Assembly: GCA_029856685.1 (NCBI GenBank)
Contig: JAHKKZ010000003.1
Location: 1 to 49,844, forward strand
Direction of reading: 5' to 3'
Length of the DNA: 49,844 bases
Origin: Candidatus Njordarchaeota archaeon
Lineage (GTDB): Archaea > Asgardarchaeota > Njordarchaeia > Njordarchaeales > Panguiarchaeaceae
The notes under the pieces were generated by a model. The model had not been told where the DNA came from. It was given only the letters and a program-made list of their open reading frames with translations, and made no database searches. This document shows, piece by piece, positions 1-49,844 of the stretch; positions within the stretch are counted from its first letter, which is position 1, and the number at the start of each line of letters is the position of its first letter. The position numbers and the translations under genes are program-made.

Positions 1-343
1 AATAAAACACCAACAACACTAAGGAGAACATCACTCAAAAGATAACCCATATAGTCCGTAGCATATGGAGCGAATCTCAATGCTGAACACTGAGACAATA
101 TATCCCCGCTGATGGGGGAGAGCTCATGAGGAGATACTACATGTATGATGAGAAGTAGGCATCTTCGTCAAGATCAAAAAAGACCTAAAGACACCAATCT
201 AAACGAAAACAATCTAAGTAAGCACTAAATTACATACAAAAACTTCAAAAATCTACTACAAATTGAAAAAACTACACATAGTAAATCAAAAAAACAGAGT
301 TATCCAGTAGAATCCAAAAAAAGACAAACCCAAAGCCCAATGA
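1..343. other. Gene-free left edge with three small hairpins
   Basis: No convincing gene lies here. Three short inverted repeats cluster in the first half: TCTCA (75-79) with TGAGA (91-95), CCCC (104-107) with GGGG (114-117), and ATCTT (161-165) with AAGAT (170-174) around a CGTC loop. A run of A follows the third on the + strand. The cluster is GC-richer than the AT-rich sequence at 180-343, which suggests a small structured RNA, but I recognise no family and the strand is uncertain. A 10-codon frame (126-158, + strand) follows a GGGGGAG motif and may be chance. The rest is low-complexity AT-rich spacer before the tRNA genes. Confidence 0.3.
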
Positions 344-435
344 TGGGCCCGGCGGGATTTGAACCCGCGACACCCGGCTGGCCTCAACAAACATTATAGA
401 AGGCCGGCGCGCTTTCCTGGCTGCGCCACGGGCCC
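344..435 (-). tRNA. tRNA-Arg(UCU) with intron
   Basis: On the minus strand the acceptor GGGCCCG pairs with CGGGCCC (discriminator A). The D arm is GCGC/GCGC and the anticodon stem CCGGC/GCCGG. The T arm is GCGGG-TTCAAAT-CCCGC and the variable loop has 5 nt. The anticodon loop reads CT-TCT-A, followed by a 17-nt insert and then A38, so the anticodon is UCU with an intron at the canonical 37/38 site. No CCA is encoded. It is the last of three minus-strand tRNA genes that may be co-transcribed. Confidence 0.92.
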
Positions 436-478
436 AGTTCTGTTTAATCTAAGTGTTCTTCAAAGGACGAGGGTATGG

Positions 479-575
479 TAGGCCCGGCCGGATTCGAACC
501 GGCGTCAGGGGATGGCCCCGCGGGGGATTTTAGAGCTCCAGAGTCCCCCATGCTTGACCGCTACACCACGGGCCT
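479..575 (-). tRNA. tRNA-Gln(CUG) with 24-nt intron
   Basis: The acceptor AGGCCCG pairs with CGGGCCT. The A1-U72 pair is typical of archaeal tRNA-Gln. The D stem is GTGT/GCAT and the T arm GCCGG-TTCGAAT-CCGGC. The anticodon stem is best drawn as GGGGA with the distal TCCCC, leaving a 4-nt variable loop. The loop then reads CT-CTG-G, a 24-nt intron and A38. The intron carries its own CCCCGCGGGG helix. A nearer TCCCC would give a false long variable arm and suggest a Leu or Ser tRNA, but the A1-U72 pair and CUG anticodon argue for Gln. Confidence 0.82.
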
Positions 576-588
576 GCTAGGGGTTTGG

Positions 589-673
589 TGCGCCGGGCGG
601 GACTCGAACCCGCGCCACCAGCTTGGAAGGCTTATGCGCATTGCCTGGCATCCTTCCACTAGACTACCGGCGC
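589..673 (-). tRNA. tRNA-Gly(UCC) with non-canonical intron in the anticodon stem
   Basis: The acceptor GCGCCGG pairs with CCGGCGC and the discriminator is A. The bases directly after it (586-588) encode CCA. The T arm is GCGGG-TTCGAGT-CCCGC. The anticodon loop CT-TCC-AA and 3' stem GCTGG are clear, but the 5' stem reads CCAG followed by 14 extra bases before the final C. Removing a 14-nt intron at position 29/30 or 30/31 gives a perfect CCAGC/GCTGG stem. This lies outside the usual 37/38 site and needs a splicing enzyme of relaxed specificity. It is the first gene of the three-tRNA cluster. Confidence 0.88.
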
Positions 674-695
674 TTTGTTTTTCTGGTATTTTATT

Positions 696-1337
696 TTAGT
701 TATTATGTTTGTGGATTTTAAAGGTTTGTTTTTGTGGTTTGTTTGTTGGTTTGGTTGTTTTGTTTGTTCTTCTCAGATATTCTAGTATTGTGTTGAGTAT
801 TTGCTGTTTTATTCTTTGTTTTTGGGTTGTGGTTGTTCCTCTTGTTATTGTGTATATCTTTGTGTCTTTTCTTTTTTGTATGGCTAGTATGAGGGGGTGG
901 TTTACACGTCCTATTACACCTATTATTGGTTTTTGTGTATTGAGTGCTTTTTTAACGAATTCTTCGAATTTTTTGCTTAGTAGCTCCATTTTTCCTATTT
1001 CGTCGATTAGTAGCACTTTTGTTTTGGGGTCTGTTAGCATTTTATTTAGGTGGTCCTCAACTATCTTTTCAAAGCCTTGGACGTTAACCCCATATTTTGA
1101 TACTCGGTGGGGGCTTTTTATTGTTATGCTTGCGAGAATCTCTTCGGGGCCTCCTGGATATACTATTACTTTGAACCCCCATCTTCTCCCACCGATACGT
1201 ATTTCTGGACATATAATTCCTCCTACCTGTATACCCTTATCCAGTAGTTCTTTTGAGATGCTCATAATTAATGTTGATTTGCCCGATCTTGGGGGGCCCA
1301 TTACAAATATGTTCTTTGGGAGAAACTTTGTATTCAT
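696..1337 (-). CDS. THEP1-family nucleoside-triphosphatase
   Basis: This 213-residue protein has an N-terminal P-loop GPPRSGKSTL (about residues 14-23) and a Walker B-like LLIDEIGKMEL motif (about residues 110-120). The DEIGKMEL core is characteristic of the archaeal/eukaryotic THEP1 (NTPase/NTPCR) family, which hydrolyses NTPs with no settled physiological role. The last 40 residues are an unusual K/T/N/Q-rich basic tail beyond the core. The start is ATG behind AAGGTG. It is divergent from the RPC34-like gene, and its 3' end almost touches the tRNA-Gly gene. Confidence 0.85.
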   Translation of the reverse strand: MNTKFLPKNIFVMGPPRSGKSTLIMSISKELLDKGIQVGGIICPEIRIGGRRWGFKVIVYPGGPEEILASITIKSPHRVSKYGVNVQGFEKIVEDHLNKMLTDPKTKVLLIDEIGKMELLSKKFEEFVKKALNTQKPIIGVIGRVNHPLILAIQKRKDTKIYTITRGTTTTQKQRIKQQILNTILEYLRRTNKTTKPTNKPQKQTFKIHKHNN

Positions 1338-1401
1338 TTTCTATTACACCTTATTTTTAATAATTGTATATTGTGGCTAATATTTTGCTTGGTGTGGAGA
1401 C

Positions 1402-1740
1402 TTGCTTAAAGAATTGAGAAATCTTGGTATTGTTTGGGGCGTGATCGTTGAGCGGAAAAAGGTTTCTTTGGAGGAACTTAGGGCTGCTGTTGCTGAGAGA
1501 GACCCGAAGATTTTAGAGTCCATCGATGAGATTGTTGAGGAGCTCTACACATTGGGACTCATAGACTATGAGGACAACAATATTGTTCTTAGTAATGTTG
1601 TTCCAGATAACATGGTTGAGATGCCCTGTATTCGTTGTGATAGACTTTCTACATGTAGAATTGGGGCGCGTAGCGATCCTTTTAAATGCGAGAAGTTTGT
1701 TGAGTGGTTCATAAAGAATTTCTCTGAGCATTCTTTGTGA
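1402..1740 (+). CDS. RPC34-like winged-helix protein with Fe-S-type cysteines
   Basis: This small protein (112 residues) has an N-terminal winged-helix segment (about residues 5-65). Near the C-terminus is a four-cysteine set (C-x2-C-x5-C-x10-C, about residues 76-97). This layout matches archaeal orthologs of RNA polymerase III subunit RPC34/RPC39, known in Crenarchaeota and Thaumarchaeota, where the cysteines bind an Fe-S cluster. The inferred role is transcription. The start is TTG at 1402 after GGTGTGGAG. It is followed after 29 bases by the frameshifted gene on the same strand. A different small Fe-S winged-helix protein is possible. Confidence 0.65.
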   Translation: MLKELRNLGIVWGVIVERKKVSLEELRAAVAERDPKILESIDEIVEELYTLGLIDYEDNNIVLSNVVPDNMVEMPCIRCDRLSTCRIGARSDPFKCEKFVEWFIKNFSEHSL

Positions 1741-1769
1741 TTAGTACGTAGATTAAGGTTCTCAATGAT

Positions 1770-2197
1770 ATGCAGATCCGCGTGAGTAAATATGTTTTTA
1801 ATGGCGAGCGGGTTAACAACTTTTTAGAGGTTTTTGTTCCGGTCAAAGTTTTAGAGCTTGTGAGTTTTGGAGAGATCCCTATAGGAGTTTGTATAATTAC
1901 TGATATAACTCCTCTTCTCTTAGGTGATGTTACCAATAGGCTTATCTGCGGGTTTTCCTGCTCTACCGATGTTTTGATAATGAAGTCTGGTATCATATAC
2001 ATCTTCGATCCAATCTATATTATCATGGCTTAGTCTCCATCGGCCTGTTTTTCGATGCCGCTCTAAGAATTGCCTCGGCATTAGGATTTTGGATAAAAAC
2101 CAAGAGTACTCACTATACGTCAGCAGAGCTATTCTTCCCGGCAAAGACTGAGGAAAATGTTCTTAGAACTCTGGAAAGGAGTGCTATTTTTGCTTAA
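1770..2197 (+). pseudogene. Uncharacterised gene split by an apparent one-base frameshift
   Basis: Two overlapping frames both look coding. The first (from ATG 1770) carries FLEVFVPVKVLEL and GVCIITDITPLLLGD. The second, open from 1940 to the TAA at 2195-2197, carries GLFFDAALRIASALGFWIK. Adding one T to the TTTT run at 1972-1975 joins them through STDVFDNEVWYHIHLRS into one protein of about 143 residues. This could be a recent pseudogene, an assembly error or -1 frameshifting. The run is not a classic slippery heptamer. The family is not recognised. The gene probably shares a transcript with the RPC34-like gene. Confidence 0.55.
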
Positions 2198-2282
2198 ACT
2201 TATCTTAAGGCTTGGCAGCTTCTTAGAAAAGAAAATTAAGAGCTTTCTCGAAGAGTTTTTGAAGAAACAGCTATATCAGTAG
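2190..2282 (+). CDS. Possible 30-residue amphipathic peptide
   Basis: A TTG start overlaps the stop of the preceding frame (TTGCTTAA), the arrangement expected for translational coupling. The peptide has a leucine/lysine pattern (LKLILRLGSFLEKKIKSFL) that would form an amphipathic helix. It ends at 2282, directly against the convergent unknown gene at 2283. There is no homology to support it and it could be chance. If the upstream gene is a pseudogene, this may be only its downstream remnant. Confidence 0.25.
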   Translation: MLKLILRLGSFLEKKIKSFLEEFLKKQLYQ

Positions 2283-2672
2283 TTATGCTCTTTTAAAGGT
2301 AAGCTCAAAATACGTTATGAAGAGACCGGTCAGAAATCTTAATTGACTCAGTCTATCAGCCTCTACGAAGAAATCTACATAGCAAATCTTGTTTTGGGGC
2401 TCTAAGTGAGCATAGAATATATACGTTGTCCCTCTCCGTAAGCCTACTTCGGAGGTCTCACCTCTGATTGCGATCCTAGGGAAGTATGTCGCTGATAATC
2501 TTTCTTGGCCATCAGTTATTACTAGAATAAGTTTAGATTTCTCTTGTTTTATGTCTTCTAGCTTCCCCATAAACCTTACTGCGTATATATTTCTTCCGAG
2601 TTCTGAGAGAACCTCCATATCCTCTAGCCTCATAGTTAGGATCTCATGAATACTAGAAAATACATATACCAT
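2283..2672 (-). CDS. Uncharacterised protein coupled to riboflavin kinase
   Basis: The family is not recognised. The protein has about 129 residues and is mostly beta-rich, with alternating hydrophobic and charged segments such as SKLILVITD and RGTTYIFYAHLEP. It has no cysteines in a metal motif and no membrane helix. An OB-like or other small beta-barrel fold is possible but unproven. The start overlaps the riboflavin kinase stop (GTG at 2675 or ATG at 2672 within AAGTGATGG), so the two genes are probably translationally coupled. Confidence 0.6.
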   Translation of the reverse strand: MVYVFSSIHEILTMRLEDMEVLSELGRNIYAVRFMGKLEDIKQEKSKLILVITDGQERLSATYFPRIAIRGETSEVGLRRGTTYIFYAHLEPQNKICYVDFFVEADRLSQLRFLTGLFITYFELTFKRA

Positions 2673-3055
2673 CACTTCTCAGCCTCTAGTTCTATTGTTA
2701 TAGTCTCACCGTCCTTCAGACTATATTTTGCTCTTAGGTTACTTCTTGCTACTATCTCAACCACATCATCCCCATGAACACTCCTAGCAGGCCTTATTAA
2801 CAATATCCTTTCTCCACGGAAAAAAGCAAGAGCATAATAAATTGCACCATGCCCATCAGGAGGCGAATATTTATTGCGTTCTAATCCTATATTATACCAT
2901 CTGGCATTTCTTAGTTTTATGTTGAGTGTACCTTCAAAAACTCTCTGGCCTAATAAGCTTTCAAAGAATTTTCTGTATTGGGGAAGCGAAACATAGTATG
3001 ATCCTCGACCCATGCCGCTGGTCACTACGCCTCTTATTCTCAGTTTTTTTGGCAT
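2672..3055 (-). CDS. ribK: CTP-dependent riboflavin kinase (RibK, DUF120)
   Basis: The product would phosphorylate riboflavin to FMN using CTP, the archaeal route. The family signature is visible: an N-terminal G-V-V-T-S-G-M-G-R-G-S-Y-Y-V-S-L-P block (residues 9-25), then FEGTLNIKL (about 40-48), and a C-terminal half with DDVVEIVA and SLKDGETITIELE. The length of 127 residues is typical of stand-alone archaeal RibK without an HTH extension. It is first in a two-gene minus-strand unit and divergent from the rpoF operon. Confidence 0.88.
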   Translation of the reverse strand: MPKKLRIRGVVTSGMGRGSYYVSLPQYRKFFESLLGQRVFEGTLNIKLRNARWYNIGLERNKYSPPDGHGAIYYALAFFRGERILLIRPARSVHGDDVVEIVARSNLRAKYSLKDGETITIELEAEK

Positions 3056-3151
3056 TTTTATCTAAACCCAGCTAATTCTACTTAGACAAAAGCTTTATTA
3101 CAGTTAGAGACTACTGTGGGAATATACAGCCCTACTATCTATGATTCAATA

Positions 3152-3166
3152 ACCGATAAATTCGGT
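3152..3166. promoter_or_regulatory. Inverted repeat in the ribK/rpoF divergent spacer
   Basis: ACCGA (3152-3156) and TCGGT (3162-3166) form a 5-5-5 dyad midway between two divergent genes, a usual place for a transcription-factor site. The region is AT-rich and the dyad is short, so chance is possible. Confidence 0.25.
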
Positions 3167-3262
3167 TTGATTAAAACACTTTCATTTGAATGATAAGTTA
3201 TTTTTGAAACAACTTAAACCAACAATTCTAAATTAGTATATGTCCGATAACTGGTGAATTAA

Positions 3263-3727
3263 ATGAATATAGGTCTTAGCAAAGAGGAAAAGAAGAAAAA
3301 TTCTGATAGGAATACTGAGATGATACCGTTAACGTACCATGAAACAGCGGAACTCTTGGAGAAACTGTACAGGGAAAGAGGAGGTTTTAGGCTTACGGAA
3401 CAACGTCGAGTTTACGAATATGTACAGAAATTTTTATTTGCATCAAAAGAGGAGATACTCTCTCTTGTTAAAAGTCTTGAGGAGGAACTAAAAATTCCAA
3501 GACAAGTAGCTATCCAGATTGCATATCTCCTACCTATCGCACCAGAAGAATTTGAGCCATTCTTCATCCAGCTTAGAAGAATGGGATATAAAGAGCTGAA
3601 TCCTGAGGAATTCGTCTCTAAGGCTACCAAACTCATATTACCCGTGTGGAAGAAAAATCTAAATACAATACTAACACTAAGAAATATAAACATTACAGAG
3701 CTTAGAGCTGAACAAAAAAAGAAATGA
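3263..3727 (+). CDS. rpoF: RNA polymerase subunit F (Rpb4-like)
   Basis: This Rpb4 homologue forms the stalk of archaeal RNA polymerase with RpoE. Family features are the L-T-EQRRVYEYVQKF segment, followed by SKEEILSLVKSLEEEL, then a stretch like the conserved helix around QIAYLLPIAPEE, and a C-terminal HRDC-like helix. The N-terminal 20 residues (KEEKKKNS) are an extra charged leader. The start is ATG at 3263 with GGTGAATTAA before it. It opens an apparent rpoF-SRP54-primase-like operon. Confidence 0.8.
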   Translation: MNIGLSKEEKKKNSDRNTEMIPLTYHETAELLEKLYRERGGFRLTEQRRVYEYVQKFLFASKEEILSLVKSLEEELKIPRQVAIQIAYLLPIAPEEFEPFFIQLRRMGYKELNPEEFVSKATKLILPVWKKNLNTILTLRNINITELRAEQKKK

Positions 3728-3750
3728 TATCTGTCCTGTGAGGTGTCCTA

Positions 3751-5097
3751 ATGAGTATTGTTTTCTCAAGGCTACGAAAACTGTTTAATAGGATCAGAGG
3801 ACGCTACATCGATGAAAAAGAACTTAATGCCATACTAATGGATCTTCAGAGGACACTTATTGATTCGGATGTCAATGTTCAGCTTGCGATGGGATTGGCA
3901 GAACGTATCAGAAAGAGAGTTCTCGAACAAAAAATACCTGAGGGCGTATCGCTCGATGTTATTGTTATGCGAGCATTGTATGAGGAACTAGTAAAGTTTC
4001 TTGGCGAAAGAAAATACACTTTAAATATACGTCCAGGTAAGAGAAATTTAATCGTCATGATAGGCTTGCAAGGTAGCGGAAAGACAACAACAGCAGCAAA
4101 ATTAGCTCTATGGCTAAAAAAGAGGGGGCTTAGTGTTGGGCTGATATGTGCTGATACATACAGACCTGCTGCGTATGAACAACTAAAACAGCTTGCTGAA
4201 AAAATCAATGTAAAATTCTACGGGGATCCTAAAGAGAAAGATCCTATAAGAATTATTGAGAAGGGCCTAAGAGAACTCAAAAAAGTCGATATTGTGATCA
4301 TTGATACCGCTGGTCGACATAAAGAAGAAAAAGGATTGATGAAGGAGATGCAAAAAATTGTAAATAAGTTTAAACCTGATGAGGTCATTCTTGTCATAGA
4401 CGGTATGATTGGGCAAAGAGCATATGATCAGGCAAAGGCTTTTAGAGAGGCTGTTGGTAGGATTGGAGGAATTATCGTCACAAAACTTGATGGTAGTGCG
4501 AGAGGGGGAGGAGCTCTCTCCGCAGCGGTTGCTGCGGGAGCTCCAATCAAGTTTATAGGAGTCGGCGAACATTTGGAAGACCTCGAACCTTATGACCCAC
4601 CTAACTTTGTTGCTAGAATTCTTGGTTTGCCCGATAAGGCATTCCTAGAGGAACTACTCCAAACAGTCCCAGAGAGGTTGTTAAAAACTAAAGAATTGAC
4701 ATTAAAGGACCTACGCGACTACTATGAGAATATTGTAAAAGGAAGATCTGGTATTCTCGGAAGAATTAAAGAATATTTTTCCGGTGCTATTAGTGAGAGA
4801 GAACTTCAGAGAAATATAGGTCGAACTCTTGCAGTTCTAAAGGCTTTAAATGGGGATGAACTTTATAACATAGAGCTTCTCAAGGATCCAGAACGCTTAG
4901 ATAGAATTGCAAGGGGAAGCGGCGTGAATCGTACTTTTGTTAAGAAACTTATAAAACAGTTCTATAAACTTAGGAAGATGGTAAACACATTGATGCGTCA
5001 GCGAGGACTCCGAAAGGAGGAGGCATTAAGACAGATTATGGAACAGGGATTCGATGCCGAGACTCTAACGAAAATAGCTAAGAAAATCGGTGCATAG
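3751..5097 (+). CDS. srp54: Signal recognition particle protein SRP54
   Basis: This GTPase binds 7S RNA and signal peptides and delivers ribosomes to the membrane. The order is N domain (1-90), G domain with P-loop GLQGSGKTT (105-113), DTAGR (185-189) and TKLDG (244-248), then a methionine-containing M domain (about 310-448). The length of 448 residues is normal. Start ATG has GAGGTGTCCTA before it. It is followed after three bases by the primase-like gene. Confidence 0.97.
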
Positions 5098-5100
5098 GAT

Positions 5101-6225
5101 ATGCGAAAGAGAACTAGAGACAGAGTGCTCCTACTCTTGGCTATAAAGCCTCCAGAAAAAACTGTAGATTTTGAGCACATCTATGAGAAGGTCAAACGTG
5201 ATTGCGGTGCCTCACGTGAGGAGATAAAACAGGCATTAGATGAGCTTATCGCTGAGGGATTAGCTAAACGAGTAGAAAATAACTTTGCTATTACCGAGGA
5301 GGGAAGAAAAGCTGCCTGGGATCTAGCATTTGACCCCGAAATGAACCGCAGTTATCGACTTGTTTATGTTGCACGTTGGTACTACAGGTATGTCGAAGAT
5401 CTAATATTACCTTTTATCGTTAACAGACCAGTAAGCTTGGTCAAAGTTTTTTCGGATGAATCAGATCCAATAGGTAAAGTCAAACCTATTTTCTCTAGAT
5501 ATGCAAAGCAAAAGCCTAAACAATACAATTATATTTATAACAAGAGGGATCTTTGGAGATATATTAATGCACACGCAATTGACTTTATTCCCTACGTACA
5601 TGCGGATATCAACGCCAAGTATCCAGACTGGTTCATAATAGATATCGACGCAGGAGAAGAATTGAAATCTGCTGAGAATGGCTTCAAATTAATAAAAGAA
5701 GTAACCCTAGAGGTCTACTTAGTGCTATATGAGGAATTCGATGTGAAATCCTGTATCAAATTCTCAGGGGGTCGTGGATTCCAGATATGGACGACATTCG
5801 ATCAGCCGCTTGGAAAGTTCGATGCTTATCGCGATGCTATTAAGCTCATTCAAAAGCTGGTCGAACAAAGATTAGAAGAGAAATACTATGAATTCCGAGA
5901 GAAATACGGGGCTATTTTTGATACCCCGATAACCACAAGCGATGTAGCACACGCAGATAGAAGAAAAAGGAGGATATTACTTGATTGGAGTAGTCTTAAG
6001 CCTGAAGGCGACGTCAGAGCACCTTGGTCAATTCACTGGAAAACAGGGCTCATTAGTGTTCCAGTGGACCCCCACCAGATATTGGATTTTGATATAGAAC
6101 AGGCAGATCCTCGTATGGTTGTTGAGAATCTTAATAAACTGAAGCATTTATTTGAGCTTCCCATATCTAGTTCAGCTATGCTTAGGAAGGCTTTGAAGCC
6201 GTCGTTAGACCTCTTCTTTGGATAA
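5101..6225 (+). CDS. Archaeo-eukaryotic primase-superfamily protein with N-terminal winged helix
   Basis: Residues 1-78 resemble a winged helix (EEIKQALDELIAEGLAKRV, ITEEGRKAAW). The rest has AEP motifs: I, WFIIDIDAG (about 177-185, metal-binding DxD); II, KFSGGRGFQIW (220-230); III, RRILLDWSS (290-298) and RAPWSIHWKTGL (306-317). Motif II has Gln where AEP enzymes have His. It resembles both archaeal PriS and LigD-type polymerase domains. No PriL or DNA ligase lies nearby, so a repair polymerase or an inactive paralogue are both possible. It is third in the rpoF-SRP54 transcript. Confidence 0.72.
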   Translation: MRKRTRDRVLLLLAIKPPEKTVDFEHIYEKVKRDCGASREEIKQALDELIAEGLAKRVENNFAITEEGRKAAWDLAFDPEMNRSYRLVYVARWYYRYVEDLILPFIVNRPVSLVKVFSDESDPIGKVKPIFSRYAKQKPKQYNYIYNKRDLWRYINAHAIDFIPYVHADINAKYPDWFIIDIDAGEELKSAENGFKLIKEVTLEVYLVLYEEFDVKSCIKFSGGRGFQIWTTFDQPLGKFDAYRDAIKLIQKLVEQRLEEKYYEFREKYGAIFDTPITTSDVAHADRRKRRILLDWSSLKPEGDVRAPWSIHWKTGLISVPVDPHQILDFDIEQADPRMVVENLNKLKHLFELPISSSAMLRKALKPSLDLFFG

Positions 6226-6299
6226 CCAGTACTGACTGTCCGAACCTACTTAGGGAAATCAAAAACAACAACCTATCGACTTTACACTCACCACTGTTG

Positions 6300-6314
6300 T
6301 GTAATATTATTACA
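6300..6314. promoter_or_regulatory. Perfect palindrome upstream of phosphomannomutase gene
   Basis: TGTAATA-T-TATTACA is a perfect 7-1-7 dyad located 84 bases before the TTG start at 6398. Palindromes of this size in archaeal promoter regions are often sites for dimeric winged-helix or Lrp-type regulators. The AT-richness raises the chance expectation. Confidence 0.35.
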
Positions 6315-6397
6315 TATTAATGAGGTATAACTGTGGATACCGCTCTTAAATGAAGATTAGACACTTAGAGATTCTAGGATTTTAGGGTGAATTAGGG

Positions 6398-7780
6398 TTG
6401 GACATTGAGCATATATTTAGAGCATATGATATTAGAGGTATCGTGGGAGAGGATCTTCTTCCCGATGTCATTTTGAAGGCATCAGCAATTTTCGCAAACA
6501 TCATAACCGAAAAGGGAGGAAAAAAAGTAGCTGTTGGAGGAGATATCAGAATATCAACACCGTCTCTTGTTTATGCTGCGATGAGCGGAATAATAGCTGC
6601 AGGAGTTGATGTCTATCTAACATACCCCCTGCCTATACCCGTGTTTTGCAATTTTATTTGGCAAAACAAAAACGTTCATGGAGGAGCATTCATTACAGCT
6701 TCCCATAATCCACCACAATACAATGGAGTCAGGTTCAGAAGGGATGATGGTACAGGCTTTTCACACGAAAACATTGAGATCAGAAAAAGATTCTTCAAAA
6801 ACAGAATCAAATTCGTTGGATGGGCGGATTATGGAACTTCAGAAACTATCCAAAATGATGAAGTCATCGATATGTACCTGGAGTTCATTGCATCAAGAAT
6901 ACCCAAACCCGACAGATCGATACGAGTTATCATTGATGGAAAACATGGAGCAGCAAACTTAGTTTCCTTAAAATTATTTGCCCAGTATGGCCACGAGACT
7001 ATAGCCCTTAACAGCACAATAGATGGAACATTTCCAACGGGAATTCCAGACCCGCTTCATGGGGATGTTAGTCAAATAAAAAATCTAATGATTACCACTA
7101 AGGTACCGATAGGAATAGCATATGATGGCGATGGAGATCGTGCAGCATTTTTCGATGAGAAAGGTAGACTTGTCCCATCCGAAATTATCGGTCTATTTCT
7201 TGCGGAGAATCTACTCAAGGCAAATGATGTTATAGTGTATAATACTATGTGTAGCTCTGTGCTTAGACGAAGAGCTGAGGAGATGGGTTTCAAAACCGTT
7301 GAATGCCGCGTAGGAGATGTCTTTATGGCCGAAGCTACTAAGATCCACAATGCTAAACTTGGTATCGAGGAGTCATATCATTTCTTCCTGCCAATATTTG
7401 GTTTTCACTATGACGATGCGATTATGACTTCCATTATTGTAACAAACTTGCTTGCAAGTATGGAAAAAAGTCTAGCCAAGATACATGATTGCTATGGTCC
7501 GATATTTACAATAAGGCAGAATATTCAGGTTGATGATAAAGTGAAGTTCAAAATAATAGAAAAATTTAAGAAGTGGGCAACAAGCGAATATAGCGACATA
7601 AGTACAATTGATGGTGTAAAAATATATCTAGAGAACGGTAGCTTCTTAGCTCGCCCCTCGAACACCGAACCGTTAATAAGAATAGTTGCTGATGGAGAAC
7701 GCAAGGATACTGCCGAAGAAATCCTAAGGAAATTCACTAAAAAACTTAAGGAGATAATCACGAATTTTTCAAAAGGTTAG
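6398..7780 (+). CDS. Phosphomannomutase/phosphoglucomutase family enzyme
   Basis: An alpha-D-phosphohexomutase that interconverts hexose 1- and 6-phosphates (Man, Glc or GlcN forms). All four signatures are present: phosphoserine loop TASHNPP (100-106), metal loop DGDGDR (243-248), sugar-binding GIEESYH (322-328) and phosphate-binding RPSNTEP (419-425). Its 460 residues fit the family. In the sugar loop, EES matches PMM/PGM better than strict GlmM but does not settle the substrate. The start is TTG at 6398 after AGGGTGAATTAGGG. It ends convergently one base from S6e. Confidence 0.9.
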   Translation: MDIEHIFRAYDIRGIVGEDLLPDVILKASAIFANIITEKGGKKVAVGGDIRISTPSLVYAAMSGIIAAGVDVYLTYPLPIPVFCNFIWQNKNVHGGAFITASHNPPQYNGVRFRRDDGTGFSHENIEIRKRFFKNRIKFVGWADYGTSETIQNDEVIDMYLEFIASRIPKPDRSIRVIIDGKHGAANLVSLKLFAQYGHETIALNSTIDGTFPTGIPDPLHGDVSQIKNLMITTKVPIGIAYDGDGDRAAFFDEKGRLVPSEIIGLFLAENLLKANDVIVYNTMCSSVLRRRAEEMGFKTVECRVGDVFMAEATKIHNAKLGIEESYHFFLPIFGFHYDDAIMTSIIVTNLLASMEKSLAKIHDCYGPIFTIRQNIQVDDKVKFKIIEKFKKWATSEYSDISTIDGVKIYLENGSFLARPSNTEPLIRIVADGERKDTAEEILRKFTKKLKEIITNFSKG

Positions 7781-7781
7781 A

Positions 7782-8717
7782 TTACATAGACCTAGCTTCT
7801 TTTATTTTGAACCTAAACTGAACCTTAAGTTCACCATTAAATGCTTTTTCGGCGCCCTCAAGTATCCTACCTACGAGTTCACTAGCAACAGCATCAGCGT
7901 TTTCAATGTTTATTTTACCCTCCTTAAGATCTAGATAGAACTCGTAGAGAACCTTCCCAACATACTTAGCAAAGGGTGAGCCTCCCCTTACTTTTAGTAC
8001 GGGTTTTATTACCTTCTCTATGAATTTACGTCCACGCTTAATGGCCTCAATTCCTATATTAATACTTACTTTCTTTATGAAATCATCTGTTATTCCGAGC
8101 TCCTTAAGCTTATTTTCTAGTCTTATAACCTCACCATTCTGTATAAATCTTACTCTGTAGAGACCATTCTTAAGTACTTGAATCCCTATTCTCTCTACAA
8201 GTTTAGATAAGATTCTATCAGATAATATAGATTCCTTTTTCATTTCCTTTATACTTTGGCCTCTTCGAGATACTATCACCAGATTTACTTGCCTCGTATA
8301 CTCACTAAGAATCGCTCCTCGCACAGTTTTTTTGCGAGGAATACCTCGAAGATTGACATATCTATACCCTCCACCCTTTTTCTCAAGTTTATAGCGAGAA
8401 AATCTTATGCCAGGTGGCTCTGTGAGCACTATTTTCTTGAGCTCTGTAGTTTCAAGTGACGGATGGTGCATAAACCCAAATTTATCTGTACCCCCCGTTA
8501 TCTTGAATGTATATCCTGGGAGCCCTATAATCTTGCCATCCAGTATCTGTCCAATACGCTTACCGTATAAGGCATTTCTAAGTTTTTCATCTTGAAGTAG
8601 TATCTCGAATGCTAATCCGGTACCAAAGAATGCTTTCCCGTCGCTTATAACTAATATTATTCCATCCGGCTTAGGCTGTCTCTCAGATCTAGCAGGTTTT
8701 TTCTTTCTATGCGTCAA
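7782..8717 (-). CDS. rps6e: Ribosomal protein S6e with long C-terminal extension
   Basis: Small-subunit ribosomal protein. The S6e core lies at about residues 18-160, with IGLPGYTFKITGGTDKFGF and RKKTVRGAILSE matching the conserved LPGYKLKITGGSDKSGF and RRKTVRG blocks. Archaeal S6e is normally about 120-215 residues, while this one has 311. Residues from about 165 onward form an alpha/beta extension with no recognised domain (NGEVIRLENKLKELGI, NADAVASELVGRILEGAEKA). The start is TTG after AGGTGATCGATA. It is last in the rpoN-S2-S6e unit. Confidence 0.9.
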   Translation of the reverse strand: MTHRKKKPARSERQPKPDGIILVISDGKAFFGTGLAFEILLQDEKLRNALYGKRIGQILDGKIIGLPGYTFKITGGTDKFGFMHHPSLETTELKKIVLTEPPGIRFSRYKLEKKGGGYRYVNLRGIPRKKTVRGAILSEYTRQVNLVIVSRRGQSIKEMKKESILSDRILSKLVERIGIQVLKNGLYRVRFIQNGEVIRLENKLKELGITDDFIKKVSINIGIEAIKRGRKFIEKVIKPVLKVRGGSPFAKYVGKVLYEFYLDLKEGKINIENADAVASELVGRILEGAEKAFNGELKVQFRFKIKEARSM

Positions 8718-8727
8718 TATCGATCAC

Positions 8728-9324
8728 CTATAAGAATACCATGAAATTCTCAACGGGATCATCTATAGTCTCATCAACCCCAAGCATATCCCGTTCTCGA
8801 AGATACTGATTTGCTAGTAACCAATATATAAGTGCGAGTGCTTTGCGTCCCCTATTATTGCATGGTATGACCAAATCAACATTATATGGCTCGTTCGAGG
8901 TATCGGCTAATGCGACTACTGGGACTCCTATTTTATTAGCCTCACGTATAATGTTGGCTTCTTTCATCGGATCGGAGACAAATACGATTTCAGGTTCAAC
9001 ATACTGTGGGAGAGAAGGATTTGTTAATATTCCAGCATAATATTTTCCGATGCGAGCTATAATTCCCGTCCACTTAGAAAACATCAATAAAGGCTTCTGA
9101 GCATAAATCCTCATAGCAAAAGCGAATATTTGTTCAGGTTCGTAGTTAGCCAACATCTTCGCAGCTATCCTTATTCGCTCATCTGTCTTCCTGATGTCAA
9201 TCAAGTATACCCCTGCTTTTTTCGAATGTACATATTGTCTCATTGGTTCTGCAAGACTATGAGTTCCTATGTGTACACCAAACTTCATATATACCTTTGA
9301 TGGTACTAGGAGCTCTCCCGACAT
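8728..9324 (-). CDS. rps2: Ribosomal protein S2 (uS2)
   Basis: Small-subunit protein of 198 residues. Archaeal uS2 features are FGVHIGTHSLAEPMRQYVHS near the start, YLIDIRKTDERI, PEIVFVSDP, and VPVVALADTSNEPYNVDLVI followed by IPCNNRGRKALALIYWLLA. Start ATG has GAGCGGTGATAAG before it. It lies between rpoN and S6e on one transcript, as S2 does with rpoN in many archaea. Confidence 0.96.
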   Translation of the reverse strand: MSGELLVPSKVYMKFGVHIGTHSLAEPMRQYVHSKKAGVYLIDIRKTDERIRIAAKMLANYEPEQIFAFAMRIYAQKPLLMFSKWTGIIARIGKYYAGILTNPSLPQYVEPEIVFVSDPMKEANIIREANKIGVPVVALADTSNEPYNVDLVIPCNNRGRKALALIYWLLANQYLRERDMLGVDETIDDPVENFMVFL

Positions 9325-9345
9325 CTTATCACCGCTCAGACCTAT

Positions 9346-9579
9346 CTACTTCTCCTTAGTCTCGACACGTATACTCCTAAACCATTTTTGTTCATATAAA
9401 ATCAGTGAGTCAATGAGCTCAATATGGCTAAGAAACATTCTTCTGCAACATTCCTTTTTAATACCTAAGCTATCTAGAACCAATCCTGGGTCTTCACCTG
9501 CTTTTACGCGTTTAGCAAATTCTTCCCATAAATGTCCTATAACCTCCCCACAACTAAAGCAACGAATTGGGATTATAAT
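9346..9579 (-). CDS. rpoN: RNA polymerase subunit N (Rpb10-like), AUU start
   Basis: This 77-residue zinc-binding subunit has the Rpb10 signature: [46 protein letters not shown]. The two C-x2-C/CC halves bind zinc. The frame has no ATG, GTG or TTG before the conserved IPIRC: a TGA stop is followed by ACA GAA ATT ATA ATC CCA. A strong GAGGTGA site lies 6 bases before ATT (8 after the GGT core), and starting there gives MIIPIRC, matching the MxIPxRC start of homologues. The N-terminus therefore indicates an AUU start. About 15 residues follow the usual end. Confidence 0.92.
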
Positions 9580-9753
9580 TTCTGTTCACCTCGTCTTTAA
9601 TGTTTTACTGTCTAGCCCTAATACTCCGACATTGACACCTTCTTAACATATGATTATGACACTATAAAAGATAGCCTTCACTTTTAGCAAAATTAAAGCA
9701 ACGAGATATACTATTAGCCGACTTACGTATTTCCGATACCAATTAATCTAACC

Positions 9754-9760
9754 TTAAATT
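9754..9760 (+). promoter_or_regulatory. TATA box for L1-L10 operon
   Basis: TTAAATT lies about 50 bases before the L1 ATG at 9809, which would place transcription start near 9785, between this box and the start codon. The divergent rpoN unit has its own TATA-like TTTATAG (minus strand) near 9665. Confidence 0.5.
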
Positions 9761-9808
9761 TGTAGAAGTTAATGATAGGAATTGTTCGTATTAGTTGGTG
9801 TTGGCTCA

Positions 9809-10489
9809 ATGAGAATAACAAAGCTAGAAGATCTACAAAAACCCCTTCATAGTTCTATTGAAAAGGCAGTAATGACAGCCCCACCAAGAAATTTTGAGGA
9901 GAGTGTCGAATGCATAATTGTAATCCGAGATATAGATCTTAGACGCCCAGAGAATAGATTCAGAATGTTTGTAAAGCTTCCTCATGAAGTTGCTAAGGTT
10001 GATAGGATAGGCGTATTTGCTGATGGCCCCCATCTTACACAGATACAGTCTGCTAAAATTGATGGCGTGATTTTAGAAGTAATAGACCGTGCGAAACTTG
10101 AGGTTATAAGAGCTAGACCGAGAATGACAAAGAAACTTGCTAAGAATTTCAGAATTTTCGTTGCAAGCGCACCGCTTATGACGGTTGTAGCTAGGTATAT
10201 AGCAAGATACTTAGCACCAAGAAATAAGATGCCAATACCAGTTCCACTAAACAAAAATATGGTTGATGCCGTAAACGAAGCCAAAAAGACCGTAGCTGTT
10301 AGGCTTTCTACAACACCACAAATAGCTACGAAAATTGGATATAAATCTATGCCGGTCGATCATCTGACTGAGAATGTTATGGCGTTGATAAGCAGTATCG
10401 TTAATAAACTGCCAAACGGCTTCAGAAATATAAGCGACATCTATGTCAAGACAACAATGGGGCCTGCTGTTAGGATTTCGATAGATTAA
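9809..10489 (+). CDS. rpl1: Ribosomal protein L1 (uL1)
   Basis: Large-subunit stalk-base protein that also represses its own operon in some archaea. Recognised from KAVMTAPPRNFEESVECI, the RIGVFADGPH segment, RPRMTKKLAKNF and GYKSMPVDHLTENV. I chose ATG 9809 because it gives the usual MRI-K-L-x-D-L N-terminus and has GGTGTTGGCTCA before it; an in-frame TTG lies 27 bases earlier. Partner L11 is not upstream. L10 follows after 10 bases. Confidence 0.93.
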   Translation: MRITKLEDLQKPLHSSIEKAVMTAPPRNFEESVECIIVIRDIDLRRPENRFRMFVKLPHEVAKVDRIGVFADGPHLTQIQSAKIDGVILEVIDRAKLEVIRARPRMTKKLAKNFRIFVASAPLMTVVARYIARYLAPRNKMPIPVPLNKNMVDAVNEAKKTVAVRLSTTPQIATKIGYKSMPVDHLTENVMALISSIVNKLPNGFRNISDIYVKTTMGPAVRISID

Positions 10490-10499
10490 GGGATTATCG

Positions 10500-11531
10500 A
10501 TGTCTTCCTATATGGTATATAAGCGGAAGAAGCCTTATCCCGAGAAGAAAAAAAGAAAAATAAAGGAGATTGCAAATTTGTTTAGGGAATATCATAACAT
10601 TCTACTTATTGGTATACGGGACGTTAATGCTAATCAGATGAAAGAACTGCGAAGGAAGCTTTGGGGCAAAGCTATCTGCAAGGTCATAAAGAACACTCTA
10701 GCTGAGTTGGCAATTGATACTGTTGCTAAGAAAAGAACAGAAGTCGCAATTTTGAAGGATTATCTGGTTGATATGCACGCACTAGTATTTACAAATGATG
10801 ACCCATTTGAAATAGCACGAATAATAGATTCCATTAAGGAAGACAGACCTCTTAAACCAGGACGAGTATCGCCAGTTGATGTTGTTATAAAGAAAGGTTT
10901 TACGGGATTTAGGCCTGGACCAGAACTTAATGAGATGAGAATGGCAGGGCTTCCGGTCAGGATACTTGATGGTGAGGTATTCATAACAAAGGATCATGTT
11001 TTGGTGCGAGCTGGGCAAGTAGTATCACCGTACGCAGCACGTGTCATGGCTCTCTTAGACATCAAACCTTTAAAGATCGGACCTAAAGTAATTATGGGAA
11101 TAGTTGATGGAATGCTTGTTAGTGGTGAGATTCTCCTTAAGCCATTTGAGGAGTATATTAAGGAGATTCAGATTACTATAAATGAAACAAAGACATTAGC
11201 TATTGAAGCGAAAATCTTCGTTCCAGAACTATTTGAAGACTTCGTAGGCCTCTCTATTAGAGAAGCTATAAGCTTGGCTACTATTATTGGATTTATCGCT
11301 CCTGATACACTACCAGAGGCGATAAGAGTAGCACTAAGTGAGATCTCCACGCTCCTAAATACCATAAAAGATGAGATTCCAGAAATCCCGGAGGATCTAC
11401 AGAAACTAATTTCTGCGACACCCACTAAGGAGAAAAAGGAAGAAGAGAAGAATGTGGAGAGAAAGAAAGAGGAGAAAAAGAAGAAAGAGGGTGAAGAGGA
11501 AGCACTAGCGGGATTAAACCTACTTTTCTAA
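10500..11531 (+). CDS. rpl10: Ribosomal protein L10 (P0, uL10)
   Basis: P-stalk scaffold of 343 residues. The N-terminal RNA-binding domain is visible (EYHNILLIGIRDVNANQMKELR), followed by the P0 insertion region and the C-terminal L12-binding helices. The end is a charged linker and an acidic tail [12 protein letters not shown], the motif shared with L12 that recruits elongation factors. L12, usually next in the operon, is instead at about 37.7 kb on the other strand. The 3' end overlaps the convergent Roadblock gene by 12 bases. Confidence 0.95.
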   Translation: MSSYMVYKRKKPYPEKKKRKIKEIANLFREYHNILLIGIRDVNANQMKELRRKLWGKAICKVIKNTLAELAIDTVAKKRTEVAILKDYLVDMHALVFTNDDPFEIARIIDSIKEDRPLKPGRVSPVDVVIKKGFTGFRPGPELNEMRMAGLPVRILDGEVFITKDHVLVRAGQVVSPYAARVMALLDIKPLKIGPKVIMGIVDGMLVSGEILLKPFEEYIKEIQITINETKTLAIEAKIFVPELFEDFVGLSIREAISLATIIGFIAPDTLPEAIRVALSEISTLLNTIKDEIPEIPEDLQKLISATPTKEKKEEEKNVERKKEEKKKKEGEEEALAGLNLLF

Positions 11532-11870
11532 AACCCTTTTTACTTTCATAACGATACTCTGTATTTTTTCTAAGTCTAAACTTTTTCTAGACATCGCCGC
11601 GACAACAAGACTATAATCACCATGTCTCACAAAAAGCAGGGCCAAACCACTTTGTAAGTATATTGTGAAAAAATTTATTTTGCCTGACATCGAAGGTACT
11701 CTATTAAGAGCATCCTCCGCGCTTTGAGCAATAATACCTGCGAACTCCACTATTTTGTATGCATTTTCTAGGTCTAAGTTCGCCTTTACTATCTCTTGGT
11801 GCCTACATAAAACGACGTATTTTATGTCTTCTCGGTTTACTAGGGCTTCATATATCTCTTCTAAACTCAA
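11520..11870 (-). CDS. Roadblock/LC7-domain protein 1
   Basis: A small single-domain protein of about 116 residues with the Roadblock/LC7 pattern: N-terminal helix (SLEEIYEALVNRE), a beta strand around KYVVLCRHQEIV, a long central helix (KIVEFAGIIAQSAEDAL), three strands (NFFTIYLQSGLALLFVR, YSLVVAAMS) and a C-terminal helix. Such proteins dimerise and act as regulators or GAPs of Ras-like GTPases (bacterial MglB). I place the start at TTG 11870, 7 bases after the GGT core of the GAGGTG site; an in-frame GTG at 11879 lies inside that site. It follows the p27-like gene directly. Confidence 0.68.
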   Translation of the reverse strand: MSLEEIYEALVNREDIKYVVLCRHQEIVKANLDLENAYKIVEFAGIIAQSAEDALNRVPSMSGKINFFTIYLQSGLALLFVRHGDYSLVVAAMSRKSLDLEKIQSIVMKVKRVLEK

Positions 11871-11880
11871 ACATACCACC

Positions 11881-12393
11881 TCATAGGAGTCTACGTATTT
11901 CCAAAAGCAACCTTAAAATTTCTAAGAGATCCTTGATGCTGAGTCTTCTAATTTCGAACTCGAGGGTATAGCTTATTTGATCCAAAATTCTTTTAACAAG
12001 TAGTTCTAGGAGCTTATCGATGTCTTCCATTTCGCTGGTTGGAAATCTAGGCTTTTCTTTCCCTGTATAAGCTCTTTCTTTAATTGTCTTATTCCCAACT
12101 CTAGGTTTCTCCTTAAATTCTACGATCTCTCCGCCACCAACTTCTCCTATAACTTTTATCCTTGATTTATCAATTCTTTTAAGCTCTTCTGGTGTGGCTA
12201 GGAATACCTCACAGTTAGGGCAATATCTTAACCCTACATCTTTTCTTAGAAATAGAATAGCTCCACAGCGGGGACATGTCTCATCGAGCATCCTGTGGCC
12301 TTCCCTGAGAAGCAAAACCATTTTTTGGATAAGCTTATCTTTAAGCTCTGGATTTCTTATCCAACTTTCCTCTTTATCATCTTTTCTCTTCAA
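11881..12393 (-). CDS. SSSCA1/p27 autoantigen-family zinc-ribbon protein
   Basis: The conserved block is LLREGHRMLDETCPRCGAILF followed by RYCPNCE: two CxxC pairs forming a zinc ribbon, as in the eukaryotic and archaeal Sjogren syndrome/scleroderma autoantigen 1 (ZNRD2) family. The role is unknown. A long helical C-terminus (leucine-rich, about 50 residues) follows a basic linker. I place the start at TTG 12393 with AGGTGCTGGATA before it; ATG at 12432 is an alternative. It is transcribed together with Roadblock protein 1, which begins 11 bases after its stop. Confidence 0.82.
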   Translation of the reverse strand: MKRKDDKEESWIRNPELKDKLIQKMVLLLREGHRMLDETCPRCGAILFLRKDVGLRYCPNCEVFLATPEELKRIDKSRIKVIGEVGGGEIVEFKEKPRVGNKTIKERAYTGKEKPRFPTSEMEDIDKLLELLVKRILDQISYTLEFEIRRLSIKDLLEILRLLLEIRRLL

Positions 12394-12565
12394 TATCCAG
12401 CACCTAACTAAGTATGTGGTAAAGAACTGCAAAATCAGATATCAGCATTAATTATGATTAAGTTAATATCAACACAAGATTAAAGAATTATCAAAGCGTT
12501 ACCACATTATTTTTATGCTAACAATGTTAGTATGTATGGTATTCGAGGAGTACATGGTGATTCAA

Positions 12566-13081
12566 ATGCCAACTAAGAGAGAGGCAAAATGTTATAGAAA
12601 AATACCTAATCACCTATACACGCGCAGAGAATACATAAAAAGTATACCACAGTCGAAGATCAGGATTTACAACATGGGAAATCCAAACAACAAATATGAT
12701 TATAAGATATTCATAGTGTCCGATCAACGTACTATGATACTGGCGAGGGCATTAGAAGCTACAAGAATCACAGTGAATAGATACATGAATGAAAACGTAG
12801 GAAGAGGAAACTTTTTCTTCCGAATAAGACCTGTGCCACACCATATTGTTCGGGAAAGAAAATTCCTTGGAACTGCAGGAGCAGATAGAATCCAAAAGGG
12901 TATGAGACGAGCATACGGTAAGCCATCCGACCGAGCAGCTGTGGTTGACATTAATGACATTATTTTAGAGTTGTGGGTATATTCCAAAGACCTAGAGCAC
13001 GCTAAACGTGCCGCAAAACTTGCGACATATAAACTAGGCATAGATACCCGAGTGGAGATCGTTCCGTTTGGCAAGCAATAA
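12566..13081 (+). CDS. rpl10e: Ribosomal protein L10e (uL16)
   Basis: Large-subunit protein near the tRNA sites. Recognised by CYRKI at the N-terminus, YTRREYIKSIPQSKI, the segment FFFRIRPVPHHIVRERK, the GADRIQKGMRRAYGKPSDRAA block, and the C-terminal LGIDTRVEIV. The likely start is ATG 12566 (MPTKREAKCYRK), with GGTGATTCAA before it; upstream in-frame ATGs add residues not seen in the family. It is monocistronic between divergent p27-like and S13 units. Confidence 0.95.
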   Translation: MPTKREAKCYRKIPNHLYTRREYIKSIPQSKIRIYNMGNPNNKYDYKIFIVSDQRTMILARALEATRITVNRYMNENVGRGNFFFRIRPVPHHIVRERKFLGTAGADRIQKGMRRAYGKPSDRAAVVDINDIILELWVYSKDLEHAKRAAKLATYKLGIDTRVEIVPFGKQ

Positions 13082-13198
13082 TCGCTGGATTATGCTGACC
13101 ATATATAAGGAATCCTATTGTCTATGTGTTTTTGGTTTAGCTTTTAATTCTAAGAATTATTATGAGAGATTGTTTGCTTAGTGCAAATGGGTGTTTTA

Positions 13199-13696
13199 AT
13201 GGCGAAGAAAAAAGCCAAGATGACGCTACCGAAGACTGTCATAAGCAAATTTATGAGACCTAGTGAATTTAAAAATGTTGTCCGTATAACCGACACGGAT
13301 TTACCTGGTGAGATGCCAGTACTCTATGCATTAACTCGAATTGTAGGTGTGAATATCAGTTTTGCAAATGCTGTTGTTAAACAAGCTGGTGTGGATCCTA
13401 ACCGGCTACTCGGCACACTCTCGGATGAGGAAATTGCTCGTCTTGATAGCATTATCAGGGAACCTATTAGACATGGAATTCCTTGGTGGTTAGTGAATAG
13501 ACGATATGATCGTAAGACCGGTGAACATAAACATCTTATTGGTAGCCATCTTACTCTTCAACTTAAGAGGGATATTGAGTACCTCATAAACCTGAAGCAT
13601 TGGAGGGGAATACGCCATGCAAAAGGACTTAAAGTAAGAGGACAAAGACTTGGGCGGAGTAGGCCTAGGGCTATAATCCACCATCTTAAGAGGTGA
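13199..13696 (+). CDS. rps13: Ribosomal protein S13 (uS13)
   Basis: Small-subunit head protein. The MPVLYALTRIVGVNISFANAV start, HGIPWWLVNRRYDRKTGEH middle and RHAKGLKVRGQRLGRSRPRA end are diagnostic of archaeal S13. I place the start at ATG 13199 (MAKKKAK), although an in-frame GTG lies at 13181. The TGA stop is within AGGTGATTAG, which is also the Shine-Dalgarno site of S4, so the two are coupled. Confidence 0.93.
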   Translation: MAKKKAKMTLPKTVISKFMRPSEFKNVVRITDTDLPGEMPVLYALTRIVGVNISFANAVVKQAGVDPNRLLGTLSDEEIARLDSIIREPIRHGIPWWLVNRRYDRKTGEHKHLIGSHLTLQLKRDIEYLINLKHWRGIRHAKGLKVRGQRLGRSRPRAIIHHLKR

Positions 13697-13701
13697 TTAG
13701 A

Positions 13702-14226
13702 ATGCGACGTTTAAGAAAGAAGTATAAATCTCCTAGAAAACCTTTTGAAAGGGACAGGTTAATCGAAGAAATGCGCCTAGTCGGAGAATACGGTCTCAGA
13801 AATAAACGTGAGTTGTGGCGTATGAAGACCCTCCTCTCGGAGATAAGAAGGCGCGCTAGAAAACTCCTTGCTATCCCACCAGAAGAAAGGAAAGAAGAGG
13901 AAAAAACCCTCATTGAACGCCTTTATCGGTTAGGAATTCTCGATAGGGACTCCACATTAGATGACATATTAAGACTTAGAGTAGAAGATCTGCTTGAAAG
14001 ACGACTTCAAACAGTTGTTTGGAGACTTGGCTATGCTAGGACCCCTCATCAAGCACGACAAATGATTGTTCATAGACATATTATAGTTAATGGAAGAATA
14101 GTTACAATACCTTCATACTTGGTCAAAAGAGATGATGTGATTGAAATACATCCCCGATCACCATTTGCTAAAATGTTGGCCGGGGAGAGAGAAGCTGCTC
14201 AACAATCAGAAGAGAGTAGACAATAA
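13702..14226 (+). CDS. rps4: Ribosomal protein S4 (uS4)
   Basis: Primary 16S-binding protein. The order is a basic N-terminus with KYKSPRKPFERDRL, LVGEYGLRNKRELWRM, and a C-terminal S4 domain (about 105-165) with RRLQTVVWRLGYARTPHQAR and VHRHIIVNGRIVTIPSYLV. The start is ATG 13702, seven bases after the GGT core. In most archaea S11 and rpoD follow S13-S4, but here an uncharacterised gene follows instead. Confidence 0.95.
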   Translation: MRRLRKKYKSPRKPFERDRLIEEMRLVGEYGLRNKRELWRMKTLLSEIRRRARKLLAIPPEERKEEEKTLIERLYRLGILDRDSTLDDILRLRVEDLLERRLQTVVWRLGYARTPHQARQMIVHRHIIVNGRIVTIPSYLVKRDDVIEIHPRSPFAKMLAGEREAAQQSEESRQ

Positions 14227-14228
14227 AA

Positions 14229-14816
14229 ATGTCTAGTGATAGGAAGTATTACTTACTTATTTTTGAGTTAGAAACTCCCAGCGATCTCTGCCGTGTGCTC
14301 TATTGGGATTTTCTTATACATCCATCACCAAAATTGTTGTTGAGGGAACATAATGAGATTTTCTTCTTTTCATCGTGTTATTTGAGGGGCCGAGATAGTA
14401 GCTATCTTTGCTTCGGGTTTTCTGTTGCAACTTCAAAAAGACAAAACACATACTTGGTTTGCTCGGAGGATAAGGGATACTTATCAGAGACACCAGATAG
14501 CAAAGCGTCGGCTTCCATCCGGATATTCGATGTAGTAGGTCTCTTTGGAGAGCATGTAAAAAAGCTTGAGTTTGATCACAAGCATTTCTTAGATTGGGCT
14601 TATTTCGTCAGAGCGGATGGAAAAGCTGTTAAGCATATAATTTCTAGGAGAAGACGAATATTACTAATGCCAGCATTGGGAGACTATCTGATATTCATTG
14701 GAAAAAATATCTTTAAGATCATTCAACCAAACGACAAACTCAACTTAGGAATTTCTCCAGCAATATTTCGTAACATAAAACTATATCAGATAGCCTCAAA
14801 AAATGAGGCAGTATGA
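14229..14816 (+). CDS. Uncharacterised protein downstream of S4
   Basis: The family is not recognised. The 195-residue protein has many aromatic residues and alternating strands (YYLLIFELETPSDLCRVLYW, IFFFSSCYLRGRDSSYLCFG), with a cluster of arginines late (ISRRRRILLMPA). It has no membrane helix and no clear metal motif. The start two bases after the S4 stop makes it part of the S13-S4 transcript, in the place usually held by S11. The Shine-Dalgarno site is weak. A ribosome-linked function is only inferred from position. Confidence 0.6.
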   Translation: MSSDRKYYLLIFELETPSDLCRVLYWDFLIHPSPKLLLREHNEIFFFSSCYLRGRDSSYLCFGFSVATSKRQNTYLVCSEDKGYLSETPDSKASASIRIFDVVGLFGEHVKKLEFDHKHFLDWAYFVRADGKAVKHIISRRRRILLMPALGDYLIFIGKNIFKIIQPNDKLNLGISPAIFRNIKLYQIASKNEAV

Positions 14817-14854
14817 ATCTAAAATATTATTGTTGGAGAGATGATCGCTGGTTT

Positions 14855-15475
14855 TTACCAATATGTTATGTCCTCTTCCAACCCTTCTTTCTCCTCTTCC
14901 TCCTCACGTTCTAGTTTTAATAGCTTTTCTGATACATAGATCTCCGCTCCACACTTAAGAGCCACTAATATTGCATGCGACGGTATCATTCTGAAAACTT
15001 TTTTCTCATTATTGCTACTAGGAGATTCCTCAAGCTCTACATCTGCTACGTAAACTCCTAATTCGGGAATTATATCGGATATTATGACCCTCTTTACTTT
15101 AACAAGTTCGCATATTAGGTCTGTCACTGATAAGCGAAAATCCTTAGTGGGTTTTTGTTGTTTGTTATTTGTTATAAACCAGATCTCCATGGCCACTTCC
15201 ACGGGGATTCCCATTAATCGTAATGTCCGATTATCCTCTAGACGGAGTTCGATTATTGGTCTACTCAGCTGCTCCCTAAGTTCTGGTATCAATGAGAGAG
15301 GAGCACGGGTATATCCAACGGGAAAGAGAGGTATTACCGTCTTAACCTTTATATATCTTTTGGCTGTTGCTTTTCTTTCGGACAATTCAGACTCCCAATA
15401 ACTTTGACTATAATTATGTAAGACTTCATCAGCTATATTATTTTTTATTTTTCGGGTGGGATACCCAATTTTCAT
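14855..15475 (-). CDS. DUF151 (bifunctional nuclease-like) protein
   Basis: Contains the DUF151 core at about residues 70-185: PIIELRLEDNRTLRLMGIPVEVA, RLSVTDLICELVKVKRVIIS, GVYVADVELEE and the SHAILVALKCGAEIYVSEKLL segment, which matches the family's PSDAIALALR-x-PI-V block. Some DUF151 members show nuclease activity. The family function in archaea is unclear. Residues 1-65 are a basic, low-conservation leader and the C-terminus is acidic. Only 21 bases separate this start from that of the divergent winged-helix gene, so one of the starts or promoters must lie inside a gene. Confidence 0.72.
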   Translation of the reverse strand: MKIGYPTRKIKNNIADEVLHNYSQSYWESELSERKATAKRYIKVKTVIPLFPVGYTRAPLSLIPELREQLSRPIIELRLEDNRTLRLMGIPVEVAMEIWFITNNKQQKPTKDFRLSVTDLICELVKVKRVIISDIIPELGVYVADVELEESPSSNNEKKVFRMIPSHAILVALKCGAEIYVSEKLLKLEREEEEEKEGLEEDITYW

Positions 15476-15496
15476 GAAGGATCTCTGGGATTCAAA

Positions 15497-16336
15497 ATGA
15501 CTGTGATTCAGCCAGTAAATATCCTGAAAGCTTATAGAATCTTAATCTCGCTTCCTAGCGGAATGGCGAGGGAAGAAATATTAGAGTTCATCATGGAGAG
15601 ATTCAAACTAAGTAAGACAACGGCAAAGATCTATCTTCGCGCCCTTAAATCTTGGGGTTTTCTGAAGGGAGAAAAAGAAATCTATGTTGAAAAGACAAAA
15701 CTTGAAAGCTTTATTCATCGATTACGTGAACTTATACTTGATGAGCTTGGAAATGATTTCATTTCCGCGCTTAAATCAGCTATTAATATGTTACCCAGCA
15801 GCTCTATAGAGGGTATAGCACTAATCCTTAAGACCCACGGTTTTGACATCAGTCTCTGGAAGTTAAAAAACATTATTCGTATCCTGAAACAGACGAATTT
15901 GCTGTCTAGAAAATACTTATACGAATTCCTAGAAATGGGCACTTCATTGTCTGATATTGCCTATAATATGATTGTAGCACGAGGTCGTTACCAGTTGAAC
16001 AAATTTTTGGAAATTTTCATATCGAATCTTAGCTTGGATTGCTGTGAAGCCAAGAAAATTGTTGTTCAGCTAGTCCAACATAAAAGAATCATGCTTAGTG
16101 CACCTAGAATCCTAATAAATTTATGGATCGAGGCTATCCAAGAGGGCATCTGCGATGTACTAAGGATTCATAGGGATAGGCTCAGGAAATATGTAGATTT
16201 AGACGAGTTAAGAAATTTATCAGCTGAGTATCCAGATATCGTATCCATCGAGGGAGACTTCATTATTATCAGGATTCTAGAGGGAGACTTCCTAATGGTT
16301 CCAGTATATCCACATAGTGAGTTGAAGTCTAGCTGA
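15497..16336 (+). CDS. Winged-helix-containing protein of unknown function
   Basis: The family as a whole is not recognised. Residues about 15-70 have a helix-turn-helix pattern (AREEILEFIMERFKLSKTTAK, then ALKSWGFLKGEKEIYVE). The remaining 200 residues are mostly helical with leucine- and isoleucine-rich stretches and end in short strands (DIVSIEGDFIIIRILEGDF). A DNA-binding regulator is plausible but inferred only. It is divergent from DUF151 and overlaps the PhoU/TrkA-C gene at the 3' ends by 8 bases. Confidence 0.6.
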   Translation: MTVIQPVNILKAYRILISLPSGMAREEILEFIMERFKLSKTTAKIYLRALKSWGFLKGEKEIYVEKTKLESFIHRLRELILDELGNDFISALKSAINMLPSSSIEGIALILKTHGFDISLWKLKNIIRILKQTNLLSRKYLYEFLEMGTSLSDIAYNMIVARGRYQLNKFLEIFISNLSLDCCEAKKIVVQLVQHKRIMLSAPRILINLWIEAIQEGICDVLRIHRDRLRKYVDLDELRNLSAEYPDIVSIEGDFIIIRILEGDFLMVPVYPHSELKSS

Positions 16337-17492
16337 AAGTTCTAGTGAATTTCTCTATAGCTGCTGCTGGGCCTCTTAGTATTAGAACATCCCCGGTTTC
16401 TAACCGCATTTTATCCTCGAAACTGAAATACCATGTTATTCCACGCCTAATTCCGAGTAGAAATACGCCGAAGTTTTCTTCCACATTAAGCTCTTCTAAA
16501 GTTTTACCCACTAGCTTGGATGATTCCTTGACTTTAAATGATATTATTTTTTCGTCAGCGACATCAAATATTATTCGGAAGAAAGAAGAGACTTCTATAC
16601 CTTTCTTCACTATTTGGGCTAATTTATACGCTGAGTCCGTTATACGCTCTGTAGCATCGATTATTGTGAAAAAGCCTCTTAATGCATCAATCTCATCAAA
16701 ATGCCTACTGATCCGCAAGGTATAGAGGTATAAGACCTCACGCATATAGTCTACCCACTGTTCTAAATGCTCAACTTCCTCGGCTAGTTTCACGTCTTCG
16801 GTTAGTAAAGCAAAATAGCTGAGAGCCAGACTTGTTTCAGCCATATATTTGAGTGATATTAATATATCGAAGAAATTCCTAAGATGTTCCGCGATGTTAA
16901 TTTTTGAATACATATCTCCTAGTTCTCTTCCTACGAGGTATTCATATGCGTCATCTATTCTCTCTTCGGGTCCTGTTAGGTATAAGGTATCGCCACGCCA
17001 GATCTTAAAATCACCCTGTGGATTTAGAATCCAATGCTTAGCTCTTTTTACAGCAATGACCCTCATACCTGTCTGATGTTCTATCTGGTCTATCTGCATA
17101 CCAGAAACTTTCTCATTTAGAATCTCAATCCGTATTGTCACCTCATCAGCATGTAGCAGAGCTTCTTTGAACACTCCAAGAGATATATCTTCTATCGTGA
17201 GTTTCGCTATATCTGCAGCCGCATCTGATATCTCTTCTAATGCACTAGCAAAAAGTATCAACGCATACATCTTCTCTGCGAGATCTAAATCCCTTCCTGC
17301 CATAACTGCTCTAATAATAACGTATCCAAGATATTCCGTGATTTTTGACTCAAGTCTGAGAGCTTCCTTAGCTGCTTCTTTATCATCATATATCACTGCT
17401 GAGTATGCTAGGTCAAGCTGTATTTCTGCTAGATCTTTTATTTGAACCAGAAGCTCCTTAAGCGACAAACTTGGTGTTTTTAATTTAGACAT
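16329..17492 (-). CDS. Tandem PhoU/TrkA-C (RCK-C) regulatory protein
   Basis: The protein is an internal duplication: helical PhoU-like half, TrkA-C domain (about 110-195, with GMRVIAVKR and WRGDTLYLTGPEERIDDAYEYL), then a second PhoU-like half and second TrkA-C (about 315-387, ending FEDKMRLETGDVLILRG). TrkA-C domains bind small ligands, such as cyclic di-nucleotides in some potassium-transport regulators. There is no channel or transporter gene beside it. No membrane segment is present, so it probably acts as a soluble regulator. Confidence 0.82.
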   Translation of the reverse strand: MSKLKTPSLSLKELLVQIKDLAEIQLDLAYSAVIYDDKEAAKEALRLESKITEYLGYVIIRAVMAGRDLDLAEKMYALILFASALEEISDAAADIAKLTIEDISLGVFKEALLHADEVTIRIEILNEKVSGMQIDQIEHQTGMRVIAVKRAKHWILNPQGDFKIWRGDTLYLTGPEERIDDAYEYLVGRELGDMYSKINIAEHLRNFFDILISLKYMAETSLALSYFALLTEDVKLAEEVEHLEQWVDYMREVLYLYTLRISRHFDEIDALRGFFTIIDATERITDSAYKLAQIVKKGIEVSSFFRIIFDVADEKIISFKVKESSKLVGKTLEELNVEENFGVFLLGIRRGITWYFSFEDKMRLETGDVLILRGPAAAIEKFTRTFS

Positions 17493-17582
17493 AGTGTTTT
17501 GACCCCATAGTAATTACGGATGTTTCCTTAATAAAAACAAGTATTAGAAGATTTAGAAAAATCAGGTTTTTGTGTTTCTGAT

Positions 17583-19187
17583 TTATTCCCCATGTTCTTT
17601 TATTCCTACTCTTCGTTCTATTAGCTTCTTTAAATCAAAATATTGTGGACGGGGATAGTTTGATGCTTCTAATCCTCGCGGGATGTCTCTAATATATTTT
17701 CTGACGGTTTCTGGCCATGAATCCCTTTCGAAGCCTTTTTGAGCAAGAAACGCTAATACCCAACGCTCTATTCCAAAACCGCTACAACCAGTCCACAATG
17801 TTTTTTCTGCTGCATGGCGGATTCTAAAAGCTTTTGTATATTTCGCTCCATGTATTGAGATATTCCCTATTTCAAGCCAATTTCTATGATCCTCTCTATC
17901 GCCTTTATATGGCAGATATGCCTCGAAGTCTATTGTTCCCGGTTGATTAATATCAATTTCCTCTTTCATCTCTTCTGTCTCCCCCGCATGAACTAAGAAC
18001 CATGGTGTAACCCAAGCCCATCGCCATTCCAAATCTAGCGCTTTATCCATGAAGTATTCGTATCGTTCAAGTAACCTATTTCTAATTTCTATCACCTGTT
18101 CTGGAGTACCTAACCAGACAATCTCAACTCTATGGAATTCAACTAGTCTTTCTATTCCTCTTAATCCCCCTGCTCCTTCCCATCTAAAAGATGGACCTGA
18201 CCTGTCAAACCATTTCAAGGGAAGATGCTTATCTGTGAATATGGTCTTTGATAAGAACCTATAGAAGGGAGGGCATTGAGCGAAGCATAGGTAATATTTT
18301 GGAGGCTCAACGAATTTTTGTAGAAATTCTAAGTCCGCCTCGCCATAGATTGATACATAGTCTTGCCACGCCTCAAATTCTTCGATATTATAGGATATTG
18401 GAAGACTTGCAAACACCATCTGGTTCGGCGTTCCCTTGAGGTGCCCAGTTTTGAGGCCTATCTCTATGGGTTCCATTTTCGGGAATATTGCTTCAACGAA
18501 GCCTAATGGTTTAAGAACAATATCAATTAGCATTTCCTCAAATTTCCTGAAGATATATGTGAATGGAGGAGTAAAGAACCATTGGCCAGGCGCGATATTG
18601 CTTATCCATCCTATTCGTTCTAAAATTACGTTAGGATCATCTTTGAATATTATTCTCTTTTTTCTACTTTCCTTGATTTTCTGCCAATGTTCTATCTTTC
18701 CACCCCATCTTTTTCGCTGCTCCTTTTCTTCGATTAGGGATATTAATCTTTGAAGTATTGGTTTCTGCAATAAGGATTCTTCAAGGGGTTTCAAGGTTAT
18801 TACTGTTTGGCCCTCCTTAGTCTCAATTTTCTCAACTATCGGCACCTCAACACCAACACTGAATTCCTCATCTAGCTCTATCCTCACATCTTTTAGGAGA
18901 AGGGATCTTATTCCAATTTTATACTTTCGACCAAGTATTGGAGCTAGATTATTTTTTATTCGAAGTATAGCCACATGTATAGGCACTGCTCTCCCAGATT
19001 CCATATTGAAGAATATTTCATCATCCTTTATAACAAAACTTGTTATCCTTGCTCCGTCTTCTGGGTGCTTAGCACCTTTCAGTAAAACCTCCTTATTCAG
19101 TTTCTCCACGAGACTTTTTAACTCTTCGGCAAAATCCCTAGGCGGTTGTTTTGAGAGTTTAAGAACAGCTTCCCCATAAAACCTCAT
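17583..19187 (-). CDS. serS: Seryl-tRNA synthetase, methanogen (atypical) type
   Basis: Charges tRNA-Ser. The 534-residue protein is the rare archaeal SerRS, known mainly from methanogens, rather than the common bacterial-type enzyme. The three zinc ligands of the M. barkeri enzyme (Cys, Glu, Cys) appear at C305 (FAQCPPFYRF), E355 (HRVEIVW) and C468 (TGCSGFGIERW). Motif 2-like GPSFRWEGAGG and motif 3-like GFGIERW are present. The N-terminal 160-residue domain fits this type too. Start is ATG behind GGTGCACTAATA, at the end of a structured leader (see leader entry). Confidence 0.95.
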   Translation of the reverse strand: MRFYGEAVLKLSKQPPRDFAEELKSLVEKLNKEVLLKGAKHPEDGARITSFVIKDDEIFFNMESGRAVPIHVAILRIKNNLAPILGRKYKIGIRSLLLKDVRIELDEEFSVGVEVPIVEKIETKEGQTVITLKPLEESLLQKPILQRLISLIEEKEQRKRWGGKIEHWQKIKESRKKRIIFKDDPNVILERIGWISNIAPGQWFFTPPFTYIFRKFEEMLIDIVLKPLGFVEAIFPKMEPIEIGLKTGHLKGTPNQMVFASLPISYNIEEFEAWQDYVSIYGEADLEFLQKFVEPPKYYLCFAQCPPFYRFLSKTIFTDKHLPLKWFDRSGPSFRWEGAGGLRGIERLVEFHRVEIVWLGTPEQVIEIRNRLLERYEYFMDKALDLEWRWAWVTPWFLVHAGETEEMKEEIDINQPGTIDFEAYLPYKGDREDHRNWLEIGNISIHGAKYTKAFRIRHAAEKTLWTGCSGFGIERWVLAFLAQKGFERDSWPETVRKYIRDIPRGLEASNYPRPQYFDLKKLIERRVGIKEHGE

Positions 19188-19365
19188 TATTAGTGCACCA
19201 TATCAGCCCGCATCGGAATACTAAGTCCGGCCATCGACTCTAGATATCCCGCCTCAAGGCGAGGCTTGCTTCATCATATATACACTATTCGGCCAGACAA
19301 ACCCCCTCATTGACAAGCCCATAAAGCCTCTGGGGGGCATTTCATCCACGTCAAATATCATAATA
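19188..19365 (-). promoter_or_regulatory. Structured 5' leader of serS (candidate riboswitch or cis-regulatory RNA)
   Basis: This GC-rich stretch in an AT-rich spacer folds well as minus-strand RNA. GUCUGGCC (19298-19291) pairs with GGCCGGAC (19232-19225), using a U-G pair that would be a C-A mismatch in the + strand copy. Inside lies a CGCC-UUGA-GGCG hairpin (within 19251-19265). Five Cs (19336-19332) pair with five Gs (19306-19302). UUAGU (19224-19220) pairs with ACUAA (19194-19190), which directly precedes the ATG and encloses the GGTG ribosome site. A TATA box lies at 19379-19390. The leader may be a translational switch or a separate RNA; I recognise no known family. Confidence 0.5.
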
Positions 19366-19378
19366 TACCGATTCTCAC

Positions 19379-19390
19379 ATTTATAAATTT
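19379..19390 (-). promoter_or_regulatory. TATA box of serS leader
   Basis: On the minus strand the sequence AAATTTATAAAT is a good BRE/TATA element. Transcription would start about 25 bases downstream, near 19360, giving a leader of about 170 nt before the serS ATG. The rest of the spacer to the Top6A stop (19391-19537) is AT-rich without visible genes. Confidence 0.5.
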
Positions 19391-19537
19391 TGTGTCTTAT
19401 TCTTTAGACCTAATCACTCTTGGGTTAATAACTACTATTATTCAAAAGAATAGTTCTATGATTTTCCTATGATCTCTTTTTTGGAATTCTAAAACAATTA
19501 ATTGAAATCTTCTTAGACTAATAAAACTCAAAATTTG

Positions 19538-20731
19538 CTAAATCCAATCGCCGATCTCGAGTTTAGAAGGCAAGTATTTCTGAGTCAGGAATCTAAATCC
19601 CTTTGATGCTAATGCCTGTATCTCTGCTTTTTCTCTTGTTCGTAACATAAGCTTTATTTCCTCAACATATTTAGGTCGTGCTTGGATAAATGGTTCCTCA
19701 AGCAGCTGTAGAGCTCTTTCTCGGTCTTTAGGAGAAAGCGGTATGCGGACATCTTTAGGTATTTGATACTTATCAAGATCGCTAGGTCTAACTCCTAGCC
19801 ATTTTATGTCTGGCGTTACTAGGAATTGTGATTCATAAGAGAGTCTCTTTGAGCCTACAGCATATACAAGGAGTATGTGGAGACCATAGGGATCCGAGTC
19901 TACCAATCCGAAGACTGGTAGTTTGAGTTCTTTTACTAGAAGTTTCAGGAAAGCTCTTGTTCCTATGTCTGCCTGTCCTTTGCCAGTTATTATTATCGAG
20001 GGAAATCTATCGTAGAATCTATCTTCCGCCAATCGGATAAAAGCTGCTTCTTTCTCAACAACTAATATAAATTCTGCATCGGAGTCTAATATCTCTATTG
20101 TGTCTATAAGTGGTGTTATTGCTTTTCCACCCGTTCCCATTTTGGTGCAGTCTATTATATCCCTTCCCTCTCTAAAAACTAGTCGGCCTATGACCGCCCC
20201 CTTGGCGCTTGCAACCACATGCAATGACCATCTATCGACACCTAACATGGCTGCGACGTCTTCTAATGCCTCATCACTATCCCTTTGTTCTTCAAATAAA
20301 ACAACATCATTATAAAACACTTCTCTCTTTGTTGCATGTATATCTTCTTCTAGGAGTTCATGGACTATATCTAATATGCGCGCTATTATCGTCGCTTTTC
20401 TTATTGATTGAAGAGAACCTAATGAGCTATGCCGGTATATCTGCTTAAGGAAAATAACATCTTGTATTGCATCGTATATGACGTTTTTAGGATCTCTAGA
20501 GGGATACACAAACTCAGGTACTTTGCCCCTGAGAATTTCTCTGAATATATTTTCTATTAATGCATGAATTTCCTTGTGTAGAATTTCCCGAGGTTTTCTT
20601 TCAACTTTGATAGCATCGGACGGCACCACTACTTCATGTTGTTCTATTTTTCTTAAAATCTCTTTCCGCAATTTCTTTACTTTCTTGAGAACTCTTCTTA
20701 CTGAAGCTCCATCGGTCTTTCTTTTTGACAT
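19538..20731 (-). CDS. top6A: DNA topoisomerase VI subunit A (Spo11-like)
   Basis: Catalytic subunit of the type IIB topoisomerase. It has the winged-helix/5Y-CAP domain with catalytic Tyr140 in TKREVFYNDVVLFEEQ, aligned with the RDIFY motif of Spo11, then a Toprim domain with E226 (VVEKEAAF) and DSDPYG (278-283). The 397 residues are typical. Subunit B, usually the neighbour, is absent from this window. The start ATG has GGAGTG partly inside a palindrome (20744-20758). A TATA-like TTTTAAG lies upstream. Confidence 0.95.
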   Translation of the reverse strand: MSKRKTDGASVRRVLKKVKKLRKEILRKIEQHEVVVPSDAIKVERKPREILHKEIHALIENIFREILRGKVPEFVYPSRDPKNVIYDAIQDVIFLKQIYRHSSLGSLQSIRKATIIARILDIVHELLEEDIHATKREVFYNDVVLFEEQRDSDEALEDVAAMLGVDRWSLHVVASAKGAVIGRLVFREGRDIIDCTKMGTGGKAITPLIDTIEILDSDAEFILVVEKEAAFIRLAEDRFYDRFPSIIITGKGQADIGTRAFLKLLVKELKLPVFGLVDSDPYGLHILLVYAVGSKRLSYESQFLVTPDIKWLGVRPSDLDKYQIPKDVRIPLSPKDRERALQLLEEPFIQARPKYVEEIKLMLRTREKAEIQALASKGFRFLTQKYLPSKLEIGDWI

Positions 20732-20743
20732 AAATTTTCACTC

Positions 20744-20758
20744 CGTGACACTCACGGT
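20744..20758. promoter_or_regulatory. Palindrome overlapping the top6A ribosome-binding region
   Basis: CCGTGA-CAC-TCACGG is a perfect 6-3-6 inverted repeat. On the minus strand its right end runs directly into GGAGTG, the likely Shine-Dalgarno site of top6A, 13 bases before the ATG. Folding would hide part of that site, or the palindrome may be a protein operator. Confidence 0.4.
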
Positions 20759-20954
20759 TCATAATAAGTATTCCTACTTTTAAGACATAAAATGTCTCAA
20801 CACATAATTAGCACTTTAATTCTGAGGGAAAATTATTTTCAATATCATACCACTTCACCAAACTACTTCCCTCGAAACACACTTTTGTATCTATACTTTC
20901 TGAGTGCTACCTTATAGTCAGTATGAAATTATTAGGATAGGGGTGAACATCACT

Positions 20955-21125
20955 ATGAATCGGATGATTAAACGATTAGTTAAATTTCTCCAAGATAATA
21001 GGGGATCCCCTCTCGTCGAAGAGGGGCTTTTGATAGGATTAGCTATGATACTTTTCCTCGTAATCGTGGGTATCGTGGGCAATATTATCGATTGGATCAA
21101 TAGCCTTGCAAGTGAGATACCATGA
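20955..21125 (+). CDS. Very short type IV prepilin-like protein (Flp-like)
   Basis: The 56-residue product has a basic leader (MNRMIKRLVKFLQDNRG), a G17|S18 cleavage site, Glu at position +5 of the mature protein (SPLVEEGL), and one hydrophobic helix (about 24-47), ending NSLASEIP. This is the layout of class III/type IV prepilins, and the tiny mature part (39 residues) resembles Flp pilins. I chose ATG 20955 with GGGGTGAACATCACT before it. Its stop overlaps the next start (ATGA). No prepilin peptidase is in the window. Confidence 0.6.
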   Translation: MNRMIKRLVKFLQDNRGSPLVEEGLLIGLAMILFLVIVGIVGNIIDWINSLASEIP

Positions 21126-21409
21126 GCACATCTATGTTACACAATATTATGAGGCTATCAGATACGGACAACGTAAAAACAATTGAGGATCTCTTGGAGG
21201 GAATCCTTAGGTTACCGCAGATTATCACATCATTAATTACTGAGGCAATCCTATTGATCGTACATATGATCCTATTCATCGGCATTCTACTTATTATGTG
21301 GGGTGCTTTGGAATGGTTATCGGGTTGGAATGAGATTTCTGGTAAGAAGAATGTGATTAGAGGCGTGGCATTATTGCTACTTGCCTCAGCACTAGGGATT
21401 TACCTATGA
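21122..21409 (+). CDS. Two-helix membrane protein, VirB2/TrbC-like
   Basis: The 95-residue protein has an amphipathic N-terminus (NVKTIEDLLEGILRLPQIITS) and two hydrophobic helices (about 41-62 and 78-95) joined by a short polar loop with GW-x4-GKKNVIRG. Two helices with a basic G-K-K loop are the layout of VirB2/TrbC-type conjugation pilins, including the archaeal Ced/Ted DNA-import pilins. This is a resemblance in topology only. The start overlaps the prepilin-like stop and its own stop overlaps the next start (ATGA), so three genes are coupled. Confidence 0.5.
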   Translation: MSTSMLHNIMRLSDTDNVKTIEDLLEGILRLPQIITSLITEAILLIVHMILFIGILLIMWGALEWLSGWNEISGKKNVIRGVALLLLASALGIYL

Positions 21410-22035
21410 ATTTGTTTCTACCGACAGTTTCTACCAATACGATATTCTTTGGAATAGCCCTAGCCCTATTCTTATTAGATTTAATAGTCGTCCTGAAAAA
21501 TATGACGTCTTTAGGCACATATCTAAAAATGAAGTCTCTTAGTAACTACAGACACAATATCGATTTTCTACTTTCGCTTATTGCAGTAGAGATGAAATCT
21601 TTAGGACATATAATAAGAATGTTAGATGAATTTCAGATACCAGAGGCTCTTAGAAAAGAAGTGGTAGCTTATATTAATGATGCCATATTTTTTCATTCCA
21701 AAAGGGAAGAATTTACCCGCATGTATCCCTTTTTATCCTCCCTAATATGTTCCGACAACATATTTTTCCGAGTACCAAGCAAAATCCTAGATGACATGTA
21801 TCTTTCTAAGAAGAAAGAATTGATTGAAAAACAACGGATATCCCTAGATGAACTAGATGAGATGCTAAGTATCTATTTTTTCTCCCTATTTTTATTTCCA
21901 CTAGTAATGTATCAGATAGCGCTTCTAACAGGACGGTATTTCTGGCTTCTGATCCCAACTATCTTTTATTTGCTAGTTTCTATACATCAACGTAAAAAAC
22001 TATTTGCTGAAAAAGATTACGAATCGAGCAACTAA
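21406..22035 (+). CDS. Membrane protein with N-terminal helix and C-terminal helical pair
   Basis: The family is not recognised. The 209-residue protein has a membrane helix at about 11-30, a mainly helical charged domain (about 35-150: LLSLIAVEMKSLGHIIRML, ALRKEVVAYIND), and two more helices (about 155-174 and 177-193). The order resembles a reduced platform protein of type II secretion/Tad type (GspF/TadC), but there is no clear sequence signature. It overlaps the two-helix gene (ATGA) and is followed by a strong stem-loop. No secretion ATPase lies nearby. Confidence 0.5.
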   Translation: MNLFLPTVSTNTIFFGIALALFLLDLIVVLKNMTSLGTYLKMKSLSNYRHNIDFLLSLIAVEMKSLGHIIRMLDEFQIPEALRKEVVAYINDAIFFHSKREEFTRMYPFLSSLICSDNIFFRVPSKILDDMYLSKKKELIEKQRISLDELDEMLSIYFFSLFLFPLVMYQIALLTGRYFWLLIPTIFYLLVSIHQRKKLFAEKDYESSN

Positions 22036-22042
22036 AACTGGT

Positions 22043-22081
22043 CATTCTATGCCTAGAGAAGGTATTACTAGGCGTAGAATG
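22043..22081. terminator. 14-bp stem-loop after the pilin-like cassette
   Basis: CATTCTATGCCTAG (22043-22056) and CTAGGCGTAGAATG (22068-22081) form a 14-bp stem with one G-U pair and an 11-base loop, 8 bases after the stop at 22035. A transcript end, RNA-stability element or protein site are all possible. No poly-T follows directly. Confidence 0.45.
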
Positions 22082-22173
22082 TAACCTTCATTTTGTCATA
22101 TGCCTTTTTCACTCTTCGGACAAGACACCATCCAGAGGCTTTCTAGCTATTGAATATATCGTAAATGAATACA

Positions 22174-22181
22174 CTTAAATA
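22174..22181 (+). promoter_or_regulatory. TATA box of chaperonin gene
   Basis: CTTAAATA lies 44 bases before the ATG, giving a predicted start near 22205 and a short leader that includes GGTGATGGTCT, the ribosome-binding site. Confidence 0.5.
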
Positions 22182-22224
22182 CGGCTAATAATTTTATCGA
22201 ACAAGGGGTATAAGGTGATGGTCT

Positions 22225-23877
22225 ATGGCTGGTGCAGAAACACGTAAGGCTATCCCTGTCTTAGTATTAAAGGAGGGGACGCGACGTTCATATGGTACTG
22301 AGGCCTTAAGAAATAATATTCTTGCAGCAACAACACTCGCAAGAATGATGAAGACTAGTCTTGGTCCACGAGGATTAGACAAAATGCTTGTAGATCAGTT
22401 TGGAGATGTTGTAATAACTAATGATGGCGCAACTATACTCGATGAGATAGATATTGTCCATCCTGGAGCCAAATTCCTAGCAAAACTTTCCAAGTCACAG
22501 GACATTGAGGTCGGAGATGGAACGACAACCGTTGTAGTCCTTGCCGGCGAACTACTAAGCAAGGCCGAGGAACTTCTGGATAATGATATTCACCCAACAA
22601 AGATCATAGATGGGTACCTAATGGCTTTGAGAAAATCACTCGAAATTCTTGATAGCCTGGCAATAAAGATAGATCCAAATAAGAAAGAGGAAGTATTAAA
22701 AGTCGCTAAGACCTGCATCGCATCTAAGACTATCGCTCCGTACGCAGATCACTTTGCAAGCATCGCATACGAAGCTGTAAAGACAATCAGGTATGAGGAA
22801 AACGGTCGACTTAGGATTCCACTTGATGAAATAAAAATAGAAAAGAAAGAAGGAGGAAGCTTAACAGACACAGAGCTTATTTATGGCATTGTACTCGATA
22901 AAGAAATAGTACACCACAGAATGCCTAGAAAAGTTGAGGATGCAAAAATTCTTTTGATAGCATACCCACTAGAACTTGAAAAAAGCGAATTTGCCGATGT
23001 TCATGTATTCGCAGGAAAAACTTCAATAGATGCGCTTCTACGCTGGGAAAAAGAAAAACTCCAAGAGATGGCAGAAAAAATTATAAAGACGGGAGCAAAT
23101 GTCGTTATTTGCCAAAAAGGTATTGATGATATAGTACAACATTACTTAGCTAAAAACGGAATACTAGCTGTCAGAAGAGTCAAGAAAAGCGATATGGAAA
23201 AAATCGCTAAGGCTACTGGCGCGAAGATTATACAAAACGAAGAATTTTTAAGTTCTGATGCCCTAGGCTACGCAAATATTGTTGAGGAAAGGAAAGTTGG
23301 CGATGAAACAATGATATTTATCCGTGGATGCAAGAATCCGAGAGCAGTCTCGATTCTTATTCGGGGTGGCTCAAAGTTAACTGTAGAAGAGGCAGAAAGA
23401 AATCTAAAAGATCTGCTCCATGCAGTGAAAAATGTTATGCTTGACCCACGAATACTTCCTGCAGGCGGAGCACCTGAAATGGCCATTGCAATAAAGCTAC
23501 GTGAATTTGCTGAAAGAGAGCTAAGTGGTCGACAAAGCATAGTTGTCAAAGCATTTGCAGACGCCATTGAAGCTATTCCAAGCACACTCATAGAGACAGC
23601 CGGCCTTGATCCTATCGAAGATCTCAACAGACTTCGAACCTATCACGCGCAGGCTAAACATACCTATGGTGTCGATGTTATAAATGGCGGACTAGCTGAT
23701 ATGAGAGAACTTGGATACTTTGACCCCTTTGTCGTCAAGAAGAATGCTATTGAGTCCGCTGTCGAAGCTGCTGTAATGTTACTAAGAATCGATGATATAA
23801 TCGCAGCAAAAGAGGCCTTTGAATTAAAGAAGGAAGAAACAGAAGCAGAAGAGAGAGAATCTGAAGAAGAATTCTAG
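22225..23877 (+). CDS. Thermosome subunit (group II chaperonin)
   Basis: ATP-dependent folding chamber subunit of 550 residues. Signatures are [28 protein letters not shown] (P-loop region), [15 protein letters not shown] (catalytic Asp), and [15 protein letters not shown] and [17 protein letters not shown] near the end. The C-terminus is an acidic tail. ATG is preceded by GGTGATGGTCT. A T-tract follows the stop. It is a single-gene unit with a clear TATA box. Confidence 0.97.
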
Positions 23878-23879
23878 CC

Positions 23880-23889
23880 TTTTTTATTT
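23880..23889 (+). terminator. Poly-T terminator of the chaperonin gene
   Basis: A T-rich run just after the stop codon, as expected for archaeal oligo-T termination. Confidence 0.4.
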
Positions 23890-23977
23890 CTACCATTTAA
23901 TCTTTTCTGGCGAAGTCTCGAAGGAGATCAGTTACCACCTACCAGCTTAGAAAGTTCTACTATAGGAGCCCAAGAAA

Positions 23978-24035
23978 TCAGTGTAACTATGATTCTTCAT
24001 CGCATTTTCGCTCTGGCTTGCCGGGTTCTCATCAC
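23978..24035 (-). ncRNA. C/D box guide sRNA (predicted target 23S rRNA helix 69)
   Basis: The boxes are in order on the minus strand: C GTGATGA (24035-24029), 13-nt guide, D' CAGA (24015-24012), spacer, C' GCGATGA (24003-23997), 15-nt guide, D CTGA (23981-23978). The total of 58 nt is typical of archaeal C/D sRNAs. The D guide is complementary to GTAACTATGA of 23S helix 69. By the five-nucleotide rule the methylated base would be the second A of GUAAC, which I map to E. coli A1913 and yeast Am2256 (snR63). The D' target is not clear. A TATA-like AAAAAATATTT lies about 27 bases upstream (near 24060-24070). Confidence 0.82.
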
Positions 24036-24139
24036 CTGAAGGATTATATTAGTCGTTACAAATATTTTTTAACACATTTTAACACAAATTAATTTATATG
24101 TTTTTAGGATTTGTTGAACTGTTGAGGGTCTTGATAAGA

Positions 24140-24628
24140 ATGTCGGACGATGAGCTAAAGGAGCTTACTCCCGAGGAAATAGAAGCTCTAAGAGCCATGT
24201 TTTTTAAGGAAATCTCTGCGGGTCCTGCTGAGGAGCTTAGATTGATAGTTCATCCAGAACTCGAACAGCTACTATACAATAATGTGGATATTATGGCTGC
24301 ACTCTTAGTAGATTCATCGGGATTTCCAATAGATTTTGTTACAAAATACGAAACGAAGCTTAAACAGGAGGACCTCCTGGTGATTGCAAGTGCAAATATT
24401 TGGGGATTATTTGCTGCATCGGAACGAGAAAGCATGGGTCTTAACTTAGGGCACGTTAAAAGAATAATTACTAGGACTAAAAATGGTTTTCTGTTCATAA
24501 CAAGATGTGGAGAAAATTTTGTCTTAGCAGCAATAATTAGGCCGCGAGCCAGATTAGGAGTAATAATGCGCGAACTCGCAGTAACTGCTAAAAAAATTGC
24601 AGAGAAAACATCAAATTATACGCTATAA
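24140..24628 (+). CDS. Roadblock/LC7-domain protein 2
   Basis: After an acidic, charged N-terminus (SDDELKELTPEEIEALRAM), the Roadblock/LC7 domain spans about residues 45-155: NNVDIMAALLVDSSGFPIDFV, the helix DLLVIASANIWGLFAASE, and strands NGFLFITRCGENFVLAAIIR. Such domains partner Ras-like GTPases (MglB type). I chose ATG 24140 with GAGGGTCTTGATAAGA before it; an ATG at 24098 in frame has no ribosome site. It is a single gene convergent with the methyltransferase. Confidence 0.75.
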   Translation: MSDDELKELTPEEIEALRAMFFKEISAGPAEELRLIVHPELEQLLYNNVDIMAALLVDSSGFPIDFVTKYETKLKQEDLLVIASANIWGLFAASERESMGLNLGHVKRIITRTKNGFLFITRCGENFVLAAIIRPRARLGVIMRELAVTAKKIAEKTSNYTL

Positions 24629-24671
24629 TAAAATAGAATTTTGGAATTCTGCGACCCCTCGTTTTTCTTAG

Positions 24672-25673
24672 CTATATTTTCTCAGCTATAAAGCCTATGT
24701 ATCTCCCAACGCTCCGTAGAATTGGAGCTGACGAGAATTTATAATCGACACCTGCCAGAAACTTATGAAGTATTGAAAATCTCTTCGATTTAAAATCCAT
24801 TGGAAGTGTAGAGAAAATTCCCTTCAGGTATATAAGCCTTAGGCTATTTTTTCGTAACAAGTTATCTAGTTCAAAAATTGTATAAAAGTGTGTTGGTATC
24901 CTTACATAGCCCTGTCTTATAGGCACTCTAATTTTTGCAAATGGTCTATTAGCATAGCGTAGGGTCTTCACGAACAGAGAAAAACTACTAAGAACTTTGA
25001 ATATCCAATCTAGAGCAAATTTGTTAAGAACGGTACCTATGAAAATCCCGTTGGGACGCAAAACACGAGATATTTCCTTAAATGCTCTTGGAAAAATTAT
25101 AGAGTGATCAAGAGCACCAAACACTGCTAAAACAACATCAAAGATCGCATCTTTGAACGGCAAAAACTCCGCGGGGGCGCAGATAAAGTCTATGTTTCTT
25201 GCAGATAGAGCTTTAGATACTATCTTAGCTTCAAATAGGGCTTTAAGAGAGATGTCAATCCCAACGGCCCTAAATCTAATGTTTGTACTTATCCGCTGGA
25301 GGTACTCTCTTATTAGCCATAGTTCCCAACCGCTTCCACAACCTACGGACAGTATGTTAAGCTTTTTGATATTTCTGCTACCAATCAGATATCCCAGTCC
25401 ATGGATAATAAGCTCGGCTTGTTGTCGCCTTAAATGCCTAAACCAATCACTTCTTGATGCTCTCCAAGTATTTGGGGGGATCCGCCTATAAGCAGAGATT
25501 ACTTTTCTAAGATGCCTATGAAGGATTGTTGGATAGATTATTGGAACTCCGTGATATATCCTATAGATGCGATTTGAAGATTTTATGTATCCACCTAAAA
25601 TCTCGCCATCAGACTTCGCTGCATATAGCTCATCAACTCGTATGAGAAGAAAATCAAGGATCCATTCATACAT
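24672..25673 (-). CDS. Class I SAM-dependent methyltransferase
   Basis: The 333-residue protein has motif I LNILSVGCGSGWEL (about 104-117), an acidic motif II region (FRAVGIDISLKALFEA), and post-motif segments (CAPAEFLPFKDAIFDVVLAVFGALDH, FKEISRVLRPNGIF). The N-terminus looks like a Trm112/UPF0434-type module (NRIYRIYHGVPIIYP) that has lost its cysteines. The substrate is unknown; it resembles UbiE/lipid-type methyltransferases. It follows the RPA-like gene by 24 bases and is probably co-transcribed. Confidence 0.8.
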   Translation of the reverse strand: MYEWILDFLLIRVDELYAAKSDGEILGGYIKSSNRIYRIYHGVPIIYPTILHRHLRKVISAYRRIPPNTWRASRSDWFRHLRRQQAELIIHGLGYLIGSRNIKKLNILSVGCGSGWELWLIREYLQRISTNIRFRAVGIDISLKALFEAKIVSKALSARNIDFICAPAEFLPFKDAIFDVVLAVFGALDHSIIFPRAFKEISRVLRPNGIFIGTVLNKFALDWIFKVLSSFSLFVKTLRYANRPFAKIRVPIRQGYVRIPTHFYTIFELDNLLRKNSLRLIYLKGIFSTLPMDFKSKRFSILHKFLAGVDYKFSSAPILRSVGRYIGFIAEKI

Positions 25674-25697
25674 TACAGCACCACACTTTTGCTGTTT

Positions 25698-26543
25698 TTA
25701 TTCTGACATCACAATTTCTGTTTCAAGAACATCATAAAATCTCATTATGTAGATCTCCTCATCTTTAGAATAGGCCTTAATAATTACTTCCTTATCCTTC
25801 AGCCGATCTTTGGGTGGCTCTTTAAAGTATATGGCCTGAAACACTCCCGAACTGTCAGCTAGAAGATATCGCCATATGCGTTCTGTTACTGGTTGGTCTA
25901 TTTGACCATGTTCTGGGCAATACCAAGAATCTTCGACCATCTCAACACCCTTGCCACACAGCGGACATGCGGAATATTCGCTGGTGATCTCTTCTAAAAC
26001 GATAGCTTTCACTAACCATGCGCCTCTGTGCTCCATTACAAACTTTAGTGACTCAGCCCAAGCAGGTTTGAGCTCTGTTATCGGAGGGAGCGTAGTATCG
26101 TCTAGAATCTCAATGACAGAATTCTCTGTGACTTTTATTCCAGAATACTTTTCGAGCCTCATCTTAGTATAGCCACGTATCATTATGACATTATCCTCAT
26201 TACTGCGAAGAATTTCAACGTTATGTTCTCCGAATGCCACGCCCAGAACACGCCTTCGCTCATCAACTATGCTAAAAAGAACGAATGGCGTTCTTTCTTG
26301 AGTACCCTTCGTGTATCTCACTGGACCTACTTCCACAATCCTACCTATAATAGGTGGGTAAAATAAATCGTATGACTCTACACCAAAACGCCTAGCAACA
26401 ATAATTGCTGCCGCTCTAGGGCTCAGTTTCCCTTCCGTCTTATTCATTAGATCCCTAACTAGGTTATCAAACTCTTCTCTTGATATATCCGAACGCATTT
26501 TAACAAGCTTATACACATCGTTATATTCCTCCGAGCTCACCAT
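25698..26543 (-). CDS. RPA-like single-stranded DNA-binding protein with zinc finger
   Basis: Binds single-stranded DNA. The protein has an N-terminal helical region (YKLVKMRSDISREEFDNLV), an OB-fold segment (IIGRIVEVGPVRYTKGTQERTPFVLFSIVDERR and VLGVAFGEHNVEI), and a C-terminal zinc finger ACPLCGKGV with WYCPEHG, as in archaeal RPA41-type subunits. Length is 281 residues. It is the first gene of a two-gene unit with the methyltransferase. Confidence 0.85.
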   Translation of the reverse strand: MVSSEEYNDVYKLVKMRSDISREEFDNLVRDLMNKTEGKLSPRAAAIIVARRFGVESYDLFYPPIIGRIVEVGPVRYTKGTQERTPFVLFSIVDERRRVLGVAFGEHNVEILRSNEDNVIMIRGYTKMRLEKYSGIKVTENSVIEILDDTTLPPITELKPAWAESLKFVMEHRGAWLVKAIVLEEITSEYSACPLCGKGVEMVEDSWYCPEHGQIDQPVTERIWRYLLADSSGVFQAIYFKEPPKDRLKDKEVIIKAYSKDEEIYIMRFYDVLETEIVMSE

Positions 26544-26636
26544 GAATATTACCCATATTAATCAGCGAACCACATCATCTGATAAGTCAAACTTTAAAAA
26601 GACATAAATATTAAAAGACAAACTTCGAAGAAAAAA

Positions 26637-26711
26637 GCCCCGGTGGTGTAGAAGGCCAAGCATCCCGGCCTTTCAAGCCGGGGATCGCGGGTTCAAGTCC
26701 CGCCCGGGGCA
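26637..26711 (+). tRNA. tRNA-Glu(UUC)
   Basis: The acceptor GCCCCGG pairs with CCGGGGC, with discriminator A. The D stem is GTGT, the anticodon stem CCGGC/GCCGG with loop CTTTCAA, and the T arm GCGGG-TTCAAGT-CCCGC. The anticodon is TTC. There is no intron and no encoded CCA. TATA-like AACTTTAAAAAG and CATAAATATT elements lie upstream. Confidence 0.95.
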
Positions 26712-26833
26712 CTAACACTATATTCTTTCTGGAAGATAAATTCCTCAAACAATAAAATATCCTTGTCATTAAGGACGAATAACATCATATTGTTTCTTCA
26801 AACGTATTGATATACTCTAACTCATGTATATCA

Positions 26834-26842
26834 TTTTATAAA
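26834..26842 (+). promoter_or_regulatory. TATA box of actin gene
   Basis: TTTTATAAA sits about 70 bases before the TTG start, giving a predicted transcription start near 26862 and a leader of about 45 bases. Confidence 0.5.
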
Positions 26843-26905
26843 AGAGATAATGAAGTAATATTCGGTGAAATATCAATTTAATAATAATGCTAGGAGGTGT
26901 CAAGT

Positions 26906-28069
26906 TTGGCAGGAGCAGCTCCAACTCACAAAATTCCTGAACTAGAAAGACCAGCAGTAGTAGCAGACCTTGGAACAGGATTCACAAAAGCTGGATTTGC
27001 TGGAGATGATGCACCAAGAACTGTATTTCCGACAGTTGTGGGGTACCCGAAGTACTCAGTCGTAATGCCAGAAGCCGAAACACTAGAATACTATGTAGGC
27101 CGCGACGCAATACACATGAGAGGGGTACTACAACTAGTATGGCCTCTGGAGCACGCTATCGTTGCTGATTGGGATGCTTGGGAGAAACTTATGTTTCATC
27201 TATTCTATAAGGAGCTTAGGGTGAATCCACAAGATCAAGCTATTCTCATTACTGAAGCCCCCTTAAGCCCTAAAGATAATAGGATTCGTATGGCTGAGAT
27301 ACTCTTCGAGACTTTCGGTGTTCCTGGGATATACGTTGCTACGCAGGCTATTCTCTCTCTATATGCAGCGGGTAGAGTTACAGGGTTGGTAATAGATTCT
27401 GGTGATGGTGTTACCCACATAGTTCCCGTGCAAGAGTCATACTTATTAGCCCATGCTGTTAAGAGGCTTAATCTTGCTGGACGCGATGTTACGCGATATT
27501 TAGCTAAGTTGCTTACGAAGAGAGGCATCTACTTTACTTCCTCCGCCGAAATGGAGATTGCTAGAGATATCAAAGAGAAGCTATGTTATATTGCTATCGA
27601 TTATAAGGCCGAATTAGAGAAAGCCAAGAAGATTCCTAAGGCTGTTGCAGGAATGTACGAACTCCCAGATGGACGCGTGATTGAGCTTGTGGAAGAGAGA
27701 TTCATGGCCCCAGAGATCATGTATAACCCTATGCTTATAGGGCTTGAAGCTAGACCTTTGGATGAACTAGTTCTCGAGAGCATTTTCGCTACGGACTTGG
27801 ACGTCAGACCTGCGATGTATTCAAATATTGTGATTTCTGGTGGTAACACTATGCTACCTAACTTCGCTGAGAGGTTAGAAAAAGAGCTCAAGGAAATCGT
27901 CCCTGAAAGAGCTAAAGATAAGATCGCTATTGATGCACCTGAAGAGCGTATATACGGTGTTTTCATTGGTGGATCTATACTGGCTTCATTACCTGCATTC
28001 AAGAAAATTGTTGTTACAAGAAAAGAGTGGTCTGAAGTTGGTCCAGACTCTGTTCTCAGGACTCTATAG
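26906..28069 (+). CDS. Actin homologue (crenactin class, strikingly eukaryote-like)
   Basis: ATP-dependent filament protein of the actin fold. It shares long blocks with eukaryotic actin: the phosphate-1 loop DLGTGFTKAG, AGFAGDDAPRTVFPTVVG, ITEAPLSPKDNR, IDSGDGVTHIVPV (phosphate-2), LNLAGRDVTRYL, RDIKEKLCYIA, SGGNTMLPN, and GGSILASLPAFKK. Length is about 387 residues, close to actin. I chose TTG 26906, as AGGAGGTG lies just before it and the GTG in that site is unlikely to start translation. The MglA-like gene follows in the same direction after 130 bases. Confidence 0.95.
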   Translation: MAGAAPTHKIPELERPAVVADLGTGFTKAGFAGDDAPRTVFPTVVGYPKYSVVMPEAETLEYYVGRDAIHMRGVLQLVWPLEHAIVADWDAWEKLMFHLFYKELRVNPQDQAILITEAPLSPKDNRIRMAEILFETFGVPGIYVATQAILSLYAAGRVTGLVIDSGDGVTHIVPVQESYLLAHAVKRLNLAGRDVTRYLAKLLTKRGIYFTSSAEMEIARDIKEKLCYIAIDYKAELEKAKKIPKAVAGMYELPDGRVIELVEERFMAPEIMYNPMLIGLEARPLDELVLESIFATDLDVRPAMYSNIVISGGNTMLPNFAERLEKELKEIVPERAKDKIAIDAPEERIYGVFIGGSILASLPAFKKIVVTRKEWSEVGPDSVLRTL

Positions 28070-28085
28070 TTTTTTCGTTTTTATT
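28070..28085 (+). terminator. Poly-T terminator of the actin gene
   Basis: TTTTTTCGTTTTTATT follows the actin stop codon directly, as expected for archaeal termination. If used, actin and the GTPase gene have separate transcripts, though read-through is possible. Confidence 0.45.
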
Positions 28086-28199
28086 CCTACAAATACATAC
28101 TTAAAATTATCTTTATTTTTCAACAAATGTTGTTTTTTGATAGTAATGGCTTTAGTGGTTTTTTGTACTTTATTAGTGTACTTGTAGGGTGCGGTAGTC

Positions 28200-28823
28200 A
28201 TGGTTTTTAAAGATAAGTATGGTCACTATCGATTTAAAATTGTACTGTATGGACCCTCACTAAGTGGGAAAACAACAATGCTAAAAATACTGTACAATAA
28301 GATAAGGGGCCTCAAAAAGGGGCGGTTACGCATGGTTGCTGACCAATCTGGACGAACAATATTCTTCGACTACTTACCACTTAAAACTTCTGGCAACATA
28401 TTCTTCGATTTATATACTGTCCCAGGACAGAGAAGACATAAAACTCAGAGACGCCTAATACTTAAGGGTGCTGATTCTGTAGTATTTGTTGCGGATTCCG
28501 ATCCAGAAGCTCTCGAAGAGAATATTTATAGCATTCAAGAGCTTAGAACTTTTCTGGGCAACGAATGGGGAGAGATACCAATAGTTGTCGCTCTAAATAA
28601 ACGTGACCTGCCTGATGCACTCCCAGAAGTCATGATGTTACGTGTTATGCGTCTCGATGGTCCATATCCCGTATTTAAAACTGTAGCCATAGAAGGGTTA
28701 GGTGTAAAACGTGTATTCCAGGAAGCTTGTCGTCTAGCAGTTTTGGCCAGAATATTCCCTGAAGCTTTTAGAAGAGAGATCAAAATCTTGGCTAGAGAAA
28801 CCCGACGAAAACTTGGTCTCTGA
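28200..28823 (+). CDS. MglA-like small GTPase
   Basis: The 207-residue Ras-superfamily GTPase has G1 GPSLSGKTT (18-26), a G3 TVPGQRRHKTQRRLIL (73-88) with MglA-type PGQ, and G4 ALNKRDLPDA (131-140). The segment VVFVADSDPEALEENIYSI closely matches MglA. MglA is controlled by the Roadblock protein MglB and drives polarity with the actin homologue MreB in bacteria. Start ATG has GGTGCGGTAGTC before it. It is next to actin, and three Roadblock proteins lie in the window. Confidence 0.88.
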   Translation: MVFKDKYGHYRFKIVLYGPSLSGKTTMLKILYNKIRGLKKGRLRMVADQSGRTIFFDYLPLKTSGNIFFDLYTVPGQRRHKTQRRLILKGADSVVFVADSDPEALEENIYSIQELRTFLGNEWGEIPIVVALNKRDLPDALPEVMMLRVMRLDGPYPVFKTVAIEGLGVKRVFQEACRLAVLARIFPEAFRREIKILARETRRKLGL

Positions 28824-28844
28824 CACTTCTATTTTAACTTATTC

Positions 28845-30536
28845 CTATTCGATAGCAGATCTAAGTTCTTTGGCTATATCTCTTGTGTAAGTAAGGATAA
28901 TAACATTTTTTCCTAATCTTCTAATCCTAACAAGCTCATTCGAGAAAGACATGTTTGTTGATGCTTTTTTATCGAGTAGTTTGTTAATAATTTCTGGGTT
29001 AACGTTATAGCTTAATAGCAAACTCCGCACCTTTGAGCAATCTCCTAGAGCCTCAAGATTGAACATGACACGAAAATCATCAAGTAGCTTATACGCTCTC
29101 TCTTCGAGATCCTGAACAATATAGCGAGGAACCCTCTTTAGTTTCTCTATAAACGCATTTATCTTATCAAGAGTAAGATTCACGTTGCTCTCTATTTCCT
29201 CCAGCTCATGTTTTAGTATCTCTCTTATCCTCTCAATCTTATCTAATACCTTCCTCTCGACATACCTATATAGCTCTGCTACTACTAGGTCGCCTCTCCC
29301 CAACTCGCCATGAGCCAATCTTTCTAGTTCCTTCAAGTAGCTTGGAGTATCATTTTTTCCATAAATTCCTATAGCGATCCTTTCTAATTCCTTCGGACCA
29401 ACACCAAGAATTATAGATGCTAATGCCAGAGCTTTAAGCCAAACACCCGGCGTATCAAAAGACCCTATTTTCGTTTCCTTAAGCCACTTAACAAATTTTT
29501 TAAAAAACTCCCAAGGATTATGATATCGGCTTTTCACTAATGGTTTTAGCTCAGTTCTATGTGCAAAAACATATGGTATCGCCCAGAGAAGGTCTTCTAT
29601 ATCAACTGCTTTTCTCCCCCTCAGCCATGCCCTTGCTCGAGCATAAGCAAAAAGCGCTATTGAAGCTCTCTCGTCAGGAGGTTCTTGAATCTTACTGCAA
29701 GGCTCATTAGCATATTCACATTCCGTACATGGAAGCCTCATATATCCTGGCATAAGGTCTAATCTACCAAACTTACATATACGGAGGGATGAAAGTATCA
29801 TTATCCCCAAGAGTTTTATATGTTCGGGTATAGCTATAGACATTACATCATTCCATACACATTCCAGTTCTTCGAAAGACATAATTTTGGGCATGGTTTC
29901 GACAATAGCAAGTTTACCAGATGTTTCTTTCTCACTTTCTAAGAGTCTATCAATTATATTCTTCGATTCCTCTAAGCCTGGAAGTCCTATATAGCAAGAC
30001 CCCCAGAACCTAGATTTTAAGGCCCGATCGATTTCTCCTCGGAATGGATTCATGTCAGCGAAGCATATGTAATCGGGAGTCTCAAAACGCATACCCCCAT
30101 ATTCAATATATCCTTCCTCCAACAGACTTAGAAGAGCATCTTGAACACTCTTAGAAAAGCGATTTATCTCATTGATAAACTTTACTCTTGCTTTTACTAT
30201 GGGACGTACTATGATTTCCTCCTTACCAGTAGTCAGCAATTTAACAAGATTCGTACTAACCAAAACTTTTTGGAGAGTCTTCTCAGGAGCCCCTATCACA
30301 ATTCCTAAAATGTCCTTCTGCCCCATTGAAAGCGCTCGGCTTATGAGTCTTACAAGAGTTGACTTTCCCGCCCCCGGATATCCAACTAATAGGACTTTGT
30401 TATTACGTATTAAGAGAGACGCGATAATAAATTCTTTGAGTGAACGATCCTGCGTAAACCATCTCTCGAAGAGTTCCTTATACAAAATTGCTATTTTGTC
30501 ACGATATTTCTCAATCTCCTCAGAATTTTCCTCCAA
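28845..30536 (-). CDS. MoxR-family AAA+ ATPase
   Basis: The AAA+ module has Walker A GYPGAGKSTLVRL (about residue 52-64) and a Walker B-like IN-E-INRF segment, plus TPDYICFADMNPFRGE sensor 1. After it is a cysteine set LPCTECEYANEPC followed by a helical region to about 560 residues. MoxR ATPases act with von Willebrand A proteins to assemble or mature other complexes. I place the start at TTG 30536, with GGGGAGTAGCA before it, right after the VWA stop at 30539; an ATG at 30563 lies inside that gene. Probably one operon with the VWA and DUF1512 genes. Confidence 0.85.
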   Translation of the reverse strand: MEENSEEIEKYRDKIAILYKELFERWFTQDRSLKEFIIASLLIRNNKVLLVGYPGAGKSTLVRLISRALSMGQKDILGIVIGAPEKTLQKVLVSTNLVKLLTTGKEEIIVRPIVKARVKFINEINRFSKSVQDALLSLLEEGYIEYGGMRFETPDYICFADMNPFRGEIDRALKSRFWGSCYIGLPGLEESKNIIDRLLESEKETSGKLAIVETMPKIMSFEELECVWNDVMSIAIPEHIKLLGIMILSSLRICKFGRLDLMPGYMRLPCTECEYANEPCSKIQEPPDERASIALFAYARARAWLRGRKAVDIEDLLWAIPYVFAHRTELKPLVKSRYHNPWEFFKKFVKWLKETKIGSFDTPGVWLKALALASIILGVGPKELERIAIGIYGKNDTPSYLKELERLAHGELGRGDLVVAELYRYVERKVLDKIERIREILKHELEEIESNVNLTLDKINAFIEKLKRVPRYIVQDLEERAYKLLDDFRVMFNLEALGDCSKVRSLLLSYNVNPEIINKLLDKKASTNMSFSNELVRIRRLGKNVIILTYTRDIAKELRSAIE

Positions 30537-30538
30537 TG

Positions 30539-32167
30539 CTACTCCCCAAGGGCATCCATGCATAGTCTAGACATTTTGTTAACAACAATGTTTACTTCCT
30601 CCTCCTCAGTAGCATCAGGTGATACATATATTATTGGGACGTTAAGAAGATTTAGTGTGGTTTCGGCTTTTTTCCACAGCTCGTGTGTAATTGCAAAGAT
30701 TACTAAAAAAACTCTTTCTCTTAGACCCATCAGATTATTTATTACTTCTGGGAACGCAATATCATATATTGCAGTATCCGTTATTATCGCTACTAACGCT
30801 TTCTCAAATAACACATTGAGGTGCTTTTCAATAAGCTCAAATACGTGTCGAATATTTGTTCCCCCTTCAGAGTCCAATCTCAGCAATAGTTCTTCAATAA
30901 TATCATAATCGAACGTTGGGGGGGATCCCTCCCATGCACCTGAAGAAAAAGTTGAGATTCCGACAGACATATGAAATTTCTTCGCAATTTCAACAAGAGC
31001 AACACCAAGATCTATGGCACGCTCAATAGCATTTCCGTCCATGGATCCACTAGTGTCTATGCAAAGTTCTATATGACGTAGAGTTCCCCTTCCAAAGATC
31101 CTTTCACCACCCCTCTCATAGACGTCGCGTAGAGTTGATATCTCGGGTATCACATAACCAAATGTATCAGCCGATATTTCAATATTTAGCTTTTCTTCGT
31201 CGTCTCCAAGAAACCACTCACTAAATCCATATTTCGTCGCCCTAGGCTCTATGCTTATTATTTTCTCCTCGATTATCGAAAGTAACTTCTTTATACGAGC
31301 CCTCCTAGCAGCAGCTAAGTACCGTCTCTTATCAAGCAATTTCTGAATTAAAACTTTATTCTCAGAGAAAGCTGGTTGCTTACCTTTTCCGCCGAGTTTA
31401 GCATCCAATTTTTTAGCAATTGTTTTTGCAAAGTTATAGTCTATCTCACCTAATAATTCCAACTCACGGGGATTCAAACATATCTTACCGCTACGATCTA
31501 TGATTTCATCGGCTGATATCGGAAGAATATATCTCCTTAAGTTTCTTTCATGGAACGACCATGGACTCAGAGAGCCCATCTCAGATAGAAGTTCCTTAAA
31601 GAAGATTTTGGCCTTGGCGTAGAGTGGGATTCTCAGGGAGACTATCCTGATAAGACGCTTAGTTCTTTCCGAAATTTGTCTCCCGAGCAGACCCTCATAG
31701 AACTCCATTAGAATCCTTCCTAGTGGGCTGTAGAAAGCTTTTTTCTGCTTAACGATCTTACTTATAGAATCCCTTACTATAGGTCTTATGCTCTTATGAT
31801 TTGAGAATTGAGTAAATATTGAGAACAAACACATTAAGGAGACAAAAAACCCATGTATTTTCTTATCGACATTTCCTAGGATTTTTCTAGAAGCTGCTAG
31901 CATTATGAGTCTATTAAGCTCAGTTGCTGGAAGAATAGCATGATACCCAAGACCAAGCAATAGGAGATAGCGATCGAAGTCGTATAAAGTGTCTCCTTCT
32001 GGATATTCAGATAGTATTATTGTGCCCCATGAATTATACCATGCTGACTTTGGCGAATCTATGCGTATGGTAAAGCCAGGAAAAAGATCGTATTCTCTAG
32101 AAACCGTTAGGACAAGATTCCTTAGTTCGAAACATCTTATTTCGTCAAGGCTATATTCTTCCTTCAT
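30539..32167 (-). CDS. Von Willebrand factor A-domain protein, MoxR partner
   Basis: The 542-residue protein has a C-terminal VWA domain beginning at LRHIELCIDTSGSMDG (MIDAS DxSxS; about residues 360-375), followed by GTNIRHVFELIEKHLN and LVAIITDTAIYDI. The N-terminal 340 residues are a helix-rich region of unknown fold. VWA proteins next to MoxR are thought to bind metal-coordinated protein partners. Its stop is next to the MoxR start and it follows DUF1512 by 21 bases. Confidence 0.85.
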   Translation of the reverse strand: MKEEYSLDEIRCFELRNLVLTVSREYDLFPGFTIRIDSPKSAWYNSWGTIILSEYPEGDTLYDFDRYLLLLGLGYHAILPATELNRLIMLAASRKILGNVDKKIHGFFVSLMCLFSIFTQFSNHKSIRPIVRDSISKIVKQKKAFYSPLGRILMEFYEGLLGRQISERTKRLIRIVSLRIPLYAKAKIFFKELLSEMGSLSPWSFHERNLRRYILPISADEIIDRSGKICLNPRELELLGEIDYNFAKTIAKKLDAKLGGKGKQPAFSENKVLIQKLLDKRRYLAAARRARIKKLLSIIEEKIISIEPRATKYGFSEWFLGDDEEKLNIEISADTFGYVIPEISTLRDVYERGGERIFGRGTLRHIELCIDTSGSMDGNAIERAIDLGVALVEIAKKFHMSVGISTFSSGAWEGSPPTFDYDIIEELLLRLDSEGGTNIRHVFELIEKHLNVLFEKALVAIITDTAIYDIAFPEVINNLMGLRERVFLVIFAITHELWKKAETTLNLLNVPIIYVSPDATEEEEVNIVVNKMSRLCMDALGE

Positions 32168-32188
32168 GGCTTCAAAGCCTATTATTAC

Positions 32189-33352
32189 TTATTCCGCAGA
32201 TTCACTTGGTATGGGGATGTTACCAACACCAACAGTATTTCCTATTCCTAGGATAACTACCTTACCGCCCTCTGGCACCTCCTCGACTATTATTTTTTTA
32301 ACAATATCGCATGCTTTGTTTACAGCTTGAAGTAACGTCTCGTTAAGAGGTGTTAAGGCTTCAACATAGTTCTCCTTTATAACAATAGCGAATAAAGGAA
32401 TTTTATATTTAGATGACCAAGACTCAATTCTATATTTCTCCGGGCCCGGATCGCCAATCGCGGCTCCGTAACCCACGTCTACCCGACCGGACCTTTCCGA
32501 TTCTAGGCGAAGAGCAGCATCAACAGTTATTATCGCATTCACACCACCTCCTATCTTCTCAAGAAGTTTTTCTAGAAAGCGACCTGGATATCCTACTTCG
32601 CTACCGGGCCCCCTAGCCTTGACCGCCAATACGTAGCGACCATAAATCTCAGAAGAGCTAAAAACAACTTGTAGCTCCTCATCCGTATCGACCTCAGTAC
32701 CAAAGAAGTTGAGCGCTACGAGGGCACCTACACTATCCCCTATGGGAACGCCCTCTATAAATCCTTTGAGAGCATCAAAATAGCTTAGGCAGAGCTCTCG
32801 GAGAAACGGAACAAGCAACTTCAATTGAAGTAGATAATAGATATTTTTCGTCCGGTACCCTATCTCATATATATGGGATGTTATTTTCCAGAGATATCTT
32901 ATCGCCGCAGCGGCTTCTAAAGCGCTTTCCAGATCTCTTTGGACATATTCTGGAGCGTCAGGTATTATGTGTCGTGCTACATTCCTCAACCTGCTACGCC
33001 TAACATCGAGTATGTGCTCTAGCCGTTGCAAAACACCAGTTGGATCTAATGTCACGGGTGCAATAACAAAACTATTTATAATCTCATCAATCCACCTTAG
33101 GATCCGTGCGAAGTCATCTGATTTCTTCAGATTTTTTGCGATCACATCCACGTTCGTTGCAACTTCTGGTAGTATGTCCTGTCGATGCATCAAGATTAGA
33201 CGCATAAACATTCTCTTCGAAAGCTTCTCATACAGCGTGATCTCATTAATAAATGACCTTAGGCTCCAAACAATGAATTGTACCTGTATTTCGTTGATTA
33301 GAAATATGAATAATAGGAATATTATGAGCGATATCAAATAGTCCATGCTCAA
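32189..33352 (-). CDS. DUF1512-family membrane-anchored protein
   Basis: This archaeal family of unknown function has one N-terminal hydrophobic helix (YLISLIIFLLFIFLINEI), a helix-rich middle, and a C-terminal nucleotide-like region with VKARGPGSEVGYPGRFLEKL and VVILGIGNTVGVGNIP. I place the start at TTG 33352 or ATG 33346. The ATG at 33394 would lie before the likely transcription start, because only 64 bases would separate it from FEN1. It is first in an operon with VWA and MoxR genes. Confidence 0.72.
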   Translation of the reverse strand: MSMDYLISLIIFLLFIFLINEIQVQFIVWSLRSFINEITLYEKLSKRMFMRLILMHRQDILPEVATNVDVIAKNLKKSDDFARILRWIDEIINSFVIAPVTLDPTGVLQRLEHILDVRRSRLRNVARHIIPDAPEYVQRDLESALEAAAAIRYLWKITSHIYEIGYRTKNIYYLLQLKLLVPFLRELCLSYFDALKGFIEGVPIGDSVGALVALNFFGTEVDTDEELQVVFSSSEIYGRYVLAVKARGPGSEVGYPGRFLEKLLEKIGGGVNAIITVDAALRLESERSGRVDVGYGAAIGDPGPEKYRIESWSSKYKIPLFAIVIKENYVEALTPLNETLLQAVNKACDIVKKIIVEEVPEGGKVVILGIGNTVGVGNIPIPSESAE

Positions 33353-33457
33353 TTGCACGAACACCCGCACAACACCAAAAATCCTCTTTCTCAAATTAAG
33401 GACACAAATAACTTAATTTTATTTATTCGAGTATCAAAAAGGTATTTGGGGGTATCA

Positions 33458-34507
33458 ATGGGAGTTAAATTCGGACCCCTATTCAGGGAAAAAGGAGTCA
33501 CAGGCCAGATAGTTGAGAACCTAACCATCTTAGAAGGAAAGATCATTGCTATAGATGCATTAGTGACGCTATATGAGATGCTTTCGATTATCAGAGACCG
33601 ACAGGGAAAACCATTGAGAGATTCCCGTGGAAGGATAACATCACATCTAGTTGGGTTATTCAATAGGACATGCCGCATGTTAGCCTTAGGTATAAAACCT
33701 GTTTATGTCTTTGATGGTCCACCTCATCCACTTAAGCTGAGGACTATACAGGAACGCCATATAAGAAGAGAGGAAGCAGAACAAAAATATATCGAAGCCT
33801 TAGCTCGTGGAGACTTTGAAGAAGCGAAGAAGTACGCAAAACAGGCTGCGCGAGTCGAAGATTATATGGTAAGCACAGCTAAGACATTACTAGAGTATCT
33901 CGGTGTCCCAATAATTCAAGCTCCACATGATGGAGAAGCACAGGCAGCTTTTATTGTTAGGAAAGGAGATGCATACTCTGTGAGCTCACCAGATTACGAT
34001 TCGTTTCTCTATGGATCCCCTCGGGTTATAAGAGGACTCAGGATCACCAAGGGGGGAGGAAGAAGGGGCGAGGAGGAGATAAAGGAGTATACCCTAGATG
34101 AGGTACTTACCAAGTTAGAACTCACATATGAGCAACTAATCGATCTAGCAATACTTATAGGCACGGACTTCAATCCAGAAGGTTTCCCGGGAATAGGGCC
34201 TAAACGTGCATACGAATACATAAAGAAGTACGGTAATCTGGAGAGAATTGTTAAGTTGGGTTTAGTTAGATGGCGCTATCCATTCGAAGTGGATGAAATC
34301 CGAGCGATCTTCCTTAACCCACCAGTAACAACTAATTATAAGATAGAGTTCAAGGAGCCTCAGCGAGAAAAAATCATAGAGTTTCTTGTGGAAGAGCATG
34401 ATTTTAATCCAGAGCGTGTTAGCAATGAATTAGAGCCCGTCTTTAAACGATTGGAACGCGAAGAGAAGGCTGGGCGCCAGGCTAGTCTATTTGATTTCTT
34501 CAGATAG
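33458..34507 (+). CDS. fen: Flap endonuclease 1
   Basis: Cuts 5' flaps in Okazaki-fragment maturation and repair. Signatures are MGVKFGPLF at the N-terminus, the PVYVFDGPPHPLK segment, the acidic cluster around APHDGEAQAAFIV and SSPDYDSFLYGSP, GTDFNPEGFPGIGPKRAYEYIK, and a C-terminal PCNA-binding box QASLFDFFR. Length is 349 residues. ATG 33458 has GGGGGTATCA before it; an ATG at 33353 in frame would start too early for the TATA box TTATTTATT near 33418-33426. Confidence 0.96.
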   Translation: MGVKFGPLFREKGVTGQIVENLTILEGKIIAIDALVTLYEMLSIIRDRQGKPLRDSRGRITSHLVGLFNRTCRMLALGIKPVYVFDGPPHPLKLRTIQERHIRREEAEQKYIEALARGDFEEAKKYAKQAARVEDYMVSTAKTLLEYLGVPIIQAPHDGEAQAAFIVRKGDAYSVSSPDYDSFLYGSPRVIRGLRITKGGGRRGEEEIKEYTLDEVLTKLELTYEQLIDLAILIGTDFNPEGFPGIGPKRAYEYIKKYGNLERIVKLGLVRWRYPFEVDEIRAIFLNPPVTTNYKIEFKEPQREKIIEFLVEEHDFNPERVSNELEPVFKRLEREEKAGRQASLFDFFR

Positions 34508-34517
34508 ATCTAAATAC

Positions 34518-34883
34518 CTATTCGGCATAGATCCTACTATTCTTTGTCGCCAATTTGTCGAAAAAGTTTTTTAGCATTTTTTCTATATCTATCCTCAGTA
34601 GGGTAGCTAGGATCACTATCTCTAACAACGCTCCTTCCAAATATTGATAAATCATATGAACATCCAGATTTGCCTCTACTAGGAGTTCCTCCGCCAAACG
34701 TTTCGCATCTTTCAGAAGGTCACTTATATCAGGATCTTTCTCAAGTATCAATTTTTTAATAACTCTTTGAAGTTCACCTAATCTCACTAGCATGCACCAA
34801 TAGGCTTCAGAGCTGAGCAATAAAAAAGAAAAGTCATATATGGCCTCTATCCCAAGATACTCCCAGACATGTATCATTGTCAT
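34518..34883 (-). CDS. Uncharacterised small helical protein
   Basis: The family is not recognised. The 121 residues are almost all helical with repeated leucine patterns (LGELQRVIKKLILEKDPDISDLL, EGALLEIVILATLLRI). It starts within the stop of the EndA-like gene (ATGA overlap), so the two are probably co-translated. A partner of the splicing endonuclease or kinase genes is possible but only by position. Confidence 0.6.
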   Translation of the reverse strand: MTMIHVWEYLGIEAIYDFSFLLLSSEAYWCMLVRLGELQRVIKKLILEKDPDISDLLKDAKRLAEELLVEANLDVHMIYQYLEGALLEIVILATLLRIDIEKMLKNFFDKLATKNSRIYAE

Positions 34884-35434
34884 ACAATCTTTAGTCTGCG
34901 CAGCTTCAGACTCACTTTAAACCTTAATGTGCTTTCAATGTTATAGTAAACTATGTTTCCATCTTGATCTATTATTGCTAGAACTAATATTTTTCCTCGA
35001 TTTCTTGCCTTCTCAAGCGCGTTATAAAGTATCTGAACCGCAACACTTTTTTCTGAGGGAAGTATCATCACATAGTATTTAGACTCGGACATGAGAGGGT
35101 CCGATCCCCGCCCGAAGACCTCAAAGCTTATAGGATACTCATCTAGTACTCTAACTATGAATCTCCTTTCTCGCAGATCCAGATATACCGAAAATTTTAA
35201 TGGGAAAAGAGGGTCACTCTCAGAATACCTATATATTATGTCCTCAACAGTCATAGTTGGTTGCAGGCAAACCTTGTTTTTAAGGATCAAATACGCAATT
35301 TCGATGGGACTTAGAACTATATGTTCTCCTTCTATATAGCCAAAACCTTCCGCTATGAGGATACGCCAATTCAGATTCTCCTTTTTATGCATTAGGAATC
35401 TATCATCCTGTAATCTCACAACAAACCTTGGCAA
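34880..35434 (-). CDS. tRNA-splicing endonuclease-like subunit, probably non-catalytic
   Basis: Recognised as the EndA fold: GYIEGEHIVLSPIEIAYLI, YLDLRERRFIVRV, and LVLAIIDQDGNIVYYNI match the archaeal enzyme. Of the catalytic triad (Tyr, His, Lys), Tyr (DEYPIS) and Lys (NRGKILVLAI) align, but the His position reads SESKYY, with no histidine. It is probably the structural beta-type subunit of a heteromeric enzyme, as in Crenarchaeota; the catalytic subunit is not in this window. Such enzymes tolerate non-canonical introns such as that of tRNA-Gly here. TTG start behind GGGAGTGACATTCA. Confidence 0.75.
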   Translation of the reverse strand: MPRFVVRLQDDRFLMHKKENLNWRILIAEGFGYIEGEHIVLSPIEIAYLILKNKVCLQPTMTVEDIIYRYSESDPLFPLKFSVYLDLRERRFIVRVLDEYPISFEVFGRGSDPLMSESKYYVMILPSEKSVAVQILYNALEKARNRGKILVLAIIDQDGNIVYYNIESTLRFKVSLKLRRLKIV

Positions 35435-35440
35435 TGAATG

Positions 35441-36037
35441 TCACTCCCCACAACTTATCCTATCCCTAACCATCTTCCATATGTCCTCGCCGACCGCCTC
35501 AGGATCTCTATCCGCATTGATGACCTCAATTTGTCCATCGAAATTTTTCAATATTTCTGGTATTCTCAGATATATTTCTCTCACACGTTCTAAAAACTCT
35601 CTGGTTTCGAAAGTATCTTTTTTCTTTAGCCTACCTAGTGCTGTTACAGGATCTATATCGAGTATTATTATTATGTCTGGTTGTGGAAGGTTTTTATGAT
35701 CGTTCAGAATCCTATCTATAGGTATCCCCTGAGCACCTTGATAAGCTATTGTTGATATATAATATCTATCTAAAATCACTATATACCCCCACCTAAGTAA
35801 ACTTTGTATATTTTTTGCGTTTAACATACGGTCTTTAACGAATAGCTCATAGAGCTCTTCAGCTGTATAATTTCCTTCTCTAAGTTTTTCTCTGATTTTC
35901 CTACCATAAACACTTCCCGTCGGCTCTGCAAGTAAAGCTACTCTGTAGCCTCTTCGGATTAATTTCTTAAAAAGCATCTTCGCCTGCGTGGTTTTTCCAC
36001 TTCCGTCGATACCCTCTATCACTATGAATAGACACAA
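35441..36037 (-). CDS. tmk: Thymidylate kinase
   Basis: Phosphorylates dTMP to dTDP. Its P-loop is FIVIEGIDGSGKTTQ, the DR(Y/x) motif ILDRYYISTIAYQGAQG, and the LID region LKKKDTFETREFLERV. I place the start at TTG 36037, 8 bases after GGTG; GTG 36043 lies too close to that site. Length is about 198 residues. It leads the tmk-EndA-like-unknown operon and is divergent from trm1. Confidence 0.92.
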   Translation of the reverse strand: MCLFIVIEGIDGSGKTTQAKMLFKKLIRRGYRVALLAEPTGSVYGRKIREKLREGNYTAEELYELFVKDRMLNAKNIQSLLRWGYIVILDRYYISTIAYQGAQGIPIDRILNDHKNLPQPDIIIILDIDPVTALGRLKKKDTFETREFLERVREIYLRIPEILKNFDGQIEVINADRDPEAVGEDIWKMVRDRISCGE

Positions 36038-36123
36038 TCTCACACACCTGCTCTGAAATTACTAAAAAGCGTTCAAAGTAATCTTGTTAAATTGACGGGC
36101 GTTGACTCTAGTGAGTGATTCTA

Positions 36124-37329
36124 ATGGTGGAATACCTAGACGAAACAACAAAATTTGATGGAATTTATCTTAGAAGAATAAGAGAGGGGGGAACACTTTA
36201 CTGGATACCAGATCCACAACACTATGCAAAACCAGGTTACTATCTCCCATTTGAGCTACCATTATTTTATAATCCCATGATGGAGATCAATAGGGATCTA
36301 TCAATAATAGCTCTCGCAACATTCCTAAGAGTGTCTGATAAGGAGCCAGAAGAAATTACATATATAGAACTGCTTGCTGGGACAGGGATACGAGGTTTCA
36401 GAGCGCTAAATGAAGTTGGATTGCTTAATGTTATTATGAACGACATCAACTCCAAGTGCGTGAAATTTATGCATTTCAATGCAAAATGTTTTTCCCCAGA
36501 GATACAAAGCCATGCGACGATACTAAACTATGAGGCTAATCACCTACTCAGCTCAATTAGGCTCTGGAAAAAACCAATAGACGCCATAGACATAGATCCC
36601 TTCGGGACACCCACACCATTCATAGACTCCGCGGTAAGAATACTTAGGAGAAAAACAGGCCTATTACTAATAACAGCAACAGATACCTCGGCTCTCATAG
36701 GAAAATTCCCTCAGTCAGCCCGTAGGAAATACGGAGTCTACACAAAAATCACACCTTTTGGCGGAGAAATAGCCATCCGTACATTGATCCATTATGCTCT
36801 TAATACAGCCACAAAATACGGAATAGCACTCAAACCGCTATTTGGATTCTTCTTAACGCACTTCATAAAAATCGCACTTATCACAATTCCAGGAAGAAGA
36901 GTCGCAGATAAGTTTCTTTGGGATAGATCAGGCTGGATTGCCATCGAAGATGACAAAATACACATACTCAGAAAACCAAAAAACACACCCAAAGGTGACC
37001 TCATAGGCCCAATATGGCTAGGACCCATATACGATGAAGAATTCGTAAATGAGGCCCTAAACATAACAAACAAGCTACCCATAAATAAAAAATCGAAAAC
37101 AAAAATTGAGACATGGCTCAAAGCAGAACTTAAAACAGCTCTTATCCCCTTCTACTACAATATAGAACTAATAGCATCAAAACTCCGAAGAACAACACCA
37201 CGAATCAAAGACGTCATAAACGAACTACAGAAACAGGGCTACATAGCAGAAAGAACACACTTCCATCCAAAAGCTATAAAAACAAATGCCCCTCTCGAAA
37301 TCATACAGAAAATTATTAAAAAACTCTAA
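36124..37329 (+). CDS. trm1: tRNA (guanine-26-N2) dimethyltransferase Trm1
   Basis: Methylates G26 of tRNA. The SAM region YIELLAGTGIRGFRAL, MNDINSKCVKFM and the signature DAIDIDPFGTPTPFIDSA identify Trm1. The C-terminal part has WLGPIYDEEFVNEAL. The typical zinc-binding cysteines of the C-terminal half are not seen. I place the start at ATG 36124, after GTGATTCTA. About 401 residues, a normal length. It converges on the Sm-like gene. Confidence 0.93.
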   Translation: MVEYLDETTKFDGIYLRRIREGGTLYWIPDPQHYAKPGYYLPFELPLFYNPMMEINRDLSIIALATFLRVSDKEPEEITYIELLAGTGIRGFRALNEVGLLNVIMNDINSKCVKFMHFNAKCFSPEIQSHATILNYEANHLLSSIRLWKKPIDAIDIDPFGTPTPFIDSAVRILRRKTGLLLITATDTSALIGKFPQSARRKYGVYTKITPFGGEIAIRTLIHYALNTATKYGIALKPLFGFFLTHFIKIALITIPGRRVADKFLWDRSGWIAIEDDKIHILRKPKNTPKGDLIGPIWLGPIYDEEFVNEALNITNKLPINKKSKTKIETWLKAELKTALIPFYYNIELIASKLRRTTPRIKDVINELQKQGYIAERTHFHPKAIKTNAPLEIIQKIIKKL

Positions 37330-37402
37330 CAGAAAAGCTCAGCTTGCCCATCGGCGCTCATGATTTTTCGCACAAGGCTGAATTCATCATCGCGTATAAC
37401 TA

Positions 37403-37636
37403 CTAGTCAAAAACCTGGATCATCAGAATGGTTGACCCACGCAGAAGAACTGTTCCCCATTTACGTACAATTTCTCCTTTTTCATTAACTTCTTTCGTAT
37501 CCACAAGCATTATGTTCATTACCTCATCCGTCGACATTACTACGCCATCCAGTATCGTACCATCTTTAAGCCACACTTTTATGCGTTTGTTTACTGAACG
37601 CCTAAGAGTCGCTAGGGGTAAATTCGAGGATGACAT
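37403..37636 (-). CDS. Sm-like archaeal protein (LSm)
   Basis: A 77-residue RNA-binding Sm fold that forms rings. Sm1 reads RIKVWLKDGTILDGVVMSTDEVMNIML and Sm2 has GTVLLRGSTILMIQ with the RG motif. I place the start at ATG 37636, 8 bases after GGGGGG; an upstream TTG lies inside that ribosome site. It is immediately downstream of the L12 gene. Confidence 0.93.
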   Translation of the reverse strand: MSSSNLPLATLRRSVNKRIKVWLKDGTILDGVVMSTDEVMNIMLVDTKEVNEKGEIVRKWGTVLLRGSTILMIQVFD

Positions 37637-37661
37637 TGAGAAGCCCCCCAAGGAGTAGTAT

Positions 37662-38000
37662 TTAGCCGAATAATGCTGCCAAGCCTGCTAGCGCTTCCTC
37701 TTCCTTCTTTTCCTTCTTCTTTTCTTCCTTCTTCTCTTCTTTCTTCTCTTCTTCAGCAGGTGGCGCTGCTGTTGTGGCGGGTGCCGGAGCTGCAGCCACT
37801 ACTGGTGCTCGTTTTGCTTGCTCTATTATCTCATTGAGATTCACTTTACTTACAGCGCTCACAATTGCTTTTATGTATCCCTCTTCATAATCTGTTATGC
37901 CTGCCGCCTGAAGGATATTCTTGATATTCTCCTCATTTATCTCTTTTCCCGCGTAGTGTAGTAGCATGACGGCATGCAGATATACCATCCCAGATGTCAT
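37662..38000 (-). CDS. rpl12: Ribosomal protein L12 (P1/P2-like)
   Basis: Stalk protein that recruits translation factors. It has the dimerisation helices ([22 protein letters not shown]), an alanine/proline hinge, a K/E-rich run, and the conserved [12 protein letters not shown] tail shared with L10. I place the start at ATG 38000 with GGGGATCGAC before it. It is separated from L1-L10 by about 26 kb and on the opposite strand. Confidence 0.95.
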
Positions 38001-38268
38001 GTCGATCCCCATTACTAATGTTAATCTCAGTTAAATTCAGCAACAATTATATGTTTATTTGACTTTATAAAAATACCACAATACTAAACTTAGGAAAGAA
38101 GAAAATTCCTTCTAAATCTTACATTAACAAGCGGTGGTATTTTCTTTGAAAATTCCCGCCTCTGGCTCCTAGTATTTCCACATCAAATCTATGAGGATAT
38201 TACCCTTATAATATCAGGTGTTAATTATTTCTTTGGGCTTCCCATTTCACGCTGAAATGGAGAGAATT

Positions 38269-39273
38269 ATGTCGGTAGATGAGATAAAGCTTTTTCGATG
38301 TGAGAGTATCGAGGGGGTCATTGATTATGTCAAATCTTCAGAAATAGATGAAAAAGCAAGACATCAGATACTTCTATTCGTGGACGAACTCAGGATGAAG
38401 GGATTTAGCCCATTCCGTATAATGGCATATGCTTTCACACTAGTTGAATTAGCAGATATAGTGAAGAAAGATTTTGCTGAGCTCACAGCAGTAGATTTCA
38501 GATACTATGTAAGCTATCTACTCAACAAAAAGCATAATAAGCATAGCACAATTCGGGAGAAGATGATGAGAATCAGAGTATTTATGAGGTGGCTTCTTGA
38601 TTTGCCGCCTAGAACTACTCCAGAGCCCATGCGCTGGTTCTTTACGATAAACCCAAAATCGACAAAGGGAGAAAGAAAACTCGAAATACTTGAAAAAATA
38701 ATTAGCTATAAAGAATATGTAAAGCTTCTACAAGCAGCCAGCAATCCAAGAGACAAAGCATTGCTTCAGTTTATGTATGAGAGTGGAGCGAGGATCCTTG
38801 AGATACTTAAGGTTCGCATAAAGGATCTGCACCTAGATGAGAACTATGCTGTGGTAGGTGGAGGAAAAAGACTAGTTCCTCTCGCAAACAAGGAATTTAT
38901 CGAGGAGTGGCTCAGAATACATCCACTAAAAAGCGAACCAGAGGCATACCTATTCTGCAACTTAAGAGCCCCAAAAAAGCCTCTCAGTTATCCCGCGGTT
39001 AGAAAGCTTCTAAGAAGAATATCAAGAAAAGCTGGGCTTAGCCGAAGAATAACAGCCCATATGTTTCGGCACTCACGAGCGACGCTTCTAGCTAAGCTAG
39101 GGGTTAGCCCATACACGATGAACCAGGTGATGGGATGGAGCACATCTACGAGAATGTGGCAGGTATATCTACATATTACACAAAAAGATGCAATACAGGA
39201 GGTACTTAAGAAATATGATGAACAAGTAGCAAAACTGAGTTATAACTCTAAACCGGCTCGTATGTCTCCATGA
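38269..39273 (+). CDS. Tyrosine recombinase (XerA/integrase family)
   Basis: A site-specific recombinase with an N-terminal SAM-like DNA-binding domain (about residues 10-110) and a catalytic domain. The catalytic residues appear: Arg in YESGARILEIL, the H-x-x-R in AHMFRHSRAT, a Trp (GWSTST) where many enzymes have His, and Tyr in MWQVYLHIT. I place the start at ATG 38269 with GGAGAGAATT before it; a GTG at 38218 precedes the probable transcription start given the TATA-like TTATAAT near 38203. It ends 67 bases before tRNA-Leu. It could be the chromosomal XerA or a relic integrase. Confidence 0.85.
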   Translation: MSVDEIKLFRCESIEGVIDYVKSSEIDEKARHQILLFVDELRMKGFSPFRIMAYAFTLVELADIVKKDFAELTAVDFRYYVSYLLNKKHNKHSTIREKMMRIRVFMRWLLDLPPRTTPEPMRWFFTINPKSTKGERKLEILEKIISYKEYVKLLQAASNPRDKALLQFMYESGARILEILKVRIKDLHLDENYAVVGGGKRLVPLANKEFIEEWLRIHPLKSEPEAYLFCNLRAPKKPLSYPAVRKLLRRISRKAGLSRRITAHMFRHSRATLLAKLGVSPYTMNQVMGWSTSTRMWQVYLHITQKDAIQEVLKKYDEQVAKLSYNSKPARMSP

Positions 39274-39339
39274 ATTTTTAAAAGGTCTGATTGTTATCTG
39301 ATAAATAACTGGTATAATTCCTTAAGCCTTTTCAATCAA

Positions 39340-39422
39340 GCGGGGGTTCCGGAGAGGTCAAACGGGCGGGACTTAGGATCCCGTGGCGTATGCCTTCGCG
39401 GGTTCGAATCCCGCCCCCCGCA
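39340..39422 (+). tRNA. tRNA-Leu(UAG)
   Basis: Class II tRNA with acceptor GCGGGGG/CCCCCGC, discriminator A, anticodon stem CGGGA/TCCCG with loop CTTAGGA, a long variable arm (TGGCGTATGCCTTC), and T arm GCGGG-TTCGAAT-CCCGC. There is no intron and no encoded CCA. It is 67 bases downstream of the tyrosine recombinase. Confidence 0.94.
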
Positions 39423-39442
39423 CTTATTTTTTCACTCTTTAT

Positions 39443-39528
39443 GGGCCGGTGGCCTAGTGGCTATGGCGTCCCGCTCACAGATATTTTGAGACACGGGAAG
39501 GTCGGCGGTTCGAGTCCGCCCCGGCCCA
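39443..39528 (+). tRNA. tRNA-Val(CAC) with 13-nt intron
   Basis: The acceptor GGGCCGG pairs with CCGGCCC, with discriminator A. The anticodon stem is TCCCG/CGGGA. The loop reads CT-CAC-A, then 13 extra bases, then A38, giving an intron at 37/38. The T arm is GGCGG-TTCGAGT-CCGCC. It follows tRNA-Leu by 20 bases of T-rich spacer. Confidence 0.9.
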
Positions 39529-39656
39529 CTTTTCTGTGTCTTTTGTGTATTACTTCCATGTATTACACAAAACTATATGCCCATCGCACCAGAATCATAA
39601 AAAGCATTAAAATACCTTTGCTTCCTTTGCTAGATAGTGTTCAGGTGCTAGTCTTA

Positions 39657-40160
39657 ATGGTTACCGTGGTAAGTATGGAAGAAGCTGATAAACTAGATGT
39701 AGCTCTAAGGAAGATCTATGATAAGCTGAACAAGCTCATTAGGGAAATGGCTAGAAGTCTTGGAAATGTCGAATTAATAGTTGTAAGCGCCGACGGTGTT
39801 CCTATAGCCGACTATAGTGCTAAGCCGAGAAGCGATGAGAGAATAAACGAGATAGCATCGCTCCTTAACGGATCTTTAGAGGGGCTTCAAACGCTCTTCA
39901 CGGAAATCTTAAAATTGGACATAAGTTTTGGTAGGGATTTTCTTTTCCTCGAGACACAGGACTCTATAATTGTTTTGCTTCACATAGGCAAAGCAACATT
40001 ACTCACACATGTCCGTAAGCCAGCTTTATTAGGAACTGTTCGTGCTATCATTAAGAATTATCTACCCAGAATCAGTAAGCTTATAGAAGAGCTTCAGAAC
40101 GTCCAGAACAAACTCCTTGTCGCCGAGGTATATCGAGATATAATTCCGCAATCGAAGTAG
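39657..40160 (+). CDS. Roadblock/LC7-domain protein 3
   Basis: Residues about 30-140 have the Roadblock/LC7 pattern: NVELIVVSADGVPIADYSA, a helix (RINEIASLLNGSLEGLQTL), strands DFLFLETQDSIIVLLHIGKATLLT and helix TVRAIIKNYLPRISKLIEEL. The N-terminal helix (ALRKIYDKLNKLIREMARS) and C-terminal region are coiled-coil-like. I chose ATG 39657 with AGGTGCTAGTCTTA before it (ATG 39675 is possible). A TATA-like CATAAAAA lies near 39597. Third Roadblock protein here. Confidence 0.75.
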   Translation: MVTVVSMEEADKLDVALRKIYDKLNKLIREMARSLGNVELIVVSADGVPIADYSAKPRSDERINEIASLLNGSLEGLQTLFTEILKLDISFGRDFLFLETQDSIIVLLHIGKATLLTHVRKPALLGTVRAIIKNYLPRISKLIEELQNVQNKLLVAEVYRDIIPQSK

Positions 40161-40172
40161 AAATAGATCTGT

Positions 40173-40715
40173 TTAGGACAACTCTTTTATTTGTGCTCCT
40201 CTCCCAATCAGCAATTCATAGTTTTTCGTGGGAATATTCGCAATAGTTCCTTTTCTCAAACCTCGATAAACCAATCCATCCATCCCGACAAGACTCCTTA
40301 TTTCAGTTTGCACTATTACTGGTTGGCGTTTGATTTTTTTGTCTACTCTTTTTTCTACTCGTATAAGCTCTAGGGGATCACCAATAATTTCTTTTTCTCT
40401 TCGTGTTGTCTCTATGATTTTTCTAAAAGCATCGGCGAACACAGCTTCTTCTGGCAATAAATTTTTTGGAACCTCATTATGTGCTATGATAAACGCTACT
40501 ATTTTTAGTCTTCTTAGAAGCTTAATATCGTCTAAAATCCACCTAAGAAAAACTCCATACATGGAAAATATTTTCCTATGTATATCATCAATATCCACGG
40601 ATTCCTGTCTCTTAAGCTCCTCTAGAAAAAGATAGATATCAGATAATGTCTCGGGGCTTATGTTTTGTAGTTCTGCATTCTCATACTCTTTTGTCCAGAT
40701 TAACACAAGATTCAT
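40173..40715 (-). CDS. Archaeal GINS complex subunit (Gins51/Gins15 type)
   Basis: Part of the replicative helicase. The helical A domain (SPETLSDIYLFLEELKRQ) precedes a short B domain with RSLVGMDGLVYRGLRKGTIA and LPTKNYELLIGRG-like ends, the signature of Gins51 C-termini. ATG 40715 has no ribosome site; AGGGGGT lies before an in-frame ATA at 40742, which would add IEKKFVEAF. The gene follows PAC2 by 27-54 bases. Confidence 0.75.
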   Translation of the reverse strand: MNLVLIWTKEYENAELQNISPETLSDIYLFLEELKRQESVDIDDIHRKIFSMYGVFLRWILDDIKLLRRLKIVAFIIAHNEVPKNLLPEEAVFADAFRKIIETTRREKEIIGDPLELIRVEKRVDKKIKRQPVIVQTEIRSLVGMDGLVYRGLRKGTIANIPTKNYELLIGRGAQIKELS

Positions 40716-40769
40716 GAATGCTTCAACGAATTTCTTCTCTATTGTAACCCCCTATTTACTGGCTATCTC

Positions 40770-41573
40770 TCATGTTATACCAAATTCCTCTGTTTCTGGC
40801 TCAAAACGTTCTTCTTTTCTTTGCCTCATTTCTTCTCGAGCTCTCATCTCCATGAGACGAGAAACCTCAAGTTGAATCCTCGTATCGAAGGGAGACAAAT
40901 CTAAACCAAAATCGAATGTTTTTGCTATCCTCTTTGCTAGTTTCAATGATGCTAGACTATCAACATATCCTGCTTGGGCATACGTAGGAGCTAATAAGCT
41001 CACTGCAGGAACCCCCTTCAGTTCGGCAAACATCAGGAAAATAGCTATGCCTCCAGACACAACAACACCAGGTGGAGATTTCTCTATATCCCATTTAAAT
41101 GCACCGGAATTCAGCATGGTTTTAAATACCGAGTTACTGGTATAAACTATATCCGCGTTTTCACGCTTAATGGAAGGAAAAACCTTTATGTCTATTCCTC
41201 CTGCAAGTATCAGTATTATTTCGTATTTCTTCGCAAGATCTGTTATTTTATCTGCAATGCTCACATGAAGACCGCTGGGAACTTGGTATCTGAAGAGAAG
41301 AACACTTGCTCTATCGCTTATCTGACAGAGCTCCACAGGATAATTAAATGTCCCATTATTATTTACTTCGACGATTGGTGGAAGGCTTGCTGACCACACG
41401 AGGCCTATTCGACGTAGGCAGCCGAGTTCCTCCGCCACTTCACAAAGATATCTGGAGGTTAAATATCCACATAAGCCAAGGCCGTAGAAACCAGTTACCA
41501 TATACTTTATCTTTTGTAGAGCTTCATAGTTTTCTACTATTAGTTTGATTTCGCTAGTATTCCCTAGCTCCAA
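40770..41573 (-). CDS. PAC2-family (proteasome assembly chaperone-like) protein
   Basis: The 267-residue protein has the PAC2 fold signature: KYMVTGFYGLGLCGYLTSRYL near the start and the central GGIAIFLMFAELKGVPAVSLLAPTYAQAGYVD segment. In archaea these proteins belong to COG2047 and their role is not settled. The acidic, charged C-terminus (REEMRQRKEERFEPE) is unstructured. TTG start follows AGGTGTTTGCTTA. It lies between a coiled-coil gene and GINS, suggesting one operon. Confidence 0.82.
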   Translation of the reverse strand: MELGNTSEIKLIVENYEALQKIKYMVTGFYGLGLCGYLTSRYLCEVAEELGCLRRIGLVWSASLPPIVEVNNNGTFNYPVELCQISDRASVLLFRYQVPSGLHVSIADKITDLAKKYEIILILAGGIDIKVFPSIKRENADIVYTSNSVFKTMLNSGAFKWDIEKSPPGVVVSGGIAIFLMFAELKGVPAVSLLAPTYAQAGYVDSLASLKLAKRIAKTFDFGLDLSPFDTRIQLEVSRLMEMRAREEMRQRKEERFEPETEEFGIT

Positions 41574-41588
41574 TAAGCAAACACCTAT

Positions 41589-42227
41589 TTATGCGAACTC
41601 TAACTCGGAGAGAGCCTTTAATATGTCCTTCTCTTTTTTCTTAAGCTCCTTAGGGGATACAGGTTTTCCCTCTTCTGTGTCTGGAGACACCTCAGGTATT
41701 GCTATTTCCTCAGCAGACGGGACCTCGGGCACTTCTAATTTTTCTAATCCTTCCAATTGTTCTAATCGCTCCAGATATTTTTCTAAGTCGAATTCCTCCT
41801 CAACTTTTCCTTTCTCAGTAGAAACACTAACTTCTTTTCGTTCCTCGGTGATACTTGGTACCGGAGGAACAGGCAAACTTTCTGCTTTTTCTTGGGCTTC
41901 GGCGCCTTCGATTTTAGCTTCAGTTCTAGGGGCTTCCAATTCCTCGATTGACGGGACTTCGGGTAGCACCATGTCAAGCTCTGTTCCGATCGCTTCTTCT
42001 GGGGCACTGGGTGTAGGAGGTATAGCGGGCATAGCACGCCGTTCAATTCTTGATAATTTAGCTTTTATTGTGTCTACCTCAGCTTTCAAAGTTTCTACAT
42101 TTTTCTCTAATCTCTCAAGATGCTCTTTTTGTCCCTTCAATTCCTGCACTATTATTTTTAGGTACTTCTTAACTCTCTCAATGAATTCTTCAAGCGTAAC
42201 CCTTTTTGTTTCGAATTTTTTGGGCAT
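41589..42227 (-). CDS. Coiled-coil protein with acidic proline-rich linker
   Basis: The family is not recognised. Residues about 10-70 form a coiled coil (VKKYLKIIVQELKGQKEHLERLEKNVETLKAEVDTIKAKLSRIE in outline), followed by a P/E/S-rich disordered stretch (ERRAMPAIPPTPSAPEE) and a second helical region near the C-terminus. Length is 212 residues. ATG has GGAGGTTATAAATA before it. It opens the coil-PAC2-GINS unit and may tether partners. Confidence 0.65.
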   Translation of the reverse strand: MPKKFETKRVTLEEFIERVKKYLKIIVQELKGQKEHLERLEKNVETLKAEVDTIKAKLSRIERRAMPAIPPTPSAPEEAIGTELDMVLPEVPSIEELEAPRTEAKIEGAEAQEKAESLPVPPVPSITEERKEVSVSTEKGKVEEEFDLEKYLERLEQLEGLEKLEVPEVPSAEEIAIPEVSPDTEEGKPVSPKELKKKEKDILKALSELEFA

Positions 42228-42363
42228 TATTTATAACCTCCTAAATAGAACAGTAATGCTATTTAACACAAGAATAATGCAATAACATCACTTAAAAAAG
42301 AATGCAATTTATGAATTATGAACAGTATACAAATCAGCTTTTTCTCCCAATAAGATTGAAAAA

Positions 42364-42660
42364 CTAATCTATTTCATCGATTACTTCGAGAATACCCAAA
42401 ACAAATTCTATCGCCGCAAGAAAATCATCAATTGTCCTCAAAATACTGCGTATCCTATCATCAGGTCTTTTCTCTACCCGTACGTCTAGCGTAATTATAT
42501 CTCCACTAAGAACTTGTTTTATTTCTATATCTTCGAACTTTATTAAGCTCTCTGGTAGAACTGCTAGATTTATTAGCTTTGTGCATCTACCTTTTGTTTT
42601 TATTTTTGCTGTAGCTTTGATTTCTTGGATAATATACGCATTGCTATATTTGCTATTCAT
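42364..42660 (-). CDS. Pcc1-like KEOPS subunit
   Basis: The 98-residue protein reads as the Pcc1 fold: strand IKATAKIKTKG, helix RCTKLINLAVLPESL, strands IEIKQVLSGDIITLDVRVEK, and a C-terminal helix DDRIRSILRTIDDFLAAIEFV. Pcc1 dimerises the KEOPS complex that makes t6A on tRNA. The similarity is moderate. The start ATG overlaps the DHH stop (ATGA) with AAGGAGATCTTATC before it. Confidence 0.6.
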   Translation of the reverse strand: MNSKYSNAYIIQEIKATAKIKTKGRCTKLINLAVLPESLIKFEDIEIKQVLSGDIITLDVRVEKRPDDRIRSILRTIDDFLAAIEFVLGILEVIDEID

Positions 42661-44054
42661 GATAAGATCTCCTTGCTTAGAATACTTAAGAATAGGTCAA
42701 GACTTTCCTCTGGTATATATGCTCCTGCTGCTGATTCATGACCACCCCCAATAATGTTTGGCATTTTCTCTGAGATTTTCTTAAGTATGTCTGTTAGGCT
42801 TTTTTCGAGAAGGTTCGTCTTTCTTAAGGAGATCTTTAGAATACCTTCAATGCTTCTAGCGATTGCAATTACGACCTTAACTCTATCTTTTAGTGAGGAT
42901 GCTAAGATGCTCGATATCGTGCTTGTTAGCTCCTCATGAATCTCATCCCTACCATCATAGATAGCCACCTCTCCCATCAAGTCGATTTTAGTGTCCAGAT
43001 TCGAGAATACTGACGACAGGATTGCTCGGTATCTCTCATATAACTGGAATATTCGCTGAACCGCAGATTGGTCTGAGGGATTAAGCAGACCTTTTATCGC
43101 TATTTCTGGAGCCCTCATCTTACCACAAGCATTAAGAAGTATTGACATATCCCTAGCATATCGGCAGAAGAACTCCTTATCAGCTAGAAATTCATATACA
43201 TAGCCCCGCAATATGTTGTTTAGCTCCTCTATGGAGTATTTCCCAGAGTATTTCAATACTAATGCTTCAAGAAGCTTTCTTCGTAAGACATCTTTCTGCT
43301 CTGGAGTAAGTTTCTCCCAAAATATCTTTTCGGGATCATCATCGTGACTCATTATTCCGATTCTGATAAGGAAGTCTATTGCTCCGTCATAGCTTCCAGA
43401 TACTCCAGGAATTTCAAAAATAAACATTTCAGCGAGAAGTCTATATAGAGGTTTAAAGCCCCTTCCGATTAGGATGTAGTCCTCATAACTACATAATATG
43501 CCATGTCTCTTGCCATACTCGACAATTGACCGATTTAGCCCCAGTAAGGATCTCTTCGCACCGATATCTTGTGCGTCACCCAGAGCTCCAACCACCGCGC
43601 AGAAGAGAGAAATTGGATTGTTTGCGAAGAAATTGCTAATGGTATTTGCTAACAGAAAAGTCATCCCTGCTGAACTTATTTCAACTCCTCCGTCGAGCCC
43701 CCAGAATCTTGGGTTAATGACTAATGACTTCGAATAGCTATTGCGAATGCTAAATACATGATGATCTATAACTATTCCCAGAGATACACCAGGAGTATTC
43801 TCAATATATTCTAGTGGGGCATCCGTACCTAGATCCAAAAATATGGCATAGCGAGGTTCAACTTCTTGCCAGAACTCCCTAAAGCTTTCTACAGATATCT
43901 GCGGAAAGAAGTTTAACACAAAAGGCTTATTCATTTCGATAAGAAGCTCTATGATTATTGCTGCGGAGCAAATGCCATCTGCGTCTATATGGGAGAATAT
44001 GAATATGGGGTCATCTCTCCCCATATGTATCAGGACTTTTGCTATCCGTGCCAT
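42657..44054 (-). CDS. DHH/DHHA1-family phosphoesterase (RecJ-like)
   Basis: The DHH motifs are visible: FSHIDADGICSAAI (I), AIFLDLGTDAP (II), GIVIDHHVFSI (III), and the C-terminal GGGHESAAGAYI of the DHHA1 domain. The family includes the archaeal RecJ/GAN nucleases that bind GINS, and a GINS gene lies 2 kb away, so a Cdc45/RecJ-like role is plausible. I list ATG 44054 as the start; GGGGGAG lies six bases before an in-frame ATA at 44099, giving a possible longer form. Confidence 0.85.
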   Translation of the reverse strand: MARIAKVLIHMGRDDPIFIFSHIDADGICSAAIIIELLIEMNKPFVLNFFPQISVESFREFWQEVEPRYAIFLDLGTDAPLEYIENTPGVSLGIVIDHHVFSIRNSYSKSLVINPRFWGLDGGVEISSAGMTFLLANTISNFFANNPISLFCAVVGALGDAQDIGAKRSLLGLNRSIVEYGKRHGILCSYEDYILIGRGFKPLYRLLAEMFIFEIPGVSGSYDGAIDFLIRIGIMSHDDDPEKIFWEKLTPEQKDVLRRKLLEALVLKYSGKYSIEELNNILRGYVYEFLADKEFFCRYARDMSILLNACGKMRAPEIAIKGLLNPSDQSAVQRIFQLYERYRAILSSVFSNLDTKIDLMGEVAIYDGRDEIHEELTSTISSILASSLKDRVKVVIAIARSIEGILKISLRKTNLLEKSLTDILKKISEKMPNIIGGGHESAAGAYIPEESLDLFLSILSKEILS

Positions 44055-44221
44055 ATCACTTATTATTCCTGAAAGTCTACATGTTCTAACTGTGCTTATT
44101 GAGACTCCCCCTATCCCCCCAGACAAATTACATCCCAACAAACACAAAAATTTATTTTTACTATTTTTTGACAGAATTGCAACAAGATATATTAACAATC
44201 GACATTAATGAGGTGATGATT

Positions 44222-44566
44222 TTGGGAAAGAAAAAGGCTAAAGCTGAAGAAAAATTCGTAACTTTGCAGGAGGGAGATTTAGTAGGACTTCTCTTGCGCA
44301 TGTTGGGTGGTGACTGGATTGAGGTTTATTGTAGTGATGGACTAATACGCAAGGTTAGAATCCCTAGATCAAAGAGATCCATCCGTGTACGTCCTAATGA
44401 TATAATCATTATTAGGCCTTGGTACGGCATAGATGAGACACGTGCCGATATGGTAAACAAGCTGACTTCTCGTGATATTAAACATCTGCTTAAAACAGAA
44501 CATGCAGACAAAATAAAGAAAGTATTAACTGAAGAACTCAAAGAATTGTATGGAATAGAGGAATGA
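44222..44566 (+). CDS. eif1A: Translation initiation factor aIF1A
   Basis: Stabilises initiator tRNA and mRNA on the small subunit. The 114-residue OB-fold has VGLLLRMLGGDWIEVYCSDGL, KVRIPRSKRSIRVRPNDIIII and the C-terminal helix that follows. I chose TTG 44222, as GAGGTGATG lies seven bases before it; ATG 44216 overlaps that ribosome site. It is divergent from DHH and 13 bases before the Orc1 gene. Confidence 0.95.
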   Translation: MGKKKAKAEEKFVTLQEGDLVGLLLRMLGGDWIEVYCSDGLIRKVRIPRSKRSIRVRPNDIIIIRPWYGIDETRADMVNKLTSRDIKHLLKTEHADKIKKVLTEELKELYGIEE

Positions 44567-44579
44567 TTTTTGTGCGCTG

Positions 44580-45788
44580 ATGTTTATGGGGAAAATTATT
44601 GTAGCACCAGAAACATTAGATCACTCATTCATTCCAGAGAAATTACCGACACGAGAGAATATCCGATCTGAGCTTTTTTTAAAGATTCGACAGTTTTTTT
44701 CTCAGTCCTCTGGGAAGGGATTTAAGGGCATCCATATCTCTGGAAGTGTTGGCTCTGGAAAAACAGTCTTATCACGTAGGGTTGCTGCTGATTTAAAGAC
44801 AGTGTTTAGGGAGAATCTCATCATATGCTATGTTAATTGCAGGTTTTCTAAGAGAGTCTATCGCGTACTCGCACAAATAGCGTCGCAAATATCATCTTCC
44901 CTCCCCCAGCGTGGTCTGTCTAAGGATGAGTTTTTAGAGCTAATATTTCTTGCAACAAAAGAAAGAGCGCAGAGACTCCTCATAATATTAGATGAAATCG
45001 ACTCTCTATTTTGGGGAAATGAAGGTGAAAAAGCTACGGATATGCTTTATTCTCTATCGCGGTATCTTGAAAAAACAACATTCAGCAACTTTTTTGTCGC
45101 AACTATAAGTATCAGCAGAACCGAAGAATTCATATTTAGCTGGCTTGATCCAGCAACTAGGGCCTCGTTTATCCACGAGAAAAAACATCTTGAGGCATAC
45201 GGTCCAGGGGAACTTGTTGAGATACTAAGATATCGAGCCAAGTTGGCCTTCAGAAATGGAACTATTAGCGAAGAGAGTCTGTCATATTTAGCTAACTTTG
45301 TTGCTAATCAAGCATGGGGCAATGCAAGAACGGCAATAGACCTTTTGCGACTTGCTGGTGAGATAGCAGAGCATAAGAATGAGGATGTTGTTAGACCAGA
45401 ACACATCAGATTGGCCATAAAGGAGTATGCATTAATACCTGCACTCGACATGGAAAAGCTTATTGGGCTAGGACGACATAAACTTATTCTGCTCCTAGCA
45501 ACAATATTGGCGCTAAAAAACAGTAATAGGAGCTATGTCACAAGAACTATGGTTCAGGAATACTATCGAGAACTCTGTGCCGAATATGGCGAAGAACCAA
45601 GAAAGACAACACAGATATGGCGCTACCTGAGAGAGATTGAATACGAACTTAGTGGTATTGTTGAAGTTACAGTAAGTGGAAAAAATCAGCGAGGACGTTC
45701 AACCAGGATATCAATAAACGTGCCTCTGGATACCCTCGAAAAAAATATTGTTAAAATTCTAAAGAAAATCCCTTCAGGGTTGGGGTAA
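44580..45788 (+). CDS. orc1/cdc6: Orc1/Cdc6 replication initiator
   Basis: Recognises origins and loads MCM. The AAA+ motor has Walker A GSVGSGKTVLSRR (about 55-67) and Walker B LLIILDEIDSLFW; NVPL and helix GRSTRI belong to the C-terminal winged helix (about 310-395). 402 residues is normal. No ribosome site precedes ATG 44580; another ATG lies six bases on. I found no clear ORB repeats nearby, so it is not shown to mark an origin. It follows aIF1A closely and may be co-transcribed. Confidence 0.92.
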   Translation: MFMGKIIVAPETLDHSFIPEKLPTRENIRSELFLKIRQFFSQSSGKGFKGIHISGSVGSGKTVLSRRVAADLKTVFRENLIICYVNCRFSKRVYRVLAQIASQISSSLPQRGLSKDEFLELIFLATKERAQRLLIILDEIDSLFWGNEGEKATDMLYSLSRYLEKTTFSNFFVATISISRTEEFIFSWLDPATRASFIHEKKHLEAYGPGELVEILRYRAKLAFRNGTISEESLSYLANFVANQAWGNARTAIDLLRLAGEIAEHKNEDVVRPEHIRLAIKEYALIPALDMEKLIGLGRHKLILLLATILALKNSNRSYVTRTMVQEYYRELCAEYGEEPRKTTQIWRYLREIEYELSGIVEVTVSGKNQRGRSTRISINVPLDTLEKNIVKILKKIPSGLG

Positions 45789-45795
45789 TTTCGTT

Positions 45796-46170
45796 CTATT
45801 TTGTCCCCTTGAACTGCTCCCTTATTTGCTCTATGGTTACTCCCTGTATTCTCTTGAGCAATTCATTGAGTTCCTCCAACTGAAGAAACTTTGGTTCCCC
45901 TATATCTGGTAAAAATAGGAAAGCTGGGATGTATCGCCCATCTTCTCTTAGTTTCTCACGAATAGGCTTTGTTATATCAATGAATTTTTCTGGCATGAGT
46001 ATTATCGCGTATTCGGTTTGTTTTGCCTCGAGAATTTCTCTTAATACGGCTAGAAGCTCCGCATCATCCTCCATTATTTTTGCTTCCACACCAACAATTG
46101 CGAAGATTTTTCCTAGGTCTTCATAGTCCTTGGTAGCGGCAAACAGAATTTTGTATGCCTCCGCACTCAA
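45796..46170 (-). CDS. V/A-type ATPase subunit F-like protein (orphan)
   Basis: The 124-residue protein resembles archaeal ATP synthase subunit F: a Rossmann-like start (KILFAATKDYEDLGKIFAIVGVEA), helix AELLAVLREIL, and YAIILMPEKFIDITKPIREKLRE followed by PAFLFLPDIGEP. No other ATP synthase genes are in the window, so it may be a paralogue. TTG start; its first bases follow the cyclic-2,3-diphosphoglycerate synthetase stop by 2 bases. Confidence 0.5.
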   Translation of the reverse strand: MSAEAYKILFAATKDYEDLGKIFAIVGVEAKIMEDDAELLAVLREILEAKQTEYAIILMPEKFIDITKPIREKLREDGRYIPAFLFLPDIGEPKFLQLEELNELLKRIQGVTIEQIREQFKGTK

Positions 46171-46172
46171 GT

Positions 46173-47543
46173 TTATCCTCTCAGATAATTCTCTATAAAT
46201 TCATCCACAACATTTTCTAGTGTATATCCAGAAACTTCAACAATATCATACTTGACCTGCACAATAGGCTTATTCACATTTAAGCCATATACTTCAAAAA
46301 TCCTACTGAGCGTCACCGGTGTTCCCGAGACAATCACATCTGCCTTCACATGATTTATTACATCAAGAAGCACTTTGACCTGCTTCTTATTGTAGCCTAT
46401 TGTAGGTAGAATCTTACCTAGGTGGGGGTATTTTCCGTAAATCTCTTCCAAAACAGAATCTTTAGGTACATAGGGACGAGGATCAACTACTTCTTTCGCA
46501 CCAAACATTCGCGCTGCAAGTAGGCCTGCTGCTAGATCGGCTTCTCCATGGGTTACTGTTGGTCCATCCTCTATTACTAAGACCCTCTTATTGCGTATCA
46601 TTGATGGGTCCTCAACATGTATCTGTGATTCTGCAAGTATTATTCTAGCTTTTGGATTCACTCTTTGAACATTCCTGATTATCGCTTTCCAATTGTCGAA
46701 CGGCGCCGGCCCAATCTTATTTATTAGTACAACATCACACATCCTTATGTTTACACTACCTGGAAAATATGTTAACTCGTGGCCTGGTCGAAGAGCATCG
46801 GCAACAGTTATCATCAAATCTGGCTTTATGAATGGAAAATCGTTATTGCCTCCATCCCAAAGAATCACATCGGCATTTTTCTCAGCCTCTCTGAGGATTT
46901 TCTCATAGTCTATCCCAGACCACACTTCGAAACCATTCTGCAAGTAATGCTCAAACTCCTCTAACTCTTCTATAGAAAGATCTCCTGTTGCCAATTTTTT
47001 GTATGCATCATCCATTGTCTTGAAGCATTCCACTACCTTCTTACTTAGATCCTTCGCATATGGCATGGGATGTCTTATAGCTGCGATCTTTATTCCCTTC
47101 TTACGGAATATCTTAGCAAGCTTCCTTGAGACTGAAGATTTACCTGCTCCTGTCCTAACAGCTGTAACTGCTATGACAGGTTTCTCACTTTCTAGCATAG
47201 TATCCTTTGGGCCTAGCAACATAAAAGACGCTCCATTCGCTAGTGCTATCGATGCGCGCTCCATCAAATACTCAAAGCTTATATCTGAGTATGAGAATAC
47301 TACTAGGTCCGCTCCTTTCTCTCTAATAATTTTGGGAAGGTCCTTTTCAGGAATTAAAGGTATTCCTTGAGGATACAGTTTTCCTGCTAGTTCTGGGGGG
47401 TATATCCTATCCGAAATCTCTGGGATTTGAGTCTGTGTGAAAGCAACGACTTCAAAATCTGGGTTATCTCTAAAGAAGACATTGAAGTTATGGAAATCCC
47501 TACCTGCAGCGCCCATAATCACTACCTTACGTCGCTTAGCCAT
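46173..47543 (-). CDS. Cyclic 2,3-diphosphoglycerate synthetase-like protein
   Basis: A 456-residue protein of the COG2403/cPGS family, which makes the thermoprotectant cyclic 2,3-diphosphoglycerate in some archaea; other family members may be GTPases. It has an N-terminal Rossmann region (VVIMGAAGRDFHNFNVFFRD), a P-loop VRTGAGKSSVSRKL (about 130-143), and GGNNDFPFIKPDLMITVADALR later. ATG has AGGTGTCTCAGC before it. It leads a two-gene unit with the subunit F-like gene. Confidence 0.75.
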   Translation of the reverse strand: MAKRRKVVIMGAAGRDFHNFNVFFRDNPDFEVVAFTQTQIPEISDRIYPPELAGKLYPQGIPLIPEKDLPKIIREKGADLVVFSYSDISFEYLMERASIALANGASFMLLGPKDTMLESEKPVIAVTAVRTGAGKSSVSRKLAKIFRKKGIKIAAIRHPMPYAKDLSKKVVECFKTMDDAYKKLATGDLSIEELEEFEHYLQNGFEVWSGIDYEKILREAEKNADVILWDGGNNDFPFIKPDLMITVADALRPGHELTYFPGSVNIRMCDVVLINKIGPAPFDNWKAIIRNVQRVNPKARIILAESQIHVEDPSMIRNKRVLVIEDGPTVTHGEADLAAGLLAARMFGAKEVVDPRPYVPKDSVLEEIYGKYPHLGKILPTIGYNKKQVKVLLDVINHVKADVIVSGTPVTLSRIFEVYGLNVNKPIVQVKYDIVEVSGYTLENVVDEFIENYLRG

Positions 47544-47634
47544 GCTGAGACACCTCTAAAAGAAATTAATATCATTGAGAATGCATTGTTGATTAACAGG
47601 ATTAAAGATAAGTGAAAATATTCTGGAAAGAGTA

Positions 47635-48285
47635 ATGAGGGATAAGAATATGTTCTACCCCCTAGCAATATATCTTTCCCCTGAGAAAAAATTTATCTTG
47701 GAATTCAAAGAAGCCATCATATTCCTCGACCCACGCAACCTAGAAAATATAGCTGAATTTACGGATAAGGTACATAAACCTGTAAATATAATGCTGAGCG
47801 GAAAGGAATCGGATCTAAGCATATCTGACCTTAGTGAGATGTATAGGGTCATAGCGCCGCCCATACAGAGCTTCTATCACCCTCTAGTATCAATATACAG
47901 GGAAGAAGAAACAGTCTTCCTAACAAAAAATTTACTTGGATATTTTCTTAACCCACCTACCATAGATAGGGAAAACAATACTATAAGCTACTTCATCTTC
48001 CTAACGACTACACAGTTGGAAGTATTATATGTGCCGAGAATAACATTTGTCGCAAATCCACCAAACGTTGATATAATATTGACCTATAAGCATGTATTGG
48101 ACCAAGCAAAAAAGTTTTCAGAAAAACCCAATAACATTCCAAAATATCTCGGAGGAACCCCTCAATGGTGTATAGTATTAAGCAAGAAAGACAGCGTCGA
48201 ACCGCCCATCATATACATAAATAGGAAGAAGTATGGGGTGTATAGACACCTCCTAGAGGTTCGTATAAGGGAGATTAGAAGCTAA
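47635..48285 (+). CDS. Uncharacterised 216-residue protein
   Basis: The family is not recognised. It has alternating strands and helices (FYPLAIYLSPEKKFILEF, YFIFLTTTQLEVLYVPRITFV), no membrane helix, a single cysteine near the end (QWCIVLSK), and a basic C-terminus (RHLLEVRIREIRS). It is a single gene between the divergent synthetase gene and the sRNA. ATG 47635 has GGAAAGAGTA before it, and an ATG at 47650 is an alternative start. Confidence 0.55.
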   Translation: MRDKNMFYPLAIYLSPEKKFILEFKEAIIFLDPRNLENIAEFTDKVHKPVNIMLSGKESDLSISDLSEMYRVIAPPIQSFYHPLVSIYREEETVFLTKNLLGYFLNPPTIDRENNTISYFIFLTTTQLEVLYVPRITFVANPPNVDIILTYKHVLDQAKKFSEKPNNIPKYLGGTPQWCIVLSKKDSVEPPIIYINRKKYGVYRHLLEVRIREIRS

Positions 48286-48353
48286 TGCATATTAGAAACA
48301 TCCTAAAATCCCTTAGAATAACCAAAGATTACCACTAAAAAATAAGCAATAGG

Positions 48354-48403
48354 TCAGAGTGGTGCACGTTCATCACTAATCAGAGCAGGTCAGACATCAT
48401 CAT
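48354..48403 (-). ncRNA. C/D box guide sRNA (predicted target 16S rRNA)
   Basis: All boxes are perfect or near perfect on the minus strand: C ATGATGA (48403-48397), 13-nt guide, D' CTGA (48383-48380), three-base spacer, C' GTGATGA (48376-48370), 12-nt guide, D CTGA (48357-48354). The total of 50 nt is typical. The D guide is complementary to GUGGUGCAUG of 16S rRNA (one G-U pair), a universally conserved segment just before C1054. By the five-nucleotide rule the target is E. coli G1051 = yeast Gm1271 (snR40 site). The D' target is unclear. A TATA-like CATAATATT lies upstream near 48425. Confidence 0.85.
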
Positions 48404-48446
48404 CAGAATTTATAATAAGCAATATTATGCACTTAAAGCCATCCAT

Positions 48447-49145
48447 CTAGAACTTAAGAATGCACCTAGGATCTTCATCCCACCTAACGAACAAAATCAC
48501 CTTGGTCTTCATTGAGATACCCCATGGCGTCGGCTCATCTGTCTGAGCAATAGCCCAACGAGCAAGAGGAAGGAAGATAGGTGTATACCCATACCTCCTA
48601 GCAAAAACCCTCAAGTCGGTGAGATTGATAGCATGCATCCAAGAAGACTCAGCACTAGGGCCTTCCCCAATATCTAGAAAATACCTGACGAAAGGAAAAC
48701 GCAGAATTTTAACTCCGTATCCCTCATTTGCGGGGATCCAACTACCAATAACCGTTGAGGGAGCATAAACCTCGAGAGCTTCCTCAATGCTCATTTTCTC
48801 CACACAAATCCTCTCTCCCCATAACCGCCACGAGTAGTCATCCGTAGCAATAATATCCACACCAAACTTCCTAAGCCAAAAAGAGAGCTTCCCACGACCA
48901 GCACAAACCTCAACCTTTGGATCTGGAAGCTTCCTAAGAACACTAGACAAAGCAACAACAAACTCAAAAGTCTCAACATTAAACAACGAAAACCTTGAAC
49001 AAAAACGAAGCCAACCATCTTTACCCAAATATCTCACTAGATCCACAACCTCAGCATATCGCGGTATTGAATTGACGTCGAGAATCTTGCCAACAACAAA
49101 GCCATAAGATTCGGAATTATGACTAATGTAGTATGACTCATTCAT
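48447..49145 (-). CDS. Methyltransferase-like protein
   Basis: Residues in the middle resemble a class I SAM site (KVEVCAGRGKLSFWLRKFGVDIIATDDYS). The rest does not match a family I know; VIGSWIPANEGYG and FLDIGEGPSAESSWM look like conserved loops. Length is about 232 residues. I place the start at ATG 49145 (MNESYY), 9 bases after GGGT; a GTG lies 15 bases upstream. Function unknown. Confidence 0.5.
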   Translation of the reverse strand: MNESYYISHNSESYGFVVGKILDVNSIPRYAEVVDLVRYLGKDGWLRFCSRFSLFNVETFEFVVALSSVLRKLPDPKVEVCAGRGKLSFWLRKFGVDIIATDDYSWRLWGERICVEKMSIEEALEVYAPSTVIGSWIPANEGYGVKILRFPFVRYFLDIGEGPSAESSWMHAINLTDLRVFARRYGYTPIFLPLARWAIAQTDEPTPWGISMKTKVILFVRWDEDPRCILKF

Positions 49146-49333
49146 TCCCCAATAACCCACTTTGGGAACCCAATTCTCATTTCTACTTCACAGCATGTAG
49201 CAACACTTCTGTTTCGTAGAAGGTCACTTATGAGCATATAGTCAAAAACTTATGTTCACAGCTACTTCTATTAGTATGCTTTAAAAATAACTAAACCTAA
49301 GATACTATAGCTACTCAGATAATACTGGGGTTT

Positions 49334-49405
49334 GCCCCCGTGGTGTAGTGGCTAGCATGTGGGCCTGTCAAGCCCGAGATGCGGGTTCGATTCCCGCCGG
49401 GGGCG
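49334..49405 (+). tRNA. tRNA-Asp(GUC), encoded CCA
   Basis: The acceptor GCCCCCG pairs with CGGGGGC, discriminator G, and the next bases (49406-49408) read CCA. The anticodon stem is TGGGC/GCCCG with loop CTGTCAA, and the T arm GCGGG-TTCGATT-CCCGC. The anticodon is GTC. No intron. Confidence 0.94.
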
Positions 49406-49408
49406 CCA

Positions 49409-49844
49409 ACACATCTATTTTACCTTCTATCCAAAATGATATATAGCTCTGCGAATATTGGCAAAGTCCTCTATATGATCATTCGACAGAACAAATATGC
49501 TATACTCTATATCAGCTTGCAAGGTCCCAATCTTACGTTTTATTAATTCTCTACTGTTGAGATTTATTTATTGGTCTTAGTTGAGAACAAAAATTGGCCG
49601 CATAAAAGCAAGAGCAAGGACACGTGTTGGAAGGATAAAGGTGCGGGAGAGTGGCAGTAAGACTAAGAATAGAGATTAGGAGAGGAAATAAGAAGGTAGA
49701 CACAGTAGCGTTTCACTTTGGGTAGATATTCCCAAATTTAGTTATATTTGACAAGGAATACCTACCCCCTCATCGCACATATCATCCCCTCCCACGGGCA
49801 CCCATCGGCGGAGACGCTCCGCCTTTGGTGCCTAGCTCATCGGG
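49409..49844. other. Gene-poor right edge with purine-rich stretch and strong hairpin
   Basis: No convincing gene. A TATA-like TTTATTTA (49562-49570) precedes a purine-rich stretch that holds a 32-codon basic frame (TTG 49581 to TAG 49679; start LRTKIGRIKARARTRVGR). From about 49765 the sequence becomes GC-rich. It ends in a nested hairpin: GGCACC (49797-49802) with GGTGCC (49827-49832) around GGCGGAG (49807-49813) and CTCCGCC (49817-49823). On the minus strand the edge also has two CGATGAG motifs. It may be part of a structured RNA that continues outside the window. Confidence 0.35.

Follow-up and report, generated by a model that had tools for sequence, protein, structure and literature searches.

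An MglA-type GTPase with an intrinsic Arg finger and probable Roadblock regulators, beside an actin gene in a Njordarchaeales genome

Actin, MglA and Roadblock genes of the window

The analysed stretch of DNA (hereafter the window; 49,844 nucleotides) is contig C176 of a 1.93-Mb, 79% complete genome (G000) from the Asgard group Njordarchaeales. Two genomes of the same order, M288 (G007) and B7_G17 (G003), were deposited as Njordarchaeota, and the sister genome from the same genus (g1), JZ-1.bin_83 (G001), was deposited as 'Crenarchaeota archaeon'; completeness of G000 and G001 is 79-81%. Hot environments are the main habitat of Njordarchaea (PMC12993045; see also Eme et al. PMC10307638). The features compared here are listed in Table 1, and the same region also holds ribosomal and DNA-replication genes.

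Table 1. Positions of the compared features within the window
Feature	Position	Strand	Basis or remark
Divergent short Roadblock, nearest RB1 type	11520..11879	-	Predicted fold; MglA link unproven
Roadblock/LC7, RB3-like (subtype following MglA in other Asgards)	24098..24628	+	PF03259, 31.6 bits
tRNA-Glu	26637..26712	+	ARAGORN; just 5' of actin
Asgard-type actin	26906..28069	+	PF00022; TTG start; single copy found in G000
Intergenic gap, 130 bp	28070..28199	+	Several T-runs immediately past the actin stop
MglA-type small GTPase, 207 aa	28200..28823	+	PDB search, catalytic columns, tree
Divergent Roadblock, long terminal helices	39663..40160	+	Predicted fold closest to MglB; MglA link unproven

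The first-pass annotation had described a eukaryote-like actin with long conserved blocks. All four blocks (AGFAGDDAPR, SGDGVTH, RDIKEKLCY and GGSILASL) were found in the protein, which matched PF00022 with 369.6 bits (E=2e-110) and retained the ATP-site motifs. The start given by the ORF tool was GTG 26897; we took TTG 26906 as the start, because AGGAGGTG at 26892-26899 suits it better. One actin match only was found in G000. With actin matches in 140 of 148 Asgard genomes, this is the widespread Asgard actin (lokiactin family), represented by a single close orthologue that shares 90% identity with its G001 counterpart, 69-73% with other Njord actins and 54-57% with most other Asgard actins. 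Searches and tree together place the protein in the actin family proper, with Asgard and eukaryotic actins and not with crenactin or MreB. In the tree, which was unrooted and built without a crenactin outgroup, Njord actins differed from other Asgard actins in forming one deep clade of their own (support 100/98), and eukaryotic actins showed no specific alliance with them. A crenactin identity was ruled out by profile score (36.9 bits vs a cut-off of 630); the locus resembles crenactin-arcadin clusters in placing an archaeal actin among neighbour genes, but its actin is not a crenactin. A gelsolin-like gene near actin in G002 and G007, guessed by eye, gained no support from Pfam, which found no gelsolin in G000 or G001 either.

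The next gene on the same strand had been called an MglA-type GTPase, and the call held. The closest solved relatives in the PDB search were four MglA sequences (T. thermophilus 3t12, E=1.1e-42; M. xanthus 6hjh, 4e-34), whereas Arf and Rab matches reached E=6e-8 or weaker, a lead of more than 25 orders of magnitude for MglA over Rab, Arf and Rag. The catalytic columns were all kept, namely P-loop K24, T53, the G3 motif TVPGQ, Q77 and, at the Arg finger position, R52; by alignment, R52 and Q77 are the equivalents of MglA R53 and Gln82. Both TVPGQ and VFVADS, the motifs cited in the annotation, were present. The G3 motif has no Asp, and its TVPGQ spelling, common to Njord MglAs, is the bacterial form, in contrast to TVAGQ in most other Asgard MglAs. 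In the tree, the Njord proteins grouped as a single supported clade within the Asgard MglAs (98/97). The protein is a true MglA type, a bacterial-type molecular switch. Used as a query, it had a match in 148/148 Asgard genomes, the weaker of these matches possibly being other Ras-family GTPases, and about 8 MglA-like or Ras-like matches were found per genome. A second MglA-like sequence in G000 (L207:1-677, G000:C102) is split over two ORFs with an altered P-loop (GPALSSKAT) and looks degenerate or mis-assembled.

Three Roadblock proteins had been placed at 11.5, 24.1 and 39.7 kb, and all three were recovered, the 24.1-kb protein by Pfam and the other two by predicted folds. Pfam gave no Roadblock match for the 11.5- and 39.7-kb ORFs or for their G001 homologues. 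The model of the 11.5-kb protein (pLDDT 77.4) has the order H-EE-H-EEE-H, and Foldseek matched it to dynein Roadblock, Ragulator and Asgard Roadblocks; the model of the 39.7-kb protein (pLDDT 80.2) best matched M. xanthus and T. thermophilus MglB (E=5e-8). On these models, both proteins are predicted to have a Roadblock fold. The 39.7-kb ORF (39663-40160) is nested in a longer ORF starting at 39390. All three Roadblocks are conserved in G001, within 28 kb.

Actin-MglA adjacency within one genus

To assess how widely actin and MglA adjoin, we scored the 87 genomes with both genes among the matches listed. Adjacency was found in two, G000 and G001, both of genus g1 (match ends 134 and 131 bp apart). 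Among 80 named actin loci, with flanks of up to 10 kb per side and many ending early at contig ends, the MglA-type GTPase was present in one, JZ-1.bin_83 (G001); outside genus g1, no actin locus had this GTPase in the flanks examined (up to 10 kb). In other Njord families MglA follows PCNA (G002, G006 and G008) or ribosomal protein L2 (G003), neighbours that were identified from their own sequences rather than by profile search. Among the genomes scored, the adjacency recurred in the sister species but in no further genus, and a conserved GTPase-switched actin module beyond genus g1 is not supported.

The two genus g1 genomes share gene order and orientation, with coding gaps of 130 bp in the window and 118 bp in G001. 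Within the genus, the pair seems to have been flipped in place between its two sets of neighbours, thermosome-Roadblock-methyltransferase and MoxR-vWA-FEN1. A tRNA-like call (ARAGORN), which in G001 lies on the opposite side of the pair, is consistent with such a local inversion. In a comparison of window 22225-28823 with L144, the thermosome gene and, separately, the actin-MglA pair had opposite orientations in the two species, and G001 lacked at this spot the RPA-like gene that the window has at 25.7 kb.

These data bear on a genus-specific module in which actin and MglA would be co-transcribed, MglA-GTP would position or regulate the actin filament, and the 24.1-kb Roadblock would act as GAP or GEF. 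Order, orientation and near-equal spacing persist in two species whose actins share 90% and MglAs 87% identity, the pair stayed together although the block seems flipped in one of them, and an RB3-type Roadblock (see below) lies nearby in both; a real link would also produce the near-identical arrangement that was seen, a point against a chance origin. However, inverting two genes together leaves them adjacent whether or not selection acts, and the two genomes amount to a single event. By our own estimate, a chance actin-GTPase pair would be expected in roughly one in four surveys of such size (2 x 8 / 2800 genes x 50 genera = 0.3 expected, for adjacency in at least 1 of 50 genera). Because of the T-runs after the actin stop and the poor conservation of the gap in the pairwise alignment with G001, co-transcription is rather unlikely. 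With the pair found in no further Njord or Asgard genome among those scored, we consider the module improbable; the evidence favours chance, and the tie of actin to MglA is probably fortuitous.

The annotation had also pointed to Myxococcus, where MglA works with MreB (Mauriello 2010, as cited in PMC4316618), and the module would draw on the same precedent. This analogy was not strengthened by our results. MreB belongs to an actin family distinct from Asgard actin, and we know of no bacterial MglA-MglB coupling with actin adjacency. Were the adjacency functional, it would be the first genomic tie of an Asgard actin to a small GTPase known to us, as we are aware of no earlier case.

The RB1-RB2-MglA-RB3 block and the Roadblocks of the window

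Most other Asgard families carry a conserved block of RB1 (~99 aa), RB2 (~155 aa), MglA and RB3 (~125 aa), often accompanied by a cis-prenyltransferase and, in several lineages, by an extra divergent Roadblock upstream on the other strand. The block was seen at loci L151, L154-L156, L158-L164, L169-L171 and L183, and MglA and RB3 were no more than 3 kb apart in 69 of the 96 genomes with both among the matches listed. Variants include RB1-MglA alone in Heimdall family f18 and the loss of one member in a few other families. The loci examined from Loki, Odin, f4, f11, f19, f23, f24 and Njord lacked the block. One genome listed in the Njord order, G009 (L149, G009:C343), is 12% contaminated, and its MglA block branches with family f9 in the tree and so probably comes from another Asgard.

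Against solved structures, the RB3 profile matched Thor-RB 7f8m (E=2.8e-32) and Roadblock3 9jue (E=8.9e-32) most strongly and reached MglB at E=9e-7; the solved Asgard Roadblocks also include the MK-D1 Roadblock 7yh1. Coupling of MglA with one or two MglBs is well known, and 390 of 449 small prokaryotic MglAs are coupled to a Roadblock (PMC4316618). Three distinct Roadblocks per MglA would be a variant of this coupling. Tran et al. (PMC10933270), who worked from Loki strain MK-D1, concluded that GTPase genes do not as a rule share operons with Roadblocks; our survey bears this out at the single Loki locus examined and disagrees for most other families, where the block was found. A literature search of openly licensed papers found no report of the RB1-RB2-MglA-RB3 block. 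The matching of Roadblocks to small GTPases in Asgards has been held hard to predict from genome layout (PMC10933270), and the block provides a specific, testable match across many families that bears on the origin of Roadblock-regulated GTPases before eukaryotes.

In the window the block is broken up: of its Roadblocks, an RB3-type one alone was recognised near MglA. In profile-profile comparison (hhalign), the 24.1-kb Roadblock matched RB3 best (E=4.4e-23, vs 1.1e-10 for RB2 and 1.3e-8 for RB1), overturning the RB2 type suggested by a first HMM scan, and it matched Roadblock3 9jue of MK-D1 at E=4.8e-17. This protein and its homologue were the sole matches of the RB3 profile in G000 and G001. 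Its gene is the fourth protein gene from MglA in the window and the second in G001, and so lies within the four genes used in PMC4316618 to define coupling, a borderline placement given the other GTPase beside its G002 homologue. The arrangement in the window fits a dispersed remnant of the block, because the 24.1-kb Roadblock is of RB3 type, is the sole RB3 match and lies near MglA in both genomes.

The other two Roadblocks were less readily placed. The 11.5-kb protein aligned to the RB1 profile at E=4.4e-7, and the 39.7-kb protein to RB3 at E=1.3e-8 with a weak lean to RB3 over RB2; neither is assignable to the conserved MglA set, and the RB1 and RB2 profiles recognised no counterpart at the locus in G000 or G001 (genomes 79-81% complete). 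A one-to-one assignment of RB1, RB3 and RB2 to the 11.5-, 24.1- and 39.7-kb genes was rejected, with the RB3 type of the 24.1-kb protein alone well supported. Of the proposed tie between the Roadblocks and MglA, what stood was the Asgard-wide linkage and the RB3-type gene four genes away, while the part resting on the 11.5- and 39.7-kb genes did not.

The same neighbourhoods were weighed against a reading in which no functional link exists and actin, MglA and each of the three Roadblocks do independent housekeeping. The 11.5-kb Roadblock comes 1 nt after a p27/Sjogren autoantigen-type zinc-ribbon gene (PF06677; the two genes span 11520-12432, minus strand), and methyltransferase and RPA-like genes adjoin the 24.1-kb Roadblock, as they do near its homologues in other Njord genomes; such company fits unlinked genes. 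In G002, a homologue of the 24.1-kb Roadblock begins 8 nt after a Ras-family GTPase (PF00071, E=3e-54; L211:1736-2757, G002:C127), and since it directly follows that gene, the partner of the 24.1-kb protein may be another GTPase. Yet the strong MglA-Roadblock linkage in other Asgards, the coupling of small MglAs in prokaryotes at large and the position of the genome's sole RB3-profile match near MglA all speak against separate genes, and we judge that reading unlikely.

Proposed regulation of MglA

Because the actin pairing is confined to one genus and the Roadblock block spans most other Asgards, Roadblocks rather than actin are the likely partners of MglA. The interpretation that we favour, with reasonable though incomplete confidence, is that the MglA switch supplies an Arg finger itself and has Roadblocks as regulators, with the RB3-like 24.1-kb protein as candidate regulator and the actin adjacency probably arising by chance. 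The Asgard MglA-type switch would have been inherited vertically. Its GTP hydrolysis would rely on the intrinsic Arg finger R52 and Gln Q77 and be assisted by a Roadblock dimer bound to MglA in the manner of MglB. Three specialised Roadblocks (RB1, RB2 and RB3) would serve a single MglA in most Asgards, encoded in the conserved block, which in Njordarchaeales would have become dispersed. In genus g1, the 24.1-kb RB3-like protein would be the best remaining candidate regulator, and the single actin gene would have come to lie immediately 5' of MglA when the genus arose from its ancestor, most likely by chance, the two genes probably being transcribed and acting separately. Comparison across Asgards supports the GTPase-Roadblock link in general, whereas for the window proteins themselves it is a proposal. 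The analysis establishes family membership, catalytic residues, distribution and gene neighbourhoods; Roadblock binding, GAP or GEF action and independence from actin are inferred.

The window system shares with MglA-MglB of Myxococcus and Thermus the MglA fold and sequence, TVPGQ, the intrinsic Arg finger and Gln, and a Roadblock within four genes. It differs in that its MglA adjoins actin, its Roadblocks stand apart from MglA on either strand, and it has no known link to motility or polarity. A more speculative possibility, to which we give little credence, is that an ancestral Asgard MglA with three Roadblocks, and a fourth divergent one in several lineages, formed a multi-Roadblock GTPase complex that could foreshadow Ragulator-like assemblies, and that this switch was wired to the actin gene in one Njord genus. 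In another Njord genome, an archaeal ParM/MreB-like actin homologue (ALP_N, MreB-like_C; L208:7143-8207, G008:C57) lies 4.4 kb from a homologue of the 24.1-kb Roadblock.
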